Origin: Gemmatimonadota bacterium
GTDB lineage: Bacteria; Gemmatimonadota; Gemmatimonadetes; Gemmatimonadales; Gemmatimonadaceae
NCBI GenBank assembly: GCA_021324775.1
Contig: JAJPIM010000045.1
Location: 62,001 to 126,000 of the forward strand
DNA: 64,000 nucleotides
Reading direction: 5' to 3'
A program made the position numbers and the translations under genes. The notes below the pieces were generated by a model. It saw only the letters and a list, made by a program, of their open reading frames with translations. It had not been told where the DNA came from and did no database searches. Shown piece after piece: positions 1 through 64,000 of this stretch (positions are counted from its first letter, which is position 1; each line of letters begins with the position of its first letter).

Positions 1-196
1 AGGAGACGCGCTCGCGCAGCCGGCGGCCGGTAATGGTCTTCACGGGCCACGACAGAGAGTCACGCGATCTGCCCTTCGTGATTCACCCCTCGTGATGCAC
101 TGGTACCGGGAAGAAGGATCCCCGCCGCTCGGGCCGCTCCGCGCGGACGGGCGCATGGTGCCGCCACGCGGGTCGGCGAAGGCCGACGATCCGCAG

Positions 197-202
197 TAAA
201 TT
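197..202 (+). promoter_or_regulatory. candidate -10 element upstream of prs
   Basis: TAAATT lies 66 bases before the prs ATG in an otherwise GC-rich stretch. Similar TATATT or TAAATT hexamers precede several other housekeeping genes here (L25, L9, L31, cysteine desulfurase). No convincing -35 box is visible. The rest of 1-268 holds no gene I can support; 1-33 reads RRRARAAGGR-stop in frame 1 and could be the tail of an upstream gene, but it is too short to identify. Confidence 0.35.
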
Positions 203-268
203 GGCGAGGCTGAGGAGCCGCATCTGCTTCCTGCGACGGCGAGACCAGAACACCCGGGGCAACGACCT

Positions 269-1222
269 ATGGAATCGATCGCCATACCGAAGCAGGGGTT
301 CAAGTTGTTGGCGGGAACCGCCAACCGGCCCCTCGCCGAGGAGATCGCGAAATGGCTGGGCGTCGAGTTGTGCAAGCTGACGACCTCTCGTTTCGCGGAC
401 GGCGAGATTTTTGTCCGGATCGATGAGAACATTCGCGGCTCGGACCTGTTCATCGTACAGCCGACGAACGCTCCCGCCGACAACATCATCGAGTTGCTGC
501 TCCTGATCGACGCGGCCCGGCGGGCATCGGCGGCGCGGATCACCTGCGTGCTGCCGTACTACGGCTACTCCCGGCAGGACCGCAAGGATCAGCCGCGCGT
601 CGCGATCGGCGCGAAGCTGGTCGCCAATCTGATCGAGGTCGCGGGCGCCGATCGGGTGCTCGGCATCGATTTCCACCAGCACCAGTTGCAGGGATTCTTC
701 GATGTCCCGGTCGATCACCTCTACGCGGCGCCGGTGTTCGTGTCGCACTACCGGAAGAAGCAGCTCAAGGACCTCGTGATCATCGCCCCCGATGTCGGCG
801 CGGCCAAGATGGCGCGCGGGTTCGCGAAGCGGCTCGATGGATCCTTCGCGATCATCGACAAGCGGCGGCCGCGCGCCAATGTCGCGGAAGTCGTCAACGT
901 GGTCGGCGAGGTCGCCGGACGCGATTGTCTGATCGTGGATGACATGATCGACACCGCCGGGACCGTGACCGAGGCGGCCGGCGCGCTGAAACGGCTGGGC
1001 GCCCAGCAGATCTTCGTCTGCGCCACCCACGCGCTGCTGTCGGGGCCCGCGGCGGAGCGTCTCGCCAATGCTCCGATTGCGGAGGTCACGGTCACCGACA
1101 CCATCTCGATTCTCCCCGAGCATCGGTTCCCGCACCTGCGCGTGCTCTCGGTCGGCGAGCTGCTGTCCAAGGCGATCCGCTACACGCACAGCGAGCAGTC
1201 GGTCAGCTCGCTGTTCGAATAG
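269..1222 (+). CDS. prs: ribose-phosphate pyrophosphokinase
   Basis: Makes PRPP from ribose 5-phosphate and ATP, the shared precursor of purines, pyrimidines, NAD, histidine and tryptophan; cytosolic. The 317-residue product is full length for class I PRPP synthases. Visible signatures are SRFADGEI near residue 45, the PYYGYSRQDRK catalytic-flexible region near residue 95, DFHQHQ near 135, the DKRRP block near 197 and the PRPP-binding loop VDDMIDTAGT near 223-232. It opens a co-directional run with L25 and pth, an arrangement common in bacteria. The ATG at 269 gives the usual N-terminus; no strong ribosome-binding site precedes it. Confidence 0.97.
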   Translation: MESIAIPKQGFKLLAGTANRPLAEEIAKWLGVELCKLTTSRFADGEIFVRIDENIRGSDLFIVQPTNAPADNIIELLLLIDAARRASAARITCVLPYYGYSRQDRKDQPRVAIGAKLVANLIEVAGADRVLGIDFHQHQLQGFFDVPVDHLYAAPVFVSHYRKKQLKDLVIIAPDVGAAKMARGFAKRLDGSFAIIDKRRPRANVAEVVNVVGEVAGRDCLIVDDMIDTAGTVTEAAGALKRLGAQQIFVCATHALLSGPAAERLANAPIAEVTVTDTISILPEHRFPHLRVLSVGELLSKAIRYTHSEQSVSSLFE

Positions 1223-1310
1223 CGCCGGGCGAGCACGCGGAGGGCCCGGCCGTCAGCGCCCGGGCCGTCCTTGGGGTACAGCCCGGCTACTCGACGAGCG
1301 CCTGATCCGC

Positions 1311-1316
1311 TATATT
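1311..1316 (+). promoter_or_regulatory. candidate -10 element upstream of L25
   Basis: TATATT stands in the 173-base gap between prs and rplY, leaving a leader of about 75 bases before the ATG at 1396. The upstream region gives no clear -35 match (CTCGAC at 1290-1295 with a 15-base spacer is the nearest). This suggests rplY-pth-ychF can be transcribed separately from prs. Confidence 0.4.
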
Positions 1317-1395
1317 GAAGGGCTGTAGCGAGATTCCCGGCGCCGCCGCGCACGCTCGCGCTCCGGTGTCCCGATCCGAACATTGAGTCTTCACC

Positions 1396-2067
1396 ATGCC
1401 ATCAGCACAACTCGCCGCGACGACGCGGTCCACGACCGGTAAGGGCGCCGCCCGTACCATGCGCCGTTCAGGCCGCGTTCCTGGCATCGTCTACGGCCAT
1501 GCGCGGGCGCCACAGTCCCTGGCGCTGGACAAGCACGAACTGGACCGGCTCCTGGAACACATCTCGGCCGAGAACACCGTGGTGGAGCTGGTCGTGGACG
1601 GGAAGTCGTCCCGGACGCTGATCCGCGAGATCCAGCGCCACCCGTTCCGCCGGCAGATCCTGCATGTGGATTTCCAGGAGCTCGTCGCGGGCGAGAAGGT
1701 GACAGTTCGTATCCCGATCGTGCTCGTGGGGACGGCGGCGGGCGTCCGGGTCGATGGCGGCGTGCTCGATCAGACGCTGCGCGACCTCGAGATCGAGGTG
1801 GATCCAGCCAACATCCCGAACCACATCGATGTGGACATCAACGACGTGCTGATCGGGCAGTCGATCCACGTCCGGGACCTCGTCCTGCCGCCCGGCGTCG
1901 AGTCGCTCACCGACATGGACACGACGGTGTGCGTCTGCGCCGCACCACGCGCGGTGATCGAGACGGTCGTGGAGCCGGTGGCGGAAGCAGGCGCCGAGCC
2001 GGCGGCCGAGCCCGAGGTGATCCGCAAGGCCAAGACGGACGAGGAGACCGAGGAGGAGAGCAAGTAG
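1396..2067 (+). CDS. rplY: 50S ribosomal protein L25/general stress protein Ctc
   Basis: Binds 5S rRNA in the large subunit. The 223-residue product is the long Ctc/TL5 form: an N-terminal L25 beta-barrel (about residues 1-95, with RxxGxVPGIVYG and the LIREIQRHPFRR strand), then the TL5 C-terminal beta domain (about 100-185, GVRVDGGVLDQ and DLEIEVDPANIPNHIDVD). An acidic/Ala-rich tail (about 190-223) ends the protein and is typical of this subfamily. It sits between prs and pth, a common order. The ATG follows the candidate promoter at 1311. Confidence 0.96.
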   Translation: MPSAQLAATTRSTTGKGAARTMRRSGRVPGIVYGHARAPQSLALDKHELDRLLEHISAENTVVELVVDGKSSRTLIREIQRHPFRRQILHVDFQELVAGEKVTVRIPIVLVGTAAGVRVDGGVLDQTLRDLEIEVDPANIPNHIDVDINDVLIGQSIHVRDLVLPPGVESLTDMDTTVCVCAAPRAVIETVVEPVAEAGAEPAAEPEVIRKAKTDEETEEESK

Positions 2068-2133
2068 GCGCCGCGGCCCGCGGACGGCAGCGTATGCCCC
2101 CGCGGGCCCGTGCAGCGCTCGTCCGGACGTGTC

Positions 2134-2721
2134 GTGAAAGTCATCCTTGGACTCGGCAATCCCGGACGGGAATACGCGCTGACCCGGCACAATGTCGGGT
2201 GGTGGGTCCTGGACCATTTGGCCAGTGAATGGGATTTCAGCGCGTGGAAGCACGACGGTGATGCGCTCGTGGCTTCCGGTCTCGTCGGACCCGTCAAGAC
2301 GCGCCTCGTCAAGCCGCAGACCTACATGAACCTGAGCGGCGCGGCCCTCAGGCCCTACCTCCGGCGCCCATCGTGGGAGCCCGCGTCGGACTTGCTGGTC
2401 GTGGTCGACGATGTGGCGCTGCCCCTCGGCCGCTTCCGCATCCGCCCCTCCGGGAGCAGCGGCGGACACAATGGGCTCAAGAGCATCGAAGGCGTGCTAC
2501 AGTCGCGCGACTATCCGCGTCTGCGGATCGGGATCGAGCCGGCCGATGAGCGGCGCCGGAGCGGGTCACTCTCGGATTTCGTGCTCGGCACGTTCGGCGT
2601 GGAGGAACGGGCGTGCATCCTGGAGCGCCTGCCGATCCTGACCGATGCGATTGCGCTGGCTGTGCGGGAAGGGATCGGCGCCGCCATGAACGCCTTCAAC
2701 GCGCGCGACGAGCCGTGCTGA
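2134..2721 (+). CDS. pth: peptidyl-tRNA hydrolase
   Basis: Cleaves peptidyl-tRNA released from stalled ribosomes and recycles the tRNA. All family blocks are present: ILGLGNPG at the start, the catalytic histidine in RHNVGWW, KPQTYMNLSG, VVVDDVALPLG and SGGHNGLKS. I chose the GTG at 2134 because it places VKVILGLGNPG at the very N-terminus as in homologues; an in-frame GTG at 2110 would add eight residues. The product is 195 residues, normal for the family. The last codons overlap the start of ychF by seven bases, implying translational coupling. Confidence 0.95.
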   Translation: MKVILGLGNPGREYALTRHNVGWWVLDHLASEWDFSAWKHDGDALVASGLVGPVKTRLVKPQTYMNLSGAALRPYLRRPSWEPASDLLVVVDDVALPLGRFRIRPSGSSGGHNGLKSIEGVLQSRDYPRLRIGIEPADERRRSGSLSDFVLGTFGVEERACILERLPILTDAIALAVREGIGAAMNAFNARDEPC

Positions 2722-3815
2722 CACTCGGGATCGTCGGACTGCCCAACGTCGGCAAGTCCACGCTGTTCAACGCGCTCACGGCGGCGCACGCGGATGCCGC
2801 CAACTATCCGTTCTGCACGGTCGAGCCGAACGTCGGCATGGTGGAGGTGCCGGATGCGCGGCTGGCCCGGTTGGCGGCGATCGTGTCGCCCAAACGCGTC
2901 GTGCCGGCTGTCGTGCAGTTCGTCGACATCGCGGGTCTCGTCCGGGGCGCGGCGGAGGGCGAGGGGCTGGGCAACAAATTCCTGGCCAACATCCGCGAGA
3001 CCGACGCGATCGTGCACGTCATCCGGTGCTTCGAGGATCCGGACGTCACGCACGTCATGGGTGCCGTCGATCCGGTTCGCGATCGTGAGGTGATCGACCT
3101 GGAGCTGGCACTGTCCGACCTGGCGACCGTCGACAAGCGCCTCGATCGCGTGCGCCGGACCGCCCGAACGAACGACAAGGATGCGCTGGCTGAACTTCCA
3201 GCGCTGGAGGCCGCCCACGCGGCGCTCTCCGCCGGCCGCGCCATCCGCTCCGCGTCGTTCAGCGCAGCCTATCGTGCCGCGCTCGCACCGCTCTCCTTGC
3301 TAACGGCCAAGCCGGTGGTGTACGCCGCCAACGTCACCGAAGCCGAGCTGGCGGGTGCCGAGGGGCCGCATCTGCGCGCTCTGCGCGCCGCGCTCGCCGA
3401 GTCGGGCGAGGTTGCGGAGATCGTGCCCTTCTCAGCCAAAATCGAAGCGGAGCTCGCAGAGTTGCCACCCGCCGATCGCGCCGACTTTCTCGCGTCACTT
3501 GGACTTGAATCAGCGGGACTCGACCGGCTGATCCGGGCCGGCTACCACCTCCTCGGCCTCCAGACGTACTTCACCGCGGGCGAGCAGGAGGTGCGGGCGT
3601 GGACCGTGCACCGCGGAGACACCGCGCCGGTCGCGGCCGGCGTGATCCACACGGATTTCGAGCGCGGGTTCATCCGGGCGGAGACCGTCAGCCTGCCGGA
3701 TTTCGTGGCCAACGGCGGCTGGAAGGGCTCGCGTGAACGCGGGGTGGTGCGGTCGGAAGGCAAGGAGTACGTGGTGCACGATGGCGACGTCATGCTGTTC
3801 CGATTCAATGTGTGA
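2715..3815 (+). CDS. ychF: redox-regulated ATPase/GTPase YchF (Obg family)
   Basis: A conserved P-loop NTPase that associates with ribosomes and prefers ATP. The 366-residue length matches the family. G1 is GLPNVGKST, the G2 region reads NYPFCTVEPN, G3 is DIAGLVRGA, and the C-terminal TGS domain (from about residue 280, ending KEYVVHDGDVMLFRFNV) is complete. The GTG at 2715 overlaps the pth stop, and the next codon is CTG in a CTGA overlap, so 2718 is possible. The start at 2715 gives the usual short lead into GIVGLPNVGKS. Neighbouring pth is a frequent partner. Confidence 0.95.
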   Translation: MLTLGIVGLPNVGKSTLFNALTAAHADAANYPFCTVEPNVGMVEVPDARLARLAAIVSPKRVVPAVVQFVDIAGLVRGAAEGEGLGNKFLANIRETDAIVHVIRCFEDPDVTHVMGAVDPVRDREVIDLELALSDLATVDKRLDRVRRTARTNDKDALAELPALEAAHAALSAGRAIRSASFSAAYRAALAPLSLLTAKPVVYAANVTEAELAGAEGPHLRALRAALAESGEVAEIVPFSAKIEAELAELPPADRADFLASLGLESAGLDRLIRAGYHLLGLQTYFTAGEQEVRAWTVHRGDTAPVAAGVIHTDFERGFIRAETVSLPDFVANGGWKGSRERGVVRSEGKEYVVHDGDVMLFRFNV

Positions 3816-3860
3816 CGCGTCGCAAGCCGGCGGCGGGTGACCGGGGACGCTGCGGGCGCG

Positions 3861-3889
3861 TTGCCGGGGGGATCGGGGGCCGTTAGCTT
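3861..3889 (+). promoter_or_regulatory. candidate promoter upstream of the S6 gene
   Basis: TTGCCG (3861-3866) and TAGCTT (3884-3889) are separated by 17 bases in the 155-base gap between ychF and rpsF. The match to the sigma-70 consensus is partial (4/6 and 3/6), so this is tentative. The remaining leader (3890-3970) may carry the S6:S18 autoregulatory structure known from other bacteria, but I could not fold it convincingly. Confidence 0.3.
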
Positions 3890-3970
3890 CACAGCGGGAC
3901 AACTGACACAAACCCTCCTTCGCGGACGGCAACTCGCGGGGGCGGCTCAGACCACAGGGGAGGATTGCCA

Positions 3971-4345
3971 ATGCCACGTCCGTATGAGGTGGTGTACATC
4001 TTCGACTCGACGCTCGAGGATGCCGCCATCGCCGACAAGCTGACCCGCTTCCATGCCTTGCTGGGTGGCGGGGGCGCCGCGCCCGCCGACCTGAAGGTCG
4101 ATCTCTGGGGCCGCCGCCAGCTCGCCTACACGATCGGCCCTCGCGACACCGGCTATTACGTCGTCGCGCGCTTCTCGGTCGAACCCCCGGTCCTCCCGGA
4201 GTTCGAGCGCGCGCTCAAGCTCGATGACGGCGTCGTCCGGTATCTGATCGCGCTGCACGAGCACGAGGTCGGGGCACCGCCGATGTCCGAGGAGGATCTC
4301 GTGGCGACTCGCCGGCGGGACGACGATGACGACGATGAGGAATAG
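3971..4345 (+). CDS. rpsF: 30S ribosomal protein S6
   Basis: Small-subunit protein that binds as a heterodimer with S18. The 124-residue product starts PRPYEVVYIFD, the classic S6 first strand, includes the WGRRQLAYTI and GYYVVARFSV strands, and ends in an acidic run (RRDDDDDDEE). A strong Shine-Dalgarno (AGGGGAGG, about 3956-3963) selects the ATG at 3971; a TTG at 3965 is in frame but too close to that site. rpsR follows after three bases. Confidence 0.97.
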   Translation: MPRPYEVVYIFDSTLEDAAIADKLTRFHALLGGGGAAPADLKVDLWGRRQLAYTIGPRDTGYYVVARFSVEPPVLPEFERALKLDDGVVRYLIALHEHEVGAPPMSEEDLVATRRRDDDDDDEE

Positions 4346-4348
4346 CTG

Positions 4349-4570
4349 ATGCGCCGCCCACAGAAGTCGTGCCCGTTCTGCGAAATGCGCGTCCGGTTCA
4401 TCGACTACAAGGATGACCGCACGCTGGGCCGATTCATCACCGATCACGGCAAGATCCTGCCCAGCCGTCTGAGCGGCACCTGCGCGCGTCACCAGCGCCA
4501 GCTCGCCAACGCGATCAAGCGGGCTCGCTATCTCGCGCTGATTCCTTACGTCAAGGGACACACCGCCTAG
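4349..4570 (+). CDS. rpsR: 30S ribosomal protein S18
   Basis: Partner of S6 on the 30S platform. The 73-residue product has the family core [19 protein letters not shown] and the [14 protein letters not shown] helix ending in LALIPYV. The N-terminus carries a CPFC pair, and a third cysteine lies in GTCARH, so this is probably a zinc-binding (C+) S18 paralogue form. The start is three bases after the rpsF stop, as expected for coupled S6-S18 expression. Confidence 0.97.
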
Positions 4571-4592
4571 CAGCGCCGGCAGGAACGCATCG

Positions 4593-5633
4593 ATGGCGGC
4601 CGACGCCGCGCGGCCTGGCCGCTGGGGACTGCTGCTGATGGCGCTGGCAGCGTTTCTCCTCGTGCCCGCGACACCGCTGGTCCAGTCGGTCGCGCCCCTG
4701 CGCGACACGTCGTGGATGGTGGTGGTCACGCTCGCGATCTGCATGGTGGTCGGCTGGGGCGGCGGCGGGCGCGGGTGGCTGGCGGTGCTCTGGGTCCTCC
4801 TCGCCGCGGCGGTGCTGGCGAGCACACCTATTGTCCATCCGGCGTACGCGAGTCTCGAGCGGGGATGGGCGGTGCTCCTCGCGGGCGCGTTCGGGCTCGT
4901 CTGCGAGACGAGTCCCTCCGCGACACCGTTTTTCACGCGCGCGCTGACGGCACTCGCCATGTCGGTGTCGATCGCGGGGATGCTGGCCGCCGTCACGCCG
5001 GGCGGACTCCGGACCAGCGCCGGTGCCGCTCGCTCCGACGCCGAAGGACGGCCCAACGCAGCGCTGGTGTGGATGCGCGAGAGCGAGCTGTCGCCGGAAT
5101 GGCAGCGGTGGCGCGCGAAGGGTGCCGGCACATCGCTGGATGACGCAGTACAGACCGCCGACAGTGTTGTGGCCTCGCTGCCGGTCGATGCAGTGCCTTA
5201 TTTCCCCGCCCTCCTCGGGCTCGAATCGCTGGCCGCGCTCGCGCTGTGCTGGGGCTTGTACCACCGGATCAGCCGCACGCGTCTCGGCGAGCAACTCGCT
5301 GCCTTACGCGATTTCAGCTTCAGCGACCACCTGGTATGGGGACTCATCGCGGGGATCATACTGGCCATTCTTCCGGTCCCCGCGGCGTGGCGCGGCACAG
5401 GTATGAACCTGTTGCTGTTCTTTGGCACACTCTACGTGGTCCGCGGATTGGGTGTACTGGCCTGGTATCTCGAAGCGGCCGGCGCCGGCGCGCTCATGAT
5501 CACGGCGCTGGCCATCGCGGCCGCGATATTGTCGGCCCCGGCCGTACTGGGGCTGGGGCTGGTCGGGCTGGGCGATACGTGGATGGATTGGCGCCATCGC
5601 CCCGGGGGCGCGACGCCCGGCCCAACAACGTAA
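4593..5633 (+). CDS. DUF2232 (YybS-like) multi-pass membrane protein
   Basis: A 346-residue integral membrane protein with about eight hydrophobic segments (for example near 12-30, 45-75, 90-108, 120-140, 208-225, 250-268, 275-300, 305-330). The C-terminal half resembles the DUF2232/YybS family, including an FSFSDHLVWG-like segment followed by hydrophobic helices with LFFGTLYVVRGL. DUF2232 genes commonly sit between the S18 and L9 genes, exactly the position here. The biochemical role of the family is not established. The stop codon overlaps the TAAATT proposed as the L9 -10 element. Confidence 0.8.
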   Translation: MAADAARPGRWGLLLMALAAFLLVPATPLVQSVAPLRDTSWMVVVTLAICMVVGWGGGGRGWLAVLWVLLAAAVLASTPIVHPAYASLERGWAVLLAGAFGLVCETSPSATPFFTRALTALAMSVSIAGMLAAVTPGGLRTSAGAARSDAEGRPNAALVWMRESELSPEWQRWRAKGAGTSLDDAVQTADSVVASLPVDAVPYFPALLGLESLAALALCWGLYHRISRTRLGEQLAALRDFSFSDHLVWGLIAGIILAILPVPAAWRGTGMNLLLFFGTLYVVRGLGVLAWYLEAAGAGALMITALAIAAAILSAPAVLGLGLVGLGDTWMDWRHRPGGATPGPTT

Positions 5634-5636
5634 ATT
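5631..5636 (+). promoter_or_regulatory. candidate -10 element upstream of L9
   Basis: TAAATT overlaps the stop codon of the DUF2232 gene and lies about 90 bases before the L9 ATG. It is the same hexamer as the one proposed upstream of prs. No clear -35 box is visible, because the upstream bases are the GC-rich end of the preceding gene. Confidence 0.3.
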
Positions 5637-5723
5637 GACTGTGAGACGGGAACCGCATCGGTCCCGGCCAGCCGCGGGATGCCAGCGTCGGCCCGCGAAC
5701 ACGTCCATGTGGAGCAGAGCATA

Positions 5724-6167
5724 ATGGAAGTCATTCTCCGTGCGGCAGTCGATAACCTCGGACATCCGGGGGACATCGTGACCGTGGCGCCGGGTTACGG
5801 GCGCAACTACCTCGTCCCGCGTGGTCTTGCCTATGCGGCGACACCGGGCAACAAGAAGCGGATCCAGCAGGAGCGGCAGCGCCTCGAGGCGGCCGAAGCC
5901 GCGCGACGCACCACCGCGGAAGGACTCGCCGGCCGGCTCGAACAGGTGTCGCTGACGTTCTCGGCGCGGGTCGGCGATGAGGGCAAGCTGTTCGGATCGG
6001 TCACTTCGACCGACATCGCCCACCAGCTCGCGGAACAGGGCTTCACGATCGAGAAACGGCAGGTGGATCTGCACGAGCCCATCCGCACGCTGGGCGTCTA
6101 CCGCGTCCCGATCCGCCTTCACGCCGACGTCAAACCCGAAATCAAGGTCTGGGTCATCAAGGCCTAG
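5724..6167 (+). CDS. rplI: 50S ribosomal protein L9
   Basis: Large-subunit protein with two globular domains joined by a long helix. The N-domain shows EVILRAAVDNLGHPGDIVTVAPGYGRNYL, with GYGRNYLVPRGLA matching the family signature. The connecting helix is the Lys/Arg/Glu-rich stretch about 45-75, and the C-domain follows (KLFGSVTSTDIA). GGAG at 5711-5714 selects the ATG at 5724, giving 147 residues. The stop TAG touches an in-frame GTG for the next gene. Confidence 0.97.
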   Translation: MEVILRAAVDNLGHPGDIVTVAPGYGRNYLVPRGLAYAATPGNKKRIQQERQRLEAAEAARRTTAEGLAGRLEQVSLTFSARVGDEGKLFGSVTSTDIAHQLAEQGFTIEKRQVDLHEPIRTLGVYRVPIRLHADVKPEIKVWVIKA

Positions 6168-6226
6168 TGGCGAGTCAGTCCGGCAACGCCGGATTCGACC
6201 CGTCGCCTGACCTGGACCGGAGCCGC

Positions 6227-6604
6227 ATGCCCCAACGTTCCCCGACAACCGATGTCGTGGCGGCTGTCCAGCGCGCCGCCGCGCTCTGTGTAGATCGAAA
6301 GGCGAATGACGTTCTGCTGTTGAATCTGAAACCGCTGACGGACATGACCGACTACTTCGTCATCGCCAGTGGCACCTCCGACACCCATGTCCGTGGGTTG
6401 GCGGAGCACGTCGTAGCAGAGCTGAAGAAGGACGGTGTTGCCGTGTACCACGTCGAGGGCCTCGCGCAGGGGCGCTGGGTGCTGCTCGACTATGTCGATT
6501 TCGTGGTCCACATCTTCCACCCGGCGCTGCGTGCGTTCTATCAGCTCGAACGACTGTGGGGCGATGCCGAGGTCATGCCGGTTGACGCCGCGGTGGTTGG
6601 ATAG
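6227..6604 (+). CDS. rsfS: ribosomal silencing factor RsfS
   Basis: Binds L14 and blocks subunit joining when nutrients are scarce. The family core is clear: a helix with KANDVLLLNLKPLTDMTDYFVIASGTSDTHVRGLAEHV (split over residues about 20-60), then VEGLAQGRWVLLDYVDFVVHIFHPALRAFYQLERLWGDA. I prefer the ATG at 6227 with GGAG just upstream (125 residues); a GTG at 6167 overlapping the L9 stop would add 20 residues without family similarity. Confidence 0.93.
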   Translation: MPQRSPTTDVVAAVQRAAALCVDRKANDVLLLNLKPLTDMTDYFVIASGTSDTHVRGLAEHVVAELKKDGVAVYHVEGLAQGRWVLLDYVDFVVHIFHPALRAFYQLERLWGDAEVMPVDAAVVG

Positions 6605-6790
6605 CACGACACCGCCGGCACGATGCCGGGCGACGACCGGTTGCGGGCACCCGGGCGCCCGCGACATGGGCAGTGTGCGCGATGGGGCGCGCCGAACGAT
6701 GATCGCGAAGCGGATCCGGCGCTCCAGCCCCCATGGGGAAATGCACCGGACATGGCGCTCCACGCCGGTGGGGCGACATGATAGATTGCC

Positions 6791-8338
6791 GTGGTGCGAA
6801 CACCTCTGAGAGCGGCGGTGGTGCTTGCGCTCGTGGCGTGCGGCGGCAGCGACGAGCGCGCGCCCGCGCCCGCCCCGCACTCGGTGCCGCCGGCCAGGCC
6901 GGCCGCACCCGCGGGACCCGAAGCGATCGTCTTGCGCGTTCCGCGGAACGGCGGAGTCGCACGTGTGTTCGACATGCAGCGCCTCGATTCAGCGGTCTGG
7001 ACCTCGGACGTCAAAGCCCCTGCAATCGCCCGGTTCCTCGCGTTCGACGAAGACGCGGGAACAGCGGTCGTGGTCGATACGCGCGGGGCACCACGCCGGA
7101 TCGAGTTCCGCACCGGCAACGTCACGCCGCCGCCCACGGTCAAGCTCACTGCTCTGCGCTCGGCCGATGGCGCAGCAGTGTACGGCGTCTCGGCCGCGGG
7201 GCTCGTCACGCGGCTGACGCCGACGGATGCGGCACCGTGGACGCTCCGTATGCCGGAGGCGGCCCGCGACGTGGCACCGCAGCCCGACGGCAGTCTGCTC
7301 GTCGTCGCGGAGGGCCCGACGGCGACGAAACTCTGGCGCGTGCATCCGCCAGCCGCCACTCTGCTCGACAGCGCCGTGCTGCCCCGTGCGGAGCATCTGG
7401 TGCATGCGACCGTCGGCGATCGCGCGTACTTCGCGTCCGACTCCGATCTGCAGACGGTGCGCACGCGCGATCTCCAGCTCGTCCGCTTGCGTCATTTTTC
7501 ACGGCGGGTCCGGGCTGTTGCGCCAACGCCGAGTGGAGACCGTGTGTTCGTCGCGCTGGACTCGGCGGCCACGCTGCGCGTCGTCGACCGGTACAACGAC
7601 AACGACGACGCGTCCGTGACCCTGCCAGGGCCAGCCGCCGATCTGCGGATGGACCCGCTCGGCCGCGTACTGCTGGTGCGTCCGGTGCACGGAGCGGATA
7701 CGGCGTGGGTGGTCGCTGTCGGGACGGGCCGCGTGATCGGGCCGGTGCGGACCGTGTGGACTGCCGACTTGCCGTTCGTGACCGCCGATGGCTCGCTCGT
7801 GGTCTCGATGGGCGCGGACGCCCAGTTGCTCGACATCCAGTCGCTGCATCTCCAACGGGCGGTGCCCGGCGGGGGCCGCGACTACTGGATCCCGCTCCGA
7901 TGGAATGGCTTCCGGCCTCGCGCCCCGGGCCTGGACCAGCCAGTGACCTTCCCTGGTGCCGCTCCGGCCGACAGCGGGGACTCGATTCTGGCGGCGATCC
8001 GCCGCAGCCAGGCCGATAGCGCGGCTCATGCCCCGGTCACCGCGGCGACGCCTCCGGTCGCCCGCCCGGTCGTCGACAGCGCCCAGGGTCGCATCGCGAC
8101 CGCCGCCCCCACGGGTTACACGGTCCAATTCGCCGCGCTTCTCGACCGGGATTCCGCACAGGCCCGGGCGGCACGTATTACCGTCGACGGCCATTCAGCG
8201 CATGTTGTGGCGGCGCCGCGTGGCGCCGCGACGGTGTACCTCGTCGTGCTCGGCCCCTTCAACAGCCGGGCAGACGCGGAGGCCGCGGGTCACGCATCCA
8301 AGCAGGCCAACCCGTGGATCTACGCCGGAGCACCGTGA
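6791..8338 (+). CDS. probable lipoprotein with beta-propeller-like body and C-terminal SPOR domain
   Basis: A 515-residue envelope protein. The N-terminus has a short charged start, a hydrophobic stretch and a lipobox-like LALVAC, followed by a Pro/Ala-rich linker, so lipidation is likely. Residues about 45-390 are beta-rich with repeated segments of a kind seen in WD/propeller proteins. The last 75 residues (from about 442: YTVQFAALLDRDSAQARA, ending VYLVVLGPFNSRADAEAAG) match the SPOR fold, which binds denuded septal peptidoglycan. The next gene begins two bases after the stop and also ends in a SPOR-like segment. Function is unassigned; a role at the division site is inference. The start is GTG at 6791 or 6794. 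Confidence 0.65.
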   Translation: MVRTPLRAAVVLALVACGGSDERAPAPAPHSVPPARPAAPAGPEAIVLRVPRNGGVARVFDMQRLDSAVWTSDVKAPAIARFLAFDEDAGTAVVVDTRGAPRRIEFRTGNVTPPPTVKLTALRSADGAAVYGVSAAGLVTRLTPTDAAPWTLRMPEAARDVAPQPDGSLLVVAEGPTATKLWRVHPPAATLLDSAVLPRAEHLVHATVGDRAYFASDSDLQTVRTRDLQLVRLRHFSRRVRAVAPTPSGDRVFVALDSAATLRVVDRYNDNDDASVTLPGPAADLRMDPLGRVLLVRPVHGADTAWVVAVGTGRVIGPVRTVWTADLPFVTADGSLVVSMGADAQLLDIQSLHLQRAVPGGGRDYWIPLRWNGFRPRAPGLDQPVTFPGAAPADSGDSILAAIRRSQADSAAHAPVTAATPPVARPVVDSAQGRIATAAPTGYTVQFAALLDRDSAQARAARITVDGHSAHVVAAPRGAATVYLVVLGPFNSRADAEAAGHASKQANPWIYAGAP

Positions 8339-8339
8339 C

Positions 8340-9701
8340 GTGACCGCCGCGATCGGACTGACGGCTGTGGCCGTAGTGGGGAGCGAGCCCATCTCGACGG
8401 GAGCCGCGGCGCTCGATCTTGCGCGCGCCGAAGCACGGCACCGGCGCGTCATGATCGTCGACCTGATCGGCGATGCGCCGCCGCTGCGCGCCGTCGTCGC
8501 GACCGACGATCCACACGGGGTCTCTGACGCATTCGCGTACGGCGTGTCGTTCGGCGTGATCACGCGCCATACGACCGTCCATCCGAACGTCAGCATCATC
8601 CCATCCGGCACCGAGCCGATCCCCTTCGCTACGGCACTGCCGAGCGCCCGCTGGACGCAACTGATCGACCACGTGCGCGCGCGTGGCGAGTTGATCGTGT
8701 TCGCCATCCTGAGCAGCACACCGGCGATGGGGTCGCTGACAGATCGCGTCGATTGTGTCATCGCGGCGCCGTCACGACTGCACGAGGTCTTGGAGGCGGT
8801 GCTGGCGGCAGCCACGACGCCGGCCGATGCGATGGCCGAGAATGTCGCGCCGCCCGCCGCGGGGCCGAAACCCGCGCGACGCCCCGTGCTGCCCGCCACG
8901 ACACGGTCACGCTTTGACTTCTCGAACCGGTCGCTCATCGGCGGGGTGACGGCTATCGCAGCGATCGTGATCGTCGCGTTCGGGTGGGGAGTGATGCACC
9001 GGCAGGGGACGGACGAACGCGCCCGGCGCGCGAACATCGCGGCTGGACGCAACCCGGACCGGGCTGATACCGAAACATCGAGTGCCCAGCTCGCCGCCGG
9101 CGCGGCGGACAGTACGGCCGCGGCCCAAGGCTCACCAGAGGTGAGCGCCGCCGCTGCGGCCGCCGCTGCCGACTCGGCGCCGGGAATGGCGCCGTTCGAT
9201 TCCGCCAATGGGGCAACCTACGCGGTGCGGGTCGCGACGTATCCGACATTCGTCGAAGCGCTGCGGGCGCTCCGCAGGCTCAAACCCGCACGTCCGGCGG
9301 CGACGATCACTCCCATCGTGCGCCCCAATGAGCCGGCCGGCATCAAAGGGGGCGGAACGCCGGTGTTCGCGCTCATGGTGGGCGCCTCGCACACCATGGC
9401 GCCGCTCGACACGGTCGTGGCCCACTGGCCGTTCCAATCGGGATTCGCACCGAGCATCGTGGTGCACGCGCCCTTCGGGCTGCTGCTCGCGGGTGGGTTG
9501 CCGACGGACTCGGCACGGCGCCTGGCGGCATCGTTGGTCAAGCGCGGCGTGCCAGCCTACGTACTCGTCACGCCGGCCGGCGGCGGCAAAGTGTATGCCG
9601 GCGCATTCGACTCGGCCGATCAAGCCGCACCACTCGCCACGTCGCTGCGCAACATCGGATTCGCGCCGATCGTCGCATATCGCACTGGCCACGCCCCGTA
9701 G
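8340..9701 (+). CDS. degenerate BY-kinase/MinD-like P-loop protein with TM segment and SPOR-like C-terminus
   Basis: A 453-residue protein starting at GTG 8340, one base after the previous stop. Residues 1-155 follow the layout of BY-kinase/MinD NTPases: AVAVVGSEP at the Walker A strand, VMIVDL at the Walker A-prime strand, then VSDAFAYGV, VSIIPSGTEP and a LIVFAIL strand. The nucleotide-binding residues are lost: the expected GxGKST stretch reads ISTGAA, and the aspartate of the third strand is absent. A single hydrophobic helix (about 203-220) follows, then a Ser/Ala-rich linker. Two SPOR-like segments come last (YAVRVATYPTFVEALRALRRL and VYAGAFDSADQAAPLATSLRNIGF). It is probably inactive as an ATPase and acts as an inner-membrane anchored cell-wall binder; that role is inferred. 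Confidence 0.6.
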   Translation: MTAAIGLTAVAVVGSEPISTGAAALDLARAEARHRRVMIVDLIGDAPPLRAVVATDDPHGVSDAFAYGVSFGVITRHTTVHPNVSIIPSGTEPIPFATALPSARWTQLIDHVRARGELIVFAILSSTPAMGSLTDRVDCVIAAPSRLHEVLEAVLAAATTPADAMAENVAPPAAGPKPARRPVLPATTRSRFDFSNRSLIGGVTAIAAIVIVAFGWGVMHRQGTDERARRANIAAGRNPDRADTETSSAQLAAGAADSTAAAQGSPEVSAAAAAAAADSAPGMAPFDSANGATYAVRVATYPTFVEALRALRRLKPARPAATITPIVRPNEPAGIKGGGTPVFALMVGASHTMAPLDTVVAHWPFQSGFAPSIVVHAPFGLLLAGGLPTDSARRLAASLVKRGVPAYVLVTPAGGGKVYAGAFDSADQAAPLATSLRNIGFAPIVAYRTGHAP

Positions 9702-9722
9702 CGTGCCCTCACACCCCAGACT

Positions 9723-12700
9723 ATGCGACTGACGAAACTCGAGCTGCACGGATTCAAGAGCTTCGCCGACGCGACGACGCTGGTCTTCGAGCCAGGCGTC
9801 ACGGCCATCGTCGGCCCGAACGGCTGCGGCAAGTCGAATGTCTCCGACGCCGTGCGATGGGTGCTGGGCGAGCAACGGGCGCGCGCGTTGCGCGGCGCGA
9901 AGATGGACGAGGTGATCTTTCAGGGATCGTCGGCGCGCCGGCCGGTGAGTCTGGCGGAAGTCTCGCTCCACTTCGAGAACGACGACGGTGCATTGCCGGT
10001 CGCGTATCGCGAGGTCGTCGTCTCACGGCGCCTGAGCCGGTCTGGCGAGAGCGACTATCTGCTCAACCGTTCGCCCTGCCGGCTGCGCGACATTCACGAC
10101 CTCCTGCGCGGCACCGGACTCGGCGCCGATGCGGGAGTGGTCATCGAAAGCCAGATGATCGACGCCCTGCTGTCCGATCGGCCGGATGACCGGCGCGAGC
10201 TGTTCGAGGAAGCGGCCGGCGTCGGCCTCTACCGCGATCGCCGCCGGACGACGGAGCGCCGCCTCGAGGAGACGTCGTTCGACCTGGCTCGGCTGGATGA
10301 CCTCCTGAGCGAGGTGCAGACGCAGGTGCGCTCGCTCGCCCGCCAGCGGCGGCGTGCCGAGCGCCACGTGGAATTGAGCGCGCGGCGTTTCGTGGTCGAG
10401 TTGACGCTCGCGGCCCGGGAGGTCGACACGGCACGTGAAGAGTTGACGGGGCTGGACGCTGCGATCGCCGATCTGGGCACTCGCATCCCCGTGAGCCAGG
10501 AGGCGGCCACGCAGGCCGAGCGCCGGCGGGAAGCGGCGCATCGCGAGCGGGCCACGGCCGAGACCCGCCGCAACGATCTGGCGCGACTGGTTGCGACGCA
10601 GCATCAGGACATGGCGGCGCTGCGCGGAGAGATCGCCGTCGCCGAAGAGCGCATGCGCAACTCCCGCGTACGCCGGCAGCGTGCCGAGGACGAGCGGCGC
10701 GAGGGCGAGACGCTGGGCGTCCGCGTGTCAGCGGAGCGCGACGTCGCAGCGGACGACCAGCGGCAGGCCGAAACCGCGCTCCTCGATGCCACGTCGGAAT
10801 TGGAGATGAGCGTGGCACGCGAAGACGAAACGCGCGTCGCAGTCGTGACCGCGCGCGAAGCCGCAGAGCGCTCCGACGCCGGCGTCCGGGAACACCGCGA
10901 CGCGGCGGCCCACCTGGAGCTCGAGTGGCAATCCGCCGAGCGAGAGCATGCGGAAGTGGCGGAACGCATCCGGAGTCTCGCCGCGGAGCGGACCGTGCTG
11001 GCGGACCGCGAAGCGGGCGCACGCCGGACGGCGGCCGCTGCTGCTGCCGATGCCCTCGTGGCCGACACCGAAGCGGCTCAGCGGCGGTCACAAGCCGAGG
11101 AGCTGCAGCGCGAAGCAACCCGGGCGCGCGAAGCCGAGGTCGAGGCGCACCGTGCCGCGGCGCAGGCCGAGGCGGCGTTCACGACGCTCGAGGCGAATCT
11201 GGTGGCGCTCGAGCACCTCGAGCGTGAGCGCGTCGGCCTGGCGCCCGCGGCTGCGCGGCTGCTGGCCGGACGGGCCGAGTTCGGCGAGGGCGCCGTGCTC
11301 GGACCGCTGAGCGATTACCTCACCGCGGGCGCGGCCGACGCGGCCGTGGTCGAGCGGTTCCTGGGAGCGACGGTGCACGCGGTGGTGGTACGGGACCGCG
11401 GAGTCGCCGACGCTGTCCGCCGCTGGCATGCGAAAAACGATCCTGGACCACTGTGCCTGCTGCCGCTCGACGCCACGGCATCGCTGGAAATGCCGGCGCG
11501 TGACGATGACGGCCCGTCGCTGGCGAGCCGCGTAGCGTCCGCCGACACGGTCCGGCGCTGGGCGCGGGCGCTGCTCGGACGCGTTCGCGATCTCGGAGCC
11601 GGCGCGGCATTCGAGGACGCGTGGGGCGCCATCTGGCTGCCCGGCGTGACGCCTGGCGGTGGTCCGTTGCAGCGGCGCGCGGAGCTCACGGCGCTGCGCG
11701 CCAACCACACCGTCGCAGCGGCGGCTCGGGATGCCGCAGTCGCAGCGGCCGCGGCGGCCGGTGTGGCATTGGCGGGTATCGAGTCGCAGGCGGCGGGCGC
11801 TGCCGAGGACGCAACACGCGCCGAACAGGCCGGCCGGCGTGCAAATGAGCATCTCGCCGAGTGCCGGCGGGAAGTTGACCGAATTCTCCGGGACACTCGC
11901 CAGGCCGAGGAGCTGCAGGATCGCTTGGCCGCTCGTGCGTCGGGATTGGCGACCCGGGTGTCGGCGCTGACTGCCGACCGCACGCAGACGGAGGGCCAGC
12001 AGGCGGATCACCAGCGCTCGGCCGAGGCGGCGCGACTCGCACAGGCCGCGGCGGAGCGACAGCACGAAGCAATGCGCGACGCGCGGGCTGCAGCGCAGGT
12101 GGCGGTTGCGCGGGCGGAAGGGCGCGCCCAGGTGGCGGCCGATCGCGCACGCCGGCTCGGCGAGGAATACGCGTCAGCATCGGAGCGGCTCCAATCGCTG
12201 CGCTCGGAGCTGGCATCCCTCTCGAACGCCGACGGCGATCTCACTGGCAAACTGGCAACCTGGCGCGCGCAGGTCGCGGCCCGGCAGGCCACCATCACGG
12301 ACGCCGATACACGGCTGGCTGCAGCGGAGAGCGCGGTCGCGGCGGCGTACACCGAACTGATGGGCGCCGAGCAGGCGCTGGATACCGCGCATCGCGACGG
12401 GGCCGCCCTGGCGGAGGAGCTGCACGGCGCGCAACTCCGCCGTACGGAGGTCGCGGCCCGCAACCAGGCGCTGCGTGAGAGGGCGGAGAGCGAGTGGCGG
12501 CGGCCGTGGGATGCGCTGATCGCCGAGCTCGTCCCGCTGGGTGCTGATGATGAGGTGCTGCGGGCCGAAGCCGCTGAGCTGCGCGAGCAGTTCGCCGCAC
12601 TTGGTCCGGTCAACGCGCTGGCCGTCGAGGAGCACGATGAAGAAGTGAAGCGGCTGGAGTTCCTGAGCACCCAGCGCGCCGACCTGGCCGCCGGGCGGGC

Positions 12701-13268
12701 GTCATTGCAACAGGCGATTCGCGAGATCGATGAGACGGCTCGCGAGCTGTTTCTGGCGACCTTCGCTCACGTGCGGGAGAACTTCCGGCGGATCTTCATG
12801 ACGCTGTTCGGGGGTGGCGACTGTGACCTCCGGCTGGAGAATCCGGATGCGCCCCTGGAATGCGACATCGAGATTCACGCGTCCCCGCGAGGCAAGCGCA
12901 CCCAGCGGATTCATCTGCTGTCCAGCGGTGAGCGCGCACTCGTGGCCCTGTCGCTACTGTTCGGTATCTTCCTGACCAAACCCAGCCCGTTCTGCCTGCT
13001 CGATGAGGTCGACGCACCGCTGGACGATCAGAACATCGGCCGGTTCGTGCGCATGCTCAACGAGTTCAAGTCCAAGACCCAATTCATCGTCATCACCCAC
13101 AACCCCCGGACGACCACCGAGGCGGCCGATGCCGTCTATGGTGTAACCATGCAGGAACCGGGTGTCTCGTCGGTGGTCAGCGTCCGGCTGCGTGATGCGG
13201 CGGCCGGGCTCTCGGCCCCCGAGGAACAACTGGAGACGCCGCCCGAGCCGGCGCTCCAGGAGGCCTAG
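9723..13268 (+). CDS. smc: chromosome segregation protein SMC
   Basis: An ATPase that organises and segregates the chromosome with ScpA and ScpB. The 1181-residue product has all parts: N-terminal head with KLELHGFKSFAD and Walker A GPNGCGKSN (about residue 32), a long coiled coil, a hinge (about 520-640, LGPLSDYLTAGAADAAVVERFLG), a second coiled coil, and a C-terminal head with signature LLSSGERALVALSLLF and Walker B FCLLDEVDAPLDD. The coils are extremely Ala/Arg/Glu-rich, which fits the GC content. The stop shares a base with the GTG of the DAHP synthase gene. scpA/scpB are not nearby. Confidence 0.97.
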   Translation: MRLTKLELHGFKSFADATTLVFEPGVTAIVGPNGCGKSNVSDAVRWVLGEQRARALRGAKMDEVIFQGSSARRPVSLAEVSLHFENDDGALPVAYREVVVSRRLSRSGESDYLLNRSPCRLRDIHDLLRGTGLGADAGVVIESQMIDALLSDRPDDRRELFEEAAGVGLYRDRRRTTERRLEETSFDLARLDDLLSEVQTQVRSLARQRRRAERHVELSARRFVVELTLAAREVDTAREELTGLDAAIADLGTRIPVSQEAATQAERRREAAHRERATAETRRNDLARLVATQHQDMAALRGEIAVAEERMRNSRVRRQRAEDERREGETLGVRVSAERDVAADDQRQAETALLDATSELEMSVAREDETRVAVVTAREAAERSDAGVREHRDAAAHLELEWQSAEREHAEVAERIRSLAAERTVLADREAGARRTAAAAAADALVADTEAAQRRSQAEELQREATRAREAEVEAHRAAAQAEAAFTTLEANLVALEHLERERVGLAPAAARLLAGRAEFGEGAVLGPLSDYLTAGAADAAVVERFLGATVHAVVVRDRGVADAVRRWHAKNDPGPLCLLPLDATASLEMPARDDDGPSLASRVASADTVRRWARALLGRVRDLGAGAAFEDAWGAIWLPGVTPGGGPLQRRAELTALRANHTVAAAARDAAVAAAAAAGVALAGIESQAAGAAEDATRAEQAGRRANEHLAECRREVDRILRDTRQAEELQDRLAARASGLATRVSALTADRTQTEGQQADHQRSAEAARLAQAAAERQHEAMRDARAAAQVAVARAEGRAQVAADRARRLGEEYASASERLQSLRSELASLSNADGDLTGKLATWRAQVAARQATITDADTRLAAAESAVAAAYTELMGAEQALDTAHRDGAALAEELHGAQLRRTEVAARNQALRERAESEWRRPWDALIAELVPLGADDEVLRAEAAELREQFAALGPVNALAVEEHDEEVKRLEFLSTQRADLAAGRASLQQAIREIDETARELFLATFAHVRENFRRIFMTLFGGGDCDLRLENPDAPLECDIEIHASPRGKRTQRIHLLSSGERALVALSLLFGIFLTKPSPFCLLDEVDAPLDDQNIGRFVRMLNEFKSKTQFIVITHNPRTTTEAADAVYGVTMQEPGVSSVVSVRLRDAAAGLSAPEEQLETPPEPALQEA

Positions 13269-14329
13269 TGCTCGTCGTCATGCGTCACGGGGCGACGCCC
13301 GCGGAGATCGACCGCGTCGTCCGCACGATCGAGGAGATGGGCTACGACGCGCGTCCGATGCCCGGCGCGCAGCGCACCGCCGTTGGACTGGTCGGTAACG
13401 ATGGCCGCGTCGACGCCTCGCGCATCGAGGCCCTCCCCGGCGTCGCGCAGGTCATCCACGTCACGCAGCCGTACAAGCAGGTCTCTCGCGAGTGGAGACC
13501 CGAGAATACGGTCGTCACGATCGCCCCCGGCGTGACCGTGGGCGGTGCGGACGTCGCCATCATCGCCGGACCCTGCTCGGTCGAGAGCGAGGAGCAGATC
13601 GTCGCGGCCGCCCGTGCGGTGCGGGCGGCCGGCGCGACCGCACTGCGCGGCGGCGCATTCAAGCCGCGTAGCTCGCCGTATTCGTTTCAGGGGTTGGGAC
13701 GGCGCGGTCTGGAGTTGCTCGCGATCGCCCGCCGCGAGACCGGCCTGCCGATCGTCACCGAGGCGATGGACGAGCACGGCGCGTATCTGGTGGCGGAGAT
13801 CGCCGATTGCATCCAGATCGGTGCACGCAACATGCAGAACTACTCGCTCCTGCGCGTCGTCGGACGAATCGGCAAGCCGGTTCTCCTCAAGCGTGGCATG
13901 GCGGCGACGGTCAACGATCTGCTCATGAGCGCCGAGTACGTGCTCGCCGAGGGCAACGACCAGGTCATTCTGTGCGAGCGCGGGGTCCGGAGCTTCGATC
14001 CGGCAGTCCGCAACATGTTCGACCTGACCGCTATCCCGATCGTTCACAATCTGTCGCATCTCCCGATCATCGCGGACCCGAGCCACGGCACCGGGCTTCG
14101 CGACAAGGTGACGCCAATGGCGCGGGCCGCGGTAGCCGCGGGCGCCGACGGCATTCTCGTCGAGGTCCATCCCGCGCCGGACCGGGCGCTGTCGGACGGA
14201 GCGCAATCGCTCGACCCGGGCCAGTTCGCCGAGCTGGTGAGCGAGCTGCGGCCGATCGCCGCCGCGATTGGTCGCGGGGTGGTGCACCCGCCACGGATCG
14301 TGGGAACTCCCGTCGTGGCCGTCGGGTAG
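13268..14329 (+). CDS. aroF: 3-deoxy-7-phosphoheptulonate synthase (DAHP synthase, AroF type)
   Basis: First step of the shikimate pathway: phosphoenolpyruvate plus erythrose 4-phosphate to DAHP. The 353-residue product has an N-terminal ferredoxin-like regulatory domain (about 1-70: [17 protein letters not shown]). The TIM barrel contains [61 protein letters not shown] and [14 protein letters not shown]. This is the single-polypeptide form seen in Thermotoga and Bacillus, where the N-domain mediates feedback inhibition. The GTG start overlaps the smc stop by one base. No other aromatic-pathway gene is adjacent. Confidence 0.95.
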
Positions 14330-14337
14330 GCCTCGAG

Positions 14338-15060
14338 ATGCCACCTGCTGGAACACGACCGCCCTGGGCGACCCGGGCGGTGGCGGGCGTCGCGCTGGCG
14401 ATGGTATCCCTCGCGGTCCCTCTGCGAGCACAGCACGATGCGAACGCCACCCTGAATCGGGCGGTCGACGTCTATTCGCGGGTATCGACGGCCCGGGGCT
14501 CGTTCGAGCAGAGCCTCACCAATCCGCTGACCGGGACGACCGTCACGGCGCGAGGAGAGTTCGTCCAGCAGCGCCCATCCCATCTCGCGATTCGCTTCAC
14601 GGATCCGGACGGCGATCGCATCGTCGCCGACGGCAAGTGGGTGTGGGTGTACGTCCCGAGCGCCACACCCGGCCAGGTGATGCGGATGCCGGTAACCGAC
14701 GAATCGTCGGGCAACGGTCCGGTCGGTGTCGATTTCATCGCGCAGTTCCTCACGAAGCCGATGCTGGACCGCTATACGGTCACCGATGCCGGCGCCGACA
14801 CCGTCGCCGGCGCGCGGACACACGCGATCGTGCTCGTGCCGCGGGGGACCGCGCAGTTCAGCAAGGCCGAGCTGTGGGTCGATGACGCGGACGGTGTGGT
14901 GCGGCAGTTCGAGGTCACCGACCAGAGTGGAACCGTCCGGCGTGTTCGGCTAATCAAGGTCGCGTTCAACGTCCCCGTCGATCACGCCGCCTTCACCTTC
15001 ACTCCGCCAGCGGGAGTGAAAGTCGTCGATCAGAGCTCGATGCTCAGCGGGAAGGGCTGA
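14338..15060 (+). CDS. lolA: LolA-like outer-membrane lipoprotein carrier protein
   Basis: A 240-residue secreted protein: a signal peptide (about 12-30, ending LRAQ), then a single domain of the LolA fold ([57 protein letters not shown]). LolA carries lipoproteins across the periplasm from LolCDE to the outer membrane, and lnt is also in this window. Sequence similarity to the family is clear in the first half and looser at the end ([22 protein letters not shown]). The ATG is eight bases after the aroF stop. Its 3' end overlaps the convergent DUF2520 gene by 17 bases. Confidence 0.82.
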
Positions 15061-15910
15061 CCTCGAGCAAGGTGCGGATCCGGGCCAGCTTGGCCGGATC
15101 GATTCCCTGCTCCACCGCCAGCGGTAACGCAGCGCGCGACAGCGCCACATACACCGACAACAGATCCGGATCCCCCCGTAGCACTCCCAGGTGCCGCTCG
15201 ATGGTTTCCGCATCACCGCGGCTGACGGGGCCGACCAGGGCGGCGTGCGGCGGGTTAGCCGCGAGATTCGCCGTTGCCGCCACCATCAGGTGACGCACCG
15301 CGTCCCAGGCTGCCGCGGGCTCGACGCCGGACTGCCGCATCAGCCGCGACGCGAGCGCTGCCAGGATGGTCGGGAAGTTCGACGCGATGACCGCAGCCGC
15401 GTGGTACGCCGCCCGTCCGGCCGCCGGTATCGTGAGCACCCGCGCGCCCATTGGCTCGGCGAGCCGCTCAGCCGCCCGCACGGCGGCCGCATCACCATCG
15501 ACTCCGATCCAGCCGCCGCGCACGAGGGCGGGCGCCCGCGACGGATCGGCTAGCGGAATCAGCGGGTGAAACGTGCCCGCCGGGTGACCGGCCGCACGCA
15601 GGCGATCGAGTGCGGCACGGGGATCGAGGCTGCCGCTGGCGTGGAGCACGACGGCCCCGGGTGCGAGCACCGCCCCGCTCAGCTCGGCCAGGGCCGCCGT
15701 GAGTTGCTCATCGCGCACCGCCACGAGCACGACGGTCGCCGTCGCCAGCACCGCCGGCAAAGATCCGGCCGTCACGGCTGGCAGACCCTCCGCCGGCACG
15801 GCGGGCGCCGCGCGCCGCCCGTGCAGCCCAACCACGGGGATGCCGGCCGCGCTCATCGCTGCCGCGAGCCCTCGCCCGGCCCGCCCGGCCCCCAGGATGA
15901 AGACGGTCAG
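15044..15910 (-). CDS. Rossmann-like and DUF2520 domain protein
   Basis: A 288-residue protein with an NAD(P)-type Rossmann start (TVFILGAGRAGRGLAAAMSAAG) and a helical C-terminal domain with AAGRAAYHAAAVIASNF, both typical of DUF2520 proteins related to pyrroline-5-carboxylate and hydroxyisobutyrate-type reductases. The substrate is unknown. In family members the Rossmann strand is at the N-terminus; here no ATG, GTG or TTG lies close upstream in frame. The codon that fits is CTG at 15910, which forms a CTGA overlap with the stop of the S41 protease gene. It is the last gene of the rpmE-prfA run. Confidence 0.8.
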   Translation of the reverse strand: MTVFILGAGRAGRGLAAAMSAAGIPVVGLHGRRAAPAVPAEGLPAVTAGSLPAVLATATVVLVAVRDEQLTAALAELSGAVLAPGAVVLHASGSLDPRAALDRLRAAGHPAGTFHPLIPLADPSRAPALVRGGWIGVDGDAAAVRAAERLAEPMGARVLTIPAAGRAAYHAAAVIASNFPTILAALASRLMRQSGVEPAAAWDAVRHLMVAATANLAANPPHAALVGPVSRGDAETIERHLGVLRGDPDLLSVYVALSRAALPLAVEQGIDPAKLARIRTLLEVSPSR

Positions 15911-17574
15911 CGTGCCGGTGTCCCGCTGTGCGAGGCTGGGGCCGGTGCCCCCGAATGGAGCACGAGGTCGTGTGCCGACGTCGCGTGCGCCGCTGCATCG
16001 AGGGCCGCGCGCATGACGGGATCCGCATCCAGCGTCGTGCGAAACGCCGCCTCGGGTCCGACGACGTAGCGCTCGATCTCGTGCGTCAGCCATCGATCGA
16101 CGGCCGGCGACAGGCGGTCGAAGGTCGCACGGTCGACACGGATCCCGCGCTGCCGCATCTGCTGCCACAGCGCCTCACGCATCGCGGGCGTCGGGGAACC
16201 GGATGGCGTCGTGGAGTGCGACGCTCTGAGCGACAGCGCGTATCCGGTGAGCGCATCCCGGAAGAGTGGCCATTGCGTACCGAGGGCACGCTGCAGCGCG
16301 GCGTCGGCCGCCGGAGTGGCCGAATCGCCGGCCACGAGGTCGGGCGTGATACCGCCGCCGTCGTAGACGACGCGCCCGGCGTCCGTATGGTACGTCCTTC
16401 GTGGACCTGTCGTATCGGTGCGCGCCGCTCCGTCGCTGTCATCACCCCCATCGTCATCCGCTGCGTCGTTTCCGCCCGGCCCCTGGCCGCGGCGATTAAT
16501 GGAGCGTCCCGATGGCGTGTACCAGAGCGCCGTGGTGAGCTTGAGTGCCGCATCATCGACGTGAAACAGCGTCTGCGCGCTGCCCTTTCCGTACGTTGTC
16601 GATCCAACGATCAACGCGCGATCGTGGTCCTGCAGCGCGCCGGCTACGATCTCCGATGCACTCGCGGTACCGCGGTTGACGAGCAGGATGACGCCCATTC
16701 CGGGCCATGGCTGGCGCGAATCGTTCGCGAAGTCGCGCGTCGTTCCGGGGGACCGCCCGCGCATGCTGGCGACCGTCTGGCCGCTGTCGAGGAACAGATC
16801 CGCGACGGCCACACCCTGCGCCAGCAGGCCACCCGGATCGTTGCGCAGATCGAGGATCAGTGTGCGCGCCCCGCGCGCGCGCAGGGAGTCGACGGACGCG
16901 CGCAGCTCGCGGGCGGTCGAATCGCTGAAGATCACGGCGTCCACGTACCCGATCGAGGGGCGCACGAGCTCAGCGTGGCGGACGGCGCGCATGTGAATCT
17001 CACGCCGGGTGGCTTCGAACCGGATCGGCGTGTCGACACCCGGCCGCTGCACGGCAATGCGCACCGTCGTGCCTGGGACGCCGCGGAGTGCTGCCGAGGC
17101 CTCATCCTGCGTCCATCCATGTGTCGCCCGCCCATCGATCTCGATGACCCGGTCGCCAGTCTGAATGCCGGCGCGCTCGGCCGGCGAGCCCGGAACCGCC
17201 GCAATGACGGTGATCCAGCCATCGCGAATGTCGATCTGGACACCGAGCCCGACGTACGATCCGGTCGTGCTCTCCGTCAGCCGGCGAAGGCGGTCCGGTG
17301 GCAGGAACGCGCTGTGCGGGTCGCGGAGCTGTTGCAACATGCCGTCGATCGCCTTCTGGTAGATCTGGTCCAGCCCGACCGAATCCACGTAATCATGAGT
17401 CACGTGTTCGACGACTTCCGCGAACACCCGCCCGCCATCTCCGCCACTGGCGAACGGAAGGACGCCGATCACGCCCGCCGCCGCGCGTCCCCGGTAGCCC
17501 AGCTCGAGAAACCAACCGCCGCACACCAGTGCGGCGCTGAGGATCCCCGCGACCACTACGGCTCGTGACCGCAT
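15907..17574 (-). CDS. S41 family C-terminal processing peptidase
   Basis: A periplasmic or membrane-anchored serine protease of the CtpA/Prc family. The N-terminal hydrophobic anchor (about residues 5-25) is followed by the helical region DYVDSVGLDQIYQKAIDGMLQQL and DPHSAFLPP. A PDZ domain comes next (VGLGVQIDIRDGWITV, GSPAERAGIQTGDRVIEIDG), then the catalytic core. The core shows LDLRNDPGGLL, nucleophile serine in GTASASEIVAGALQ and the general-base lysine in TTYGKGSAQ, so the Ser-Lys dyad is intact. A DDDGGDDSDGAA-type acidic insertion near residue 380 is unusual. It lies in the thymidylate kinase to DUF2520 run. Substrates cannot be told from sequence. Confidence 0.92.
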   Translation of the reverse strand: MRSRAVVVAGILSAALVCGGWFLELGYRGRAAAGVIGVLPFASGGDGGRVFAEVVEHVTHDYVDSVGLDQIYQKAIDGMLQQLRDPHSAFLPPDRLRRLTESTTGSYVGLGVQIDIRDGWITVIAAVPGSPAERAGIQTGDRVIEIDGRATHGWTQDEASAALRGVPGTTVRIAVQRPGVDTPIRFEATRREIHMRAVRHAELVRPSIGYVDAVIFSDSTARELRASVDSLRARGARTLILDLRNDPGGLLAQGVAVADLFLDSGQTVASMRGRSPGTTRDFANDSRQPWPGMGVILLVNRGTASASEIVAGALQDHDRALIVGSTTYGKGSAQTLFHVDDAALKLTTALWYTPSGRSINRRGQGPGGNDAADDDGGDDSDGAARTDTTGPRRTYHTDAGRVVYDGGGITPDLVAGDSATPAADAALQRALGTQWPLFRDALTGYALSLRASHSTTPSGSPTPAMREALWQQMRQRGIRVDRATFDRLSPAVDRWLTHEIERYVVGPEAAFRTTLDADPVMRAALDAAAHATSAHDLVLHSGAPAPASHSGTPAR

Positions 17575-17604
17575 CCGTCTCCCGGGTAGCGACGCTCGGG
17601 CCGA

Positions 17605-18294
17605 TCAGCCCAGGAGCGGCGCGCTCTCGAAGAGCGACGGCCACCATTCGGTGACTGTCGCAATGACCTTGCGTGCCACTGCCGCCTCGGTGCCGGTCGC
17701 ATCGACTCCGGCGACCGGACCACATTCCGGATGCGCGCGCTGCCACTCCGGCGTCAGAAACTCCTGGAAGGCCGCCGCGACGGATTCGTGAAACGCCGCA
17801 CTGGCCTGTTCGATCCGGTCCGGGCCGCGTCCGCCGTTCCCCTTGCGGCCGAGCCCTTCGTGTACGGGAAAGTTGAGCACGAGCGTCAGATCCGGCTTGA
17901 ATCCGCCGACGGCCAACTGGTTCGCGGACTGAATCAGATCCGCGGGGAGACCGCGGCCGGCGATCTGGTACGCGTAGGTCGATAGAAAGAATCGGTCAGC
18001 CACCACGGTCGTGCCAGCCTCCAGATGGTCGCGGATGTCGCTCATCAGTTGCGCGCGGGCGGCCAGAAAGAGGAATGCCTCGGCAGGCGGCTCGATATCG
18101 ACTCGTGCATCCAGCAACAGCCCCCGGATTTTCTCGCCCAGCCAGGTCGCGCCCGGTTCACGCACGATCACCACCGGCGCGTCCGCCTCCCGCAGGGCGG
18201 CTGCGAGGTGGCCGGCCTGGGTCGTCTTGCCCACGCCTTCCGCCCCTTCGAGGACGATCATCCGGCCGCGATGTCCCGCCGCCGGGCGTATCAT
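17605..18294 (-). CDS. tmk: thymidylate kinase
   Basis: Phosphorylates dTMP to dTDP. Family features: P-loop LEGAEGVGKTTQ, REPGATWLGEKIR, and VADRFFLSTYAYQIAGRGL with the DR(Y/F) motif. The usual LID region is altered: where EGLxRxxxR is typical the protein has VHEGLGRKGNGGRGPDRIEQ. The ATG at 18294 overlaps the preceding YlbF stop in an ATGA arrangement (229 residues); an internal ATG at 18261 would place the P-loop six residues from the start as in most homologues and is equally possible. Confidence 0.93.
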   Translation of the reverse strand: MIRPAAGHRGRMIVLEGAEGVGKTTQAGHLAAALREADAPVVIVREPGATWLGEKIRGLLLDARVDIEPPAEAFLFLAARAQLMSDIRDHLEAGTTVVADRFFLSTYAYQIAGRGLPADLIQSANQLAVGGFKPDLTLVLNFPVHEGLGRKGNGGRGPDRIEQASAAFHESVAAAFQEFLTPEWQRAHPECGPVAGVDATGTEAAVARKVIATVTEWWPSLFESAPLLG

Positions 18295-18644
18295 CCGAGC
18301 GTGATGATCGGGCTGGCGGCACCGCGCTTGATGCCGTCCAGGATCCAGTTGTTCACGCGGGCCATGATCTTGTCGAAGTTCTCCTGCGACGACACGGCGG
18401 CCTGGTAGATCGGCTTGCTCTGGATCGTGCCGAGCAACTGGTCGAGCTGCTGTTCCATCTCGGCGGTCGGATTTTCGCCGCGCTCGATCATGCGCTGCGC
18501 ATCGACCCGGAGCTGTTCGAGCCGCTGCAGCAATGCGACGGCGTCGCGATCACCGCTCAACGCCTCGTTCGCGCGCTTGACCGCCAGGTATTCGGTGCTC
18601 TGGCCGATCATTCGGCCGAGTTCAATCGCTTTGTCTTCGATCAT
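18291..18644 (-). CDS. YlbF family protein
   Basis: A 117-residue, mostly helical protein of the YlbF/YmcA family (MIEDKAIELGRMIGQSTEYLAVKRANEAL, then LLQRLEQLRVDAQRMIERG). In Bacillus these proteins form the Y-complex that steers RNase Y processing and developmental decisions. Proteins of this family in diderms are not characterised. It sits between prmC and tmk and overlaps tmk by four bases. The assignment rests on overall helical pattern and N-terminal motif. Confidence 0.8.
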   Translation of the reverse strand: MIEDKAIELGRMIGQSTEYLAVKRANEALSGDRDAVALLQRLEQLRVDAQRMIERGENPTAEMEQQLDQLLGTIQSKPIYQAAVSSQENFDKIMARVNNWILDGIKRGAASPIITLG

Positions 18645-18650
18645 GTCCTC

Positions 18651-19631
18651 TCAACTCCGGTTGCTGCGGGTCGCCGTGACGAACCGGTCCCGCCCCGTCA
18701 GATCCTGCCGGACCACGACGCCGGCATATCGTGCGTCGCGAGCCACGATCGCAGCACAGTCGCCGGCCCGGCGGCAGTCCACCTCGAGCGCGAGCACTCC
18801 GCCCGGCTCCAGAATCGCCGCCGACTGCTCCACGATCGCCGCCGTCGTGGCCAATCCGTCTTCGCCAGCCAGCAACGCCACGGGCGGTTCCCATGCGCGT
18901 ACACTGGACGGCAACGCCGATGCCTCGGCGTACGAAATGTAGGGTGGATTCGAGACGATCGCCCGCGCTCTGAGTCCCCGGACCGGCGCCGGGTAGGCAC
19001 CGAGGAGGAACTCGGTCGGCGCCGTCCCGGGTCCCGCGACCCGACGCGCATTGGCCGCCGCGACCACGAGGGCGTCGGCCGAGACATCGGTGCCCACGAC
19101 CCGTTCGAACCGGCCCTCCGTCGCGAGCGCCAGCGCAATGGCCCCGGAGCCGGTTCCGACATCGATCGCCAGTCCGGCACCGCCGCCCGTCGCCGATAAC
19201 ACCAGATCCACGAGCATTTCGGTTTCCGGCCGCGGGATAAGGACGCGCTCATCCACTTCGAGCATGAGATGGCGGAACGCGGCGCGGCCAACAGCGTAGG
19301 CGAATGGCATCCCGCGGCGCCGGCGCTCTGCCGCCGTGCGTGCGCGCGCGACGACGTCGCGATCCGCGACGCCAGCGGCGTGCGTCGCCGGCCAGAGCCG
19401 CGGCGCATCCGCCACCGTGGCGACGATGTCGCGTGCTTCGCGCCGGGTTTCCTCCGCGGTCGCCGAGCCCAGCGTGCCGGCCAGTTCGAGCACCAGCGCG
19501 CCGATCGTGAGATCGCCGTCTGCCGGGGCGCCGCTGGCACGCGGCGCCGGCGCGGCGGGGCTTGCCATGCGCGCGATCACGCCGGCGCCAGGGGCCGCGT
19601 GAGGCTTACCCACCGAGGCGCTCTTCGACAT
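18651..19631 (-). CDS. prmC: peptide chain release factor N5-glutamine methyltransferase
   Basis: Methylates the Gln of the GGQ motif of RF1 and RF2, raising termination efficiency. The substrate gene prfA is directly upstream. The SAM-binding motif IDVGTGSGAIALALA, the adenine/catalytic NPPYIS motif and the upstream LIPRPETEMLVDLV block are present. The ATG at 19631 lies inside the end of prfA (26-base overlap); an internal ATG at 19568 would leave a 37-base gap and gives 305 residues, nearer the family's 280. The Ala-rich first 40 residues have no family similarity, so the start is uncertain. Confidence 0.93.
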   Translation of the reverse strand: MSKSASVGKPHAAPGAGVIARMASPAAPAPRASGAPADGDLTIGALVLELAGTLGSATAEETRREARDIVATVADAPRLWPATHAAGVADRDVVARARTAAERRRRGMPFAYAVGRAAFRHLMLEVDERVLIPRPETEMLVDLVLSATGGGAGLAIDVGTGSGAIALALATEGRFERVVGTDVSADALVVAAANARRVAGPGTAPTEFLLGAYPAPVRGLRARAIVSNPPYISYAEASALPSSVRAWEPPVALLAGEDGLATTAAIVEQSAAILEPGGVLALEVDCRRAGDCAAIVARDARYAGVVVRQDLTGRDRFVTATRSNRS

Positions 19632-20670
19632 CGGCCAGTTGCAGGGCCTCGATGAATGGCTCGATATGTCCGTCGAGCACGCGGGGGAGATCGTGCCGCT
19701 GCAGCCCGATCCTGTGATCAGTCACACGGTTGTCCGGGAAATTATACGTCCGGATCTTGGCGGAGCGGTCCCCGGTACCGACCTGCGTCCGGCGCATCCG
19801 CGCGCGATCCGCTTCCTGCTCGGCGATGCGGGCGTCCAGGATTCGTGATCGCAGGACTTCCATGGCCTTGAGCTTGTTCTGTAGCTGTGACTTCTGGTCC
19901 TGCTGCGTCACCACGATGCCGCTCGGCTTGTGCGTGATGCGGACCGCCGAATCGGTCGTATTGACGCTCTGCCCGCCCGGACCCGATGAGCGGTACACGT
20001 CGATCTGGAGATCCTTGTCGTCGATAGTGACGTCGACGTCTTCCGCCTCCGGCAACACCGCGACGGTGGCGGCGGAGGTGTGGATGCGGCCCTGGGCCTC
20101 GGTCACCGGGACGCGCTGGACGCGGTGCACGCCCGACTCCCAGCGGAGCGCCCCATATGAACCCGGACCATCCACCTTCATGACGACTTCCTTGATGCCG
20201 CCGAGCGATCCCTCCGATCGGGATATCAGCTCGAGGCGCCACCGATGACGTTCCGCGAAGCGACTGTACATGCGCTCGAGGTCCGCGGCGAACAGGGCTG
20301 CCTCATCGCCACCGGTCCCCGCGCGAATCTCCATGATCGCCGGGCGATCGTTGAGAGGATCGTCGGGCACGAGGAGAGGTTTGAGCTCGGCGAGGATGCC
20401 GTCCCGCACCGCGGCGAGTCTCGCCATTTCCGCCCGGGCCTCGGCGGCCATCTCCGCATCGTCAGCGTGTGCCAACTCCTGCGCGCCGGCCAGCTCGGAT
20501 TCCGTCCGTTCGAGCCGCCGGGCCGCATCGACCACTTTGAGCAACCGCTGGTGCTCGCGCCCGAGCGCCGCGAGTCGTTTCGGATCCTTGAGCGTCCTGG
20601 GGTCCGAAAGCTCGCGCTCGACCTCAGCCGCCCGGGCGAGCGCCTCCGAGAGGCGATCGCGGAGGCTCAG
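19606..20670 (-). CDS. prfA: peptide chain release factor 1, apparent CTG start
   Basis: Recognises UAA and UAG and triggers peptide release. Domains: N-terminal helical domain, codon-recognition tripeptide PVT ([13 protein letters not shown]), and the catalytic GGQ loop ([15 protein letters not shown]). The PxT tripeptide marks RF1 rather than RF2. The first ATG/GTG/TTG in the frame is a TTG at 20544, which would leave a 312-residue protein lacking domain 1. Translating upstream gives an RF1-like N-terminus ([21 protein letters not shown], then [13 protein letters not shown]) until the stop codon just before 20670. The only plausible start is CTG at 20670, inside a CTGA overlap with the rpmE stop. 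That gives 354 residues, the normal RF1 length. Confidence 0.92.
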
Positions 20671-20870
20671 GCCTGCTTACCGTACTTCTGCCGGAAGCGC
20701 TCGATGCGCCCCGCGGTGTCTACGAGCTTCTGCTTGCCGGTGAAGAACGGGTGGCAGGCGGAGCAGATATCGGTATGGATCTCGGCCTGGGTCGAGCGCG
20801 TCTCGAAGGTGTTACCGCACGCGCAGTTAACCGTCGCCGTAGCATACTCTGGATGAATATCGGCTTTCAT
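20667..20870 (-). CDS. rpmE: 50S ribosomal protein L31 (zinc-binding type)
   Basis: A 67-residue large-subunit protein that helps bridge the subunits. It begins [13 protein letters not shown] and carries two cysteine pairs, CAC near residue 16 and CSAC near residue 36, the zinc-binding (C+) form. The body ends [20 protein letters not shown] ribosome-binding site lies just before the ATG. The stop TGA is part of the CTGA that seems to start RF1, and the rpmE-prfA-prmC order is widespread. Confidence 0.96.
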
Positions 20871-20909
20871 GAGCAGGTCCTCTCAGTCATCACATTGTGG
20901 CAAACAGTG

Positions 20910-20915
20910 AATATA
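20910..20915 (-). promoter_or_regulatory. candidate -10 element of the rpmE-prfA run
   Basis: Read on the minus strand, TATATT lies about 40 bases before the rpmE ATG in the divergent gap with the Crp-like gene. No strong -35 is visible at 17 bases; TGGCAA at a longer spacing is the nearest. It would drive the whole leftward run from rpmE to the DUF2520 gene. Confidence 0.45.
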
Positions 20916-20985
20916 ACATGGCCAGAGCCGGGCTTTGCCACCGGCACCCCGGCCCCGAGGGCAGGCGCACGGTCCCCGCGGGCGA

Positions 20986-20991
20986 TATGAT
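20986..20991 (+). promoter_or_regulatory. candidate -10 element of the Crp/Fnr-type gene
   Basis: TATGAT lies about 57 bases before the ATG at 21048, in the opposite direction to the rpmE promoter. It is followed three bases later by the perfect 12-base palindrome TGGCCATGGCCA (20994-21005), which would overlap the transcription start and could be an operator. Confidence 0.35.
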
Positions 20992-21047
20992 ACTGGCCAT
21001 GGCCATCCACCGGTGCTCCCGCCGGGCCCACCCGCACTGGGGCTGAC

Positions 21048-21782
21048 ATGGATACTTCCGATTTCCTGGCCACTGTTCCCCTGCTCAGCCGGATCGCTCC
21101 CGAGGAGCTGCGCCGGTTTGCCGAGGTCACGCGGGAAAAACAATACCCCGAAGGCAGCGTCATCCTCTTCGAGGATGACCCCGGGGACTCACTGTTCATC
21201 GTGCGCGCCGGCCGCGTCAAGGTGGTGCTGGTGGCCGAAGACGGGCGAGAGGTCATCCTGGGCGTTCTCGGCGTCAGCGAGCATTTCGGCGAGCTGTCGC
21301 TGATCGATGACCAGCCCCGCTCCGCTCACGTGATCGCCATGGAAGATTCCACGCTGCTGGTCCTCAGGCGTGATGATTTCCGCCGGCGGGTCGAGGCGAC
21401 GCCAGCGGTCGCCTGGGCGTTGTTAGCCGAACTGTCGCGACGGTTGCGACGCGCCGATGGAAAGATCGGGGGATTGGTTCTGCTCGACGTGCCCGGCCGG
21501 ATCGCCCAGCTCCTGATGGACGTCGGCGAAGAGGGTGGCACCGACACCATCGACAAGCCACTCACCCATCAGGTCATCGCACAGATGATCGGCGCCAGTC
21601 GCGAGACGGTCTCGCGAACGATGCGAGAATTCCAGGACGCGGGGCTGATCAGCGTCCACCGGCGGCGCATCACCATCCGCGACCGTGCGGGGTTGTCGGC
21701 ACGGGCTCACGCACGAACGGGGAGCACCCCGGGCGGAGGGCCCGATCCCGGGTTTGTGATCCCCATCACACGGGGGTCGTGA
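21048..21782 (+). CDS. Crp/Fnr family transcriptional regulator
   Basis: A 244-residue regulator with an N-terminal cyclic-nucleotide-binding fold (about 1-120: PEGSVILFEDDPGDSLFIVRAGRVKV, FGELSLIDDQPRSA), a dimer helix, and a C-terminal winged helix (about 150-225: LTHQVIAQMIGASRETVSRTMREFQDAGLI). The FGELSLIDDQPRSA stretch keeps the phosphate-binding cassette pattern of cAMP-type sensors (GE and RSA), so a nucleotide ligand is plausible. No Fnr-type cysteine cluster is present. A Gly/Pro-rich 25-residue tail follows the HTH domain. Divergent from rpmE; targets unknown. Confidence 0.93.
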   Translation: MDTSDFLATVPLLSRIAPEELRRFAEVTREKQYPEGSVILFEDDPGDSLFIVRAGRVKVVLVAEDGREVILGVLGVSEHFGELSLIDDQPRSAHVIAMEDSTLLVLRRDDFRRRVEATPAVAWALLAELSRRLRRADGKIGGLVLLDVPGRIAQLLMDVGEEGGTDTIDKPLTHQVIAQMIGASRETVSRTMREFQDAGLISVHRRRITIRDRAGLSARAHARTGSTPGGGPDPGFVIPITRGS

Positions 21783-21848
21783 CCGAACGCGCTTCGCCTC
21801 TGGCGCGGGCATGCGAGGTTGAGTTGTGACCACAGGCAGCCCTCCAGC

Positions 21849-22769
<921 letters not shown>

Positions 22770-22832
22770 AGGACCTCCACGGGGTCGCGGCGCCGTGGTC
22801 ATGCCCCACGATGCGGCCGGCGGGTTCCGCAG

Positions 22833-24512
22833 TCAGCGCCTGGTACGGCGGGAAACGATGTCCCAACCGACGAGCCCCAGTATCGTCAGCACGCACGCGG
22901 CCGCCGCCCAGTCGCCGATCACGACGTAGGGGGATCGCAGGGTCGTCGTCTGCGCCGCGTAGGTCGCGGTTCCGGCTACGAACAGCGGAAGCGCGCCAAA
23001 CGGACGGCCGAGCGGATCGATGTACTCCGAGATGCCCGTATTCGCCGCGCGGACGATGCCGACCCGCGTCTCGATCGCTCTCAGGCGGAGATGCGACTCA
23101 TGCTGGTATGGCGCGGTACCTTGGCCGAACCACGCGTCGTTCGTGAGGTTGACGATCACGTCCGCGCCCGCCCGGCGATATGCCCGGGACTGCTGGGGAA
23201 AGATCGATTCGTAGCAGATCAGCACTCCAACCTTGCCGAACGGCAGCGCGAAGGGTTGTGCTGAGGTTCCTCTGCCAAATCCTCCGAAATACTGCATCCC
23301 CGAAAACCACCGCGGGTTGAGGAAGGGCACGCGCTCGACGATGGGCACCAAGTATCTCTTGTGATACGTGGGCTCCGTGCCGAGCCGGCCTGCGCTGTCC
23401 ACGAGCGCCGCCGCGTTGTAGTACTGCCAGTCGTCGGGGCCCGGTCCGGTGATCGTAAAGTCGAGCATGCCGAACAGAATCGGCGTCGATGCGTCCCGCG
23501 CGAGCGCGCGCAGCGAGTCGACCCAATCCGGGCGATGGGTCAGAAAATCGGGGAGCGCAGTCTCCGGCCAGAGCATCAGTGCCGGGTGGTCTTTGGCCTC
23601 CTCCTGGCGCGTCATCGCGGCCAGCGGGACGATGAACCGTCCCTGCATGGCCCGCTGCATTTTCTCGTCCTCCGAGATGTCCGGCTGTACGATTCCGATG
23701 CGCGCCAGTGGCTGCAGGACCACCGTATGCAGACGCCACGCGCCATACCCGCGGACGGCTGCGGCCATCACCGCGAGGATCACGACCGGCACGATCACGC
23801 CGCGCCGTCGTATCGCGGTGCGCCATCCTCCCGATTTGTGTCCGGCTCCGCTCGCGGGCACCGCAGCCAGCCACGCGTCGGCCAGCAGTCCGTTGGTCGC
23901 CGCGATCCAGACGCTCAACCCGTGAACCCCGCTCAGGTCCGCCGCCTGCGCCCACGCCGGATGCCGGGCCAACGCCAGGCCGAGCGGAAACCAGGGGAAC
24001 GCCAAGTCGGAGAAATACGCGAGCAGGAGCTCCAGGCTGACCCAGGCTGCAGGCAGCAGCACCGCGAGCGGCCAGCGCGAGACGCGCCGGGCGACGAACA
24101 TCGACGTCGTGGTCAGAGCCACGAGCGCCGCCATGCCGATGATGGTGGCGATGTACGCGAGGAATGCGAGCGGCGTGAACAGTGACAACGCCACGGCGAT
24201 CCAGTAAAGCGCGAGCCCGAACCCCACGACCGCGAACCAGACGCCGAGACGGACCGGCACCGACGGCGGTGCCCCGCGATCGGCCGCGCGCGCGATGCCG
24301 ACGGACAATGGAACGAGACACACGAAGATGAACAGCGCGGCGGGAACAGGTGGAAACGCCGCGGCAAAGAGCAGGCCTCCGGCGATCGCCCCGAACAACT
24401 CCCGCCACGAGGGGCGAAGGCTTCGCCAGAAACCGGTTCGGCTTCGGCCAGGCGTTTCTGCAGGAGTGGTGTCCGCGGGAGAACTCCGGGGCCCGGCGAG
24501 TGTGCCTGTCAC
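22833..24512 (-). CDS. lnt: apolipoprotein N-acyltransferase
   Basis: Adds the third acyl chain to lipoproteins in the inner membrane. A 559-residue protein with about six N-terminal membrane segments (for example IAGGLLFAAAFPPVPAALF), then the nitrilase-like periplasmic domain and a last membrane helix. Catalytic residues are seen in LWPETALPDF (Glu), YHKRYLVPIVERVPF (Lys) and LICYESIFPQQSR (Cys). The GTG at 24512 is ten bases after the stop of the oxidoreductase gene and removes a non-homologous extension. An N-terminal Pro/Thr/Arg-rich leader of about 30 residues precedes the first helix. Confidence 0.95.
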   Translation of the reverse strand: MTGTLAGPRSSPADTTPAETPGRSRTGFWRSLRPSWRELFGAIAGGLLFAAAFPPVPAALFIFVCLVPLSVGIARAADRGAPPSVPVRLGVWFAVVGFGLALYWIAVALSLFTPLAFLAYIATIIGMAALVALTTTSMFVARRVSRWPLAVLLPAAWVSLELLLAYFSDLAFPWFPLGLALARHPAWAQAADLSGVHGLSVWIAATNGLLADAWLAAVPASGAGHKSGGWRTAIRRRGVIVPVVILAVMAAAVRGYGAWRLHTVVLQPLARIGIVQPDISEDEKMQRAMQGRFIVPLAAMTRQEEAKDHPALMLWPETALPDFLTHRPDWVDSLRALARDASTPILFGMLDFTITGPGPDDWQYYNAAALVDSAGRLGTEPTYHKRYLVPIVERVPFLNPRWFSGMQYFGGFGRGTSAQPFALPFGKVGVLICYESIFPQQSRAYRRAGADVIVNLTNDAWFGQGTAPYQHESHLRLRAIETRVGIVRAANTGISEYIDPLGRPFGALPLFVAGTATYAAQTTTLRSPYVVIGDWAAAACVLTILGLVGWDIVSRRTRR

Positions 24513-24522
24513 GGTGTCCCGG

Positions 24523-25536
24523 TCAGAGCTTGATCTCTTTCCCATCTTCGGCGGATCGGTACACCGCCTCGAGGACCCGCGTGACCGCCACCTGGTCCGC
24601 AGGCGCTTCGTACTTGCTCTCCCCGCGGAGCAGCGCGATGAAATGTGCCAGCTCGGCGCGATACGATTGGATGAAGACGCTGTCACGCGCGGCCGCGCCG
24701 GTAGGCGAGACATCCGTGGGCTTGCCGTTGAGCGACTTGACGACGCGGAGGGGAGACAAGCGTGCGCTGCCCCGCGAGGCGAGGACCTCGAACCACCACC
24801 GGTCCTCCTCGCCCACGTACGACCACGAGATGTCGAAAGAGCAGCTCAGCGCCGGAGCGCACTGCAGGTGCACCAGCATGCTGTCCTCGACCGCCGACGC
24901 GCCTCGTCCGCGATCCATCTGGGCGGATACGCGCTCCGGTTCTGGAAAGTCGGCCAGCCACAGAGCGAGATCGAGCAGCAGCAATCCATGTTCGAGGAAT
25001 ACCCCGCCTCCCGCCTCTGCGCGGCGCGATCGCCACCCCTCGGTCGGCCGGCTCGTGTGATACGCGCCGGCCCGGATGCCGGCCACGCGCCCGAGCTCAC
25101 CACCGTGGAGAAACCGGTCGAGCGCCTGGACATCGCTCCGGAACCTGTGGTTGTTTGCGACGACCACCTTGCGGTCGGCCCTGGTGGCCGCGGACAGTAT
25201 GCGCTCGACACCGCGCACGGTGAGCGCCAGCGGCCGCTCGCACAGCACGTGCTTCTTGCGGGCGAGCACGCTCAGTACGTGGGGCTCGTGCAGGTGCGTC
25301 GGTGTCGCGACCACTACGGCATCCAACGCGTCGGACTCGTCGGACTCGAGCAGGTCGTCGATGTCGGTAAAGACATCCGGGATGCCCAGCCGGTCCGCCA
25401 GCGCGCGGGCCTTGGCGCCATCGCTGTCACAGATCGCGACCAGCTCGACTCCGCGCATCTTGCCCAGAACTGGCAGGTACGCGAGCTGTGCTATGGCCCC
25501 GGCGCCGAGCAGCGCGACGCGCACCGGATCGGTCAT
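24523..25536 (-). CDS. Gfo/Idh/MocA family oxidoreductase
   Basis: An NAD(P)-dependent sugar-type dehydrogenase. The 337-residue product has a Rossmann domain (ALLGAGAIAQLAYLPVLGKM, then VVVATPTHLHEPHVL and KKHVLCERPLAL in place of the common EKP motif) and a C-terminal alpha/beta domain. The EKP lysine, important for catalysis in many members, is replaced by Arg (ERP). Substrate unknown. It sits between the SpoIID/LytB gene and lnt, with short spacing to lnt. Confidence 0.9.
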   Translation of the reverse strand: MTDPVRVALLGAGAIAQLAYLPVLGKMRGVELVAICDSDGAKARALADRLGIPDVFTDIDDLLESDESDALDAVVVATPTHLHEPHVLSVLARKKHVLCERPLALTVRGVERILSAATRADRKVVVANNHRFRSDVQALDRFLHGGELGRVAGIRAGAYHTSRPTEGWRSRRAEAGGGVFLEHGLLLLDLALWLADFPEPERVSAQMDRGRGASAVEDSMLVHLQCAPALSCSFDISWSYVGEEDRWWFEVLASRGSARLSPLRVVKSLNGKPTDVSPTGAAARDSVFIQSYRAELAHFIALLRGESKYEAPADQVAVTRVLEAVYRSAEDGKEIKL

Positions 25537-25584
25537 GACGCCCCTCCCGCTGCCGCGTACCGCGCCCGGCGGCCGGCGGTCCTG

Positions 25585-26961
25585 CTAGTCCTCGTGCGCA
25601 AGTGTCGTCCCCGGATAGTAAGTCCCCAGGATGGTCTGGAAATCCTGTCCCGCGCGGGCGCGTCCGATCGCTCCCCACTGGCACATGCCGACTCCGTGTC
25701 CGTTGCCGCGGCCACGGAGTGTGAGCGACGCCAACCGTCCGTCCTGCATGGGTTCGTCGTCGATCAAAAAATACGTGCTCTTGAGAATCTCGCCACGCGG
25801 CAGCCGGAAGACGAATCGGATATCGTTGCCGCGAACGCGATACGTCGACCGATCGGTCGTGACCGTGATCCACGCCACCCGGCCTCCCGGCGTCAGCGCA
25901 TCAACCGCCACCGACTGCACCGCTCCGATGGGGCCCGAGGCGCCCGAGCCGCCGGGTTCTCCGCCGTTGCCATCGCCACTCGAGCCGGCGCTACCAGAGA
26001 CGGCATACGTACGCAGATTGTGCTCGAGGGCGGAATTCAATTCCGCGCGGGTATACGTGCGAGCCCACCGGAACTCCGCCGAGCCTTCGCAGTAATAGCG
26101 GTCCGTACCAGGAATCTGGTCGCTGACGCGCTGCAGGTAGGGCTGCGACGGTGCCCGCCACACATCCTCCGGTTCGGCCGTCGTCCCGCCGCACGACGCG
26201 TGATACGGTGCATTTACTACCCGGCCGCCGTAGGTGATGACGATGCCCGACGTACTGGCGACGGCGGCGTTGCCTACGGCCGTTTCCCCTGCGACTCCGC
26301 CATACACCTGGTCGGTGACGGTGGCGACAAGGTCGTACCGGCGGCCGCCGGCGGGGATGTCAGGATCGTTCAGCCGCGTGTACGCATAGCTGCGGGCCGC
26401 TACGGCTTGTGCCTGGACCGCTGCACTGTCCGCCGGACCAACGGGCCCAAGCTCCTGGGAGACGACGCCGCGCACGTAATCCTCGACGGGCAACCGGTTG
26501 ACCACGAGGAGGCCGTTCGAGGTGGCGGTGAGCTCCAGCGCGCCGCGGTACGGCCTGCCGTTCCATGTGAGCAAGGTTTCGGGTGCAGCCGGCTGGGCCA
26601 CCAGCGTCCCCTCGCGGGTCGCTGCGAGTCCGTCGCGACTGGACACCCGCACCTTCGAGCCGCGGCGCGCGATCGTCCACGAGCCGCGGCCGGTCCCCCG
26701 CACCAATAGGCGGTCTCCAGCCGCGTAAAGGTGCCACTCCCCGGTCGCCGAGAGCGTGCCTGATGGCGCCGACGACGAGAGGACGATGCCTACGACCCGC
26801 GGCGTGCCCGGCTGGTGGCGCCGGCGTCCAGCGATGTCTCCACCCGACACCGACCGCCGGAGGGAGGGATTCGGCTGGGGCGGCGGCGCGGCCGTGCAGT
26901 TTGCCGCGATCGCGAGAAACGTCGCCGGAGCCACGACACCATGACGGACGGCCCGCAGCAC
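25585..26961 (-). CDS. SpoIID/LytB domain-containing secreted protein
   Basis: A 458-residue exported protein. After a hydrophobic lead (VVAPATFLAIAANC) and a Pro-rich linker, it carries a SpoIID/LytB domain: NRLPVEDYVRGVVSQELGP, AVQAQAVAARSYAYTRL, SCGGTTAEPEDVW and GNGHGVGMCQWGAIGRARAGQ with YYPGT near the end. Known members are peptidoglycan lytic or lytic-enhancing enzymes in sporulation and cell separation. The domain is interrupted by a Gly/Ser-rich loop (about residues 310-340). The GTG at 26961 gives a signal-like N-terminus; the start is not certain. It lies between hemL and an oxidoreductase. Confidence 0.82.
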   Translation of the reverse strand: MLRAVRHGVVAPATFLAIAANCTAAPPPQPNPSLRRSVSGGDIAGRRRHQPGTPRVVGIVLSSSAPSGTLSATGEWHLYAAGDRLLVRGTGRGSWTIARRGSKVRVSSRDGLAATREGTLVAQPAAPETLLTWNGRPYRGALELTATSNGLLVVNRLPVEDYVRGVVSQELGPVGPADSAAVQAQAVAARSYAYTRLNDPDIPAGGRRYDLVATVTDQVYGGVAGETAVGNAAVASTSGIVITYGGRVVNAPYHASCGGTTAEPEDVWRAPSQPYLQRVSDQIPGTDRYYCEGSAEFRWARTYTRAELNSALEHNLRTYAVSGSAGSSGDGNGGEPGGSGASGPIGAVQSVAVDALTPGGRVAWITVTTDRSTYRVRGNDIRFVFRLPRGEILKSTYFLIDDEPMQDGRLASLTLRGRGNGHGVGMCQWGAIGRARAGQDFQTILGTYYPGTTLAHED

Positions 26962-27004
26962 GCGGACATCCCACGTGCCTGCACCGGACACGCGCCCGCG
27001 GCGC

Positions 27005-28342
27005 CTACGCGGCAATGGCCGCGCGCAATGCGTCGTCAAACCGTTCGAGTGTTTCCGCGACTTCGCGGGTACCGTGCGCTGCGGACATGAACGCCGCCTC
27101 GTAGGCCGACGGCGCGAAGGAGAGCCCGCGGGCACGTGCGGCGTGGAAGACTCGGCGAAAGAGCCCGATGTCTGCCTGTTGCGCGTCGGCGAAGGAGCGC
27201 GGCGGCCGGTCCCGGAAGCTGAATCCCCACATGGAGCCGGCATGATCCGCCGAAAACGGGACACCGTGTCGCCCGGCGACCTGCCGCAGGCCCTCAACCA
27301 GCTCGCCCGCGCGGACCGAGATACGGTCGTGCAGCACTGGGGTGAGCGAGCGAAGCGTCGCGAGCCCTGCTGCCATCGCGAGCGGATTGCCCGACAGCGT
27401 GCCGGCCTGATACACCGGCCCGCTGGGTGCGACGCGTTCCATCAGATCCCGCCTTCCCCCGTACGCCGCGACCGGCAGCCCTCCGCCAATGACCTTCCCC
27501 AGTGCAGTGAGGTCAGGCGTCACGCCAAATCGTTCGTGGGCGCCGCCCAGCGCGATCCGATAGCCGGTCATGACTTCATCGAAAATGAGGAGCGCGCCCG
27601 TCTCGTCGGCGAGCGCCCGCAGCCCGGGGAGAAAATCCCGGTCCGGCGCGATGAAGCCGGCGTTGCCCACGACCGGCTCGACGATGATCGCCGCCAGTTC
27701 CCCGCCGAACTTCCGGGCCGTCTCCGCGGTGGCTCCGAGGTCGTTGAGCGGAGCGGTAAGGGTAAGCGCGGCCAACTCTCGCGGAATCCCTGGCGAGCCG
27801 GGGATGCCAAGCGTGGCGACGCCCGAACCAGCGCGTACCAGAAACGAGTCGGCATGTCCGTGGTAGCACCCGTCGAATTTGAGCACCCGATCGCGGCCGG
27901 TGTACGCGCGGGCGAGCCGGAGGAGGCTCATCGTCGCTTCCGTTCCGCTCGAGACGAATCTGAGCATCTCCAGGTGTGGCATCCGAGCGCGAATGGCTTC
28001 GCCGAGCTGGACCTCGAGCTCCGACGGCATTCCGAAGCTCGTTCCCCGCTGCATCGTCTCCCGCAGCGCGTCGAGGACGACGGGCGGGGCGTGGCCGAGT
28101 ACCAATGGTCCCCACGAGAGCACGTAATCGATGTACTCCCGGCCATCGGCATCCCAGATTCGGGCGCCTTCACCGCGTTCCACGACGAACGGTTCGCCGC
28201 CCACCGCGCCGTAAGCGCGAACTGGCGAGTTCACACCGCCCGGGAACAGGGCGCGCGCCCGCTCCATGATCGCCGCCGACCTAGGGCCGACCGCATCCGG
28301 TACGGCGGTGCGGCTGCCGCTCACCGCCGGCGTCGACGTCAC
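27005..28342 (-). CDS. hemL: glutamate-1-semialdehyde 2,1-aminomutase
   Basis: PLP enzyme that makes 5-aminolevulinate in the C5 haem pathway. Key blocks: FPGGVNSPVRAY, RFVSSGTEATMSLLRLARAYTGRDRVLKFDGCYHGHAD, IIVEPVVGN, LLIFDEVMTGYR and the PLP-lysine block LGKVIGGGLPVAAYGG. The GTG at 28342 forms a GTGA overlap with the rimO stop and gives 445 residues, slightly longer than the usual 427 because of an Ala/Ser-rich N-terminus. No other haem gene is adjacent. Confidence 0.95.
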   Translation of the reverse strand: MTSTPAVSGSRTAVPDAVGPRSAAIMERARALFPGGVNSPVRAYGAVGGEPFVVERGEGARIWDADGREYIDYVLSWGPLVLGHAPPVVLDALRETMQRGTSFGMPSELEVQLGEAIRARMPHLEMLRFVSSGTEATMSLLRLARAYTGRDRVLKFDGCYHGHADSFLVRAGSGVATLGIPGSPGIPRELAALTLTAPLNDLGATAETARKFGGELAAIIVEPVVGNAGFIAPDRDFLPGLRALADETGALLIFDEVMTGYRIALGGAHERFGVTPDLTALGKVIGGGLPVAAYGGRRDLMERVAPSGPVYQAGTLSGNPLAMAAGLATLRSLTPVLHDRISVRAGELVEGLRQVAGRHGVPFSADHAGSMWGFSFRDRPPRSFADAQQADIGLFRRVFHAARARGLSFAPSAYEAAFMSAAHGTREVAETLERFDDALRAAIAA

Positions 28343-29838
28343 CGCCCGAAGCTCCCCACCGAACTCGGAGAGGTGTCCCCCGGGGCGGCGGCAGTCGTGG
28401 CGAGCGGAAGGTGGCGGCGGCTCCGGCGAGCCGCCTCGGAGCCCGGGCCAGCGAGCGCGACGCCAGCCACCGATTGCGACACGACGCGGCGGACGGTCGC
28501 CCGAAAGTCGTAGTCGTCCACAACGCCGTCCACACAGACCTCGGCGATCGTTCCCGGCGGCAGGTCGTGATTCAGGTATGTGATGCCATCGATGTCGTCC
28601 GCCTGCCAACTGAGCCGCGAGCGCGCGCCGCCATTTGCCCATGGCACCTCGGCATCCGGACGGCCGGCCGGCCGGTCGACGATCGCGTGCGCGACCGTAC
28701 CGACCCGAGTCTCATATCGGTCGCCGGTGATCAGGCGCTGATGCTCGGTCGCCCGTTCAATCCGCTCGAACTTGACGGCGTCCGGGACGTCATCCACCAT
28801 CTCGTTCGCCCGGGTGCCCGCCTGCGCCGAGTACGTGAAGAACCCGACGCGCTCGAATTGCGTCTCTTCGAGGAGATTGAGCAGTCGCTGAAAGTCGTCT
28901 TCGGTCTCGCCCGGGAAGCCGACGATGCACGTCGTGCGCAACGCCACGTCGGGTATCACGCAGCGCACGCGCTCGACCGTCATGCGGATCGAGGCCGCGC
29001 GCTCCGGGCGCCGCATGCGCTGCAGCACGGGATCCGAACCATGCTGGATCGGCATGTCGAGGTATTTGACCAGCCGCGGCTCGCGAGCGAGCAGATCGAG
29101 CGTCCGGTCCGTGAGGCCGGCCGAATACAGATACAGCAACCGGATCCAGGGCACCGACGTCTCGGCCACCAGGGCGCCAAGCACGTCGGGCAATCCAGTA
29201 CCGTCACGCCGGTCACGTCCGTAGTGCGCCAGGTCCTGCGCAACCAGGTTGATCTCGCGGGCGCCCTGCAATTCGAGCAACTGTGCTTCGCGCACGACAT
29301 CCGCGAGCGCAAACGACCGATGCCGGCCGCGCATCAGGGGAATCGCGCAGAACGCGCAGCCGTGATCGCACCCTTCGCTGATCTTGAGGTACCGGACGTG
29401 GGGCAGGTCACCGTCATACACGCGCATTCCCGGGTGGACGGCGACGACCGACGGAGCGAGCCACCCCCGATCGGCGAGCGACGAGACCAGTTGCCCGGCA
29501 TCCGAGGTGCCGAGGAAGAGATCCACCTCCGGGAGCACCTCTTCCAGCTCCGCCCGGTGACGCTCCACCATGCAGCCCACGGCCACGACCGCGCGGCAGG
29601 AGCCGTTCTCCTTATAGGTGCCTGCGCTCACCAGGGCGTCGATCGATTCCTTCTTTGCCGCGTCTATGAAGCCGCAGGTGTTGACGATGATGACGTCGGC
29701 TGCCGACAGATCGCGGGTCAGGGACGCGCCGTTCGCCGCCAGCTCGGCGCGGTAGCGCTCAGTATCGACGGTGTTCTTGTCGCATCCCAGTGTGACGACA
29801 CCCACGGTCACTGACGGAAGACTCGGTACGTGCGCCAC
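28339..29838 (-). CDS. rimO: ribosomal protein S12 methylthiotransferase
   Basis: Radical-SAM enzyme adding a methylthio group to an aspartate of S12. The N-terminal UPF0004 domain has three cysteines (LGCDKNTVDTE, NTCGFIDAAKKESID, VGCMVERHRAEL). The radical-SAM core has EGCDHGCAFCAIPLMRGRHRS with the CxxxCxxC cluster motif, and a TRAM-like domain follows (RYETRVGTVAHAIVD, YLNHDLPPGTIAEVCV). LGCDKN and GRHRS are characteristic of RimO as opposed to MiaB. About 55 unmatched residues follow the TRAM domain. The GTG at 29838 is the best start (499 residues); a GTG at 29877 is possible. Confidence 0.92.
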   Translation of the reverse strand: MAHVPSLPSVTVGVVTLGCDKNTVDTERYRAELAANGASLTRDLSAADVIIVNTCGFIDAAKKESIDALVSAGTYKENGSCRAVVAVGCMVERHRAELEEVLPEVDLFLGTSDAGQLVSSLADRGWLAPSVVAVHPGMRVYDGDLPHVRYLKISEGCDHGCAFCAIPLMRGRHRSFALADVVREAQLLELQGAREINLVAQDLAHYGRDRRDGTGLPDVLGALVAETSVPWIRLLYLYSAGLTDRTLDLLAREPRLVKYLDMPIQHGSDPVLQRMRRPERAASIRMTVERVRCVIPDVALRTTCIVGFPGETEDDFQRLLNLLEETQFERVGFFTYSAQAGTRANEMVDDVPDAVKFERIERATEHQRLITGDRYETRVGTVAHAIVDRPAGRPDAEVPWANGGARSRLSWQADDIDGITYLNHDLPPGTIAEVCVDGVVDDYDFRATVRRVVSQSVAGVALAGPGSEAARRSRRHLPLATTAAAPGDTSPSSVGSFGR

Positions 29839-29916
29839 AGGGGATAAGCTAGCCGCGGCCGCAGACCGGCTCAACACGAGCCAGCTCGGCGAGCGCCCCC
29901 GGGGACTACCGCGCGA

Positions 29917-30417
29917 TCACCGATAGTTCCCGAACTTGAGCTCGACGCCGAAGTCCTGGCCCCAGAGCAGCGTGATCACGTCCTGGAGGTCATCGCGGGA
30001 CGGGGACGTCACGCGCACCTGCTCGCCCTGAATGGAGGCCTGCACTTTCTTCATTTTCGCATCCTTGATCGCGGCGACGACCTTCTTCGCGGTATCGCCG
30101 TCCAGGGCCGTCTTGAGCGTGATCTCGCGGCGCACGGTGTCGCCGCCTGCCGGCTTGATCTCGCCGATCGTGAGATTCTTCACCGAGACGCCGCGCTTGA
30201 TGAGCTTCTGCTGCAGCACGTCGAAGAGCGCGCGCATCCGGAAGTCATCGTCGGCCACCAGCACCAGGGTATTCGTCGCGCGGGTGAACTCGAGGCTCAC
30301 CTTCGTCCCTTTGAAGTCGTAGCGCTGCGCGATTTCCTTCTGCGCCTGGTTGACCGCGTTGTCGACCTCCTGGAGATCGACGCCGGTCGTCACATCGAAC
30401 GTGCTGGCGGCGGGCAC
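29917..30417 (-). CDS. YajQ family cyclic-di-GMP-binding protein
   Basis: A 166-residue protein with the two ferredoxin-like folds of the YajQ family (TFDVTTGVDLQEVDNAVNQAQKEIAQRYDFKGT, then KKVQASIQGEQVRVTSPSRDDLQ). Xanthomonas homologues bind cyclic di-GMP and act with a transcription factor; others are described as nucleotide-binding proteins of unclear role. It follows the sigma factor gene by three bases on the same strand. Confidence 0.93.
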   Translation of the reverse strand: MPAASTFDVTTGVDLQEVDNAVNQAQKEIAQRYDFKGTKVSLEFTRATNTLVLVADDDFRMRALFDVLQQKLIKRGVSVKNLTIGEIKPAGGDTVRREITLKTALDGDTAKKVVAAIKDAKMKKVQASIQGEQVRVTSPSRDDLQDVITLLWGQDFGVELKFGNYR

Positions 30418-30420
30418 GCG

Positions 30421-31278
30421 TCAGCCGAGGTAGGACTCCAACGCGCGGGCCCGGCTCACGTGCCGCAGCCGGGAGAGCGCCTTTTCCTTGATCTGCCGGA
30501 CGCGCTCGCGCGTGATCCCCATGAGGGAGCCGATCTGCTCGAGGGTCATGGGCTCCTCGCCGTCGAGCCCGAAGTAGAGCCGGAGGATCTTGGACTCGCG
30601 CTCCTTGAGACCGGCGAGGGCTTCCTCCACTGTCTCGGTCAGGGCCTTCTCGAACGTCTGCTCGTCGGGCGTCGGATTGATCGTGTCCGCGAGGTAGTCG
30701 AGCAGGCGATTGTCTTCGCCGGGCGTCAGCGGCGCGTCGAGCGAAAGGTGGGTCTGCGAGATCGACATCGTCTTCGCGACCTCTTCCTCCGTGATGTCCA
30801 TGCCCTCGGCGATCTCTTCGTGCGTGGGCTCGCGGCCCAGCTCCTGGAGCAGGCTGCTGGCGCGTTTGCCGATCCGGTGGAGCGTGCCGGCGCGATTGAG
30901 TGGGACCCGGACGATCCGCGACTGCTCCGCGAGCGCCTGGAGGATCGCCTGCCGGATCCACCACACGGCATACGAGATGAACTTGATCCCCTTCGTCTCG
31001 TCGAATTTGTGGGCGGCGCGGATCAGGCCGAGGTTGCCCTCGTTGATCAAGTCCGACAGGGCGACGCCCTGGTTCTGGTATTTCTTGGCGACCGACACGA
31101 CGAAGCGGAGGTTCGACCGGACGAGCTTGTCCAGGGCTTCCTGATCGTTCACCCGGATCCGCTGCGCCAACTCGATCTCATCCTCCCGCGTGATCAGCGG
31201 GTACGCGCTGATATCGCGGAGGTATTGGTCCAGCGATCCCTCTTCGTACGCAGTCTTCCTGTGTTTCGCCGCCGCCAT
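30421..31278 (-). CDS. rpoD: sigma-70 family RNA polymerase sigma factor, primary type
   Basis: A 285-residue sigma factor with region 1.2 (SLDQYLRDISAYPLITREDEIELAQRI), region 2 (KLVRSNLRFVVSVAKKYQNQGVALSDLINEGNLGLIRAAHKFD and ISYAVWWIRQAI), region 3 and region 4 (ILRLYFGLDGEEPMTLEQIGSLMGITRERVRQIKEKAL). It lacks the long region 1.1 of Proteobacterial RpoD, so it is a short primary-type or a group 2 sigma factor. AAGGAG ten bases upstream selects the ATG at 31278. It sits with yajQ and lepB. Whether it is the essential primary sigma cannot be settled from this window. Confidence 0.88.
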   Translation of the reverse strand: MAAAKHRKTAYEEGSLDQYLRDISAYPLITREDEIELAQRIRVNDQEALDKLVRSNLRFVVSVAKKYQNQGVALSDLINEGNLGLIRAAHKFDETKGIKFISYAVWWIRQAILQALAEQSRIVRVPLNRAGTLHRIGKRASSLLQELGREPTHEEIAEGMDITEEEVAKTMSISQTHLSLDAPLTPGEDNRLLDYLADTINPTPDEQTFEKALTETVEEALAGLKERESKILRLYFGLDGEEPMTLEQIGSLMGITRERVRQIKEKALSRLRHVSRARALESYLG

Positions 31279-31338
31279 TCCGCCAACTGCTCCTTGGTGA
31301 GCGGGTTTCCGTACCGGGAGTCCCGTGCTCTCCACGTG

Positions 31339-32127
31339 CTACTCGACTCGTTCCCCGATCCGATGCCATCGCACCCGCGTCAACTGCGGCAACCGGCTCG
31401 CCGAGTCAGGTGCGTAGCTGTAATACACGAAAATCGGCCGGCCTTCGATCGACGACGCCGGGACGAAGCCCCAATACCGGCTGTCGGAAGAGTTGTCGCG
31501 GTTGTCACCCAGCACGAAGTAGCTTCTCTCTGGGACGACCAGCGGGCCCCAGTTGTTACTTGTTGGATCGTAGCTTCTTGCTGCCGCGGCCGAGCGCACG
31601 AGGAACTGCCGCTGCCACCGGAATTGGATATCCGCCGTCTCGCTCGCGGGGTGCATGTGCACGACGTACGGCTCCGCTTGCGGCGCGCCATCCACCGACA
31701 GCACCCCGTCCTTCATGGCGACGGTATCGCCCGGGGTGCCCACCACACGCTTGATATAGTACGTGCTCGGGTCCTTCGGCGGCCGGAACAGGATCACGTC
31801 ACGGCGCTGTGGGTGCTCGAGCGCGGGTAGCCGGTGCGCGGTGAACGGAACCTCGGCGCCATACGCCAGCTTGTTGACGAGCAGAAAGTCGCCGACGAGT
31901 AGCGTCTGCTCCATGCTGCCCGTTGGAATCCGGATCCCTTCGATGAAGAAGGCGCGCAACACGAAGAACAGCCCGAGGGCGATCAGGAACGATTGCGCCC
32001 AGTCCCTGATCATTCGCCACCGGAATCCGCGGCGATTCGCGCGATGGAGCGCGACCTGCCTCCGCTCCTCGGAGAACGCCGCCTGGCCGGGCGTCGGGGT
32101 GACGCCCGCCAGCGCGCCGTCGGTCAC
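31339..32127 (-). CDS. lepB: signal peptidase I
   Basis: Inner-membrane protease that removes signal peptides. The 262-residue product has one membrane helix (SFLIALGLFFVLRAFF), then the box with the catalytic serine (IRIPTGSMEQTLLVGDFLLVNK) and the catalytic lysine (ILFRPPKDPSTYYIKRVVGTPGDTV), and the GDNRDNSSDSRYWG box near the C-terminus. A GTG at 32127 with GAGGG upstream starts it. Its genomic place next to a sigma factor is not obviously functional. Confidence 0.95.
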   Translation of the reverse strand: MTDGALAGVTPTPGQAAFSEERRQVALHRANRRGFRWRMIRDWAQSFLIALGLFFVLRAFFIEGIRIPTGSMEQTLLVGDFLLVNKLAYGAEVPFTAHRLPALEHPQRRDVILFRPPKDPSTYYIKRVVGTPGDTVAMKDGVLSVDGAPQAEPYVVHMHPASETADIQFRWQRQFLVRSAAAARSYDPTSNNWGPLVVPERSYFVLGDNRDNSSDSRYWGFVPASSIEGRPIFVYYSYAPDSASRLPQLTRVRWHRIGERVE

Positions 32128-32242
32128 GGAGCCCTCATGGGCGCAATTAATCCGGCCTCACAGACTCCCGCAAGGCGCGCACGAGCCTCGTGCGGCGCCC
32201 TCCACATCGCTGCGAATCGCCACGCCCGCGACAGCATGGGCG

Positions 32243-33908
32243 TCAGTCCGGCGTCCCGAGGTAGTTGTCGATCTGGGCGCGCTGCAGGGTCCCGGAATAG
32301 TCCACGTAACCGACCTTGGTCTCGGTATAGAAGTCGTACACTTCCCAGCCGCCCTCACGGTGGCCGTTCCCCGTCTGCTTCACGCCGCCGAATGGCAGGT
32401 GCGCCTCGGCGCCGATCGTCGGGGCATTGATATACGTGATGCCGTTGTCAAGTTCCGCCAGCGCCCGGAACGCCAGCGAGACGTCGCGGGTGTACACGGA
32501 CGACGACAAGCCGTATCGCACGTCATTGTTCACGGCGAACGCTTCATCGACGGTGTCGACGCGGATCACTGACAGGACCGGTCCGAAGATCTCCTCCTGC
32601 TCCAGCCGGCTCCCCGGCGTGACGCCCTCGAAGATCGTCGGCTGAAAGAACCACCCCTTGTCCAGGGCGCCGCCCGTGGCGCGTTTCCCGCCCGTGACGA
32701 GCCGCGCACCCTGGGTGCGGCCAATGGCGATGTATTCCTCGACCTTGTCGCGCGACGCCTCGTGGATCAGCGGCCCGACATCGGTCCCCGGCTTCCGGCC
32801 ATCGCCGAGGCGGAGGGCGTGCACCCGATCCGCGAGCCGCGCCAGCACGGTGTCGTGAATGCCGCGCTGGAGCACGAGACGCGACGTCGCGGTGCAGCGC
32901 TGCCCCGTGGTGCCGAACGCCCCCCACAGCACGCCCTCGAGAGCCAGATCGAGATCTGCGTCATTGAGGACGATCTGTGCGTTCTTGCCGCCCATCTCGA
33001 GGGACAGCCGCTTGTGCATCCGGCCGCACACCTCGCCGATCCGGCTGCCGGTGTCCGTGGAGCCGGTGAACGACACGAGGGGAATCCCCGGGTGTGCCAC
33101 GATCGCGGCGCCGGCCTCCCCGTCCCCGTGCACGAGCTGGATGACGTCCGGCGGCAATCCCGCCTCGAGCAGAATCTCGACGAACACGGTCCCGGTGTGC
33201 GGCACATCCTCGGCCGGCTTGAACACGCACGCATTCCCGCAGACGAGCGCCGGGAACATTTTCCACGTCGGAATCGCCAGCGGGAAATTGAACGGCGTGA
33301 TGATGCCGCAGACTCCCACCGGGCGCCGGTAGCTCATCGCCCATTTGGCGCGCAGCTCACTCGGCACGGTCCGGCCGAACAACTGGCGGCCCATCGTCGC
33401 CGCGTAAAATGCCGTATCGATCCCTTCCTGCACATCGCCCCGCGTCTCGGCGAGGGGCTTGCCCATCTCCCGCGTCATCAGGTTCGCGATCTCTTCCTTG
33501 CGGGCGACGAGAATCTCACCGACCCGGCGAAGCACGTCTCCACGGGCGGGCGCCGGCGTCCGCCTCCATCGCTCGAAGCCCCGCTGCGCGGACCGGACCG
33601 CCGCATCCACGTCGGCCGGACCAGACCGGGGAAACCGGCCGACGATGTCCGTCGTGTCCGCGGGATTCACGTCATCGAACGTTGAGCCGCCCGATGCGGG
33701 GACCCAGCGGCCGGCTATGAAATTCTGAAAGACGCGCACGCTGCTCGGGGCAGCCTTCCTCGCATCGCTCTTCGTGTCGTCCTTCGTGCTGTTCTTCGCA
33801 TTGTTCTTCGCATTGCCCTTCGCATTGCTTTTCGCAGCAGCCCTCTCGGGAGCCTTCGCAGCGTTCCTGCCGGCGCCCCTGCCATCACTCTTCGCGTTGC
33901 GCGGACGG

Positions 33909-33931
<23 letters not shown>
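32243..33931 (-). CDS. aldehyde dehydrogenase with Lys-rich N-terminal tail
   Basis: NAD(P)-dependent oxidation of an aldehyde, substrate not identified. The catalytic domain (from about residue 65) has GIITPFNFPLAIPTWKMFPAL, FTGSTDTGSRI, the general-base Glu in LEMGGKNAQIVLND, and the nucleophile in TTGQRCTATSRLV. The first 64 residues are Ala/Lys/Asn-rich, with a near-periodic tetrapeptide (SNAK, GNAK, NNAK, NSTK, DDTK, SDAR), and look disordered. The ATG at 33931 overlaps the NtrC-type gene by 23 bases (562 residues). A GTG at 33739 would drop the tail and give 498 residues, the usual family length. Confidence 0.9.
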
Positions 33932-35276
<1,345 letters not shown>

Positions 35277-35378
35277 GGGCGCACCCGAAAGAAGCTGGCC
35301 TGCCAGGACGCGAGGGCGGTCACGAGACCCGGACCGCTAGAGGGCGAGCACGCTGAAGGCCAGTACTGGGATGTGATT

Positions 35379-36047
35379 TCACGGTTCGCTCTTGTAGATG
35401 AGGATTTTGCCGCTTGAAGCCCGGATGTCGGCCACATAGGCCGGGACGTTCACCAACAGTGCGTTGGCGGCCATCCCGACCGGATGCAGCCCACTGTCCA
35501 CTCTACGCAGCAACCGTGGAATCATTGGGCCTGGCACTCGTACCCCGTGAATCGATAGCTCCTGGACGCGAAACTCGGCTATACCCGGACGAACGATGTC
35601 GAACGTTCCCGCAAGGACGAGCGGCGCCCGCGTGCCGATGACGTCAAAAACGGTCTCCCAGACATGCTGGCCACCCAGCGCACGGATATCGAGCGACGTC
35701 CGCACCCGGAGTTGGCTCGCGATGACGATCGCCTCGGTGCTGTCGCCTTCGGGCGGCAAGCGGCCGGACAGATCCATCAACACATACCCCGCGAAGTCGG
35801 CTGGACTCACCCAGGTGTATATCTTGGCCGACCGGTCGCGGAGGGCCGCCAGCGCGTGCTCGGCGCGGGTGGCTCCGACGGGCGTTACCAGAGCCCAGCC
35901 GGTATCGGCGGCGATCGCGCGAGCCTCGTCGGTGCCGGGCACCCAGTCCGGGAGGAGCGGGCGCCAGCGGTCGCCGGTTATCCACAACGCCCCGCCCGCC
36001 AACACCGCGAGGAGGACCAGGCAACCCAGGCGGCGCAGGCAGCCCAT
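35379..36047 (-). CDS. hypothetical membrane-anchored protein
   Basis: A 222-residue protein with one N-terminal hydrophobic helix (about residues 6-23) and a predicted extracytoplasmic domain of mixed strands (SPADFAGYVLMDLSGRLPPEG, ELSIHGVRVPGPMIPRLLRRVD). It is not a family I recognise. It lies between the small ORF and the NtrC-type regulator, transcribed leftward with them. The ATG is preceded by a G-rich run. The start is supported only by spacing: it follows the small ORF stop by four bases. Confidence 0.6.
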   Translation of the reverse strand: MGCLRRLGCLVLLAVLAGGALWITGDRWRPLLPDWVPGTDEARAIAADTGWALVTPVGATRAEHALAALRDRSAKIYTWVSPADFAGYVLMDLSGRLPPEGDSTEAIVIASQLRVRTSLDIRALGGQHVWETVFDVIGTRAPLVLAGTFDIVRPGIAEFRVQELSIHGVRVPGPMIPRLLRRVDSGLHPVGMAANALLVNVPAYVADIRASSGKILIYKSEP

Positions 36048-36051
36048 GTCC

Positions 36052-36255
36052 CTATCCCCCGGCCTCGGCGAGCGCGATCGCCACGTGGGTGAACCCGCGC
36101 TTGCGTCCGAGCCCCACTACATGGCGGCGGGCCGTGTCGTCGGCCACGTCCAGGTGGTGCCCGGGCTCCGGGTGCACGATAGCCAGCCGTTCCCTCGCCT
36201 CGACGCGGCACGCCAGGCCAGCTTCCGCGAGATCGGAGGCGAACAGTGCCGCCAT
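36052..36255 (-). CDS. small protein downstream of larE, unassigned
   Basis: A 67-residue reading frame packed between larE and the hypothetical membrane protein. The ATG at 36255 is one base after the larE stop; an ATG at 36267 overlaps it. The sequence is a compact mix of hydrophobic and charged residues (DLAEAGLACRVEARERLAIVHPEPG, then FTHVAIALAEAGG) that could fold as a small alpha/beta unit. No family recognised. Its place in a tight leftward run supports its being real, but length alone is weak evidence. Confidence 0.45.
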   Translation of the reverse strand: MAALFASDLAEAGLACRVEARERLAIVHPEPGHHLDVADDTARRHVVGLGRKRGFTHVAIALAEAGG

Positions 36256-36256
36256 G

Positions 36257-37117
36257 TCACCCGGCATGCACGCCCGCCAGGACGTTGAGTGATCCGGATC
36301 GGAACCCGGCGAGGTCGAGCGCCACATGCTCGTAGCCAGCGCCTCGAACCGCAGCCGCCAGCCGGGCGCGGCGATCCACCGCCGACCAATACCCGATCGC
36401 CTGCGGCCGGAGTTCGATGCGGGCAAGGTCGCCGTGGTCCCGAACCCGCAGATCGCCCGTGACACCCAGGTCGCGGAGCGCACGCTCGGCCGCTTCTATC
36501 CGGCGCAGCCGTTCCACCGTGACCGGCGATCCATATGGAATGCGGGACGACAGGCAGGGAGACGAGGGCTGCGCCCACGTCGGCAGGCCGAGCGCGCGCG
36601 ATCGTTCGCGAATGTCGGCCTTTGACATTCCGGCAACCGCCAGCGGAGACTCCACCCCGTGCTCCTGCGCGGCACGCGCGCCCGGCCGGTAGTCTCCGAC
36701 ATCGTCAGCGTTCGTCCCGTCGATCACCGATGCGAGACCGCGTGCACGCGCGACCGGAACAAGACGCTCCCAGAGCGTGCTCTTGCAGAAGTAGCACCGG
36801 TTTGACGGATTGGCCGCGTAGCGGGGATCGTCCAGTTCGCCGGTGTCGATTTCGAGGAGCGGCAGCGACAACTGCGCTGCCACCGCCCGCGCCGTGGCCC
36901 ACTGCTCCATCGGATAGGATGCGCTCCGTCCAATGACCGCGAGCACGCGGCCGGGGCCCAGGCTCCGAAGCGCAACGGCCGCCAGATACGCGGAATCCAC
37001 TCCGCCGCTGTAGCCCACGAGCACGGACCCTCGGCCGCGCAGCCACTGGACGAGTTGCGCCTCTCTTCCGAGCGAATCCGGTCCCGCCGAGCAGACTTCA
37101 ATGACAGTGTCAGCCAC
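36257..37117 (-). CDS. larE: LarE-family ATP-dependent sacrificial sulfur transferase
   Basis: LarE transfers sulfur from its own cysteine to the nicotinic-acid-derived precursor of the nickel-pincer cofactor. The 286-residue product has a PP-loop GYSGGVDSAYLA, a NRCYFCKSTLWERL block, a second cysteine in SSPCLSSRIPYG that aligns with the sacrificial position, and VRDHGDLARIEL toward the C-terminus. The related LarB and LarC enzymes and LarA racemase are not in the window, so the partner pathway is not visible. It follows comM by about 35 bases and shares its direction. Confidence 0.85.
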   Translation of the reverse strand: MADTVIEVCSAGPDSLGREAQLVQWLRGRGSVLVGYSGGVDSAYLAAVALRSLGPGRVLAVIGRSASYPMEQWATARAVAAQLSLPLLEIDTGELDDPRYAANPSNRCYFCKSTLWERLVPVARARGLASVIDGTNADDVGDYRPGARAAQEHGVESPLAVAGMSKADIRERSRALGLPTWAQPSSPCLSSRIPYGSPVTVERLRRIEAAERALRDLGVTGDLRVRDHGDLARIELRPQAIGYWSAVDRRARLAAAVRGAGYEHVALDLAGFRSGSLNVLAGVHAG

Positions 37118-37153
37118 AGACGTCCCGTAAAAATGAATGATCGCCGAGGGACA

Positions 37154-38731
37154 TCATATGGCGCCAGCCCCGTCCGCTCCCCGCCGGCCTGCGAGAGTCA
37201 CAGCACCGCACTCAGCCGGGCGGTATCGGAGCGCTTCGGCCACGGCCGGCACCCCCACCATGTCATCGCCCTCGAGATCCGCGATAGTGCGAGCGACCTT
37301 GAGCACGCGATGATAGCCGCGCGCGGACAGCGCGAGGCGCTCGGCGGCGGCGACAAGCAACTCACGCGCGCGCGGCGCGACGGGCGTCTCGGCCTGTAGC
37401 CAGCGTCCCGGCGCGTGCGCGTTGCACGTGATGCCATGGCCACTGCGCATCGCATCGTAGCGCTTGTGCTGGATCCCGCGCGCGGCATCCACGCGCCCGC
37501 GCATGGTGGCGGACGAGTCACCCGGCGCTGCGGGATCGAGCGAGCGGAGCGGCACCGCGCCGACCGCAACATGCACGTCGATGCGATCGGCCAGGGGGCC
37601 GGAGAGACGGGACTGATATCGCGCGACCACGGCGGGCGTACAGCGGCAGGCGCCGCGCGGATCGCCAGCTTGGCCGCAGGGGCACGGGTTCGTCGCCGCG
37701 ATGAGGGTGAATCGCGCGGGGAATGTCACCGAACGGCGCGCACGCGCGATGACGACGCGGCCGTCCTCGAGCGGTTGCCGTAGTGCATCGAGCAACGACC
37801 GCGGGAACTCCAGCAACTCATCGAGAAACAGTACGCCGTGATGTGCGAGACTCACCTCGCCGGGCCGCGGTGCGCTACCCCCGCCAAGCAGCCCGGCGGC
37901 CGACACCGTGTGATGGGGCGAGCGGAACGGGCGAGGCGGCGGCAGCGGGTCATCGCTCGCGAGCACACCGGCGACCGAATGAACCGCGATCACGTCCAGC
38001 GTTTCGGTCTCGCTCAGTACAGGAAGAATTGTCGGCAGACGTCGCGCGAGCATCGTCTTGCCCGCGCCGGGCGGCCCGATGAGCAAGACATTGTGGCCAC
38101 CCGCCGCCGCCACCTCGAGTGCACGCTTGGCGCCCGCCTGTCCGGCCACGTCGGCGAAATCCACGCTGTCCGCCACGCGGGCGCGGTTTGGCGGACGCGG
38201 CGTCTCCGCCGCGGGCAGGAGTTGGTCTCGCAGCGCCCGCACCAGCGGTCCCAGCTCCGGGAGCGCTGCGAGCCGCACCGTCGTCACGAGTGATGCCTCC
38301 GTGATGTTGGCCGGCGGCAGCACGAGCGTCTCCCCAGGGGTTCGCGCCGCATGCCGTGCAAGCGGCAACGCCCCCCGGATCGGCCGGATCGATCCGTCCA
38401 GCCCCAACTCGCCCACGACCGTCAGGCCGTCGGCCGCGGACCGCGCGAGCTGTCCGGTCGCCATGAGCAGCGCCAGCGCGATCGGCAGATCGAACGCAGA
38501 CCCGCTTTTCGGTGTGTCGGCAGGGGCGAGATTGACGGTCACTCGTCGCGGCGGAAGCGTGAACCCGGCATTGACGATGGCCGAGTGGACGCGCTCGCGG
38601 CTCTCCTTGACCGCCCCCGCGGCGAGGCCGACGATCGTCCACTGCGGAAGACCGAGGGCCGCATCCACTTCGACCGTGACGTCGTAGGCGTCGATCCCCA
38701 GAACCGCGGCCGACCGGACAGCAGCGAGCAT
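37154..38731 (-). CDS. comM: YifB/ComM family Mg chelatase-like AAA ATPase
   Basis: A 525-residue AAA+ protein: the N-terminal LonC-like domain (VEVDAALGLPQWTIVGLAAGAVKESRERVHSAIVNAGF), then the ATPase with Walker A IGPPGAGKTMLARRLPTILP and Walker B VLFLDELLEFPRSLLDALRQPLEDG, and a C-terminal lid. ComM promotes branch migration during natural transformation in Haemophilus and Vibrio. The family is widespread, so competence itself cannot be inferred. The ATG at 38731 faces the divergent rhomboid gene across 120 bases; I see no promoter of high quality there. Confidence 0.92.
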   Translation of the reverse strand: MLAAVRSAAVLGIDAYDVTVEVDAALGLPQWTIVGLAAGAVKESRERVHSAIVNAGFTLPPRRVTVNLAPADTPKSGSAFDLPIALALLMATGQLARSAADGLTVVGELGLDGSIRPIRGALPLARHAARTPGETLVLPPANITEASLVTTVRLAALPELGPLVRALRDQLLPAAETPRPPNRARVADSVDFADVAGQAGAKRALEVAAAGGHNVLLIGPPGAGKTMLARRLPTILPVLSETETLDVIAVHSVAGVLASDDPLPPPRPFRSPHHTVSAAGLLGGGSAPRPGEVSLAHHGVLFLDELLEFPRSLLDALRQPLEDGRVVIARARRSVTFPARFTLIAATNPCPCGQAGDPRGACRCTPAVVARYQSRLSGPLADRIDVHVAVGAVPLRSLDPAAPGDSSATMRGRVDAARGIQHKRYDAMRSGHGITCNAHAPGRWLQAETPVAPRARELLVAAAERLALSARGYHRVLKVARTIADLEGDDMVGVPAVAEALRYRPAECGAVTLAGRRGADGAGAI

Positions 38732-38852
38732 GCGCCTGACGCTCGCGCGACGGCGTCATCCCGCCGTCAGCAGTCACCGTGCGAGGGATGCCTGCGGCCT
38801 GTGTAACGTGCCGCCACTGGCCCGGCGCGCCGCGCCAGGCGAACGTATACAC

Positions 38853-39623
38853 ATGACGCCATGGGTTCGCCGGCTCATTGCCGCCAATGTCTTCGTGTAC
38901 CTCGTACAGCAAGTCGTTCCCTCGGTGACGCAGGAGTTCCTGCTCCGTCCGCCGCTCGTCCTCGAGCGTCCGTGGACGCTCGTCACCTACATGTTTCTGC
39001 ACGACCCCAACAGCATCTGGCATATCGCGTTCAACATGTTCGCGCTCTGGATATTCGGTCCCCGCGTCGAGGAGCGTATCGGCAGTGGCAATTTCATCGC
39101 CATGTATCTCCTGAGCGGGATCGGCGGCGCGCTGTTCTCCTTTGCACCGCCGCAGGCGCCGACATTGGGGGCATCGGGCGCGATCATGGGCGTGACGCTG
39201 GCGTACGCGATGTACTGGCCGCGCGAGCGGTTTCTGATCTGGGGCGTTATCCCCGTACAGGTCTGGCTCCTGGTAGCGGCGTACGTGGTCATGGACGTGG
39301 CCGGCGTGGGTGGGATCGGCGGCGCGGGCATCGCGCACTTCGCGCATCTGGGCGGTTTGATCTCGGGGTTCCTCTATCTCAAGGTGATGCAGTTCCGGTC
39401 GCCGGCGAGGAGTTGGAAGAGGAAGATCGCCGCCCCCCGGCCCCCTGCACTGCTCGGTGATGCCGACAACCTGCGCCGGTGGCGCTCGATCCGCATCGAC
39501 GATCTGCATTCGGTCAACCGGGACGAGATCGTCCGGCTCCTGGACAAGGCGCAGACCCTCGGAACGAGGAGCCTCACCGAGGAAGAACGCGCCACGCTGG
39601 ATCGCTTCGCCGCGATGTCGTAA
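38853..39623 (+). CDS. rhomboid family intramembrane serine protease
   Basis: A 256-residue membrane protease with about six transmembrane segments. The nucleophile serine is in LGASGAIMGV, the partner histidine in FAHLGGLISGF, and HIAFNMFALWIFG is the family helix before the active site. A 75-residue cytosolic tail of charged helices follows (SVNRDEIVRLLDKAQTLG). ATG at 38853 is preferred; an earlier ATG at 38730 would add 41 residues with no family character. Substrate unknown. It is opposite in direction to comM and converges on the kinase gene. Confidence 0.9.
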   Translation: MTPWVRRLIAANVFVYLVQQVVPSVTQEFLLRPPLVLERPWTLVTYMFLHDPNSIWHIAFNMFALWIFGPRVEERIGSGNFIAMYLLSGIGGALFSFAPPQAPTLGASGAIMGVTLAYAMYWPRERFLIWGVIPVQVWLLVAAYVVMDVAGVGGIGGAGIAHFAHLGGLISGFLYLKVMQFRSPARSWKRKIAAPRPPALLGDADNLRRWRSIRIDDLHSVNRDEIVRLLDKAQTLGTRSLTEEERATLDRFAAMS

Positions 39624-39658
39624 CGCCGGCGCGGATCGCGAGACATCGAAAAATCCCG

Positions 39659-41431
39659 CTACGTTCCGCGCGCGACCACCGCCGGCGCGGAGCGCCCGGC
39701 CCCCGGGGCCGGGGCGCCAAATACCAGCCGGCGCCACCACCCGGCACGCCGTTCAGCGCGTGACACGGTTTTCACCGTTGCGCGCCAAGCGCGTTGCATG
39801 GCGGCCGCGTCGGCGAACCGGCTCTCGGGCGTGATGGCCAGTCCGCGGCGCAACCACGGCTCCAGCGCTTCGTGGAACTCATCGAGGTCCAGTCCGCCGG
39901 CCAGTTGCCGGGCCAGGATCGCTCTCGCATCCCCGTCGCCGAACGGCGGGCGCCCCGACAGCACGAACGCGACGATGGCAGCGATCGCGAAGCAGTCCAC
40001 GCTCGACCCCTGCTGTTCCCCCAGCAACTGCTCGGGCGCCGCAAACGCCGGTGTGCCGGTTGGCCCACCGGGCGTCTCGCCCGGAATGTACGCGATACCG
40101 AAATCACTCATACGCCACCGGCGATAGCGATCAATCAGGATGTTCTCCGGCTTGAGGTCGCGGTGGACGATCCCGCTCCCATGCGCCGCACTCAGACCGT
40201 CGAGCACGAGATCCACCTGCGGCGCGATCTCGGCGATCGGCCGCGGTCCGCTGCGTGCGATCAGATCGGCTACCGACCCACCCTCGGCCAGCTCCATGGT
40301 GTACCATGCGACATCGCCGCGCCGGTCCCAATCGTAGACGGGAACGATCGCCGGGTGGGCGAGCTGCGCCGCAAGCTGCGCTTCCCGCCGAAAACGGGAG
40401 ACCGCGGCATCGTCTCGCGCGACGCGCGGATGCAGCATCTTGAGCGCGACCTCCCGCTCCAGCGACAGATCCCGGACGCGCCACACCGAGCCGAACGTCC
40501 CGGTGCCGAGCGGTGACAGCACTTCGTAGTCATCGCCGAGGGCCCAGCGCAGGCGCTGCTCGCTCCCCTCTGGCGCGCCGCTGCCATCCTCGACATCGCC
40601 CAGGGCCTGTCCCGACCGTGGCGGCGCGGAGACCCGCTCGAGCGTGCGGAGCAGCGCGCCCACGGACGCGAACCGTGAATCAGGCGCCGCCAACAGCGCG
40701 CGGTCCAGCACCGTTGCCAATCCCTGCGGACACTCGGGGCGCACCCATCGGACGGGCGGTACGTCTTGCGCGGGTGGCAGCTCGCCCGTGAGCAGCATGA
40801 AGCACACGGCGGCGAGCTGCCACTGATCGCTGCGGACATCCGGCATCCACCGGCCGTCGGAGCTCTCCGGGGGCGCGGGCGTCCAGCGCCGGTCGGGCGC
40901 GAGCCCCGCCGGGATGGCTTCGCGGGGTACGGCCCACTGCCAGCCGAGGAGCCACAACCGGCGCGTGGGCGTGACCCACACGGTCTGTGGCGAGAGCGCG
41001 CCGTGGACGCCGCCGCTGTCGTGGATATACGCGAGCGCCGATCCCGCCGCGCGCAGCACCTGCACGACATACGGCACTTCGTTGGGACCGAGGCGGGCGA
41101 CTCGCGCGGCGATCGTCTCACCCTCGATCCATCGGCGTAGATATCCGGGTCCGCGGCGCGTCTCGCGCGCGACCGACCAATAGTGGTACGTGGTCGGTAC
41201 CGACGGATGGCTCCGGTGCGCGAGCTGCCGGGCCTCCGCCGCCAGCCACGCATAGTGATCCGGGTTGGGCGCCGTGACGAGCGCCAGCGACCGGCCCAGC
41301 GCATCGACCACTTCCTGGGCGTGCCGGAACTCGCCGGTCACGCCGGTCGAGCCCCAACTCCAGTCGTTCGGGAGCTGCCACCCGGCCAGATGCGCCGGCA
41401 GCTCGCGCGTCGTCACGTTGATGCCGCTCAT
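39659..41431 (-). CDS. tandem pseudokinase plus Ser/Thr protein kinase, cytosolic
   Basis: A 590-residue protein with two kinase-like halves. The N-terminal half (about 20-285) has a kinase-like layout, but the catalytic loop reads HGALSPQTVWVT instead of HRDLKPEN and no DFG follows, so it is probably inactive. The C-terminal half (from about 305) has a Gly-rich loop (PLGTGTFGSVW), VALKML lysine, HRDLKPENILI at 423-430, SDFGIAY near 443 and an APE motif, so it should be active. No membrane segment or receptor is visible. The ATG overlaps the stop of the upstream histidine kinase gene in an ATGA arrangement, so the two should be produced together. Confidence 0.88.
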   Translation of the reverse strand: MSGINVTTRELPAHLAGWQLPNDWSWGSTGVTGEFRHAQEVVDALGRSLALVTAPNPDHYAWLAAEARQLAHRSHPSVPTTYHYWSVARETRRGPGYLRRWIEGETIAARVARLGPNEVPYVVQVLRAAGSALAYIHDSGGVHGALSPQTVWVTPTRRLWLLGWQWAVPREAIPAGLAPDRRWTPAPPESSDGRWMPDVRSDQWQLAAVCFMLLTGELPPAQDVPPVRWVRPECPQGLATVLDRALLAAPDSRFASVGALLRTLERVSAPPRSGQALGDVEDGSGAPEGSEQRLRWALGDDYEVLSPLGTGTFGSVWRVRDLSLEREVALKMLHPRVARDDAAVSRFRREAQLAAQLAHPAIVPVYDWDRRGDVAWYTMELAEGGSVADLIARSGPRPIAEIAPQVDLVLDGLSAAHGSGIVHRDLKPENILIDRYRRWRMSDFGIAYIPGETPGGPTGTPAFAAPEQLLGEQQGSSVDCFAIAAIVAFVLSGRPPFGDGDARAILARQLAGGLDLDEFHEALEPWLRRGLAITPESRFADAAAMQRAWRATVKTVSRAERRAGWWRRLVFGAPAPGAGRSAPAVVARGT

Positions 41432-44400
41432 GCGACAGACAACGCTAATACAATCGTGACTCGCGTACCGGTCCCGGGGTCGCTTTCCACTACAATCGTA
41501 CCGCCCCACCCGTCGACGATGCGGCGGCTGAGGGCCAGCCCCAACCCGCTGCCACTCGTCCGCGTGGAGAAATGCGGCTCGAATATACGGGGCAGGACAT
41601 CGGCGCCGATGCCTTCACCGTCGTCGTCCACGGTGATGATCGCGCGTCCCGCGCCATCGCGTCCGGGCGTCGCGTGGGGACGGTCGGATGCCCCACGCTC
41701 GACCGCGACGTGCACCGACACCTGCCGCGCACGCGCCAGGCGAGCGTTCTCGAGCACGTTGAGCAGCACCTCACGCAGGTCATCGGCGCGCGCGAGCGCC
41801 ACGACGGCATCGTCGGCGCCGGTGAGCCCCCACGTCACACCGCCCCCTGCACCGAGGCGTTCGAGTTCGACGACATCTTGCACCACGTGTACGATGTCCG
41901 TCGGCTCGGCCGGCGCCCGCTCGTCCGGCGCGGAGCCGTAGCGGCTGAACGCCCGCGCGATCTGATCGAGCCGGTCGATCTCCGCGAGAATGCGTCCCGC
42001 GTTCTGGTCGAGGATGCGATCGAAGTCGGCCCGGCGCGCCGCCCTGGCCCGCTGGAGATGCTGGATGCCGAGGCGGATCGGGGTCAGCGGGTTCTTGATT
42101 TCGTGCGCGACCTGCCGAGCCATTTCGCCCCACGCGAGCACGCGCTGGCTCTCTCCGAAATCGGCGGCCATTCTCCTGAACGCGGCGAATACGGGCACGA
42201 ACTCGACCGGCGGATCCCCCGCGAGATCCGGTTCGCGGTCACCGACCGCCATGGCGAGCGCCGCGCGGCGGAGGGCATCGATCGGGCGCGCGAAGCGCCG
42301 CGCGGCGAGTCCGCTCAACCCCAGCGCGGCGGCCGCTCCGAGGACCGTGGTGAACAGCACGAGAATCCCGAGGTCATCGCGGCGCGTGTCGAGACCCGCT
42401 TCGTCGCCGCGGGCCGGAGCGGCGAGGACGACGCGATCGCCACCGGCGGCATCGACGGCCCGGTAGCCGATCAAGACGCGGCCGCCGCCAAGTTCGGCCG
42501 CGCGGCTGGCCCGCACCTCGTTGCCGAGACCGAGGCCCAGCTCGAGGTCCGGACGCAGGAACCGGCCGAGCGGCGCGAGCGCATCATAGAGCGAATCGCT
42601 CGTCGAACGGAGCGCGCCGTCGTCGTAGAGCAGAATCGGCGTCCCGACCAGCGCGGCGTCGGTGGAGAGATCGTCGAGACCTCCCGAAGCAACACCGCGA
42701 AGCGTCTGCCACACGAGCAGCGCCCGCTCCTCGGCATCGTCCGATCGCAGCCGCCGGTAGGACCACGCCGCGAACATCACCGCCGGGACGACGAAGAAAC
42801 CGAAGAGCACGATCGTGAGCTGCGTGCGATAGCTCCGCGACCAGCGCCGGGCGTGGCCCATCATCCATCGCGCCAGCACGCCATCACCGGCGACGCTGAC
42901 AGCCCACAGCAGGCTGGCAGCCAGCAGATCCAGCACCACGAGCAGGACCGCGCGCTGGACGAGCGCATCGAACGGCCGCAGCTCGACCTCCACATGCGCA
43001 CGCGCCGGCCCCGCGCTCGTCGGCACGAGCCAATCGCCGTGCAGCGCGCTCCCGGCGCGCGTCCAGCGCACTGGCACGCCTTTGTACCGGGCCAGCGGGC
43101 CCGCAAACCCGGAGGCCGCCGCCTGGACCGCGACGGAATCGGCCCCGCGGCCGACTGCACTATCGACTCCCAGCAGATCGCCTTGTGGCGCACTGGCCGC
43201 GGTGCGCCGCTCGGGAACCACCTCGAGCAGCGAGATCGTGTAGGGTGGCGACAGCCCGGGATCGGGAGCGAGGCCGAGCAGCGGTGCGAAGGAGTTGGCG
43301 GCGATCAGGCGCGTCTGCGGGGCCACGACGACCGTCGTCACGCTGCCGTTCGCCGCGGGCACGGCGAGGACGAGCTGCACGCCGGGTGAGCCCGCGGCCT
43401 CGGACAAGACGACCGCGCGCCCCACGAGCGCCTCACTCGCGATCGCCGCCACCAATCCGGTGTCGGTGTCGAACCGGGCCAGTTCCAGCGTGACGTCCGG
43501 TCCGCCACCGGCCGCGCGGACGGCGAGGCGCACCGGGTAGTCGGCGGCCGCGAGGTCGGAACGCGCGTAGCGATGCAGGAGGTCGGCGCGGCTGACCGGA
43601 GGCGGAGCCGACGCGAGCTCGGTCCCGAAGCGATCGAGGAGCGCCACCGCATTGGGATCCGGGACCGCGAGTCCGGCGAGGTCGCGTTCGGCGAGCACGA
43701 TTCGTTTCTGCGCCGTTGTGCCCCACACGACCACCGCGGACCCCAGCGCCGCGACGAGGGCGGACAGGAACACCCTCCAGCGGGAGCCGCGCGCAAAGGC
43801 GGCCGCCGCGCCTGCCAGGCACCACGGGATCGCGTACCACGCGGGCCATCCGCCTGGTGCAACCCAGAGGATCGGTCCGAGGACCGCGGCCGCGCCGGCG
43901 ATGACGACGGCGACGACCGGCCAGAGACCCTGCCGCTCCGCCAGCGCACTCCGGACCGCGACCGATGCGCCAACGAGCAGAGCGGCCGCACCCAGCGCGA
44001 GCGCAATCTGCCAGCCGACCCAGAGCGTGAGCGGGACCGCGGCACCTGGAGGCGTGATGCCGCCGGCAACATACGCGACGGCGAAGGGCGCGCCGAGGCT
44101 CGCCACGAGCGCGATGGCTACGGCCAGCAATCGGGGACGGAGCCGGGCCCGGGCCCGCGCCGCAGCGAACGCGGCCAGCAGCGCGATCGCGCTGGTCGCG
44201 CCCAGCGCACCGATGCTCGCCGTGTACGGGCCCCCGACCGGCGAGAAGAAATACGTCGGGTCGACCAGCCGGCTGGTGTTGGAGAATGCGTTGAGCGGAA
44301 CGATCGCGAGCGCCGCGAGCGGGACCGCGAGCGCGACCAACCGGCGGCCTGGCGCCGCCCGGCGCGGACGCCATTCCGCGACGAGGAATCCCACCAGCGC

Positions 44401-45273
44401 CACCGCGAACGCCAGCGCGCCGGTGTTCTGGGCTTGCTCCGTCACGCGCTCGGCCGCCTCTTCGAGTTGCGGCGGGATCGGCCGCACGGTCGCGAGAGGG
44501 ACCCCTGCGGGCTCGAATGCGGCCGGCGTGTTGTCGGCGATCGGCGGCGCGCCCGCGGAGGGTGGCATCAGCGCGAATCCGTCGACACCGGTGCGCTCCG
44601 CGATCGTCTCGTCCAGCGGGCGCGAGAGCCGGTCGGCGGGCGGTTCGGCATGCAGCAGTGCCACGGCGACCGCCCGGGCGGTACCCCGCTGGACCGTGGC
44701 CTGCAGGGCGACATAGAAGGGCGTCCGTACCACTGCGAATGGTGCGCCGCTCGTGTCTGGCACTGTCCGCAGGGTCCCGCTCCACGCTACGGGGCGGCCA
44801 TCGCGCGACAGCACGATGCTCCGCTCACCGTCGCCGCGCGCGAGCGGCGCCAGCCATGCGAACGCGTCGGCGGGGTCGGCTGGTGCGTCGAGGGCCTTCG
44901 TCGCGCTGTTGCGCAAATCGGACGCGAGCGCCGTCAGTTCGTCGTGCATCACCGCGGCACTGTGCCGAGTGATCGCCGCGACCGTGTCGTCCCACGAACG
45001 GACAACGCGATCGAGCGCGACCTGGCCCATGGTCGCGAGCGCACAGAACGTAACCAGTGCGAGCACGGCGACCACCGGCCCGAGCGTCCGCTGCCGGCGC
45101 CCGATCCACGCGGCTGCCACGGTAGCGGCCACACAGACGACGAGGTAAGGTACGGCGGGCGTCTGAAGCCATCCGGCAGCGGCCAGCAGTGCGCACGCGG
45201 CGCTGGCGGACCACCAGAGTGAACGCGGTGGCTGCTGGCGGCGCGGCCGGCGCACCGGACGGAGCAGCGGCAC
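41428..45273 (-). CDS. giant NtrY-like sensor histidine kinase
   Basis: A very large sensor kinase of about 1281 residues. It has roughly 14 hydrophobic segments: three at the N-terminus, a cluster of about eight in the middle, then further pairs, separated by three extracytoplasmic stretches. A HAMP-like linker (FARPIDALRRAALAMAVGDREP) leads to the H-box (MARQVAHEIKNPLTPIRLG, His near 1056) and the HATPase_c domain (DDDGEGIGADVL, SGLGLALSRRIVDGWGG). The HEIKNPLTPIRL block resembles NtrY. Usual NtrY proteins are near 700 residues, so the N-terminal membrane region is enlarged. The start is uncertain: GTG at 45273 is preferred because the creatininase-family gene diverges at 45338. The downstream kinase gene overlaps by four bases. 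Confidence 0.85.
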   Translation of the reverse strand: MPLLRPVRRPRRQQPPRSLWWSASAACALLAAAGWLQTPAVPYLVVCVAATVAAAWIGRRQRTLGPVVAVLALVTFCALATMGQVALDRVVRSWDDTVAAITRHSAAVMHDELTALASDLRNSATKALDAPADPADAFAWLAPLARGDGERSIVLSRDGRPVAWSGTLRTVPDTSGAPFAVVRTPFYVALQATVQRGTARAVAVALLHAEPPADRLSRPLDETIAERTGVDGFALMPPSAGAPPIADNTPAAFEPAGVPLATVRPIPPQLEEAAERVTEQAQNTGALAFAVALVGFLVAEWRPRRAAPGRRLVALAVPLAALAIVPLNAFSNTSRLVDPTYFFSPVGGPYTASIGALGATSAIALLAAFAAARARARLRPRLLAVAIALVASLGAPFAVAYVAGGITPPGAAVPLTLWVGWQIALALGAAALLVGASVAVRSALAERQGLWPVVAVVIAGAAAVLGPILWVAPGGWPAWYAIPWCLAGAAAAFARGSRWRVFLSALVAALGSAVVVWGTTAQKRIVLAERDLAGLAVPDPNAVALLDRFGTELASAPPPVSRADLLHRYARSDLAAADYPVRLAVRAAGGGPDVTLELARFDTDTGLVAAIASEALVGRAVVLSEAAGSPGVQLVLAVPAANGSVTTVVVAPQTRLIAANSFAPLLGLAPDPGLSPPYTISLLEVVPERRTAASAPQGDLLGVDSAVGRGADSVAVQAAASGFAGPLARYKGVPVRWTRAGSALHGDWLVPTSAGPARAHVEVELRPFDALVQRAVLLVVLDLLAASLLWAVSVAGDGVLARWMMGHARRWSRSYRTQLTIVLFGFFVVPAVMFAAWSYRRLRSDDAEERALLVWQTLRGVASGGLDDLSTDAALVGTPILLYDDGALRSTSDSLYDALAPLGRFLRPDLELGLGLGNEVRASRAAELGGGRVLIGYRAVDAAGGDRVVLAAPARGDEAGLDTRRDDLGILVLFTTVLGAAAALGLSGLAARRFARPIDALRRAALAMAVGDREPDLAGDPPVEFVPVFAAFRRMAADFGESQRVLAWGEMARQVAHEIKNPLTPIRLGIQHLQRARAARRADFDRILDQNAGRILAEIDRLDQIARAFSRYGSAPDERAPAEPTDIVHVVQDVVELERLGAGGGVTWGLTGADDAVVALARADDLREVLLNVLENARLARARQVSVHVAVERGASDRPHATPGRDGAGRAIITVDDDGEGIGADVLPRIFEPHFSTRTSGSGLGLALSRRIVDGWGGTIVVESDPGTGTRVTIVLALSVA

Positions 45274-45337
45274 CCGTCTCGGCAGCGATGGCTCGGCGCG
45301 GCGGGGCGAATCAGGTGGGACTTCTACACGATTGGGA

Positions 45338-46057
45338 ATGACGACTCCGCAGCGTCTAAAGGATCTCGCGCCTGATCGCATCAAGGCAGCCATCGCCGCC
45401 GATCCGCGCCTCATCGTGCCAATCGGGACCTGCGATCCTCATGGGCCTCATCTGCCGATCGGGTGCGATACCCTGCTCGTCGAACGCCTGGCCGACGATC
45501 TGTCCGCCGAATTCGGCATGCTCCGGGCACCCACGGTGGAGTACGGGGTCAGTGCCGATGCGGCGCGCGGCCATCCCCGTTCCGGGTCGGTGCGCAAGAA
45601 GACCCTTCACCTGTTGCTCAATGACCTGCTCTCGTCATGGGAGCATGCGGGCATCCGGGAGTTCATCCTGCTCACCGCCAACGGCGACGATGCGCACCGC
45701 GAAGCACTCGCCACGGTGATGACGGCGGCGGCGCGGGTCCGGGTCGTCGATGCGTGCGCTGCCAACGTGACGGGTCTCATCGCCGGTCCAGACGGGTGGC
45801 TCTGCGGGGGTGAAGCGGACACTTCGCTCATGTTGTACCTCGCTCCCCATCTCGTCGACATGCGTCTGGCCGAACAGTATACCCCGGACACGACGAACCG
45901 GCGACCGGGCACGTGGGGATGGCCGCGCGCGAACCGGGATGTCCAGCGAAGCCCGGCGGCCGTCGGGGCCACGGCCGCCAGCGGTGCCGCGCTGTACGAC
46001 CATATCCGCGCCCGTATCGCCCACCGGATCGTCGCCGCGTCCGGCACGCCCAACTGA
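45338..46057 (+). CDS. creatininase-family amidohydrolase, atypical metal motif
   Basis: A 239-residue protein of the creatininase/MftE/ArfB superfamily: PIGTCDPHGPHLPIGCDT at the start matches the metal-binding GSxEQHGPHLPLxTD block, and GGEADTSLMLYLAP matches the later HAGExETS block. Differences from the family are Glu to Asp in the first block, and loss of the usual GHGGN motif, read here as NGDDAH. The family includes creatininase and FAPy deformylase; the substrate is unknown here. Start is ATG 45338, or TTG 45332. Divergent from the giant histidine kinase. Confidence 0.8.
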   Translation: MTTPQRLKDLAPDRIKAAIAADPRLIVPIGTCDPHGPHLPIGCDTLLVERLADDLSAEFGMLRAPTVEYGVSADAARGHPRSGSVRKKTLHLLLNDLLSSWEHAGIREFILLTANGDDAHREALATVMTAAARVRVVDACAANVTGLIAGPDGWLCGGEADTSLMLYLAPHLVDMRLAEQYTPDTTNRRPGTWGWPRANRDVQRSPAAVGATAASGAALYDHIRARIAHRIVAASGTPN

Positions 46058-46099
46058 TGACATTGCTCCGATGATCGCATGGCACGAGAGGCGTGAGGC

Positions 46100-46834
46100 G
46101 TGCCTGGCGTGACGCGGCGTCTCGGATGCCTGGTGTGGCCGGTGATCGCGGCCGCCAGCCCAGCCGCCATCCCGGCCGCGATGGCGGGACAGGCGGCGCA
46201 GGCTGTCGATGCGGGCAGCTTCACCATCGTGCACGGCACGGCGAAGATCGGCCGGGAGGAGTTCACGATCCGCCGCGTGCCTGATCCCGACAACGGATAT
46301 ATCCTGAGCGGCATCGCGGTGTATGCCGACCGGCGTCTCACGCCGACGCTCGTCACGGATTCAGCGGGCGCGCCGCTGCGCTATCAGGTAGAGGTGCGAT
46401 CCGCCGAGCGCCGCCAGGAGCTTCTCACGCTGCAGATCGTGCGGGGGCACGCGAGCCAGCGCACGCAAACGCCGCACGGCGAATCCGCGACCGAGTTTCG
46501 CGTCGCCGACGGCGCGAGACTTCTCGACGATGATGTATACAATCAGTACTACCTGATCGCGCGCAGCGTGATGAGCGGGCGGAGTCCCACGCCTGGATTC
46601 TCCGAGGCGATCCGGGCCGTGGTTCCCCACGGGTCGTCGGAGTCGGTGGACCGGATCACGGTGGTTGGCGACGACTCGGTCATGGTGGGTGGCCACCTGT
46701 TGGACGCGACGCGGCTGCGGCTCACGGCCCCATCGGTCGACCGGGAAGTCTGGGCCGATGCGCTCGGACGGATCCTGAAAGTCGCCATCCCCGCGCGCGA
46801 TGTGGTTGCGACGCGCGACGACGCGCCGCAATAG
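46100..46834 (+). CDS. secreted protein of unknown function
   Basis: A 244-residue exported protein with a signal peptide (about 1-30, AAIPAAMAGQ) and a strand-rich body (GSFTIVHGTAKIGREEFTIRRV, YILSGIAVYADRRLTPTLV). The C-terminal half (DRITVVGDDSVMVGGHLLDATRLRL, then VWADALGRILKVAIP) recalls DUF3108-type periplasmic proteins, but I am not sure of the family. It lies between the creatininase-family gene and the exporter cluster and is probably independent of both. Start: GTG 46100 or 46109. Confidence 0.6.
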   Translation: MPGVTRRLGCLVWPVIAAASPAAIPAAMAGQAAQAVDAGSFTIVHGTAKIGREEFTIRRVPDPDNGYILSGIAVYADRRLTPTLVTDSAGAPLRYQVEVRSAERRQELLTLQIVRGHASQRTQTPHGESATEFRVADGARLLDDDVYNQYYLIARSVMSGRSPTPGFSEAIRAVVPHGSSESVDRITVVGDDSVMVGGHLLDATRLRLTAPSVDREVWADALGRILKVAIPARDVVATRDDAPQ

Positions 46835-46991
46835 CTCGCGCGCCTCGTCACCTGGGCGGAGGCAGGCCCATCCTCAGTTGGGCCCTTCCCGGCGCCCGCC
46901 GGCGAAGGTTTGAAACCCAGTCTCCAGTTGCCGCGTAGGGCGACCAGACGCGACCGGCAACGCGGGACGTCTTCCCTTGGACCAATTCAGG

Positions 46992-48536
46992 ATGCGATCT
47001 CGGACACTACTCAGCGCAGCGGGCGTTTTCGGAGCGTGCGCCTTGGGAGGCGCCTTCGCCGCACCGCTCGCCGGACAAACCCCGGCCCCCGCCGTTCCAG
47101 GTTCCGTTGCGGCGAACCACCCAGTGGGCGCCGACTCCGCAGGGCCGATCCTGACTCTGGCCCAGGCGCAAAGCCTCGCGCAGCGAAACAATCCGACGTT
47201 CCTGCAGACGATCGCCGCGCGCCGCAGTGCGGGCGCCGCGACGCGGGCCGCGTGGGGCCAGCTCCTGCCGCAAGCAACGGCACAACTGATCGGCGGCTAT
47301 CAGCAGGCCGGCCAGGTGTTCTTCAGCGGTAGCGCGCTGGGATCGGGTTCGGATGCCATCCAGTCGCAGTGGGCGCTCGGACTGACATATCAACTCAGCG
47401 CGGCGACGCTGCTGACCCCCTCGGTGGCCCGCGCCACGCAACGTGCCGCCGACGCCGACGTCACCGGCGCGTCCGCCACGCTGACGGGCAATGTCGCGGT
47501 GCAGTACGTCACGATCCTCGAAGACCAGGCCCGGGCGGCCTTGCAGGACACGCTGGTGGTAGACGCGACCGCGCAGGCGAATCTCGCACGGGCACGCGTG
47601 ACGGTGGGCAGTGCCACGCCGCTCGACCAGCGCCGGGCCGAAGTCGCGCTGGGCCAGCAACAGGTCCAAGCGCTCCAGGCACACAACCAGGTCGACATCG
47701 ACAAGCTGCGCCTCTTTCAGCAGCTCGGTGTTCCGCAGCCGCCCGGCGTCCGGCTCATCGACGCGTATGTGGTCGCGCCACCCGGCTTCACGGTGGACAG
47801 CGTGCTGGCGATCGCCCGCCGCGACAATCCCCAGGTCAACGCGCTCCGCGCCCGCGAGCATGCCGCGTCGGTGAGCGTCCACCGGGCCGCCGGACTCTAC
47901 ACGCCGACGTTCCAACTCAGCACGGGAATCGGTGGCTATACCTATGAGTACACGGACCAGAATTTCCTCGTCAATCAGACACAGTTGGAGCTGCAGGCCG
48001 AGAACGGGCCGTGCCTGTCGATCGACTCGCTCGCGCAGGCCGAACACATGCCGGCCCGGACATGCGGCCCGACGACGCTGACGCCCGCGCAAGCCGCCCA
48101 GTTGCGGGCCAGCAACCGGGTGTTCCCTTTCAGCTTCACGAATACGCCGCGCCAGATCACGGCAACGTTTTCGCTTCCCGTCTTCGATGGATTCCAGCGC
48201 GAGCGGACCGTCGAGCAGGCGGAGGTGGATCACGACGACGCGCGCTACAACCAGCGCGCCGGGGAGTTGCAGCTCACCGCCGATGTGACCAGCGCGTACT
48301 TCACGCTCACGACGTCCGTCCGGACGGTCCAGATCCAGGAACAGAACTCGGCCGCCGCGCGCGACGCTCTCTATCTGGCGGAGGAGCGGTACAAGGTCGG
48401 TGCCGCGACCTTCGTCGATGTCACCGATGCCCGGGCGGCGTATGAACGCGCGGAGAACGATCGCATCGGGGCCGTGTACGACTATCACAAAGCTTTCGCC
48501 GCGCTCGAGAACGCGGTGGGACGTCCCCTCCGCTAA
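46992..48536 (+). CDS. TolC-family outer membrane channel protein
   Basis: A 514-residue outer-membrane factor with signal peptide (about 8-28, ending LAGQ) and the two-repeat helical-barrel layout of TolC proteins: LTLAQAQSLAQRNNPTFLQTIAARRSAGA in the first half and DNPQVNALRAREHAASVSV in the second, plus conserved YKVGAATFVDVTDARAAYERA near the end. The first gene of the export cluster 46992-53238. An ATG at 46992 is preferred to the TTG at 46977. Likely forms the outer-membrane exit for the adaptor and ABC transporter encoded downstream. Confidence 0.92.
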   Translation: MRSRTLLSAAGVFGACALGGAFAAPLAGQTPAPAVPGSVAANHPVGADSAGPILTLAQAQSLAQRNNPTFLQTIAARRSAGAATRAAWGQLLPQATAQLIGGYQQAGQVFFSGSALGSGSDAIQSQWALGLTYQLSAATLLTPSVARATQRAADADVTGASATLTGNVAVQYVTILEDQARAALQDTLVVDATAQANLARARVTVGSATPLDQRRAEVALGQQQVQALQAHNQVDIDKLRLFQQLGVPQPPGVRLIDAYVVAPPGFTVDSVLAIARRDNPQVNALRAREHAASVSVHRAAGLYTPTFQLSTGIGGYTYEYTDQNFLVNQTQLELQAENGPCLSIDSLAQAEHMPARTCGPTTLTPAQAAQLRASNRVFPFSFTNTPRQITATFSLPVFDGFQRERTVEQAEVDHDDARYNQRAGELQLTADVTSAYFTLTTSVRTVQIQEQNSAAARDALYLAEERYKVGAATFVDVTDARAAYERAENDRIGAVYDYHKAFAALENAVGRPLR

Positions 48537-48604
48537 CCGGTGACGATGCCACCGGCACCGTCCTCCCGAGCCGCCAGCACTCTATGCCGGACACAGGATC
48601 TTCT

Positions 48605-49897
48605 ATGACTCGACGTGCCAAATGGTCCATTGCCGGGGGCATCACCCTCGTCGTCGTCATCGCGGGCGCCGTCATCGCGGCAACGCGAGCGCCGAAGCGA
48701 GCGGAGGTCCGGATCGAGCCCGTCGTCCACCGCGATCTCGTGGCGTCGGTCACGGCGAGTGGCCAGGTCGAGCCGCACACCAAGGTCGACATGAGCGCCG
48801 ACATCTCGGGGCGCATCATAACCCTCGCCGTCAAGGAAGGACAGACGGTGACCAAGGGGCAGCTCCTGGTGCAGATCGATCCGGCGACGTATCAGGCGGC
48901 GGTCGAGCGATCGCAGGCCGCGCTGTCCGCCGCCCGCGCGCAGTTGCTGCAGGCCAAAGCCAACCAGGACCAGGCCGACCGGACGTACCAGCGGTCCGCG
49001 CAGATGAAGAGGACGAACGCCGAACTCGTCTCCGATGAACAGTTGGAGCAGCTCCGGACGACGCTGGACGTGGACCGCGCGACAAGCGAGGCCGCGCAGT
49101 TTCAGGTGGAACAGGCGGCCGCCGCGCTCCGGGACGACGAGAGCAGTCTGAGTAAGACGACCATCCGTGCCCCCATGAGCGGCAAGGTCACACGGCTCGC
49201 CGTCGAGCAGGGGGAAACCGCTATCCAGGGAACGCTGAACAAGGATGCCGCCACGCTGCTCACGATCAGCGACATGAGCGTGCTCGAAACGAAGGTCAAG
49301 GTGGACGAGACCGACGTCGCGCACATCCAGGTCGGCGACTCGGCGATGGTGCAGTTCGATGCGTTTCCGGACACGACGTTCCGCGGGCGGGTGACCAAGA
49401 TCGCGAACAGCTCGATGAAGGCCCCGGGCGCGGCGGCCAACCCGACCTCCACAGACCAGGCCGTCGACTACGAGGTCACGATCCAGCTTCTCAACCCGCC
49501 GTTCGACTCACGCCCGGATTTCTCGGCGACCGCGAAGGTCATCACCGATACGCGGAGCCACGTCCTGACGATTCCCATCATCGCCTTGACCGTCCGGGAG
49601 AACGAGAAACTGCCAGGCGGAGATTCGGCGGTGACGCTCGGCCGGGCCGCTCCGGTCAAGGAGGTCGGAAAGCGCGACGTCGAAGGCGTCTTCGTCGTCG
49701 GACCCAACGACCGGGTGACGTTCCGGCCGGTGAAGGTCGGCATTGCCGGGGACAAGTACTTCGAGGTCGTGAGCGGCCTCAGGGAGAACGAGCGGATCGT
49801 GGGCGGGACGTATCAGGCCATTCGCGAGCTCAAGGACAGCGCGCTCGTGCGCCAGGCTAAAGCAGACAGCACGACCGCCGGCCAGACCAAGTCGTGA
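48605..49897 (+). CDS. membrane fusion protein (MacA-like periplasmic adaptor)
   Basis: A 430-residue adaptor with an N-terminal membrane anchor (about residues 8-26) and the HlyD/MacA layout: a biotinyl-lipoyl-like half motif ([21 protein letters not shown]), a coiled coil (about 85-180), the second half motif ([15 protein letters not shown]), and a beta-barrel domain ([31 protein letters not shown]). It links the ABC permeases to the TolC-family channel. The final codons overlap the ATPase gene by four bases (GTGA). Confidence 0.93.
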
Positions 49898-50736
49898 GCC
49901 TGGACACGCTGGTGATGCCCGACGCGGAGGTCGCTGGACTCGGCACCACCGCCGAACGCCGCGCCGTCATCGCGCAGGCGGGTGCCGTCCCGTCGCGCGA
50001 GTGGGTGATCGTGGCGCGGGGCCTCACACGTCTCTACGACATGGGCGGCGAAACCGTCCGCGCCCTTCGCGGCGTCGACCTCGCGATCCGGCGCAACGAG
50101 TACGTCGCGATCATGGGTCCCTCGGGCTCGGGGAAATCCACGCTGATGAACCTGATCGGGTGCCTCGATACGCCGAGCCAGGGCGAGTACTGGCTGAATG
50201 GCCACCAGGTCTCGAAGATGACGGACAACGAGCTGGCCCGGATTCGCAACCGCGAGATCGGGTTCGTGTTCCAGACCTTCAACCTCCTGCCCCGCGCGAC
50301 CGCGCTCCACAACGTCGAGCTCCCGCTCGTATACGCGGGCGTGAGTGCGTCCGAGCGGCGCACCCGGGCGCGGGAAGCCCTCGAGCGCGTGCAGCTCGGC
50401 GAGCGCATGCTCCACCGGCCCAACGAGCTATCCGGCGGCCAACGCCAGCGCGTGGCGATCGCGCGCGCGCTTGTCAACCGGCCGTCGATCCTGCTGGCTG
50501 ACGAACCCACGGGAAACCTCGACTCGGGGACGTCGGAGGAGATCATGCGGGTCTTCGGCGAGCTTGCGGAACAAGGGCAGACCGTCATCATGGTCACCCA
50601 CGAGGCGGAGATCGCGGCCCACGCCCGGCGCGTCATCGTGCTGCGCGACGGTCTCGTCGCCAGCGACGACCGGTATGCGGATGGCGATCCGAGCCGCCGT
50701 GATGGCCGCGGCGATCCCCGGCCGGCAGCCGGATAA
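49894..50736 (+). CDS. ABC transporter ATP-binding protein, MacB/LolD type
   Basis: A 280-residue cytosolic ATPase: Walker [20 protein letters not shown]-loop [11 protein letters not shown], signature [15 protein letters not shown] and Walker [14 protein letters not shown], the [10 protein letters not shown] form typical of LolD/MacB/FtsE ATPases. A 40-residue N-terminal extension without family similarity precedes the ABC core. The GTG at 49894 is in a GTGA overlap with the adaptor stop. It powers the two permeases encoded next. Confidence 0.95.
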
Positions 50737-50740
50737 TCGC

Positions 50741-51985
50741 GTGCCGATCTTCGAAGCGCTCCGGATGGCGCTCGAGCAGATCCGTGTCCAGAAACTGAAG
50801 AGCTTCTTCACGCTGCTCGGCGTGACGATCGGCGTGATGTTCCTGATCGCCGTCGTGTCCGTCGTCGAGGGCATGGGCAACTACATGGAGCACGACCTCG
50901 TGGGCAAGATCATGGCTGTCCACACCGTCGAGCTTCGCACGCGTCCGGATTTCAATCTCGGCGACGTGGACGATGCCATGATCGCGGACTGGCGGCGCCG
51001 GCCCCGGCTCACCGAAGAGGATCTGCACCCCGTCGTCGATGGCCTGCCGCCATCAACGCGGTGGTACATGATGAGCGAAGATCAGATTACGATCGAATCT
51101 CCGTTCGCCCGTCCGCGAAAGGTGCTCACGTTCGCCGTCACCGGCGACTACTTCACGATCAAATCACTCGGCGTGGTGAGCGGACGTGAGTTCACGAACC
51201 AGGAGCTGGAATCGGGCTCGCTGGTCGTGGTCATCGGGCAGGACGTCAAAAATCACTTCTTCCCGACCGTCGATCCGATCGGCCGCTCGCTCCGAGTGGC
51301 GGGCGTGCCGTACGAAGTCGTTGGTGTCGCGGAGAAGCAGGGCAGCACGCTGGGGTTCTCGCTCGACAAGTTCATCATCGCGCCGTATCGCGCCCCGATA
51401 CACCGCCTCCTCAACCGGGATCGCGGCGTCATCGACGCGATCGTGGTGCAGGCGCCCGACGATCAGATCCTGACCGATGTCCAGGAGCAGATGCGCCAGA
51501 TCATGAGGGTCCGGCACAAGCTGCATCCGAGCCAGTCCGACAACTTCTCCCTGAATACTCCCGCGGCAGCGCTGGCGACGTGGCAGTCGATCCAGAAATA
51601 CCTGGTGATTGCCGCCATCGTCCTTCCCGCCATTGGCCTGGTCGTCGGCGCGATCGTGATCATGAACATCATGCTGGTCGCGGTCGCGGAACGCACCCGC
51701 GAGATCGGCATCCGGAAATCGCTGGGAGCGCGGCGCGGCGACATCCTCGTGCAATTTCTGTTCGAGGCCGCGACGCTGAGCACGCTCGGTGCGGCGACCG
51801 GTGTCGGCCTTGGCATCATCGTCGCGCAGGTCGTGACCAAGGTCACGCCGATGCCCGTCAGCATCGCTCCCTGGTCGGTCTGGCTGTCCGTCGGCCTCGG
51901 CACGGTCATCGGCATCGTGTCCGGCGTGTACCCCGCGACACGGGCCGCCCGGCTCGACCCCATCGCGGCACTCCGCCAGGAGTGA
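50741..51985 (+). CDS. ABC transporter permease, MacB/FtsX type (first)
   Basis: A 414-residue permease with the MacB_PCD plus FtsX layout: an N-terminal helix (SFFTLLGVTIGVMFLIAVVSVVEG), a large periplasmic domain, and three C-terminal helices with the ERTREIGIRKSLGARRGDILVQFLFEA coupling motif, ending PATRAARLDPIAALRQE. The GTG at 50741 (four bases after the ATPase stop) puts the first membrane helix in the usual position; upstream ATG codons lie within the ATPase gene. Unlike MacB itself, the ATPase is separate and there are two permease genes. Confidence 0.92.
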   Translation: MPIFEALRMALEQIRVQKLKSFFTLLGVTIGVMFLIAVVSVVEGMGNYMEHDLVGKIMAVHTVELRTRPDFNLGDVDDAMIADWRRRPRLTEEDLHPVVDGLPPSTRWYMMSEDQITIESPFARPRKVLTFAVTGDYFTIKSLGVVSGREFTNQELESGSLVVVIGQDVKNHFFPTVDPIGRSLRVAGVPYEVVGVAEKQGSTLGFSLDKFIIAPYRAPIHRLLNRDRGVIDAIVVQAPDDQILTDVQEQMRQIMRVRHKLHPSQSDNFSLNTPAAALATWQSIQKYLVIAAIVLPAIGLVVGAIVIMNIMLVAVAERTREIGIRKSLGARRGDILVQFLFEAATLSTLGAATGVGLGIIVAQVVTKVTPMPVSIAPWSVWLSVGLGTVIGIVSGVYPATRAARLDPIAALRQE

Positions 51986-51987
51986 TC

Positions 51988-53238
51988 GTGTCTGCCGCGG
52001 CACGGATCTCCGCGCTCTTCGAGGGAGTCGCGATCGCGATCGACGCGCTCCGCACCAACAAGGTGCGGGCGGCGCTCACGATTCTGGGCATTGCGGTCGG
52101 CGTCTTCGTCGTCGTCGCGATGGCGGCCGCCATTCATGGCATCAACGTCAGTGTCGCCCGGGATATCGAAGCGGCGGGCGCCACGACGTTCTTCGTCGAG
52201 CGGTATCCGGTCGATTTCAATGCCTGCGACGGTACCGACGAGACCTGCCCCTGGATCCACAACCCGCCGATCCGGCTCGGCGAAGCCGCCATGCTCGGCC
52301 GCCTGCCGTCCCTCGCCGGCGTCACGACCGAAATCGATTTCGCGGGCTCCTTCAAGTACGCGGACCGGACACTCTCCGCGGCGCAGATTCAGGGGTTTTC
52401 ACCCGGATGGACGAACACCGACGGCGGGGACATCAGCCCTGGCCGCTCCTTCACGATGCGGGAAAACGCCAGCGGCGCTCACGTCGTGATCATCAACGAC
52501 AAGATGGCCGAGCGGCTGTTCCCCTTCGGCGATCCGGTCGGCAAGAGCGTCTTGATCAACAACAGCCCGTACGAGATCATCGGGCTCTATCACTACCACC
52601 CCAGCTTCTTCTTCGGCGGTGAACGGGCATTGGCGATCCTGCCCGTGCAGACTCTCCTGCGTCATTTCACGGCGCGCGAGGGAGATGCCCAGTTGATCAT
52701 CAAGCCCCGGGATGGCGTGGGCCGCGAAGAGGCCATCGACGATGTCACCGCCACCCTTCGCGGTGCCCGTGGCCTCCGTCCCTCCAAGGAGAGCAACTTT
52801 TTCATTCTGACCCAGGACAAGCTGTTCGAGGTCTACAACAAGTTCTTCGGCGTGATCTTCCTCGTGACCTTCGTCCTGTCGGCGGTCGGCCTCATGGTGG
52901 GTGGCGTGGGCGTCGTCGCGATCATGATGATCAGCGTCACGGAGCGCACGCGGGAGATCGGTGTGCGCAAGGCGATCGGCGCGACGAAATGGACGATCCT
53001 CTGGCAGTTCCTGGTGGAGTCGGTGACACTGACCGGCATCGGCTCCGTGATCGGATTGCTCGTGGGCTGGGCGATCGCGCTCGTCGTTCGGGCGGCGACT
53101 CCAGTCGCAGCGTCCGTCCCGCCGCTGGCCATCGTAGCGGCCCTCGCGAGCAGTGTGATCACGGGCATCCTGTTCGGGATCTATCCTGCGTACCGGGCCG
53201 CACGGCTCGACCCCGTGGCCGCGCTGCGATACGAATAG
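51988..53238 (+). CDS. ABC transporter permease, MacB/FtsX type (second)
   Basis: A 416-residue second permease of the same layout (ALTILGIAVGVFVVVAMAAAIHG, then three C-terminal helices with ERTREIGVRKAIGATKWTILWQFLVES and GIYPAYRAARLDPVAALRYE). The periplasmic region has a Cys pair (FNACDGTDETCPW) absent from the first permease, which may form a disulfide. An AGGAG just upstream favours GTG 51988 over GTG 51982. It probably pairs with the first permease to form a heterodimer; this is inference from adjacency. Confidence 0.92.
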   Translation: MSAAARISALFEGVAIAIDALRTNKVRAALTILGIAVGVFVVVAMAAAIHGINVSVARDIEAAGATTFFVERYPVDFNACDGTDETCPWIHNPPIRLGEAAMLGRLPSLAGVTTEIDFAGSFKYADRTLSAAQIQGFSPGWTNTDGGDISPGRSFTMRENASGAHVVIINDKMAERLFPFGDPVGKSVLINNSPYEIIGLYHYHPSFFFGGERALAILPVQTLLRHFTAREGDAQLIIKPRDGVGREEAIDDVTATLRGARGLRPSKESNFFILTQDKLFEVYNKFFGVIFLVTFVLSAVGLMVGGVGVVAIMMISVTERTREIGVRKAIGATKWTILWQFLVESVTLTGIGSVIGLLVGWAIALVVRAATPVAASVPPLAIVAALASSVITGILFGIYPAYRAARLDPVAALRYE

Positions 53239-53314
53239 CGACCCCAGGCCAGCTCACGGCACAGGTGTACCGGCGGCCATTGACGCGGATCGGCCGGCCG
53301 TGCATTTACCGCTC

Positions 53315-54040
53315 ATGGCGTACGTTCCCGTGGATGTCCTGGCCATCGCCGCACACCGCGACGATGTGGAGCTCACTTGCGGCGGAGCCCTCCTCCGCGC
53401 GGTGCAATTCGGCCGGCGCACGGCCGTGCTGGATCTCACCGGTGGGGAGATGGGGACCCGGGGGAATGCCGCGATCCGCGAAGCCGAGGCGGCCGCCGCT
53501 GCCGCCGTGCTGGGGCTCGCCGCGCGCGAGAATCTCGGACTCCCCGATGCCGGTATCACCAACACGCCCGAGACCCGCGCACAGGTGGCGCGCGCGATCC
53601 GGCGATTCACCCCCCGAGTGGTGATCGCGCCGGCGCCGAATGGGCGGCATCCCGATCATCGCGTGACGTCGGAACTCGTGCGCGACGCATGCTTCGTCGC
53701 AGGCCTGGCGAAGGTGGCGCCCGACGTGCCGCGCCACCGGCCGTTCAAGGTCATTTATTGCGTCTCGTTCCGCGAGGACTGGGCGAAGCCGACGTTCGTG
53801 GTCGACATCAGTGACGTCTTCGAGAAGAAGCTCGAGGCGGTGGCGTGCTACGGATCGCAGTTCACGCACGCGACTCAAGCGGGAGAAGTCTATCCGAACG
53901 GGGATCCGCTGCTCGAGGTGGTACGTCATCAGGCCGCCCACTACGGATCGCTCATCCGGCGCCGCTATGGAGAGCCGTTCATCACGCAGGAAACGATGCG
54001 GGCCGATGATGTGGCCGCGCTCGACGTCTCGACGTACTGA
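53315..54040 (+). CDS. BshB1-like PIG-L family deacetylase
   Basis: A 241-residue zinc deacetylase. In bacillithiol synthesis BshB1 removes the acetyl group from GlcNAc-malate. Family features: the first metal block (AAHRDDVELTCGGALL, where HPDD is usual and Pro is replaced by Arg), GGEMGTRGN, and the third block NGRHPDHRV. The C-terminal half (DISDVFEKKLEAVACYGSQF, then HYGSLIRRRYGEPF) is like BshB1. No bshA or bshC is in the window, so bacillithiol itself is not shown. ATG 53315 is preferred. Confidence 0.82.
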   Translation: MAYVPVDVLAIAAHRDDVELTCGGALLRAVQFGRRTAVLDLTGGEMGTRGNAAIREAEAAAAAAVLGLAARENLGLPDAGITNTPETRAQVARAIRRFTPRVVIAPAPNGRHPDHRVTSELVRDACFVAGLAKVAPDVPRHRPFKVIYCVSFREDWAKPTFVVDISDVFEKKLEAVACYGSQFTHATQAGEVYPNGDPLLEVVRHQAAHYGSLIRRRYGEPFITQETMRADDVAALDVSTY

Positions 54041-54112
54041 TCGCGACCGTCCGAGAGCGCTCCGGCGCGCCGCGCCGGCAGTCCCGCCGCCAAGCGGATC
54101 GAGATCTCGGTC

Positions 54113-54772
54113 CTAGCCGGCCCGGCTGCCCGTGCCATCGGTGACACGCAAGGCGAGCACGGCTGTCGCAGCCGCCCAGAGTGAAACGAACGCCACAGCC
54201 GCCAGCGCGCCCCGGCTGCCGGGATCGAACACGGTGACGCCTACGATACCGCACAGGCTCGCTACCCAAGCGAGCACGGCGATCCAGACCGGACGGCCTG
54301 GATCCCGCCACTCCACCCAACCCAAGGGCAGACATCCAAGCACCACCAGCGCGTTGCCGAGTCTGGCTGCGTCGAGAGAGGTGATGTGGCGCGACGCGAA
54401 CGATGGAACGACACTCATGTCACCCGACGCGAAGCGGGCGGCATCCGTGGCGCCGGTGCCTGCCATGAACTCCACGTTCCACGCGTTGAACGCCAGCCCC
54501 ACGGCCACGACGGCGAGCGCTAGCACGAGCAGCCCGGTAAGACGGGACCGATCGATGTATAATCGAACCCAGATGCCGCCGATGACGAGACCGGATCCCG
54601 CGATCATGAGGTGGTGGATGGCACGCCAGTACGGAGTCGCCGCCATGACGCCGAGCTGCGCCTCGGGATCGGCGGGAAGCACCGGGTGCGCGACGGCACC
54701 GGCGCCGAGCATGATCGTGCCTGCGAGGAGGATCATGGCCATCGTGCGGATCAGCGCGCGCGTCGCGTGCAT
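54113..54772 (-). CDS. hypothetical multi-pass membrane protein
   Basis: A 219-residue integral membrane protein with about six hydrophobic helices (for example MILLAGTIMLGAGAVAHPVL, MIAGSGLVIGGIWV, LTGLLVLALAVVAVGLAFNAW, ALVVLGCLPLGWVEW). I do not recognise a family. It starts at ATG 54772 and faces the divergent acyltransferase gene across about 165 bases that hold no other convincing gene. Confidence 0.65.
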   Translation of the reverse strand: MHATRALIRTMAMILLAGTIMLGAGAVAHPVLPADPEAQLGVMAATPYWRAIHHLMIAGSGLVIGGIWVRLYIDRSRLTGLLVLALAVVAVGLAFNAWNVEFMAGTGATDAARFASGDMSVVPSFASRHITSLDAARLGNALVVLGCLPLGWVEWRDPGRPVWIAVLAWVASLCGIVGVTVFDPGSRGALAAVAFVSLWAAATAVLALRVTDGTGSRAG

Positions 54773-54937
54773 GCGCCACAAGATAGCGCAAACCGCTTCG
54801 GCCACGCGGACGCGGGCGTGACACCCGCTCGCAAATCTCTCCGGCGGAGTGTGAGCGCCGCGCGTGGCGAAGCCACCAGCTCGCGGCTCCCGCCGGTCGT
54901 GGGCGGTGCGCCGATCAATCCCTCCGACAGTAATGAT

Positions 54938-56047
54938 GTGTCCGCGTGGGCCTCGGCCACGGTAGTCGCAACCGGACGACATGTCCCGGCGCTCGATGGG
55001 ACTCGCGGTATCGCCATCATCCTCGTGATGTCGTTTCACCTCTGGCGCGCACCGCTCACCGCACTCGGGTGGTCGGGCGTCGACCTGTTTTTCGTCCTGT
55101 CTGGCTATCTGATCACCGGCATCCTCTGGGATTCGCGGCTCGAGCCAGACCGCGCGCGATCGTTCTACATCCGGCGCGCGCTCCGCATTCTGCCACTCTA
55201 CTACGGGGTACTGGTCGCGGTATTCGTCCTCCGGCCAGCCTTCGGATGGGCGCACCGCCTCGATGATCTCGCCCTCGCTCACGAGCAGGTGTGGTACTGG
55301 ACGTACCTCTGTGACTGGCGCATCGCACTGAACCATCCACCGGCGTTCACGTTCCTGACGCATTTCTGGACGCTGTCGATCGAAGAGCAGTTCTACCTGG
55401 TGTGGCCGCTGATTGTCTGGCGATGCTCGAGACGCTCGTTGCTCGGCATTGCGGGCGCCGTGGCGGCCGGCGCGCTGCTGCTCCGCATCGCCGTGGTCAC
55501 CGCAAGCGACACGCCTGAAGCCGCATATGCTCTCTTCCCTTGCCGTCTCGACGCCCTCGCCGTCGGCGCCATCCTCGCCCTCGGTCTTCGGGGACCGGCC
55601 GGCGTGAGCGCCACGCGACGGTGGGTGATTCCGGCGGCTCTATCCGGCGCGGTGGTGGTCTGCGCGCTCATTCTGTTTCGGCCATCCGTGCGATTCGTGG
55701 ATCCCGGCATGATGACCATCGGGTATACGGCGCTGGACTGGATGTTCGCCGGTCTCGTCCTGACCGCGGCGACCACCCGGTCGCGATTCCTCGAAGCGGC
55801 CCCGCTGCGCGCCGCAGGCCGGTACAGCTACGGCCTCTACGTCTACCACCCGATCGTGATCTGGTGGATCGTCCGCCACGTGCCGATGCTCGAAGACTCG
55901 CAGTGGGGGTCCGCAATCGGGGGCGCCGCCGGATCGATCGCGCTCGCGTATGTCAGTTACCATCTCTACGAATCGCGATTCCTCCGGCTCAAGGACCGGC
56001 TCGCCCCCCGGAACGGCGCCGCGCGTCTGTCCGTGGCCGGCGGCTGA
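54938..56047 (+). CDS. acyltransferase 3 family membrane protein
   Basis: A membrane O-acyltransferase of the kind that modifies polysaccharides, LPS or peptidoglycan. The first helix carries RGIAIILVMSFHLW (the RGxAxxxV and histidine motif), GVDLFFVLSGYLITGILW follows, and the FWTLSIEEQFYLVWPL motif is intact; about ten membrane segments in 369 residues. The start is uncertain: GTG 54938 gives a short lead; GTG 54818 would add 40 residues. The stop TGA is followed directly by the stop of the convergent threonine synthase gene. Confidence 0.9.
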   Translation: MSAWASATVVATGRHVPALDGTRGIAIILVMSFHLWRAPLTALGWSGVDLFFVLSGYLITGILWDSRLEPDRARSFYIRRALRILPLYYGVLVAVFVLRPAFGWAHRLDDLALAHEQVWYWTYLCDWRIALNHPPAFTFLTHFWTLSIEEQFYLVWPLIVWRCSRRSLLGIAGAVAAGALLLRIAVVTASDTPEAAYALFPCRLDALAVGAILALGLRGPAGVSATRRWVIPAALSGAVVVCALILFRPSVRFVDPGMMTIGYTALDWMFAGLVLTAATTRSRFLEAAPLRAAGRYSYGLYVYHPIVIWWIVRHVPMLEDSQWGSAIGGAAGSIALAYVSYHLYESRFLRLKDRLAPRNGAARLSVAGG

Positions 56048-57196
56048 TTATCGGTACTTCAGCCCCGTTCCGGTATTGAACAGCACCACGCGATCGGACG
56101 GGCGGATCCAGCCGCGAGACCGCAATCCCTCGAGGGCGACCCACGCCGCGCCCGCCTCCGGGCAAACATCGACGCCGGTCGCGGCAGCGACGCGCCGGAC
56201 GGCCGGCCCGATCTCGGATTCGGGCACCGCGCACGCCGTCCCGCCTGTCTCGCGTATCGCGCGCAGGCAGAGAAAACCCCCGATCGGCGACGGCACGCGC
56301 AGTCCGTATGCGTGCGTGGTCGCATTGGCCCAGGGCTCCGTCCGCTCCGCGCCGGACTCGAAGCCGCGAACGACCGGTGCACACCCCGCTGCCTGGACCG
56401 ACACCATGCGCGGGAGCGGTGCGCCGTCATCGAGCCAGCCGAGCGCGCGCATCTCACCGAACGCCTTCCACATCCCAACGAGTCCGGTACCGCCGCCGGT
56501 CGGATACACGATCACGTCGGGCAATTCTCCGCCGAGCTGCTCGTACAACTCGTAGGCCATCGTCTTCTTGCCCTCGATCCGGTAGGGCTCCTTGAGCGTC
56601 GACACATCGACGGCGTCCGGCGGCCCATTCTCATGCAGCCAGCGGCCCGCGTCCGCGATCGTGCCGGGCACGAGATGCACCGTCGCGCCATAGAGACGGC
56701 ACTCCTCGATGCAACCGCGCGGGGTGTCTTCGGGCATCACCACCGTCACGGGCAGGTGCGCCGCCGCGCCGTACGCGGCGAGCGCGCCCGCAGCGTTGCC
56801 GGCGGACGGCGCGACCACCGCGCGCGCTCCGAGCGCCACCGCGGCCGACACGGCAGCCGTCATCCCGCGCGCCTTGAACGACCCAGTGGGGTTTCGCGCT
56901 TCGTCCTTGATCCACACGCCGTCGCCGGCCGGGACCAGCGGAGTCCATCCCTCACCGAGCGTGACCTCGCCGGTCGCGATCGGGAGCACCTCGCGATACC
57001 GCCAGAGCGACGCCACGCGTGGCGGCAGCTTGGAGAGCGGGAGATCGCCGGCGGAAATATCGTAGTCGACCCGCAGCGGCAGGCCGCAGACGCGGCACAC
57101 GCCCTGGACGATGCGGTGGTCGTGCACGGTGCCGCAGGAGAAGCACGACAGCCCAGTCAGGCGCGGATTGAACGCCGGCATCGCGTGATTTGGCAT
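56048..57196 (-). CDS. thrC: threonine synthase
   Basis: PLP enzyme converting O-phosphohomoserine to threonine. A 382-residue protein with an N-terminal zinc-ribbon-like element (SCFSCG and CRVCG), the PLP lysine in NPTGSFKARGMTAAVS, the APSAGNAAGALAAYGAAAHLPV block and PTGGGTGLVGMWKAF for the phosphate loop. ATG 57196 (MPNHAMPAF) is preferred. It ends against the acyltransferase gene with no intergenic bases. Confidence 0.93.
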   Translation of the reverse strand: MPNHAMPAFNPRLTGLSCFSCGTVHDHRIVQGVCRVCGLPLRVDYDISAGDLPLSKLPPRVASLWRYREVLPIATGEVTLGEGWTPLVPAGDGVWIKDEARNPTGSFKARGMTAAVSAAVALGARAVVAPSAGNAAGALAAYGAAAHLPVTVVMPEDTPRGCIEECRLYGATVHLVPGTIADAGRWLHENGPPDAVDVSTLKEPYRIEGKKTMAYELYEQLGGELPDVIVYPTGGGTGLVGMWKAFGEMRALGWLDDGAPLPRMVSVQAAGCAPVVRGFESGAERTEPWANATTHAYGLRVPSPIGGFLCLRAIRETGGTACAVPESEIGPAVRRVAAATGVDVCPEAGAAWVALEGLRSRGWIRPSDRVVLFNTGTGLKYR

Positions 57197-57310
57197 GTGG
57201 ACCGCGAGTCTAGCGAGCGGCGAGGGCCGGGGCAACCGTCCGCACGACGGCGTTGACCGCTACTGGCGGCCCTCGCACGCCACGCCGTCGCCCGAACATA
57301 TTCGGCGGGA

Positions 57311-57316
57311 TATATT
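57311..57316 (+). promoter_or_regulatory. candidate -10 element immediately before the cysteine desulfurase gene
   Basis: TATATT ends six bases before the ATG at 57322 and is preceded by another ATATTC (57299-57304). If it is a true -10 box, transcription would start at or near the A of the ATG, making the mRNA leaderless. There is no good ribosome-binding site in the available space apart from AGG. No -35 is recognisable. Confidence 0.4.
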
Positions 57317-57321
57317 CAGGT

Positions 57322-58485
57322 ATGCCGCCCGCCGTTTATCTCGACCATGCCGCGACGACGCCGGTGCGCGCGGAGGTTGTGGCGGCCATGACGCCGTTCT
57401 TCGGCCCGCGCTTCGGCAACCCGTCGAGTCTGCACCGGTGGGGGCGTGAGGCACGGGCGTCGCTGGACGAAGCGCGAGAGCGGGTCGCGGCCTGTCTCGG
57501 CGCCCGCACCGATGAGATCTGTTTCACGTCATGTGGAACGGAAGGCGACAATTTCGCCATCCTCGGCGCCTGGAGAACGGCGCGCCAGCACGGCCGGCGC
57601 GCCGTCGTCACATCGGGCATCGAGCACAAAGCCATTCTTGGCGCCGTGCATCAGGCGGCGGCCGAAGGCGCCGAGGAGCGCTGGCTCGCGGTGGACGCCA
57701 GCGGAACTGTGGAGCCGGCGTCGTTCCGCGACCTCGTACGCGACGACGTGGCGGTGTGCTCCGTGATGTGGGTCAACAACGAGATCGGCACGGTCCAGGA
57801 TATCCCGGTTCTGGCGGATGAAGCCCACGGGCAGGGCGTGACCTTCCACACGGACGCCGTACAGGCGTTCGGCAAGATCGCCATCGACGCGAGCCGGCAG
57901 CCGTTCGACCTGCTCACCGTGTCGGGGCACAAGATCGGCGCGCCCAAGGGCATCGGCGCCTTGTACATCCGCCGTGGCACGCCACTCGAACCCTTGCTGC
58001 ACGGCGGTTCGCAGGATGCCGGCCGGCGCCCGGGCACCGAAAATGTCGCGTTTGTCGTCGGTTTCGCCTGTGCGGCGGAGATGGCGGTCGCCGAACGCGA
58101 TGCCGAATCTGCACGTCTTCGCCGGCTGCGTGATGCACTCGAGGCTGCGCTTGTCGCGCGGATCCCCGACGTCGTCGTGCACGGCCGACGCGGACAGCGC
58201 GCGCCGCACATCCTCAACGTGTCGGTGCCGGGCACGGACAGCGAGTCGATGCTCATGGCGCTCGATCTGGCCGGCGTCGCCGCGTCATCCGGATCGGCAT
58301 GCCAGAGTGGGAGTGTATCGCCATCGCATGTCCTGGCGGCGATCGGCGTCTCGCCCGATGTCGCGAGCGCCGCAGTTCGCATGAGCCTCGGCGTCCTCAC
58401 GACGGACGAGCACGTGGGACGCGTCGCCGAGCTCTTCCCCGCGCTCGCCGAGAAGGCGCGCCGGCTGACCGGATCGCGCGCGTGA
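57322..58485 (+). CDS. cysteine desulfurase, IscS/YrvO type
   Basis: PLP enzyme that strips sulfur from cysteine. A 387-residue protein with YLDHAATTPVRAEVV, GIEHKAIL, SGHKIGAPKGIGALY (PLP lysine in GHK) and the active-site cysteine in SSGSACQSGS. It is followed by mnmA with a GTGA overlap, the same pairing as Bacillus yrvO-trmU, in which the desulfurase supplies sulfur to tRNA 2-thiouridylation. No iscU or suf genes follow. The start ATG 57322 puts MPPAVYLDHAAT at the N-terminus as in homologues. Confidence 0.94.
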   Translation: MPPAVYLDHAATTPVRAEVVAAMTPFFGPRFGNPSSLHRWGREARASLDEARERVAACLGARTDEICFTSCGTEGDNFAILGAWRTARQHGRRAVVTSGIEHKAILGAVHQAAAEGAEERWLAVDASGTVEPASFRDLVRDDVAVCSVMWVNNEIGTVQDIPVLADEAHGQGVTFHTDAVQAFGKIAIDASRQPFDLLTVSGHKIGAPKGIGALYIRRGTPLEPLLHGGSQDAGRRPGTENVAFVVGFACAAEMAVAERDAESARLRRLRDALEAALVARIPDVVVHGRRGQRAPHILNVSVPGTDSESMLMALDLAGVAASSGSACQSGSVSPSHVLAAIGVSPDVASAAVRMSLGVLTTDEHVGRVAELFPALAEKARRLTGSRA

Positions 58486-59579
58486 CCCGGCCGCGGGTCC
58501 TCGCGGCGATGTCGGGCGGTGTCGATTCGTCCGTCGCCGCCGCCGTGCTAGTCGAACGCGGCTTCGACGTCATCGGTGTGACGATGAAGCTGTTCTGCCA
58601 TGGAGACGACGTTCCGGACCGCCCCTGCTGCTCCCTGGAGTCGATCAATGATGCTCGCCGCGTGTGCGAGCAGCTCGGGATCCCGCACTATGTGTTGAAC
58701 ATGGAGCGAACGTTCGGACGCGATGTCGTCGACGACTTCGTCGCCGAGTACGCTCGGGGGCGCACGCCGATTCCATGCGTCCGGTGCAACACGTTCACGA
58801 AGTTCCGGGATCTCGTCGCCAAGGCGGACGCGCTCGACGCACCGTGGATCGCGACGGGCCACTACGCGCGCGCCGAAGCCGGCGTGATGCGGCGCGGACG
58901 GGACTCGCACAAGGATCAGAGTTATTTCCTGTGGGGAATCGACCGCGCGGTGGTCGCGCGCCTCCTCCTGCCGGTCGGTGATCTCACCAAGGCCGAGACG
59001 CGCGCCCGGGCGCGAGCGCTCGGCCTCGACGTGGTCGCGGACAAGATCGAGAGCCAGGATATCTGCTTCGTCCCTGACGGCGATCACGCGGCGGTCGTTT
59101 CGCGCCGGCTGGGCGCCGGTGCCCCGGCGCTCGCGCCAGGCCCGTTCGTCACGACCGGTGGCGACGTGGTGGGAGAGCACGGCGGATTCGTCCGCTACAC
59201 GGTCGGCCAGCGCCGGGGACTGCCCGGCGGCTCGTCCCGGCCGCTCTACGTCCTCGCGATCCGGCCCGACGACCGCGCCGTCGTGATTGGCCCGCGCGAG
59301 GCCTTGTTCGGGAGATCGGTGGTGGCACGCGAGGTGAACTGGCTCGCCCGAGTCCCGCCGCGCGCCGGCTCACCGGTCGAGGTGCAGGTCCGCCATCGTG
59401 CACCGGCGGTGCCCGCGACCATCGCGCGTCTGGAAATGACCGGCGAGGCCAATGGTGGACGCGGTGGAGAGATCGAGCTTGCGCTGGACACGCCGGTCGC
59501 TGCGATTGCGCCGGGCCAGTCCGTGGTCTTCTACACGCGCGACGAGGTGCTCGGAGGCGGCGTCATCGAGCGGCAGTAG
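58482..59579 (+). CDS. mnmA: tRNA-specific 2-thiouridylase
   Basis: Inserts sulfur at position 2 of the wobble uridine of tRNA-Lys, Glu and Gln. A 365-residue protein with PP-loop AAMSGGVDSSVAAAVL, the catalytic cysteines in TPIPCVRCNTFTKF and ESQDICFVPDGD, and ATGHYAR and KDQSYFLWG. The GTG at 58482 overlaps the cysteine desulfurase stop. The stop directly abuts that of the convergent dnaJ gene, so no terminator fits between them. Confidence 0.95.
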   Translation: MTRPRVLAAMSGGVDSSVAAAVLVERGFDVIGVTMKLFCHGDDVPDRPCCSLESINDARRVCEQLGIPHYVLNMERTFGRDVVDDFVAEYARGRTPIPCVRCNTFTKFRDLVAKADALDAPWIATGHYARAEAGVMRRGRDSHKDQSYFLWGIDRAVVARLLLPVGDLTKAETRARARALGLDVVADKIESQDICFVPDGDHAAVVSRRLGAGAPALAPGPFVTTGGDVVGEHGGFVRYTVGQRRGLPGGSSRPLYVLAIRPDDRAVVIGPREALFGRSVVAREVNWLARVPPRAGSPVEVQVRHRAPAVPATIARLEMTGEANGGRGGEIELALDTPVAAIAPGQSVVFYTRDEVLGGGVIERQ

Positions 59580-60752
59580 TCAGTACTTCATTCCGCCCGC
59601 GTTCGCGAACTCCCGCATCATCTTCTCCTGCTCCTCGGTGAGCGCCGACGGCACGTTGATCGAGACCTCGACGATCATGTCGCCCCGCCGGCCCTCTTTC
59701 TCGATGCCCTGCCCCGGGACCCGGAAGCGTTTGCCGGACGCGGTGCCCGGCGGGATCCGGATGGCGACCTTCTTCCCGGCGATCGTCCGGACGCTGATCC
59801 GGGATCCGAGCGTCGCCTGCGCGATGTTGAGTGGCACCGTCGCCAGTACATCGAGGCCGTCGCGGCGGAAGAAGCGGTCCGGCTGCACCTGAAAGTCGAT
59901 CACGATGTCCCCGGCGGCGCCCCCGTCGGCGCCTTTGCCGCCCTGGCCTCGGAGCCGCACCTTGCTGCCGGTGTCAGCGCCGGCCGGCACGGTGATCAGC
60001 AGCTTCTTGCGGCTCCGCACTTCGCCGACACCGTTGCACGTGGGACACCGCTGTGACGGGACCCGCCCGCGGCCCAGACAGACCGGACACGTGCGCGTGA
60101 CGGCGAATCCGCCCTGGCCGAGCGACACGACGCCGCGGCCGTTGCATTCGGGACACGTCTTGAACGTGGCGCCCGGCGCACCGCCATTCCCATGGCAGGT
60201 CGGACACTGCTCCGTGACCTCGAGCTCGATCGGCACCTTTCCGCCGAGGGCCGCTGTCCGGAATGGGACATCCAGCGTCGTCTCGACCGATTGCCCTCGT
60301 TCAGGGCCGGCCGCGCGGCCCGCCTGCGCGCCGTTTCCAAACATGGAGCTGAACAGATCTCCGAGGCCTCCGAGTCCGCCGACATCAAAATCCTCGAAAC
60401 GGAAATTCCCTCCGGTTTGCCCACCGGCCCCTGGCCCGGGAGAAGGCCCAGGGCGGGCCCCACGCCGCGCGCCAGCCGCGCCGGGGCGTCCAGCGGCGAA
60501 CGGCGAGCCGCCACCGAATCCACTGAAGGCGCCCAGACGCCGCATCTCGTCGTACTGCTTACGCTTTTCAGGATCTCCCAGCACGGTATACGCTTCCGAG
60601 ACTTCCTTGAAGCGCTCGGCGGCCTTGGGATCACTCGCGTTCGCGTCCGGGTGATATCGCTTGGCCAGCTTGCGGTATTGCTTCTTGATCTCGTCTTGCG
60701 CGGCCGTAGCCGACACACCGAGGACCGCGTAGAAGTCCTTCGTTTGCGCCAT
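59580..60752 (-). CDS. dnaJ: chaperone protein DnaJ
   Basis: Hsp40 co-chaperone of DnaK. J-domain (about 1-70) with the HPD motif in KRYHPDANASDPKAAERFKEVSEAY; a Gly/Pro-rich region; a zinc-finger with four CxxCxGxG repeats (CPTCHGNG, CPECNGRG, CPVCLGRG, CPTCNGVG); and the C-terminal substrate domains. 390 residues. It is 40 bases downstream of grpE on the same strand; dnaK is not in the window. Confidence 0.97.
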   Translation of the reverse strand: MAQTKDFYAVLGVSATAAQDEIKKQYRKLAKRYHPDANASDPKAAERFKEVSEAYTVLGDPEKRKQYDEMRRLGAFSGFGGGSPFAAGRPGAAGARRGARPGPSPGPGAGGQTGGNFRFEDFDVGGLGGLGDLFSSMFGNGAQAGRAAGPERGQSVETTLDVPFRTAALGGKVPIELEVTEQCPTCHGNGGAPGATFKTCPECNGRGVVSLGQGGFAVTRTCPVCLGRGRVPSQRCPTCNGVGEVRSRKKLLITVPAGADTGSKVRLRGQGGKGADGGAAGDIVIDFQVQPDRFFRRDGLDVLATVPLNIAQATLGSRISVRTIAGKKVAIRIPPGTASGKRFRVPGQGIEKEGRRGDMIVEVSINVPSALTEEQEKMMREFANAGGMKY

Positions 60753-60792
60753 GGTGGGAAATTAACGCACGCGGTTCGCTAGTTGTCCGCGG

Positions 60793-61422
60793 TCACCCGT
60801 TCCACTGTTTGACGACGACGCGCGCGGGACGGAGGAGCTGCCCGGCAAACACGTAGCCTGGTTGATAGACTCGCGCCACCACGTGATCGTCCTCGGGACT
60901 CAGCGCGGGCTCGGTCGCAATCGCTTCGTGCAGCGCGGGATCGAACGCCTGATCGACCGGGTCGATCACTTCCAGCCCGGCCGTGGCGAGCACTTTCCGG
61001 AGTTTGCGCTCGACCAGCTCCGCGCCGTGTACGACCGTCGCGGCATCGACGGTCGCCGCATCGAGGTGCGCGAACCGCGACAGGTCGTCGAGCGGGTCGA
61101 TGAGATGCCTCACCATCTCCGCCTGGCCGCGCGCAGCCGCCTCCTGGCGCTCGCGCATCGTCCGCTTCCTGTAGTTGTCGTACTCCGCCGCCAGGCGCAG
61201 GTATTTCTCGCGCTGCTCCTGGAGTTCAGGCGACGCCTGGGAATCCGGCCCGGCAGATGCCGCCGCAGGCATCACCGGGGCTTCGAGGCCAGGCGGATCC
61301 GCAGCGTCGGCCATTGCCCCGCGGGCATAGGCATCCTCGGCCCCCGCGGCGCCCAGGGGCGGGCCTGCGGTGGTTGGCAGCGGTTCGGCTCTCTTGTCCG
61401 TGTGCTTGTCTCGGCGATGCAT
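60793..61422 (-). CDS. grpE: nucleotide exchange factor GrpE
   Basis: Releases ADP from DnaK. A 209-residue protein: an Ala/Pro-rich disordered N-terminal region (about 1-65), the long coiled coil (QEQREKYLRLAAEYDNYRKRTMRERQEA) and the C-terminal beta domain (DPALHEAIATEPALSPEDDHVVARVYQPGYVFAGQLLRPARVVV). Both parts match the family. ATG 61422 is a first guess within the low-complexity N-terminus. A strong inverted repeat lies upstream (61492-61521), between cinA and grpE. Confidence 0.95.
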   Translation of the reverse strand: MHRRDKHTDKRAEPLPTTAGPPLGAAGAEDAYARGAMADAADPPGLEAPVMPAAASAGPDSQASPELQEQREKYLRLAAEYDNYRKRTMRERQEAAARGQAEMVRHLIDPLDDLSRFAHLDAATVDAATVVHGAELVERKLRKVLATAGLEVIDPVDQAFDPALHEAIATEPALSPEDDHVVARVYQPGYVFAGQLLRPARVVVKQWNG

Positions 61423-61491
61423 TGAGTATCCGGCTGGACGGGGTGGAAGCGAAATCTCAGTCCCCCGGTGACCGCGTGCAACGGCCATGCC

Positions 61492-61521
61492 CCAGCGACC
61501 TGCCGCAACGGCAGTCGCTGG
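61492..61521. repeat. 30-base hairpin (inverted repeat) between cinA and grpE
   Basis: CCAGCGACCTGCCG pairs with CGGCAGTCGCTGG around a CAA loop, giving a 13-pair stem with one bulged base. It is in the 109-base gap after the cinA stop and before grpE, both read leftward. There is no T-run after the stem on that strand, so it may be a GC-rich terminator without a tail, a processing site or a regulatory element. It does not resemble the CIRCE operator. Confidence 0.75.
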
Positions 61522-61531
61522 CTGAAGTTGT

Positions 61532-62815
61532 CTATGCTGGGGTGGTGGTGACCGCCTGCCGGACCATGTCCAGCCCGATCTGGGCGGCCCGCTGCCGGAT
61601 TTCTCCCCGGTCGCCGACCAGCATGGTGCGACGGGTCTGAACCGCCACGGGAGCGGCGGCCCCCGGACCAGCCACCGCGATCCATACGGTCCCGACCGGC
61701 TTCTCTGGCGTGCCTCCACCCGGGCCAGCAACGCCGGTCACGCCGATGCCGACGTCGGCTCCGATCCGCGCGCGGGCCCCGAGCGCCAGCGCGCGGGCCA
61801 CGGGCTCACTGACAGATCCCTCGGCCCGGATCTCGGCGCTCGGCACATCGAGCAGTGATTCCTTGACACTGTTGTCGTACGCGATGACACCGCCGAGAAA
61901 CACATCGCTCGAACCCGGGACAGCGGTGAGGCGCGCGCCGAGGACGCCGCCGGTGCAGCTCTCCCCTACAGCGATGGTCAAGTGACGTTCGCGGCACGCC
62001 GCGAGGACCAACGCCGCGAGATCGTCGGATCCCTCCCCGTAGACGAAGCGGCCGATGCGCGCGCGCAGTAGCGCCACCGCGCCGCCAAGCCGCTCATCCG
62101 CTTCCGCCGCCGGCAGACCTCGGGCGGTGAGACGAAGATCGACACCCTCCGTCCCCGGCAGGTAGGCCAGCGGAAGTCCCCCGGCGCCATCAGCGAGGTC
62201 ACCCAGCAGGCCGGCCAACGCCGACTCTCCAATGCCGACCGTTCGAAGAGTCCGCGACCGCACGACGACATCGCCTCCAGGCGCGCTGGCCACGAGACGG
62301 GTCAGCCGGGGCACGAGATGATCTGCCAGCATGCCACGCATCTCGCGAGGCACGCCGGGAAGCATGGCGACCCAGCGTCCGGTGTCATCCTCGAGCCAGA
62401 TGCCGGGGGCGCTGCCGTGCCGGTTCTCGAGGATCGTCGCTCCTTCCGGGACATAGGCCTGCTGGCGATTCGCCGCCGGCATCGGGCCCCACTGGGGTCG
62501 CGCCGCCCACATCGCTTCGAGACCGGCGTAGATGACGGGGTCGAAGCGCATCGGCCGGCCGAACAGCGCGGCGATGGCTGGCTTGGTCAGGTCGTCGCTG
62601 GTAGGACCAAGGCCGCCGGTCGTGATGACGGCGCCCGTACGGCGGATGGCGTCGCCCACGGCAGCCGCGATGTCGTCCGCGCGGTCCCCGACAGACGTGC
62701 GGCGTGCGATCTCGACTCCGACGGCACCAAGCTCACGTGCCAGGTGGGCACCGTTGGTGTCGATCGTAAAGCCGAGGAGGAGTTCATCCCCTATTGTGAT
62801 CAGCTCGATGCGCAA
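61532..62815 (-). CDS. cinA: CinA family protein (nicotinamide-nucleotide amidase type)
   Basis: A 427-residue protein with the N-terminal COG1058 domain (ITIGDELLLGFTIDTNGAHLARELGAVG, ITTGGLGPTSDDLT, PGVPREMRGML) and the C-terminal amidase domain (TIAVGESCTGGVLGARLT with catalytic Ser, GVIAYDNSVKESLL, GVTGVAGPGGGTPEKPVGTVWIAV). Known activities are ADP-ribose pyrophosphatase and NMN deamidase, part of NAD recycling. The ATG at 62815 lies 32 bases inside the end of pgsA, implying coupling. The pgsA-cinA pairing occurs in many bacteria. Confidence 0.93.
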   Translation of the reverse strand: MRIELITIGDELLLGFTIDTNGAHLARELGAVGVEIARRTSVGDRADDIAAAVGDAIRRTGAVITTGGLGPTSDDLTKPAIAALFGRPMRFDPVIYAGLEAMWAARPQWGPMPAANRQQAYVPEGATILENRHGSAPGIWLEDDTGRWVAMLPGVPREMRGMLADHLVPRLTRLVASAPGGDVVVRSRTLRTVGIGESALAGLLGDLADGAGGLPLAYLPGTEGVDLRLTARGLPAAEADERLGGAVALLRARIGRFVYGEGSDDLAALVLAACRERHLTIAVGESCTGGVLGARLTAVPGSSDVFLGGVIAYDNSVKESLLDVPSAEIRAEGSVSEPVARALALGARARIGADVGIGVTGVAGPGGGTPEKPVGTVWIAVAGPGAAAPVAVQTRRTMLVGDRGEIRQRAAQIGLDMVRQAVTTTPA

Positions 62816-63491
62816 ACAGGCCGCCGTAGCGGAGCAGGTACTGGGCGAGTGAGTAGAGCGTGAGCGTCACCGCACCAGCCATGGTCACGACGCCGACGAT
62901 CCCGATGAACTGCGCAATGGGCCGCCACGCGGGCGCGTCGAGCCATCCGTATTCCGAGGCTGCCCGCACCGCGGCGAACCAGAAGAAAGCGGTTCCGATC
63001 CAGGTCCATTGAAACCCGGTTTTGAGCTTCGCGGATCCGATGGCGGAAATCACGACGCCGCGCCAGGCCGCCGCTTGCCGGAATACCGTCATGAAGACCT
63101 CACGCCCGAGGATCGTCACCAGAATCCAGAGCGGAAGACCGAACGTGCCCACCGGCGTCACGAAGGGGGCCGGCTCGCGCCATGCGGCGGGGAGCACGGC
63201 GAATGCGGCCGATGCCGAGGTGCCATCCAGTCCGCTGCCCTGGAGGATGTAGACGGGGAGCAGCGTGGATACGAGCAGCACCTTGTCCGCCAACGGATCG
63301 AGCAGGCGGCCGAGGTTCGTGACGAGGTTGCGGTCGCGGGCCAGCTTGCCGTCGACGTAGTCCGTGGCCGCGACGCCGACGAAGAGCGCGAACGCGAGGA
63401 GCCGCAGCGGCCACTCCGGCGCGAGCGCCAGCACCGCGATCCCCGGGGCCATCACGATCCGCACCGCGGTGATCGAGTTCGGCAGGTTCAC
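62784..63491 (-). CDS. pgsA: CDP-diacylglycerol-glycerol-3-phosphate 3-phosphatidyltransferase
   Basis: Makes phosphatidylglycerophosphate in the inner membrane. A 235-residue protein that contains the CDP-alcohol phosphatidyltransferase motif DGKLARDRNLVTNLGRLLDPLADK (DGxxAR...GxxxDxxxD) and about five membrane helices. The N-terminus NLPNSITAVRIVMAP matches PgsA. The GTG at 63491 is preferred to GTG 63500. The 3' end overlaps cinA by 32 bases. Longer than E. coli PgsA because of an inserted segment (about residues 85-120). Confidence 0.92.
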   Translation of the reverse strand: MNLPNSITAVRIVMAPGIAVLALAPEWPLRLLAFALFVGVAATDYVDGKLARDRNLVTNLGRLLDPLADKVLLVSTLLPVYILQGSGLDGTSASAAFAVLPAAWREPAPFVTPVGTFGLPLWILVTILGREVFMTVFRQAAAWRGVVISAIGSAKLKTGFQWTWIGTAFFWFAAVRAASEYGWLDAPAWRPIAQFIGIVGVVTMAGAVTLTLYSLAQYLLRYGGLFAHRADHNRG

Positions 63492-63567
63492 AGCGCGCAC
63501 CCGGCCATGCGCGAAATCTAGCGGAGCGTCGAGCGATTGGTGGCCGCCGCGGGGCCGGCCACCAAAG

Positions 63568-64000
63568 CTACGCCAGCGACTTGAGCACCATCTTGCTGAC
63601 GGCCTTGAGGGTGTCGAACACGCCGTCACCGGTGACCGCGACCGCCTCGAAGTACGGCGCGCGCTCGACCCACTCGCCGGTCGGAATCTGATCCACGAGG
63701 TTTTCGCCCGGATGCGATGTGTCGGGCATCACGCGGAACTTGGCGGGGTCTTCGACTTCCCAGCCCGGGTTGAGTGACGCCTGCAAGTCACCGACCGACG
63801 CGGCGTTCGGCAGGTCGCGCTTGTTGTACTGCACGATGAACGGCATGTGACGGAGATCGTATCCGTACTCTGCCATGTTGTCGTACAGGTTCTGCATCGC
63901 CTCCTGATTCGCCTCCATCCGGTCCAGTTGCGAATCCGCGACGAACACGATGCCGTCGACGCCCTTGAGAATCAGCTTGCGGCTCGCGTTGTAATAGACC
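63568..64000 (-). CDS. mglA: MglA-like Ras superfamily GTPase (partial)
   Basis: The C-terminal part of a gene cut by the window edge; about 143 residues remain. VYYNASRKLILKGVDGIVFVADSQLDRMEANQEAM (in pieces) and FIVQYNKRDLPNA (the NKRDLP guanine-specificity motif) match MglA, the small GTPase that sets cell polarity and motility in Myxococcus and relatives. The P-loop lies outside the window, and the usual partner MglB would be beyond it. The stop is about 75 bases before the pgsA start. Confidence 0.9.
   Translation of the reverse strand, partial: VYYNASRKLILKGVDGIVFVADSQLDRMEANQEAMQNLYDNMAEYGYDLRHMPFIVQYNKRDLPNAASVGDLQASLNPGWEVEDPAKFRVMPDTSHPGENLVDQIPTGEWVERAPYFEAVAVTGDGVFDTLKAVSKMVLKSLA

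Follow-up and report, generated by a model that had tools for sequence, protein, structure and literature searches.

JAK, with its JH2-JH1 domains, and GCN2 are eukaryotic tandem pseudokinase-kinase proteins. Tandem kinases are also found in plants, for example WTK1 (PMC6170490). Bacterial pseudokinases are largely unstudied; families such as MviN/ActPs3, GLW and EssB are membrane-linked and have no live kinase alongside, and the recent review that describes them (PMC12599244) nowhere uses the word 'tandem'. In B. subtilis, phosphorylation by Hanks kinases raises the phosphotransfer of the histidine kinase DegS (PMC3033389). In cyanobacteria, the dual Ser/Thr-His kinases HstK and cbSTKIII are each one polypeptide with a GAF domain (PMC2176072). 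The NtrY-NtrX two-component system has an envelope role in R. sphaeroides (PMC7240162).

The locus described here lies on the minus strand of a 64,000-nucleotide stretch of Gemmatimonadota DNA (the window). It comprises a gene for a giant membrane sensor histidine kinase (HK) and a gene for a tandem pseudokinase-kinase protein (the double kinase). An earlier note on this DNA had proposed that the two proteins form a two-tier phosphorylation module matching no described system. The second part of this claim holds for the pairing itself, as the literature yielded neither a report of an HK paired with a pseudokinase-kinase nor a two-component operon described as containing such a protein; the literature search also found no paper on Gemmatimonas with both kinase types. 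It does not hold for the wider theme, since Ser/Thr kinases acting on HKs and fused Ser/Thr-His kinases are both known.

The gene pair and its kinase domains

The HK gene (41428-45273, minus strand) encodes 1,281 amino acids from a GTG at 45273. Its frame is open from 45414 to 41428, giving 1,328 amino acids when counted from the most upstream ATG at 45414; the GTG is a plausible start because the alignment to relatives begins near residues 47-84. Pfam places three domains at the C-terminus: HAMP (42163-42306, minus strand, residues 1037-1084; PF00672, 26.6 bits), the HisKA dimerisation domain (41959-42132, minus strand; PF00512, 29.6 bits) and the ATP-binding HATPase_c domain (41440-41787, minus strand; PF02518, 77.4 bits). 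The phospho-acceptor His1104 (codon 42103-42105) lies in the motif HEIKNP, and HATPase_c has its N and G boxes. These domains confirm that this gene of the pair encodes a sensor histidine kinase of the HisKA type.

About 12 hydrophobic segments are present in the remainder of the protein. Residues 328-566 hold seven of them and the region near residues 87-129 two; the other three lie at 823-841, 866-884 and 1015-1033. Hydrophobicity also rises, more weakly, in two places at 652-697, which probably do not cross the membrane. The search turned up no known sensor domain in HK, and the AlphaFold2 model of the sensor part (pLDDT 43) was too poor for a fold search. HK had been called NtrY-like, and this description is only partly upheld. 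The kinase core agrees with it; of the NtrY architecture (N-terminal region, HAMP, PAS, HisKA, HATPase_c), HK has only HAMP, HisKA and HATPase_c. Pfam detected no NtrY N-terminal or PAS domain at E<=0.01, and none of the 25 best NCBIfam hits is an NtrY model.

The double kinase gene (39659-41431, minus strand) encodes 590 amino acids. It overlaps HK by an ATGA at 41428-41431 on the minus strand, read directly from the sequence. The junction is ...GTCTGTCGC-ATGA-GCGGC..., in which the HK stop TGA occupies 41430-41428 and the double kinase ATG occupies 41431-41429. The identical overlap is present in the close relatives L129 (81% identical), L091, L093 and L131.

The C-terminal half of the double kinase (39752-40528, minus strand) matches Pkinase (PF00069) with 143.7 bits over residues 302-505. 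It has the motifs of a Hanks-type Ser/Thr kinase: the glycine loop (GTGTFG), the VAIK lysine (in VALK), HRD (in HRDLKPEN), DFG and APE. From these intact motifs, it should phosphorylate Ser/Thr. Defence kinases (PglW, MAD6, PD-T4-6) were rejected as an identification; the similarity is that of kinases in general, with PglW at 99 bits against a cut-off of 990 and MAD6 at 165 against 460.

The N-terminal half (about residues 24-270; 40622-41362, minus strand) has no Pfam match, even at E 10. It matches PknB along the whole domain in phmmer (E 4.9e-11) and aligns with its own C-terminal half in hhalign (probability 98.7, E 3.5e-16, 25% identity), which rules out a non-kinase fold. In the AlphaFold2 model of the double kinase, which is of moderate confidence (pLDDT 75.5, pTM 0.54), the strands and helices of the N-terminal half occur in kinase order. 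A fold search with the double kinase matched known protein kinases only; about one kinase domain was covered in most matches.

All three catalytic motifs of the N-terminal half have been replaced: the VAIK lysine by Val, HRD by HGA (codons 40997-41005) and DFG by LGW. The tandem had been described as a pseudokinase lacking HRD and DFG followed by a Ser/Thr kinase, and this is borne out. The losses are common to 27 of 27 close orthologues examined, with the C-terminal motifs intact in all 27, so decay in the window's genome alone is ruled out; an exception to the loss of the DFG Asp is the relative L084, with LDW at this position. An alignment of 28 proteins shows no variation at W62, E66, H143-G144, W164, W166 and D202. 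Mean identity is 55% for the N-terminal half vs 64% for the C-terminal half. Since the losses are fixed, the domain has invariant residues of its own and its conservation is near that of the C-terminal half, it is a pseudokinase domain that has been maintained, not a decayed remnant. By analogy with the pseudokinase halves of other tandem kinases, it is most likely an allosteric or docking half, with no ordinary phosphotransfer possible. A regulatory role for this half is, on balance, the better supposition.

A regulator co-inherited with HK

HK has no adjacent regulator gene. A sigma-54-type response regulator is encoded 6.2 kb downstream of the HK stop (33909-35276, minus strand). Its best NCBIfam hit is the NtrX model NF051870, with 464 bits, which is under the cut-off of 600. 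The usual motif of sigma-54 activators is GAFTGA; this protein has GSFTGA in its place.

An HK orthologue is present in 98 of 149 genomes of the class. Of the 149, 96 have both HK and the NtrX-type regulator, 50 have neither and 3 are discordant (phi 0.956); the presence thresholds were placed where the score distributions have clear gaps. The pattern is that of joint inheritance, as in an NtrYX-like cognate pair, and the three discordant genomes are all fragmented assemblies. The double absences fall in at least four separate lineages within families that otherwise hold both genes (g5, g39, g63, G117), as well as in families f4 and f10. Because the genomes are related, a Fisher P-value is meaningless here as a probability; the evidence is the repeated joint loss. 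Missing contigs are not supported as a cause of the co-loss, as rpoN (sigma-54) is kept in 147 of the 149 genomes.

The near-perfect co-occurrence makes the regulator at 33909 the likely partner of HK, despite the 6 kb between the genes. Phosphotransfer from HK to this regulator is highly probable. The earlier note had linked HK with an NtrC-type regulator at 33909, and phyletic co-loss supports this link. It also points to a likely regulator of this giant sensor kinase, which is found across the class.

The window's genome (G000) is rich in signalling genes, with 37 Pkinase matches, 40 HisKA matches and 19 match rows for Sigma54_activat. In two relatives, an NtrC-type two-component pair other than HK and the NtrX-type regulator, and 31-42% identical to these, is encoded near a double kinase homologue (L130:5695-8744; L124:10924-13607).

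Conservation of the pair and possible role of the double kinase

Across the class, HK lies in one conserved block. On one flank are divergent genes for a creatininase-family protein, a hypothetical protein, TolC, MFP and ABC components; in the window this series begins with the creatininase-family gene (45338-46057, plus strand; PF02633, 123.9 bits). On the other flank, at a variable distance, are genes for YifB, LarE, the NtrX-type regulator, an aldehyde dehydrogenase, LepB and a sigma factor. The double kinase is part of this block only in the window's own family of soil bacteria, the Gemmatimonadaceae; in the rest of the class, the same chromosomal block holds HK without it.

Among 148 genomes of the family, 126 have a double kinase orthologue, 129 have HK and 116 have both. 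The two genes are adjacent and codirectional in 88 of these 116 (87 counted, plus G174, in which the HK match is truncated). Among 21 loci read, the gap between them is about -13 to +43 bp in all but one, where it is 183 bp. The pair is thus conserved in relatives. The earlier note had named a non-conserved pair or a non-kinase fold of the N-terminal half as refuting outcomes, and the analysis gave neither. Adjacency on one strand, the recurrent ATGA and the short gaps rule out a chance overlap and support the suggestion that the two proteins are made together. The genes are likely to be co-transcribed. In 19 of the 116 genomes (genera g6, g7, g77, g80 and g83), the double kinase is inverted relative to HK, mostly at a distance of about 2 kb or less; co-translation with HK is therefore not required.

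Several variations were seen around the double kinase in relatives. In one Gemmatimonadaceae bin (L133:3446-11423) its neighbours are YifB and LarE, which places it on the block's NtrX side, and it does not adjoin HK. Many relatives have, next to the double kinase, another aldehyde-dehydrogenase-like gene that shares about 33% identity with the one at 32243; none was seen beside the window's copy. This gene lies between HK and an inverted double kinase in L070, L084 and L087, and beside the double kinase in L078, L081, L083, L092 and L098. In genus g8 and one g2 relative, no stop ends the double kinase frame, which passes through a signal-like hydrophobic segment and on into a TonB-dependent receptor, making open frames of about 1,300 codons (L071:10050-13949, L132:6001-9702, L209:168-4109, L210:67-3960, L211:799-4695).

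Homologues with the same two-domain layout, 37-39% identical, are present in another family of the same order, elsewhere in those genomes; neighbourhood comparison gave no clear conserved partner near them. In a tree of the half-domains, the N-terminal halves of the family proteins and of the order-level homologues group together, apart from the C-terminal halves (100/99). The tandem therefore predates its position beside HK; the internal branches are long, and the tree supports the grouping, not dates. Genus g12 has a second double kinase copy, about 47% identical, elsewhere in two genomes (L121:9083-10984 in G090; G180:C9:260303-262018).

The double kinase and HK can be separated in both directions. 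All four g5 genomes have lost HK and the NtrX-type regulator and kept the double kinase, which occupies the former slot of HK in both genomes whose surroundings were read. Conversely, HK and the NtrX-type regulator are kept and the double kinase is absent in g13 (4/4) and g14 (2/2), i.e. in 6 of 6 genomes. Other families of the class have HK without a double kinase orthologue. Together with the inverted copies, these losses rule out an obligate module as a general rule; an accessory tuner with further targets is compatible with them.

The reading preferred here, which is evenly poised, is that the operon of an NtrYX-like two-component system captured an accessory pseudokinase-kinase, which would tune the pathway and have a role of its own. 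HK would be the membrane sensor and the NtrX-type protein at 33909 its response regulator. In the family ancestor, a soluble tandem pseudokinase-kinase of a type already present in the order would have been inserted directly downstream of HK and become an operon member. Its C-terminal domain would provide an accessory Ser/Thr input to the HK-NtrX pair, for example by phosphorylating HK or the NtrX-type regulator. It would be dispensable for that pair and have at least one role apart from both. Tuning of HK-NtrX by the double kinase may be slightly less probable than not; it has a precedent, because Hanks kinases phosphorylate and stimulate DegS (PMC3033389). The double kinase may instead be an operon neighbour only, which borrows the HK gene's transcript and translation and acts on unrelated targets, its adjacency reflecting one ancestral insertion and no functional link. 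This is a real if lesser possibility. The restriction to one family would fit a single insertion event, the losses and retentions in g5, g13 and g14 run both ways, and the inverted copies and in-frame TonB-dependent receptor fusions suggest other associations; however, the tight codirectional order has been kept in 88 of 116 genomes, spanning about 20 genera, and the inverted gene still mostly remains within about 2 kb.

The two-tier module of the earlier note, in which HK senses and the pseudokinase half binds it and relays or gates the signal into the Ser/Thr kinase, agrees with the translational coupling and with a gene order conserved in most of the family. It is unlikely, as a separate regulator is co-inherited with HK, the double kinase persists in g5 after the loss of HK, and HK occurs without the double kinase in g13, in g14 and in every other family of the class; the inverted position in 19 genomes also fails to support it. 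Equally doubtful is the narrower idea that the pseudokinase half binds and gates HK (or the NtrX-type regulator), so that one operon would join His-Asp and Ser/Thr phosphorylation via a dead domain; if true, this would be a bacterial signalling module of undescribed type. A further proposal is that the N-terminal half is catalytic by non-canonical chemistry, like SelO, which AMPylates, or SidJ, which glutamylates. There is precedent for pseudokinases that have new activities (PMC12599244), and E66, H143-G144, W164, W166 and D202 are invariant in the 28 aligned proteins. This is nevertheless very improbable: the ATP, Mg and base motifs are all replaced in the N-terminal half, with Val for Lys, whereas Table 1 of that review gives Lys and Asp residues that are still usable in SelO and SidJ.

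Comparison with known systems

In one family, a dead/live kinase tandem has been kept beside a two-component sensor, and this gives a genetically clean way to ask whether two phosphorylation worlds are wired together. The family provides natural knock-outs in both directions, in g5 on the one hand and in g13 and g14 on the other.

Like NtrY-NtrX of Proteobacteria, the window encodes a membrane HK with HAMP and a HEIKNP-type HisKA, and a sigma-54-type regulator that matches NtrX best in NCBIfam. It differs in several respects: HK has about 12 transmembrane segments and no detected NtrY N-terminal or PAS domain, the regulator scores under the NtrX cut-off, and the two genes are 6 kb apart.

The double kinase shares with JAK, GCN2 and WTK1 a dead kinase domain beside a live one in a single chain. 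Those proteins are eukaryotic and carry further domains of other kinds; here, a regulatory role of the dead half is predicted from the architecture. As in MviN/ActPs3, GLW and EssB (PMC12599244), the N-terminal half is a Hanks-type fold without all three catalytic motifs; unlike them, it adjoins a live kinase.

A Hanks kinase and a histidine kinase are genetically linked here, as in HstK and cbSTKIII. In contrast to HstK, the link is between two genes, there is no GAF domain and a pseudokinase domain is added. As in the control of DegS, the soluble Hanks kinase could phosphorylate HK and alter its phosphotransfer. To our knowledge, the kinases that act on DegS are not pseudokinase tandems, whereas the double kinase is such a tandem.
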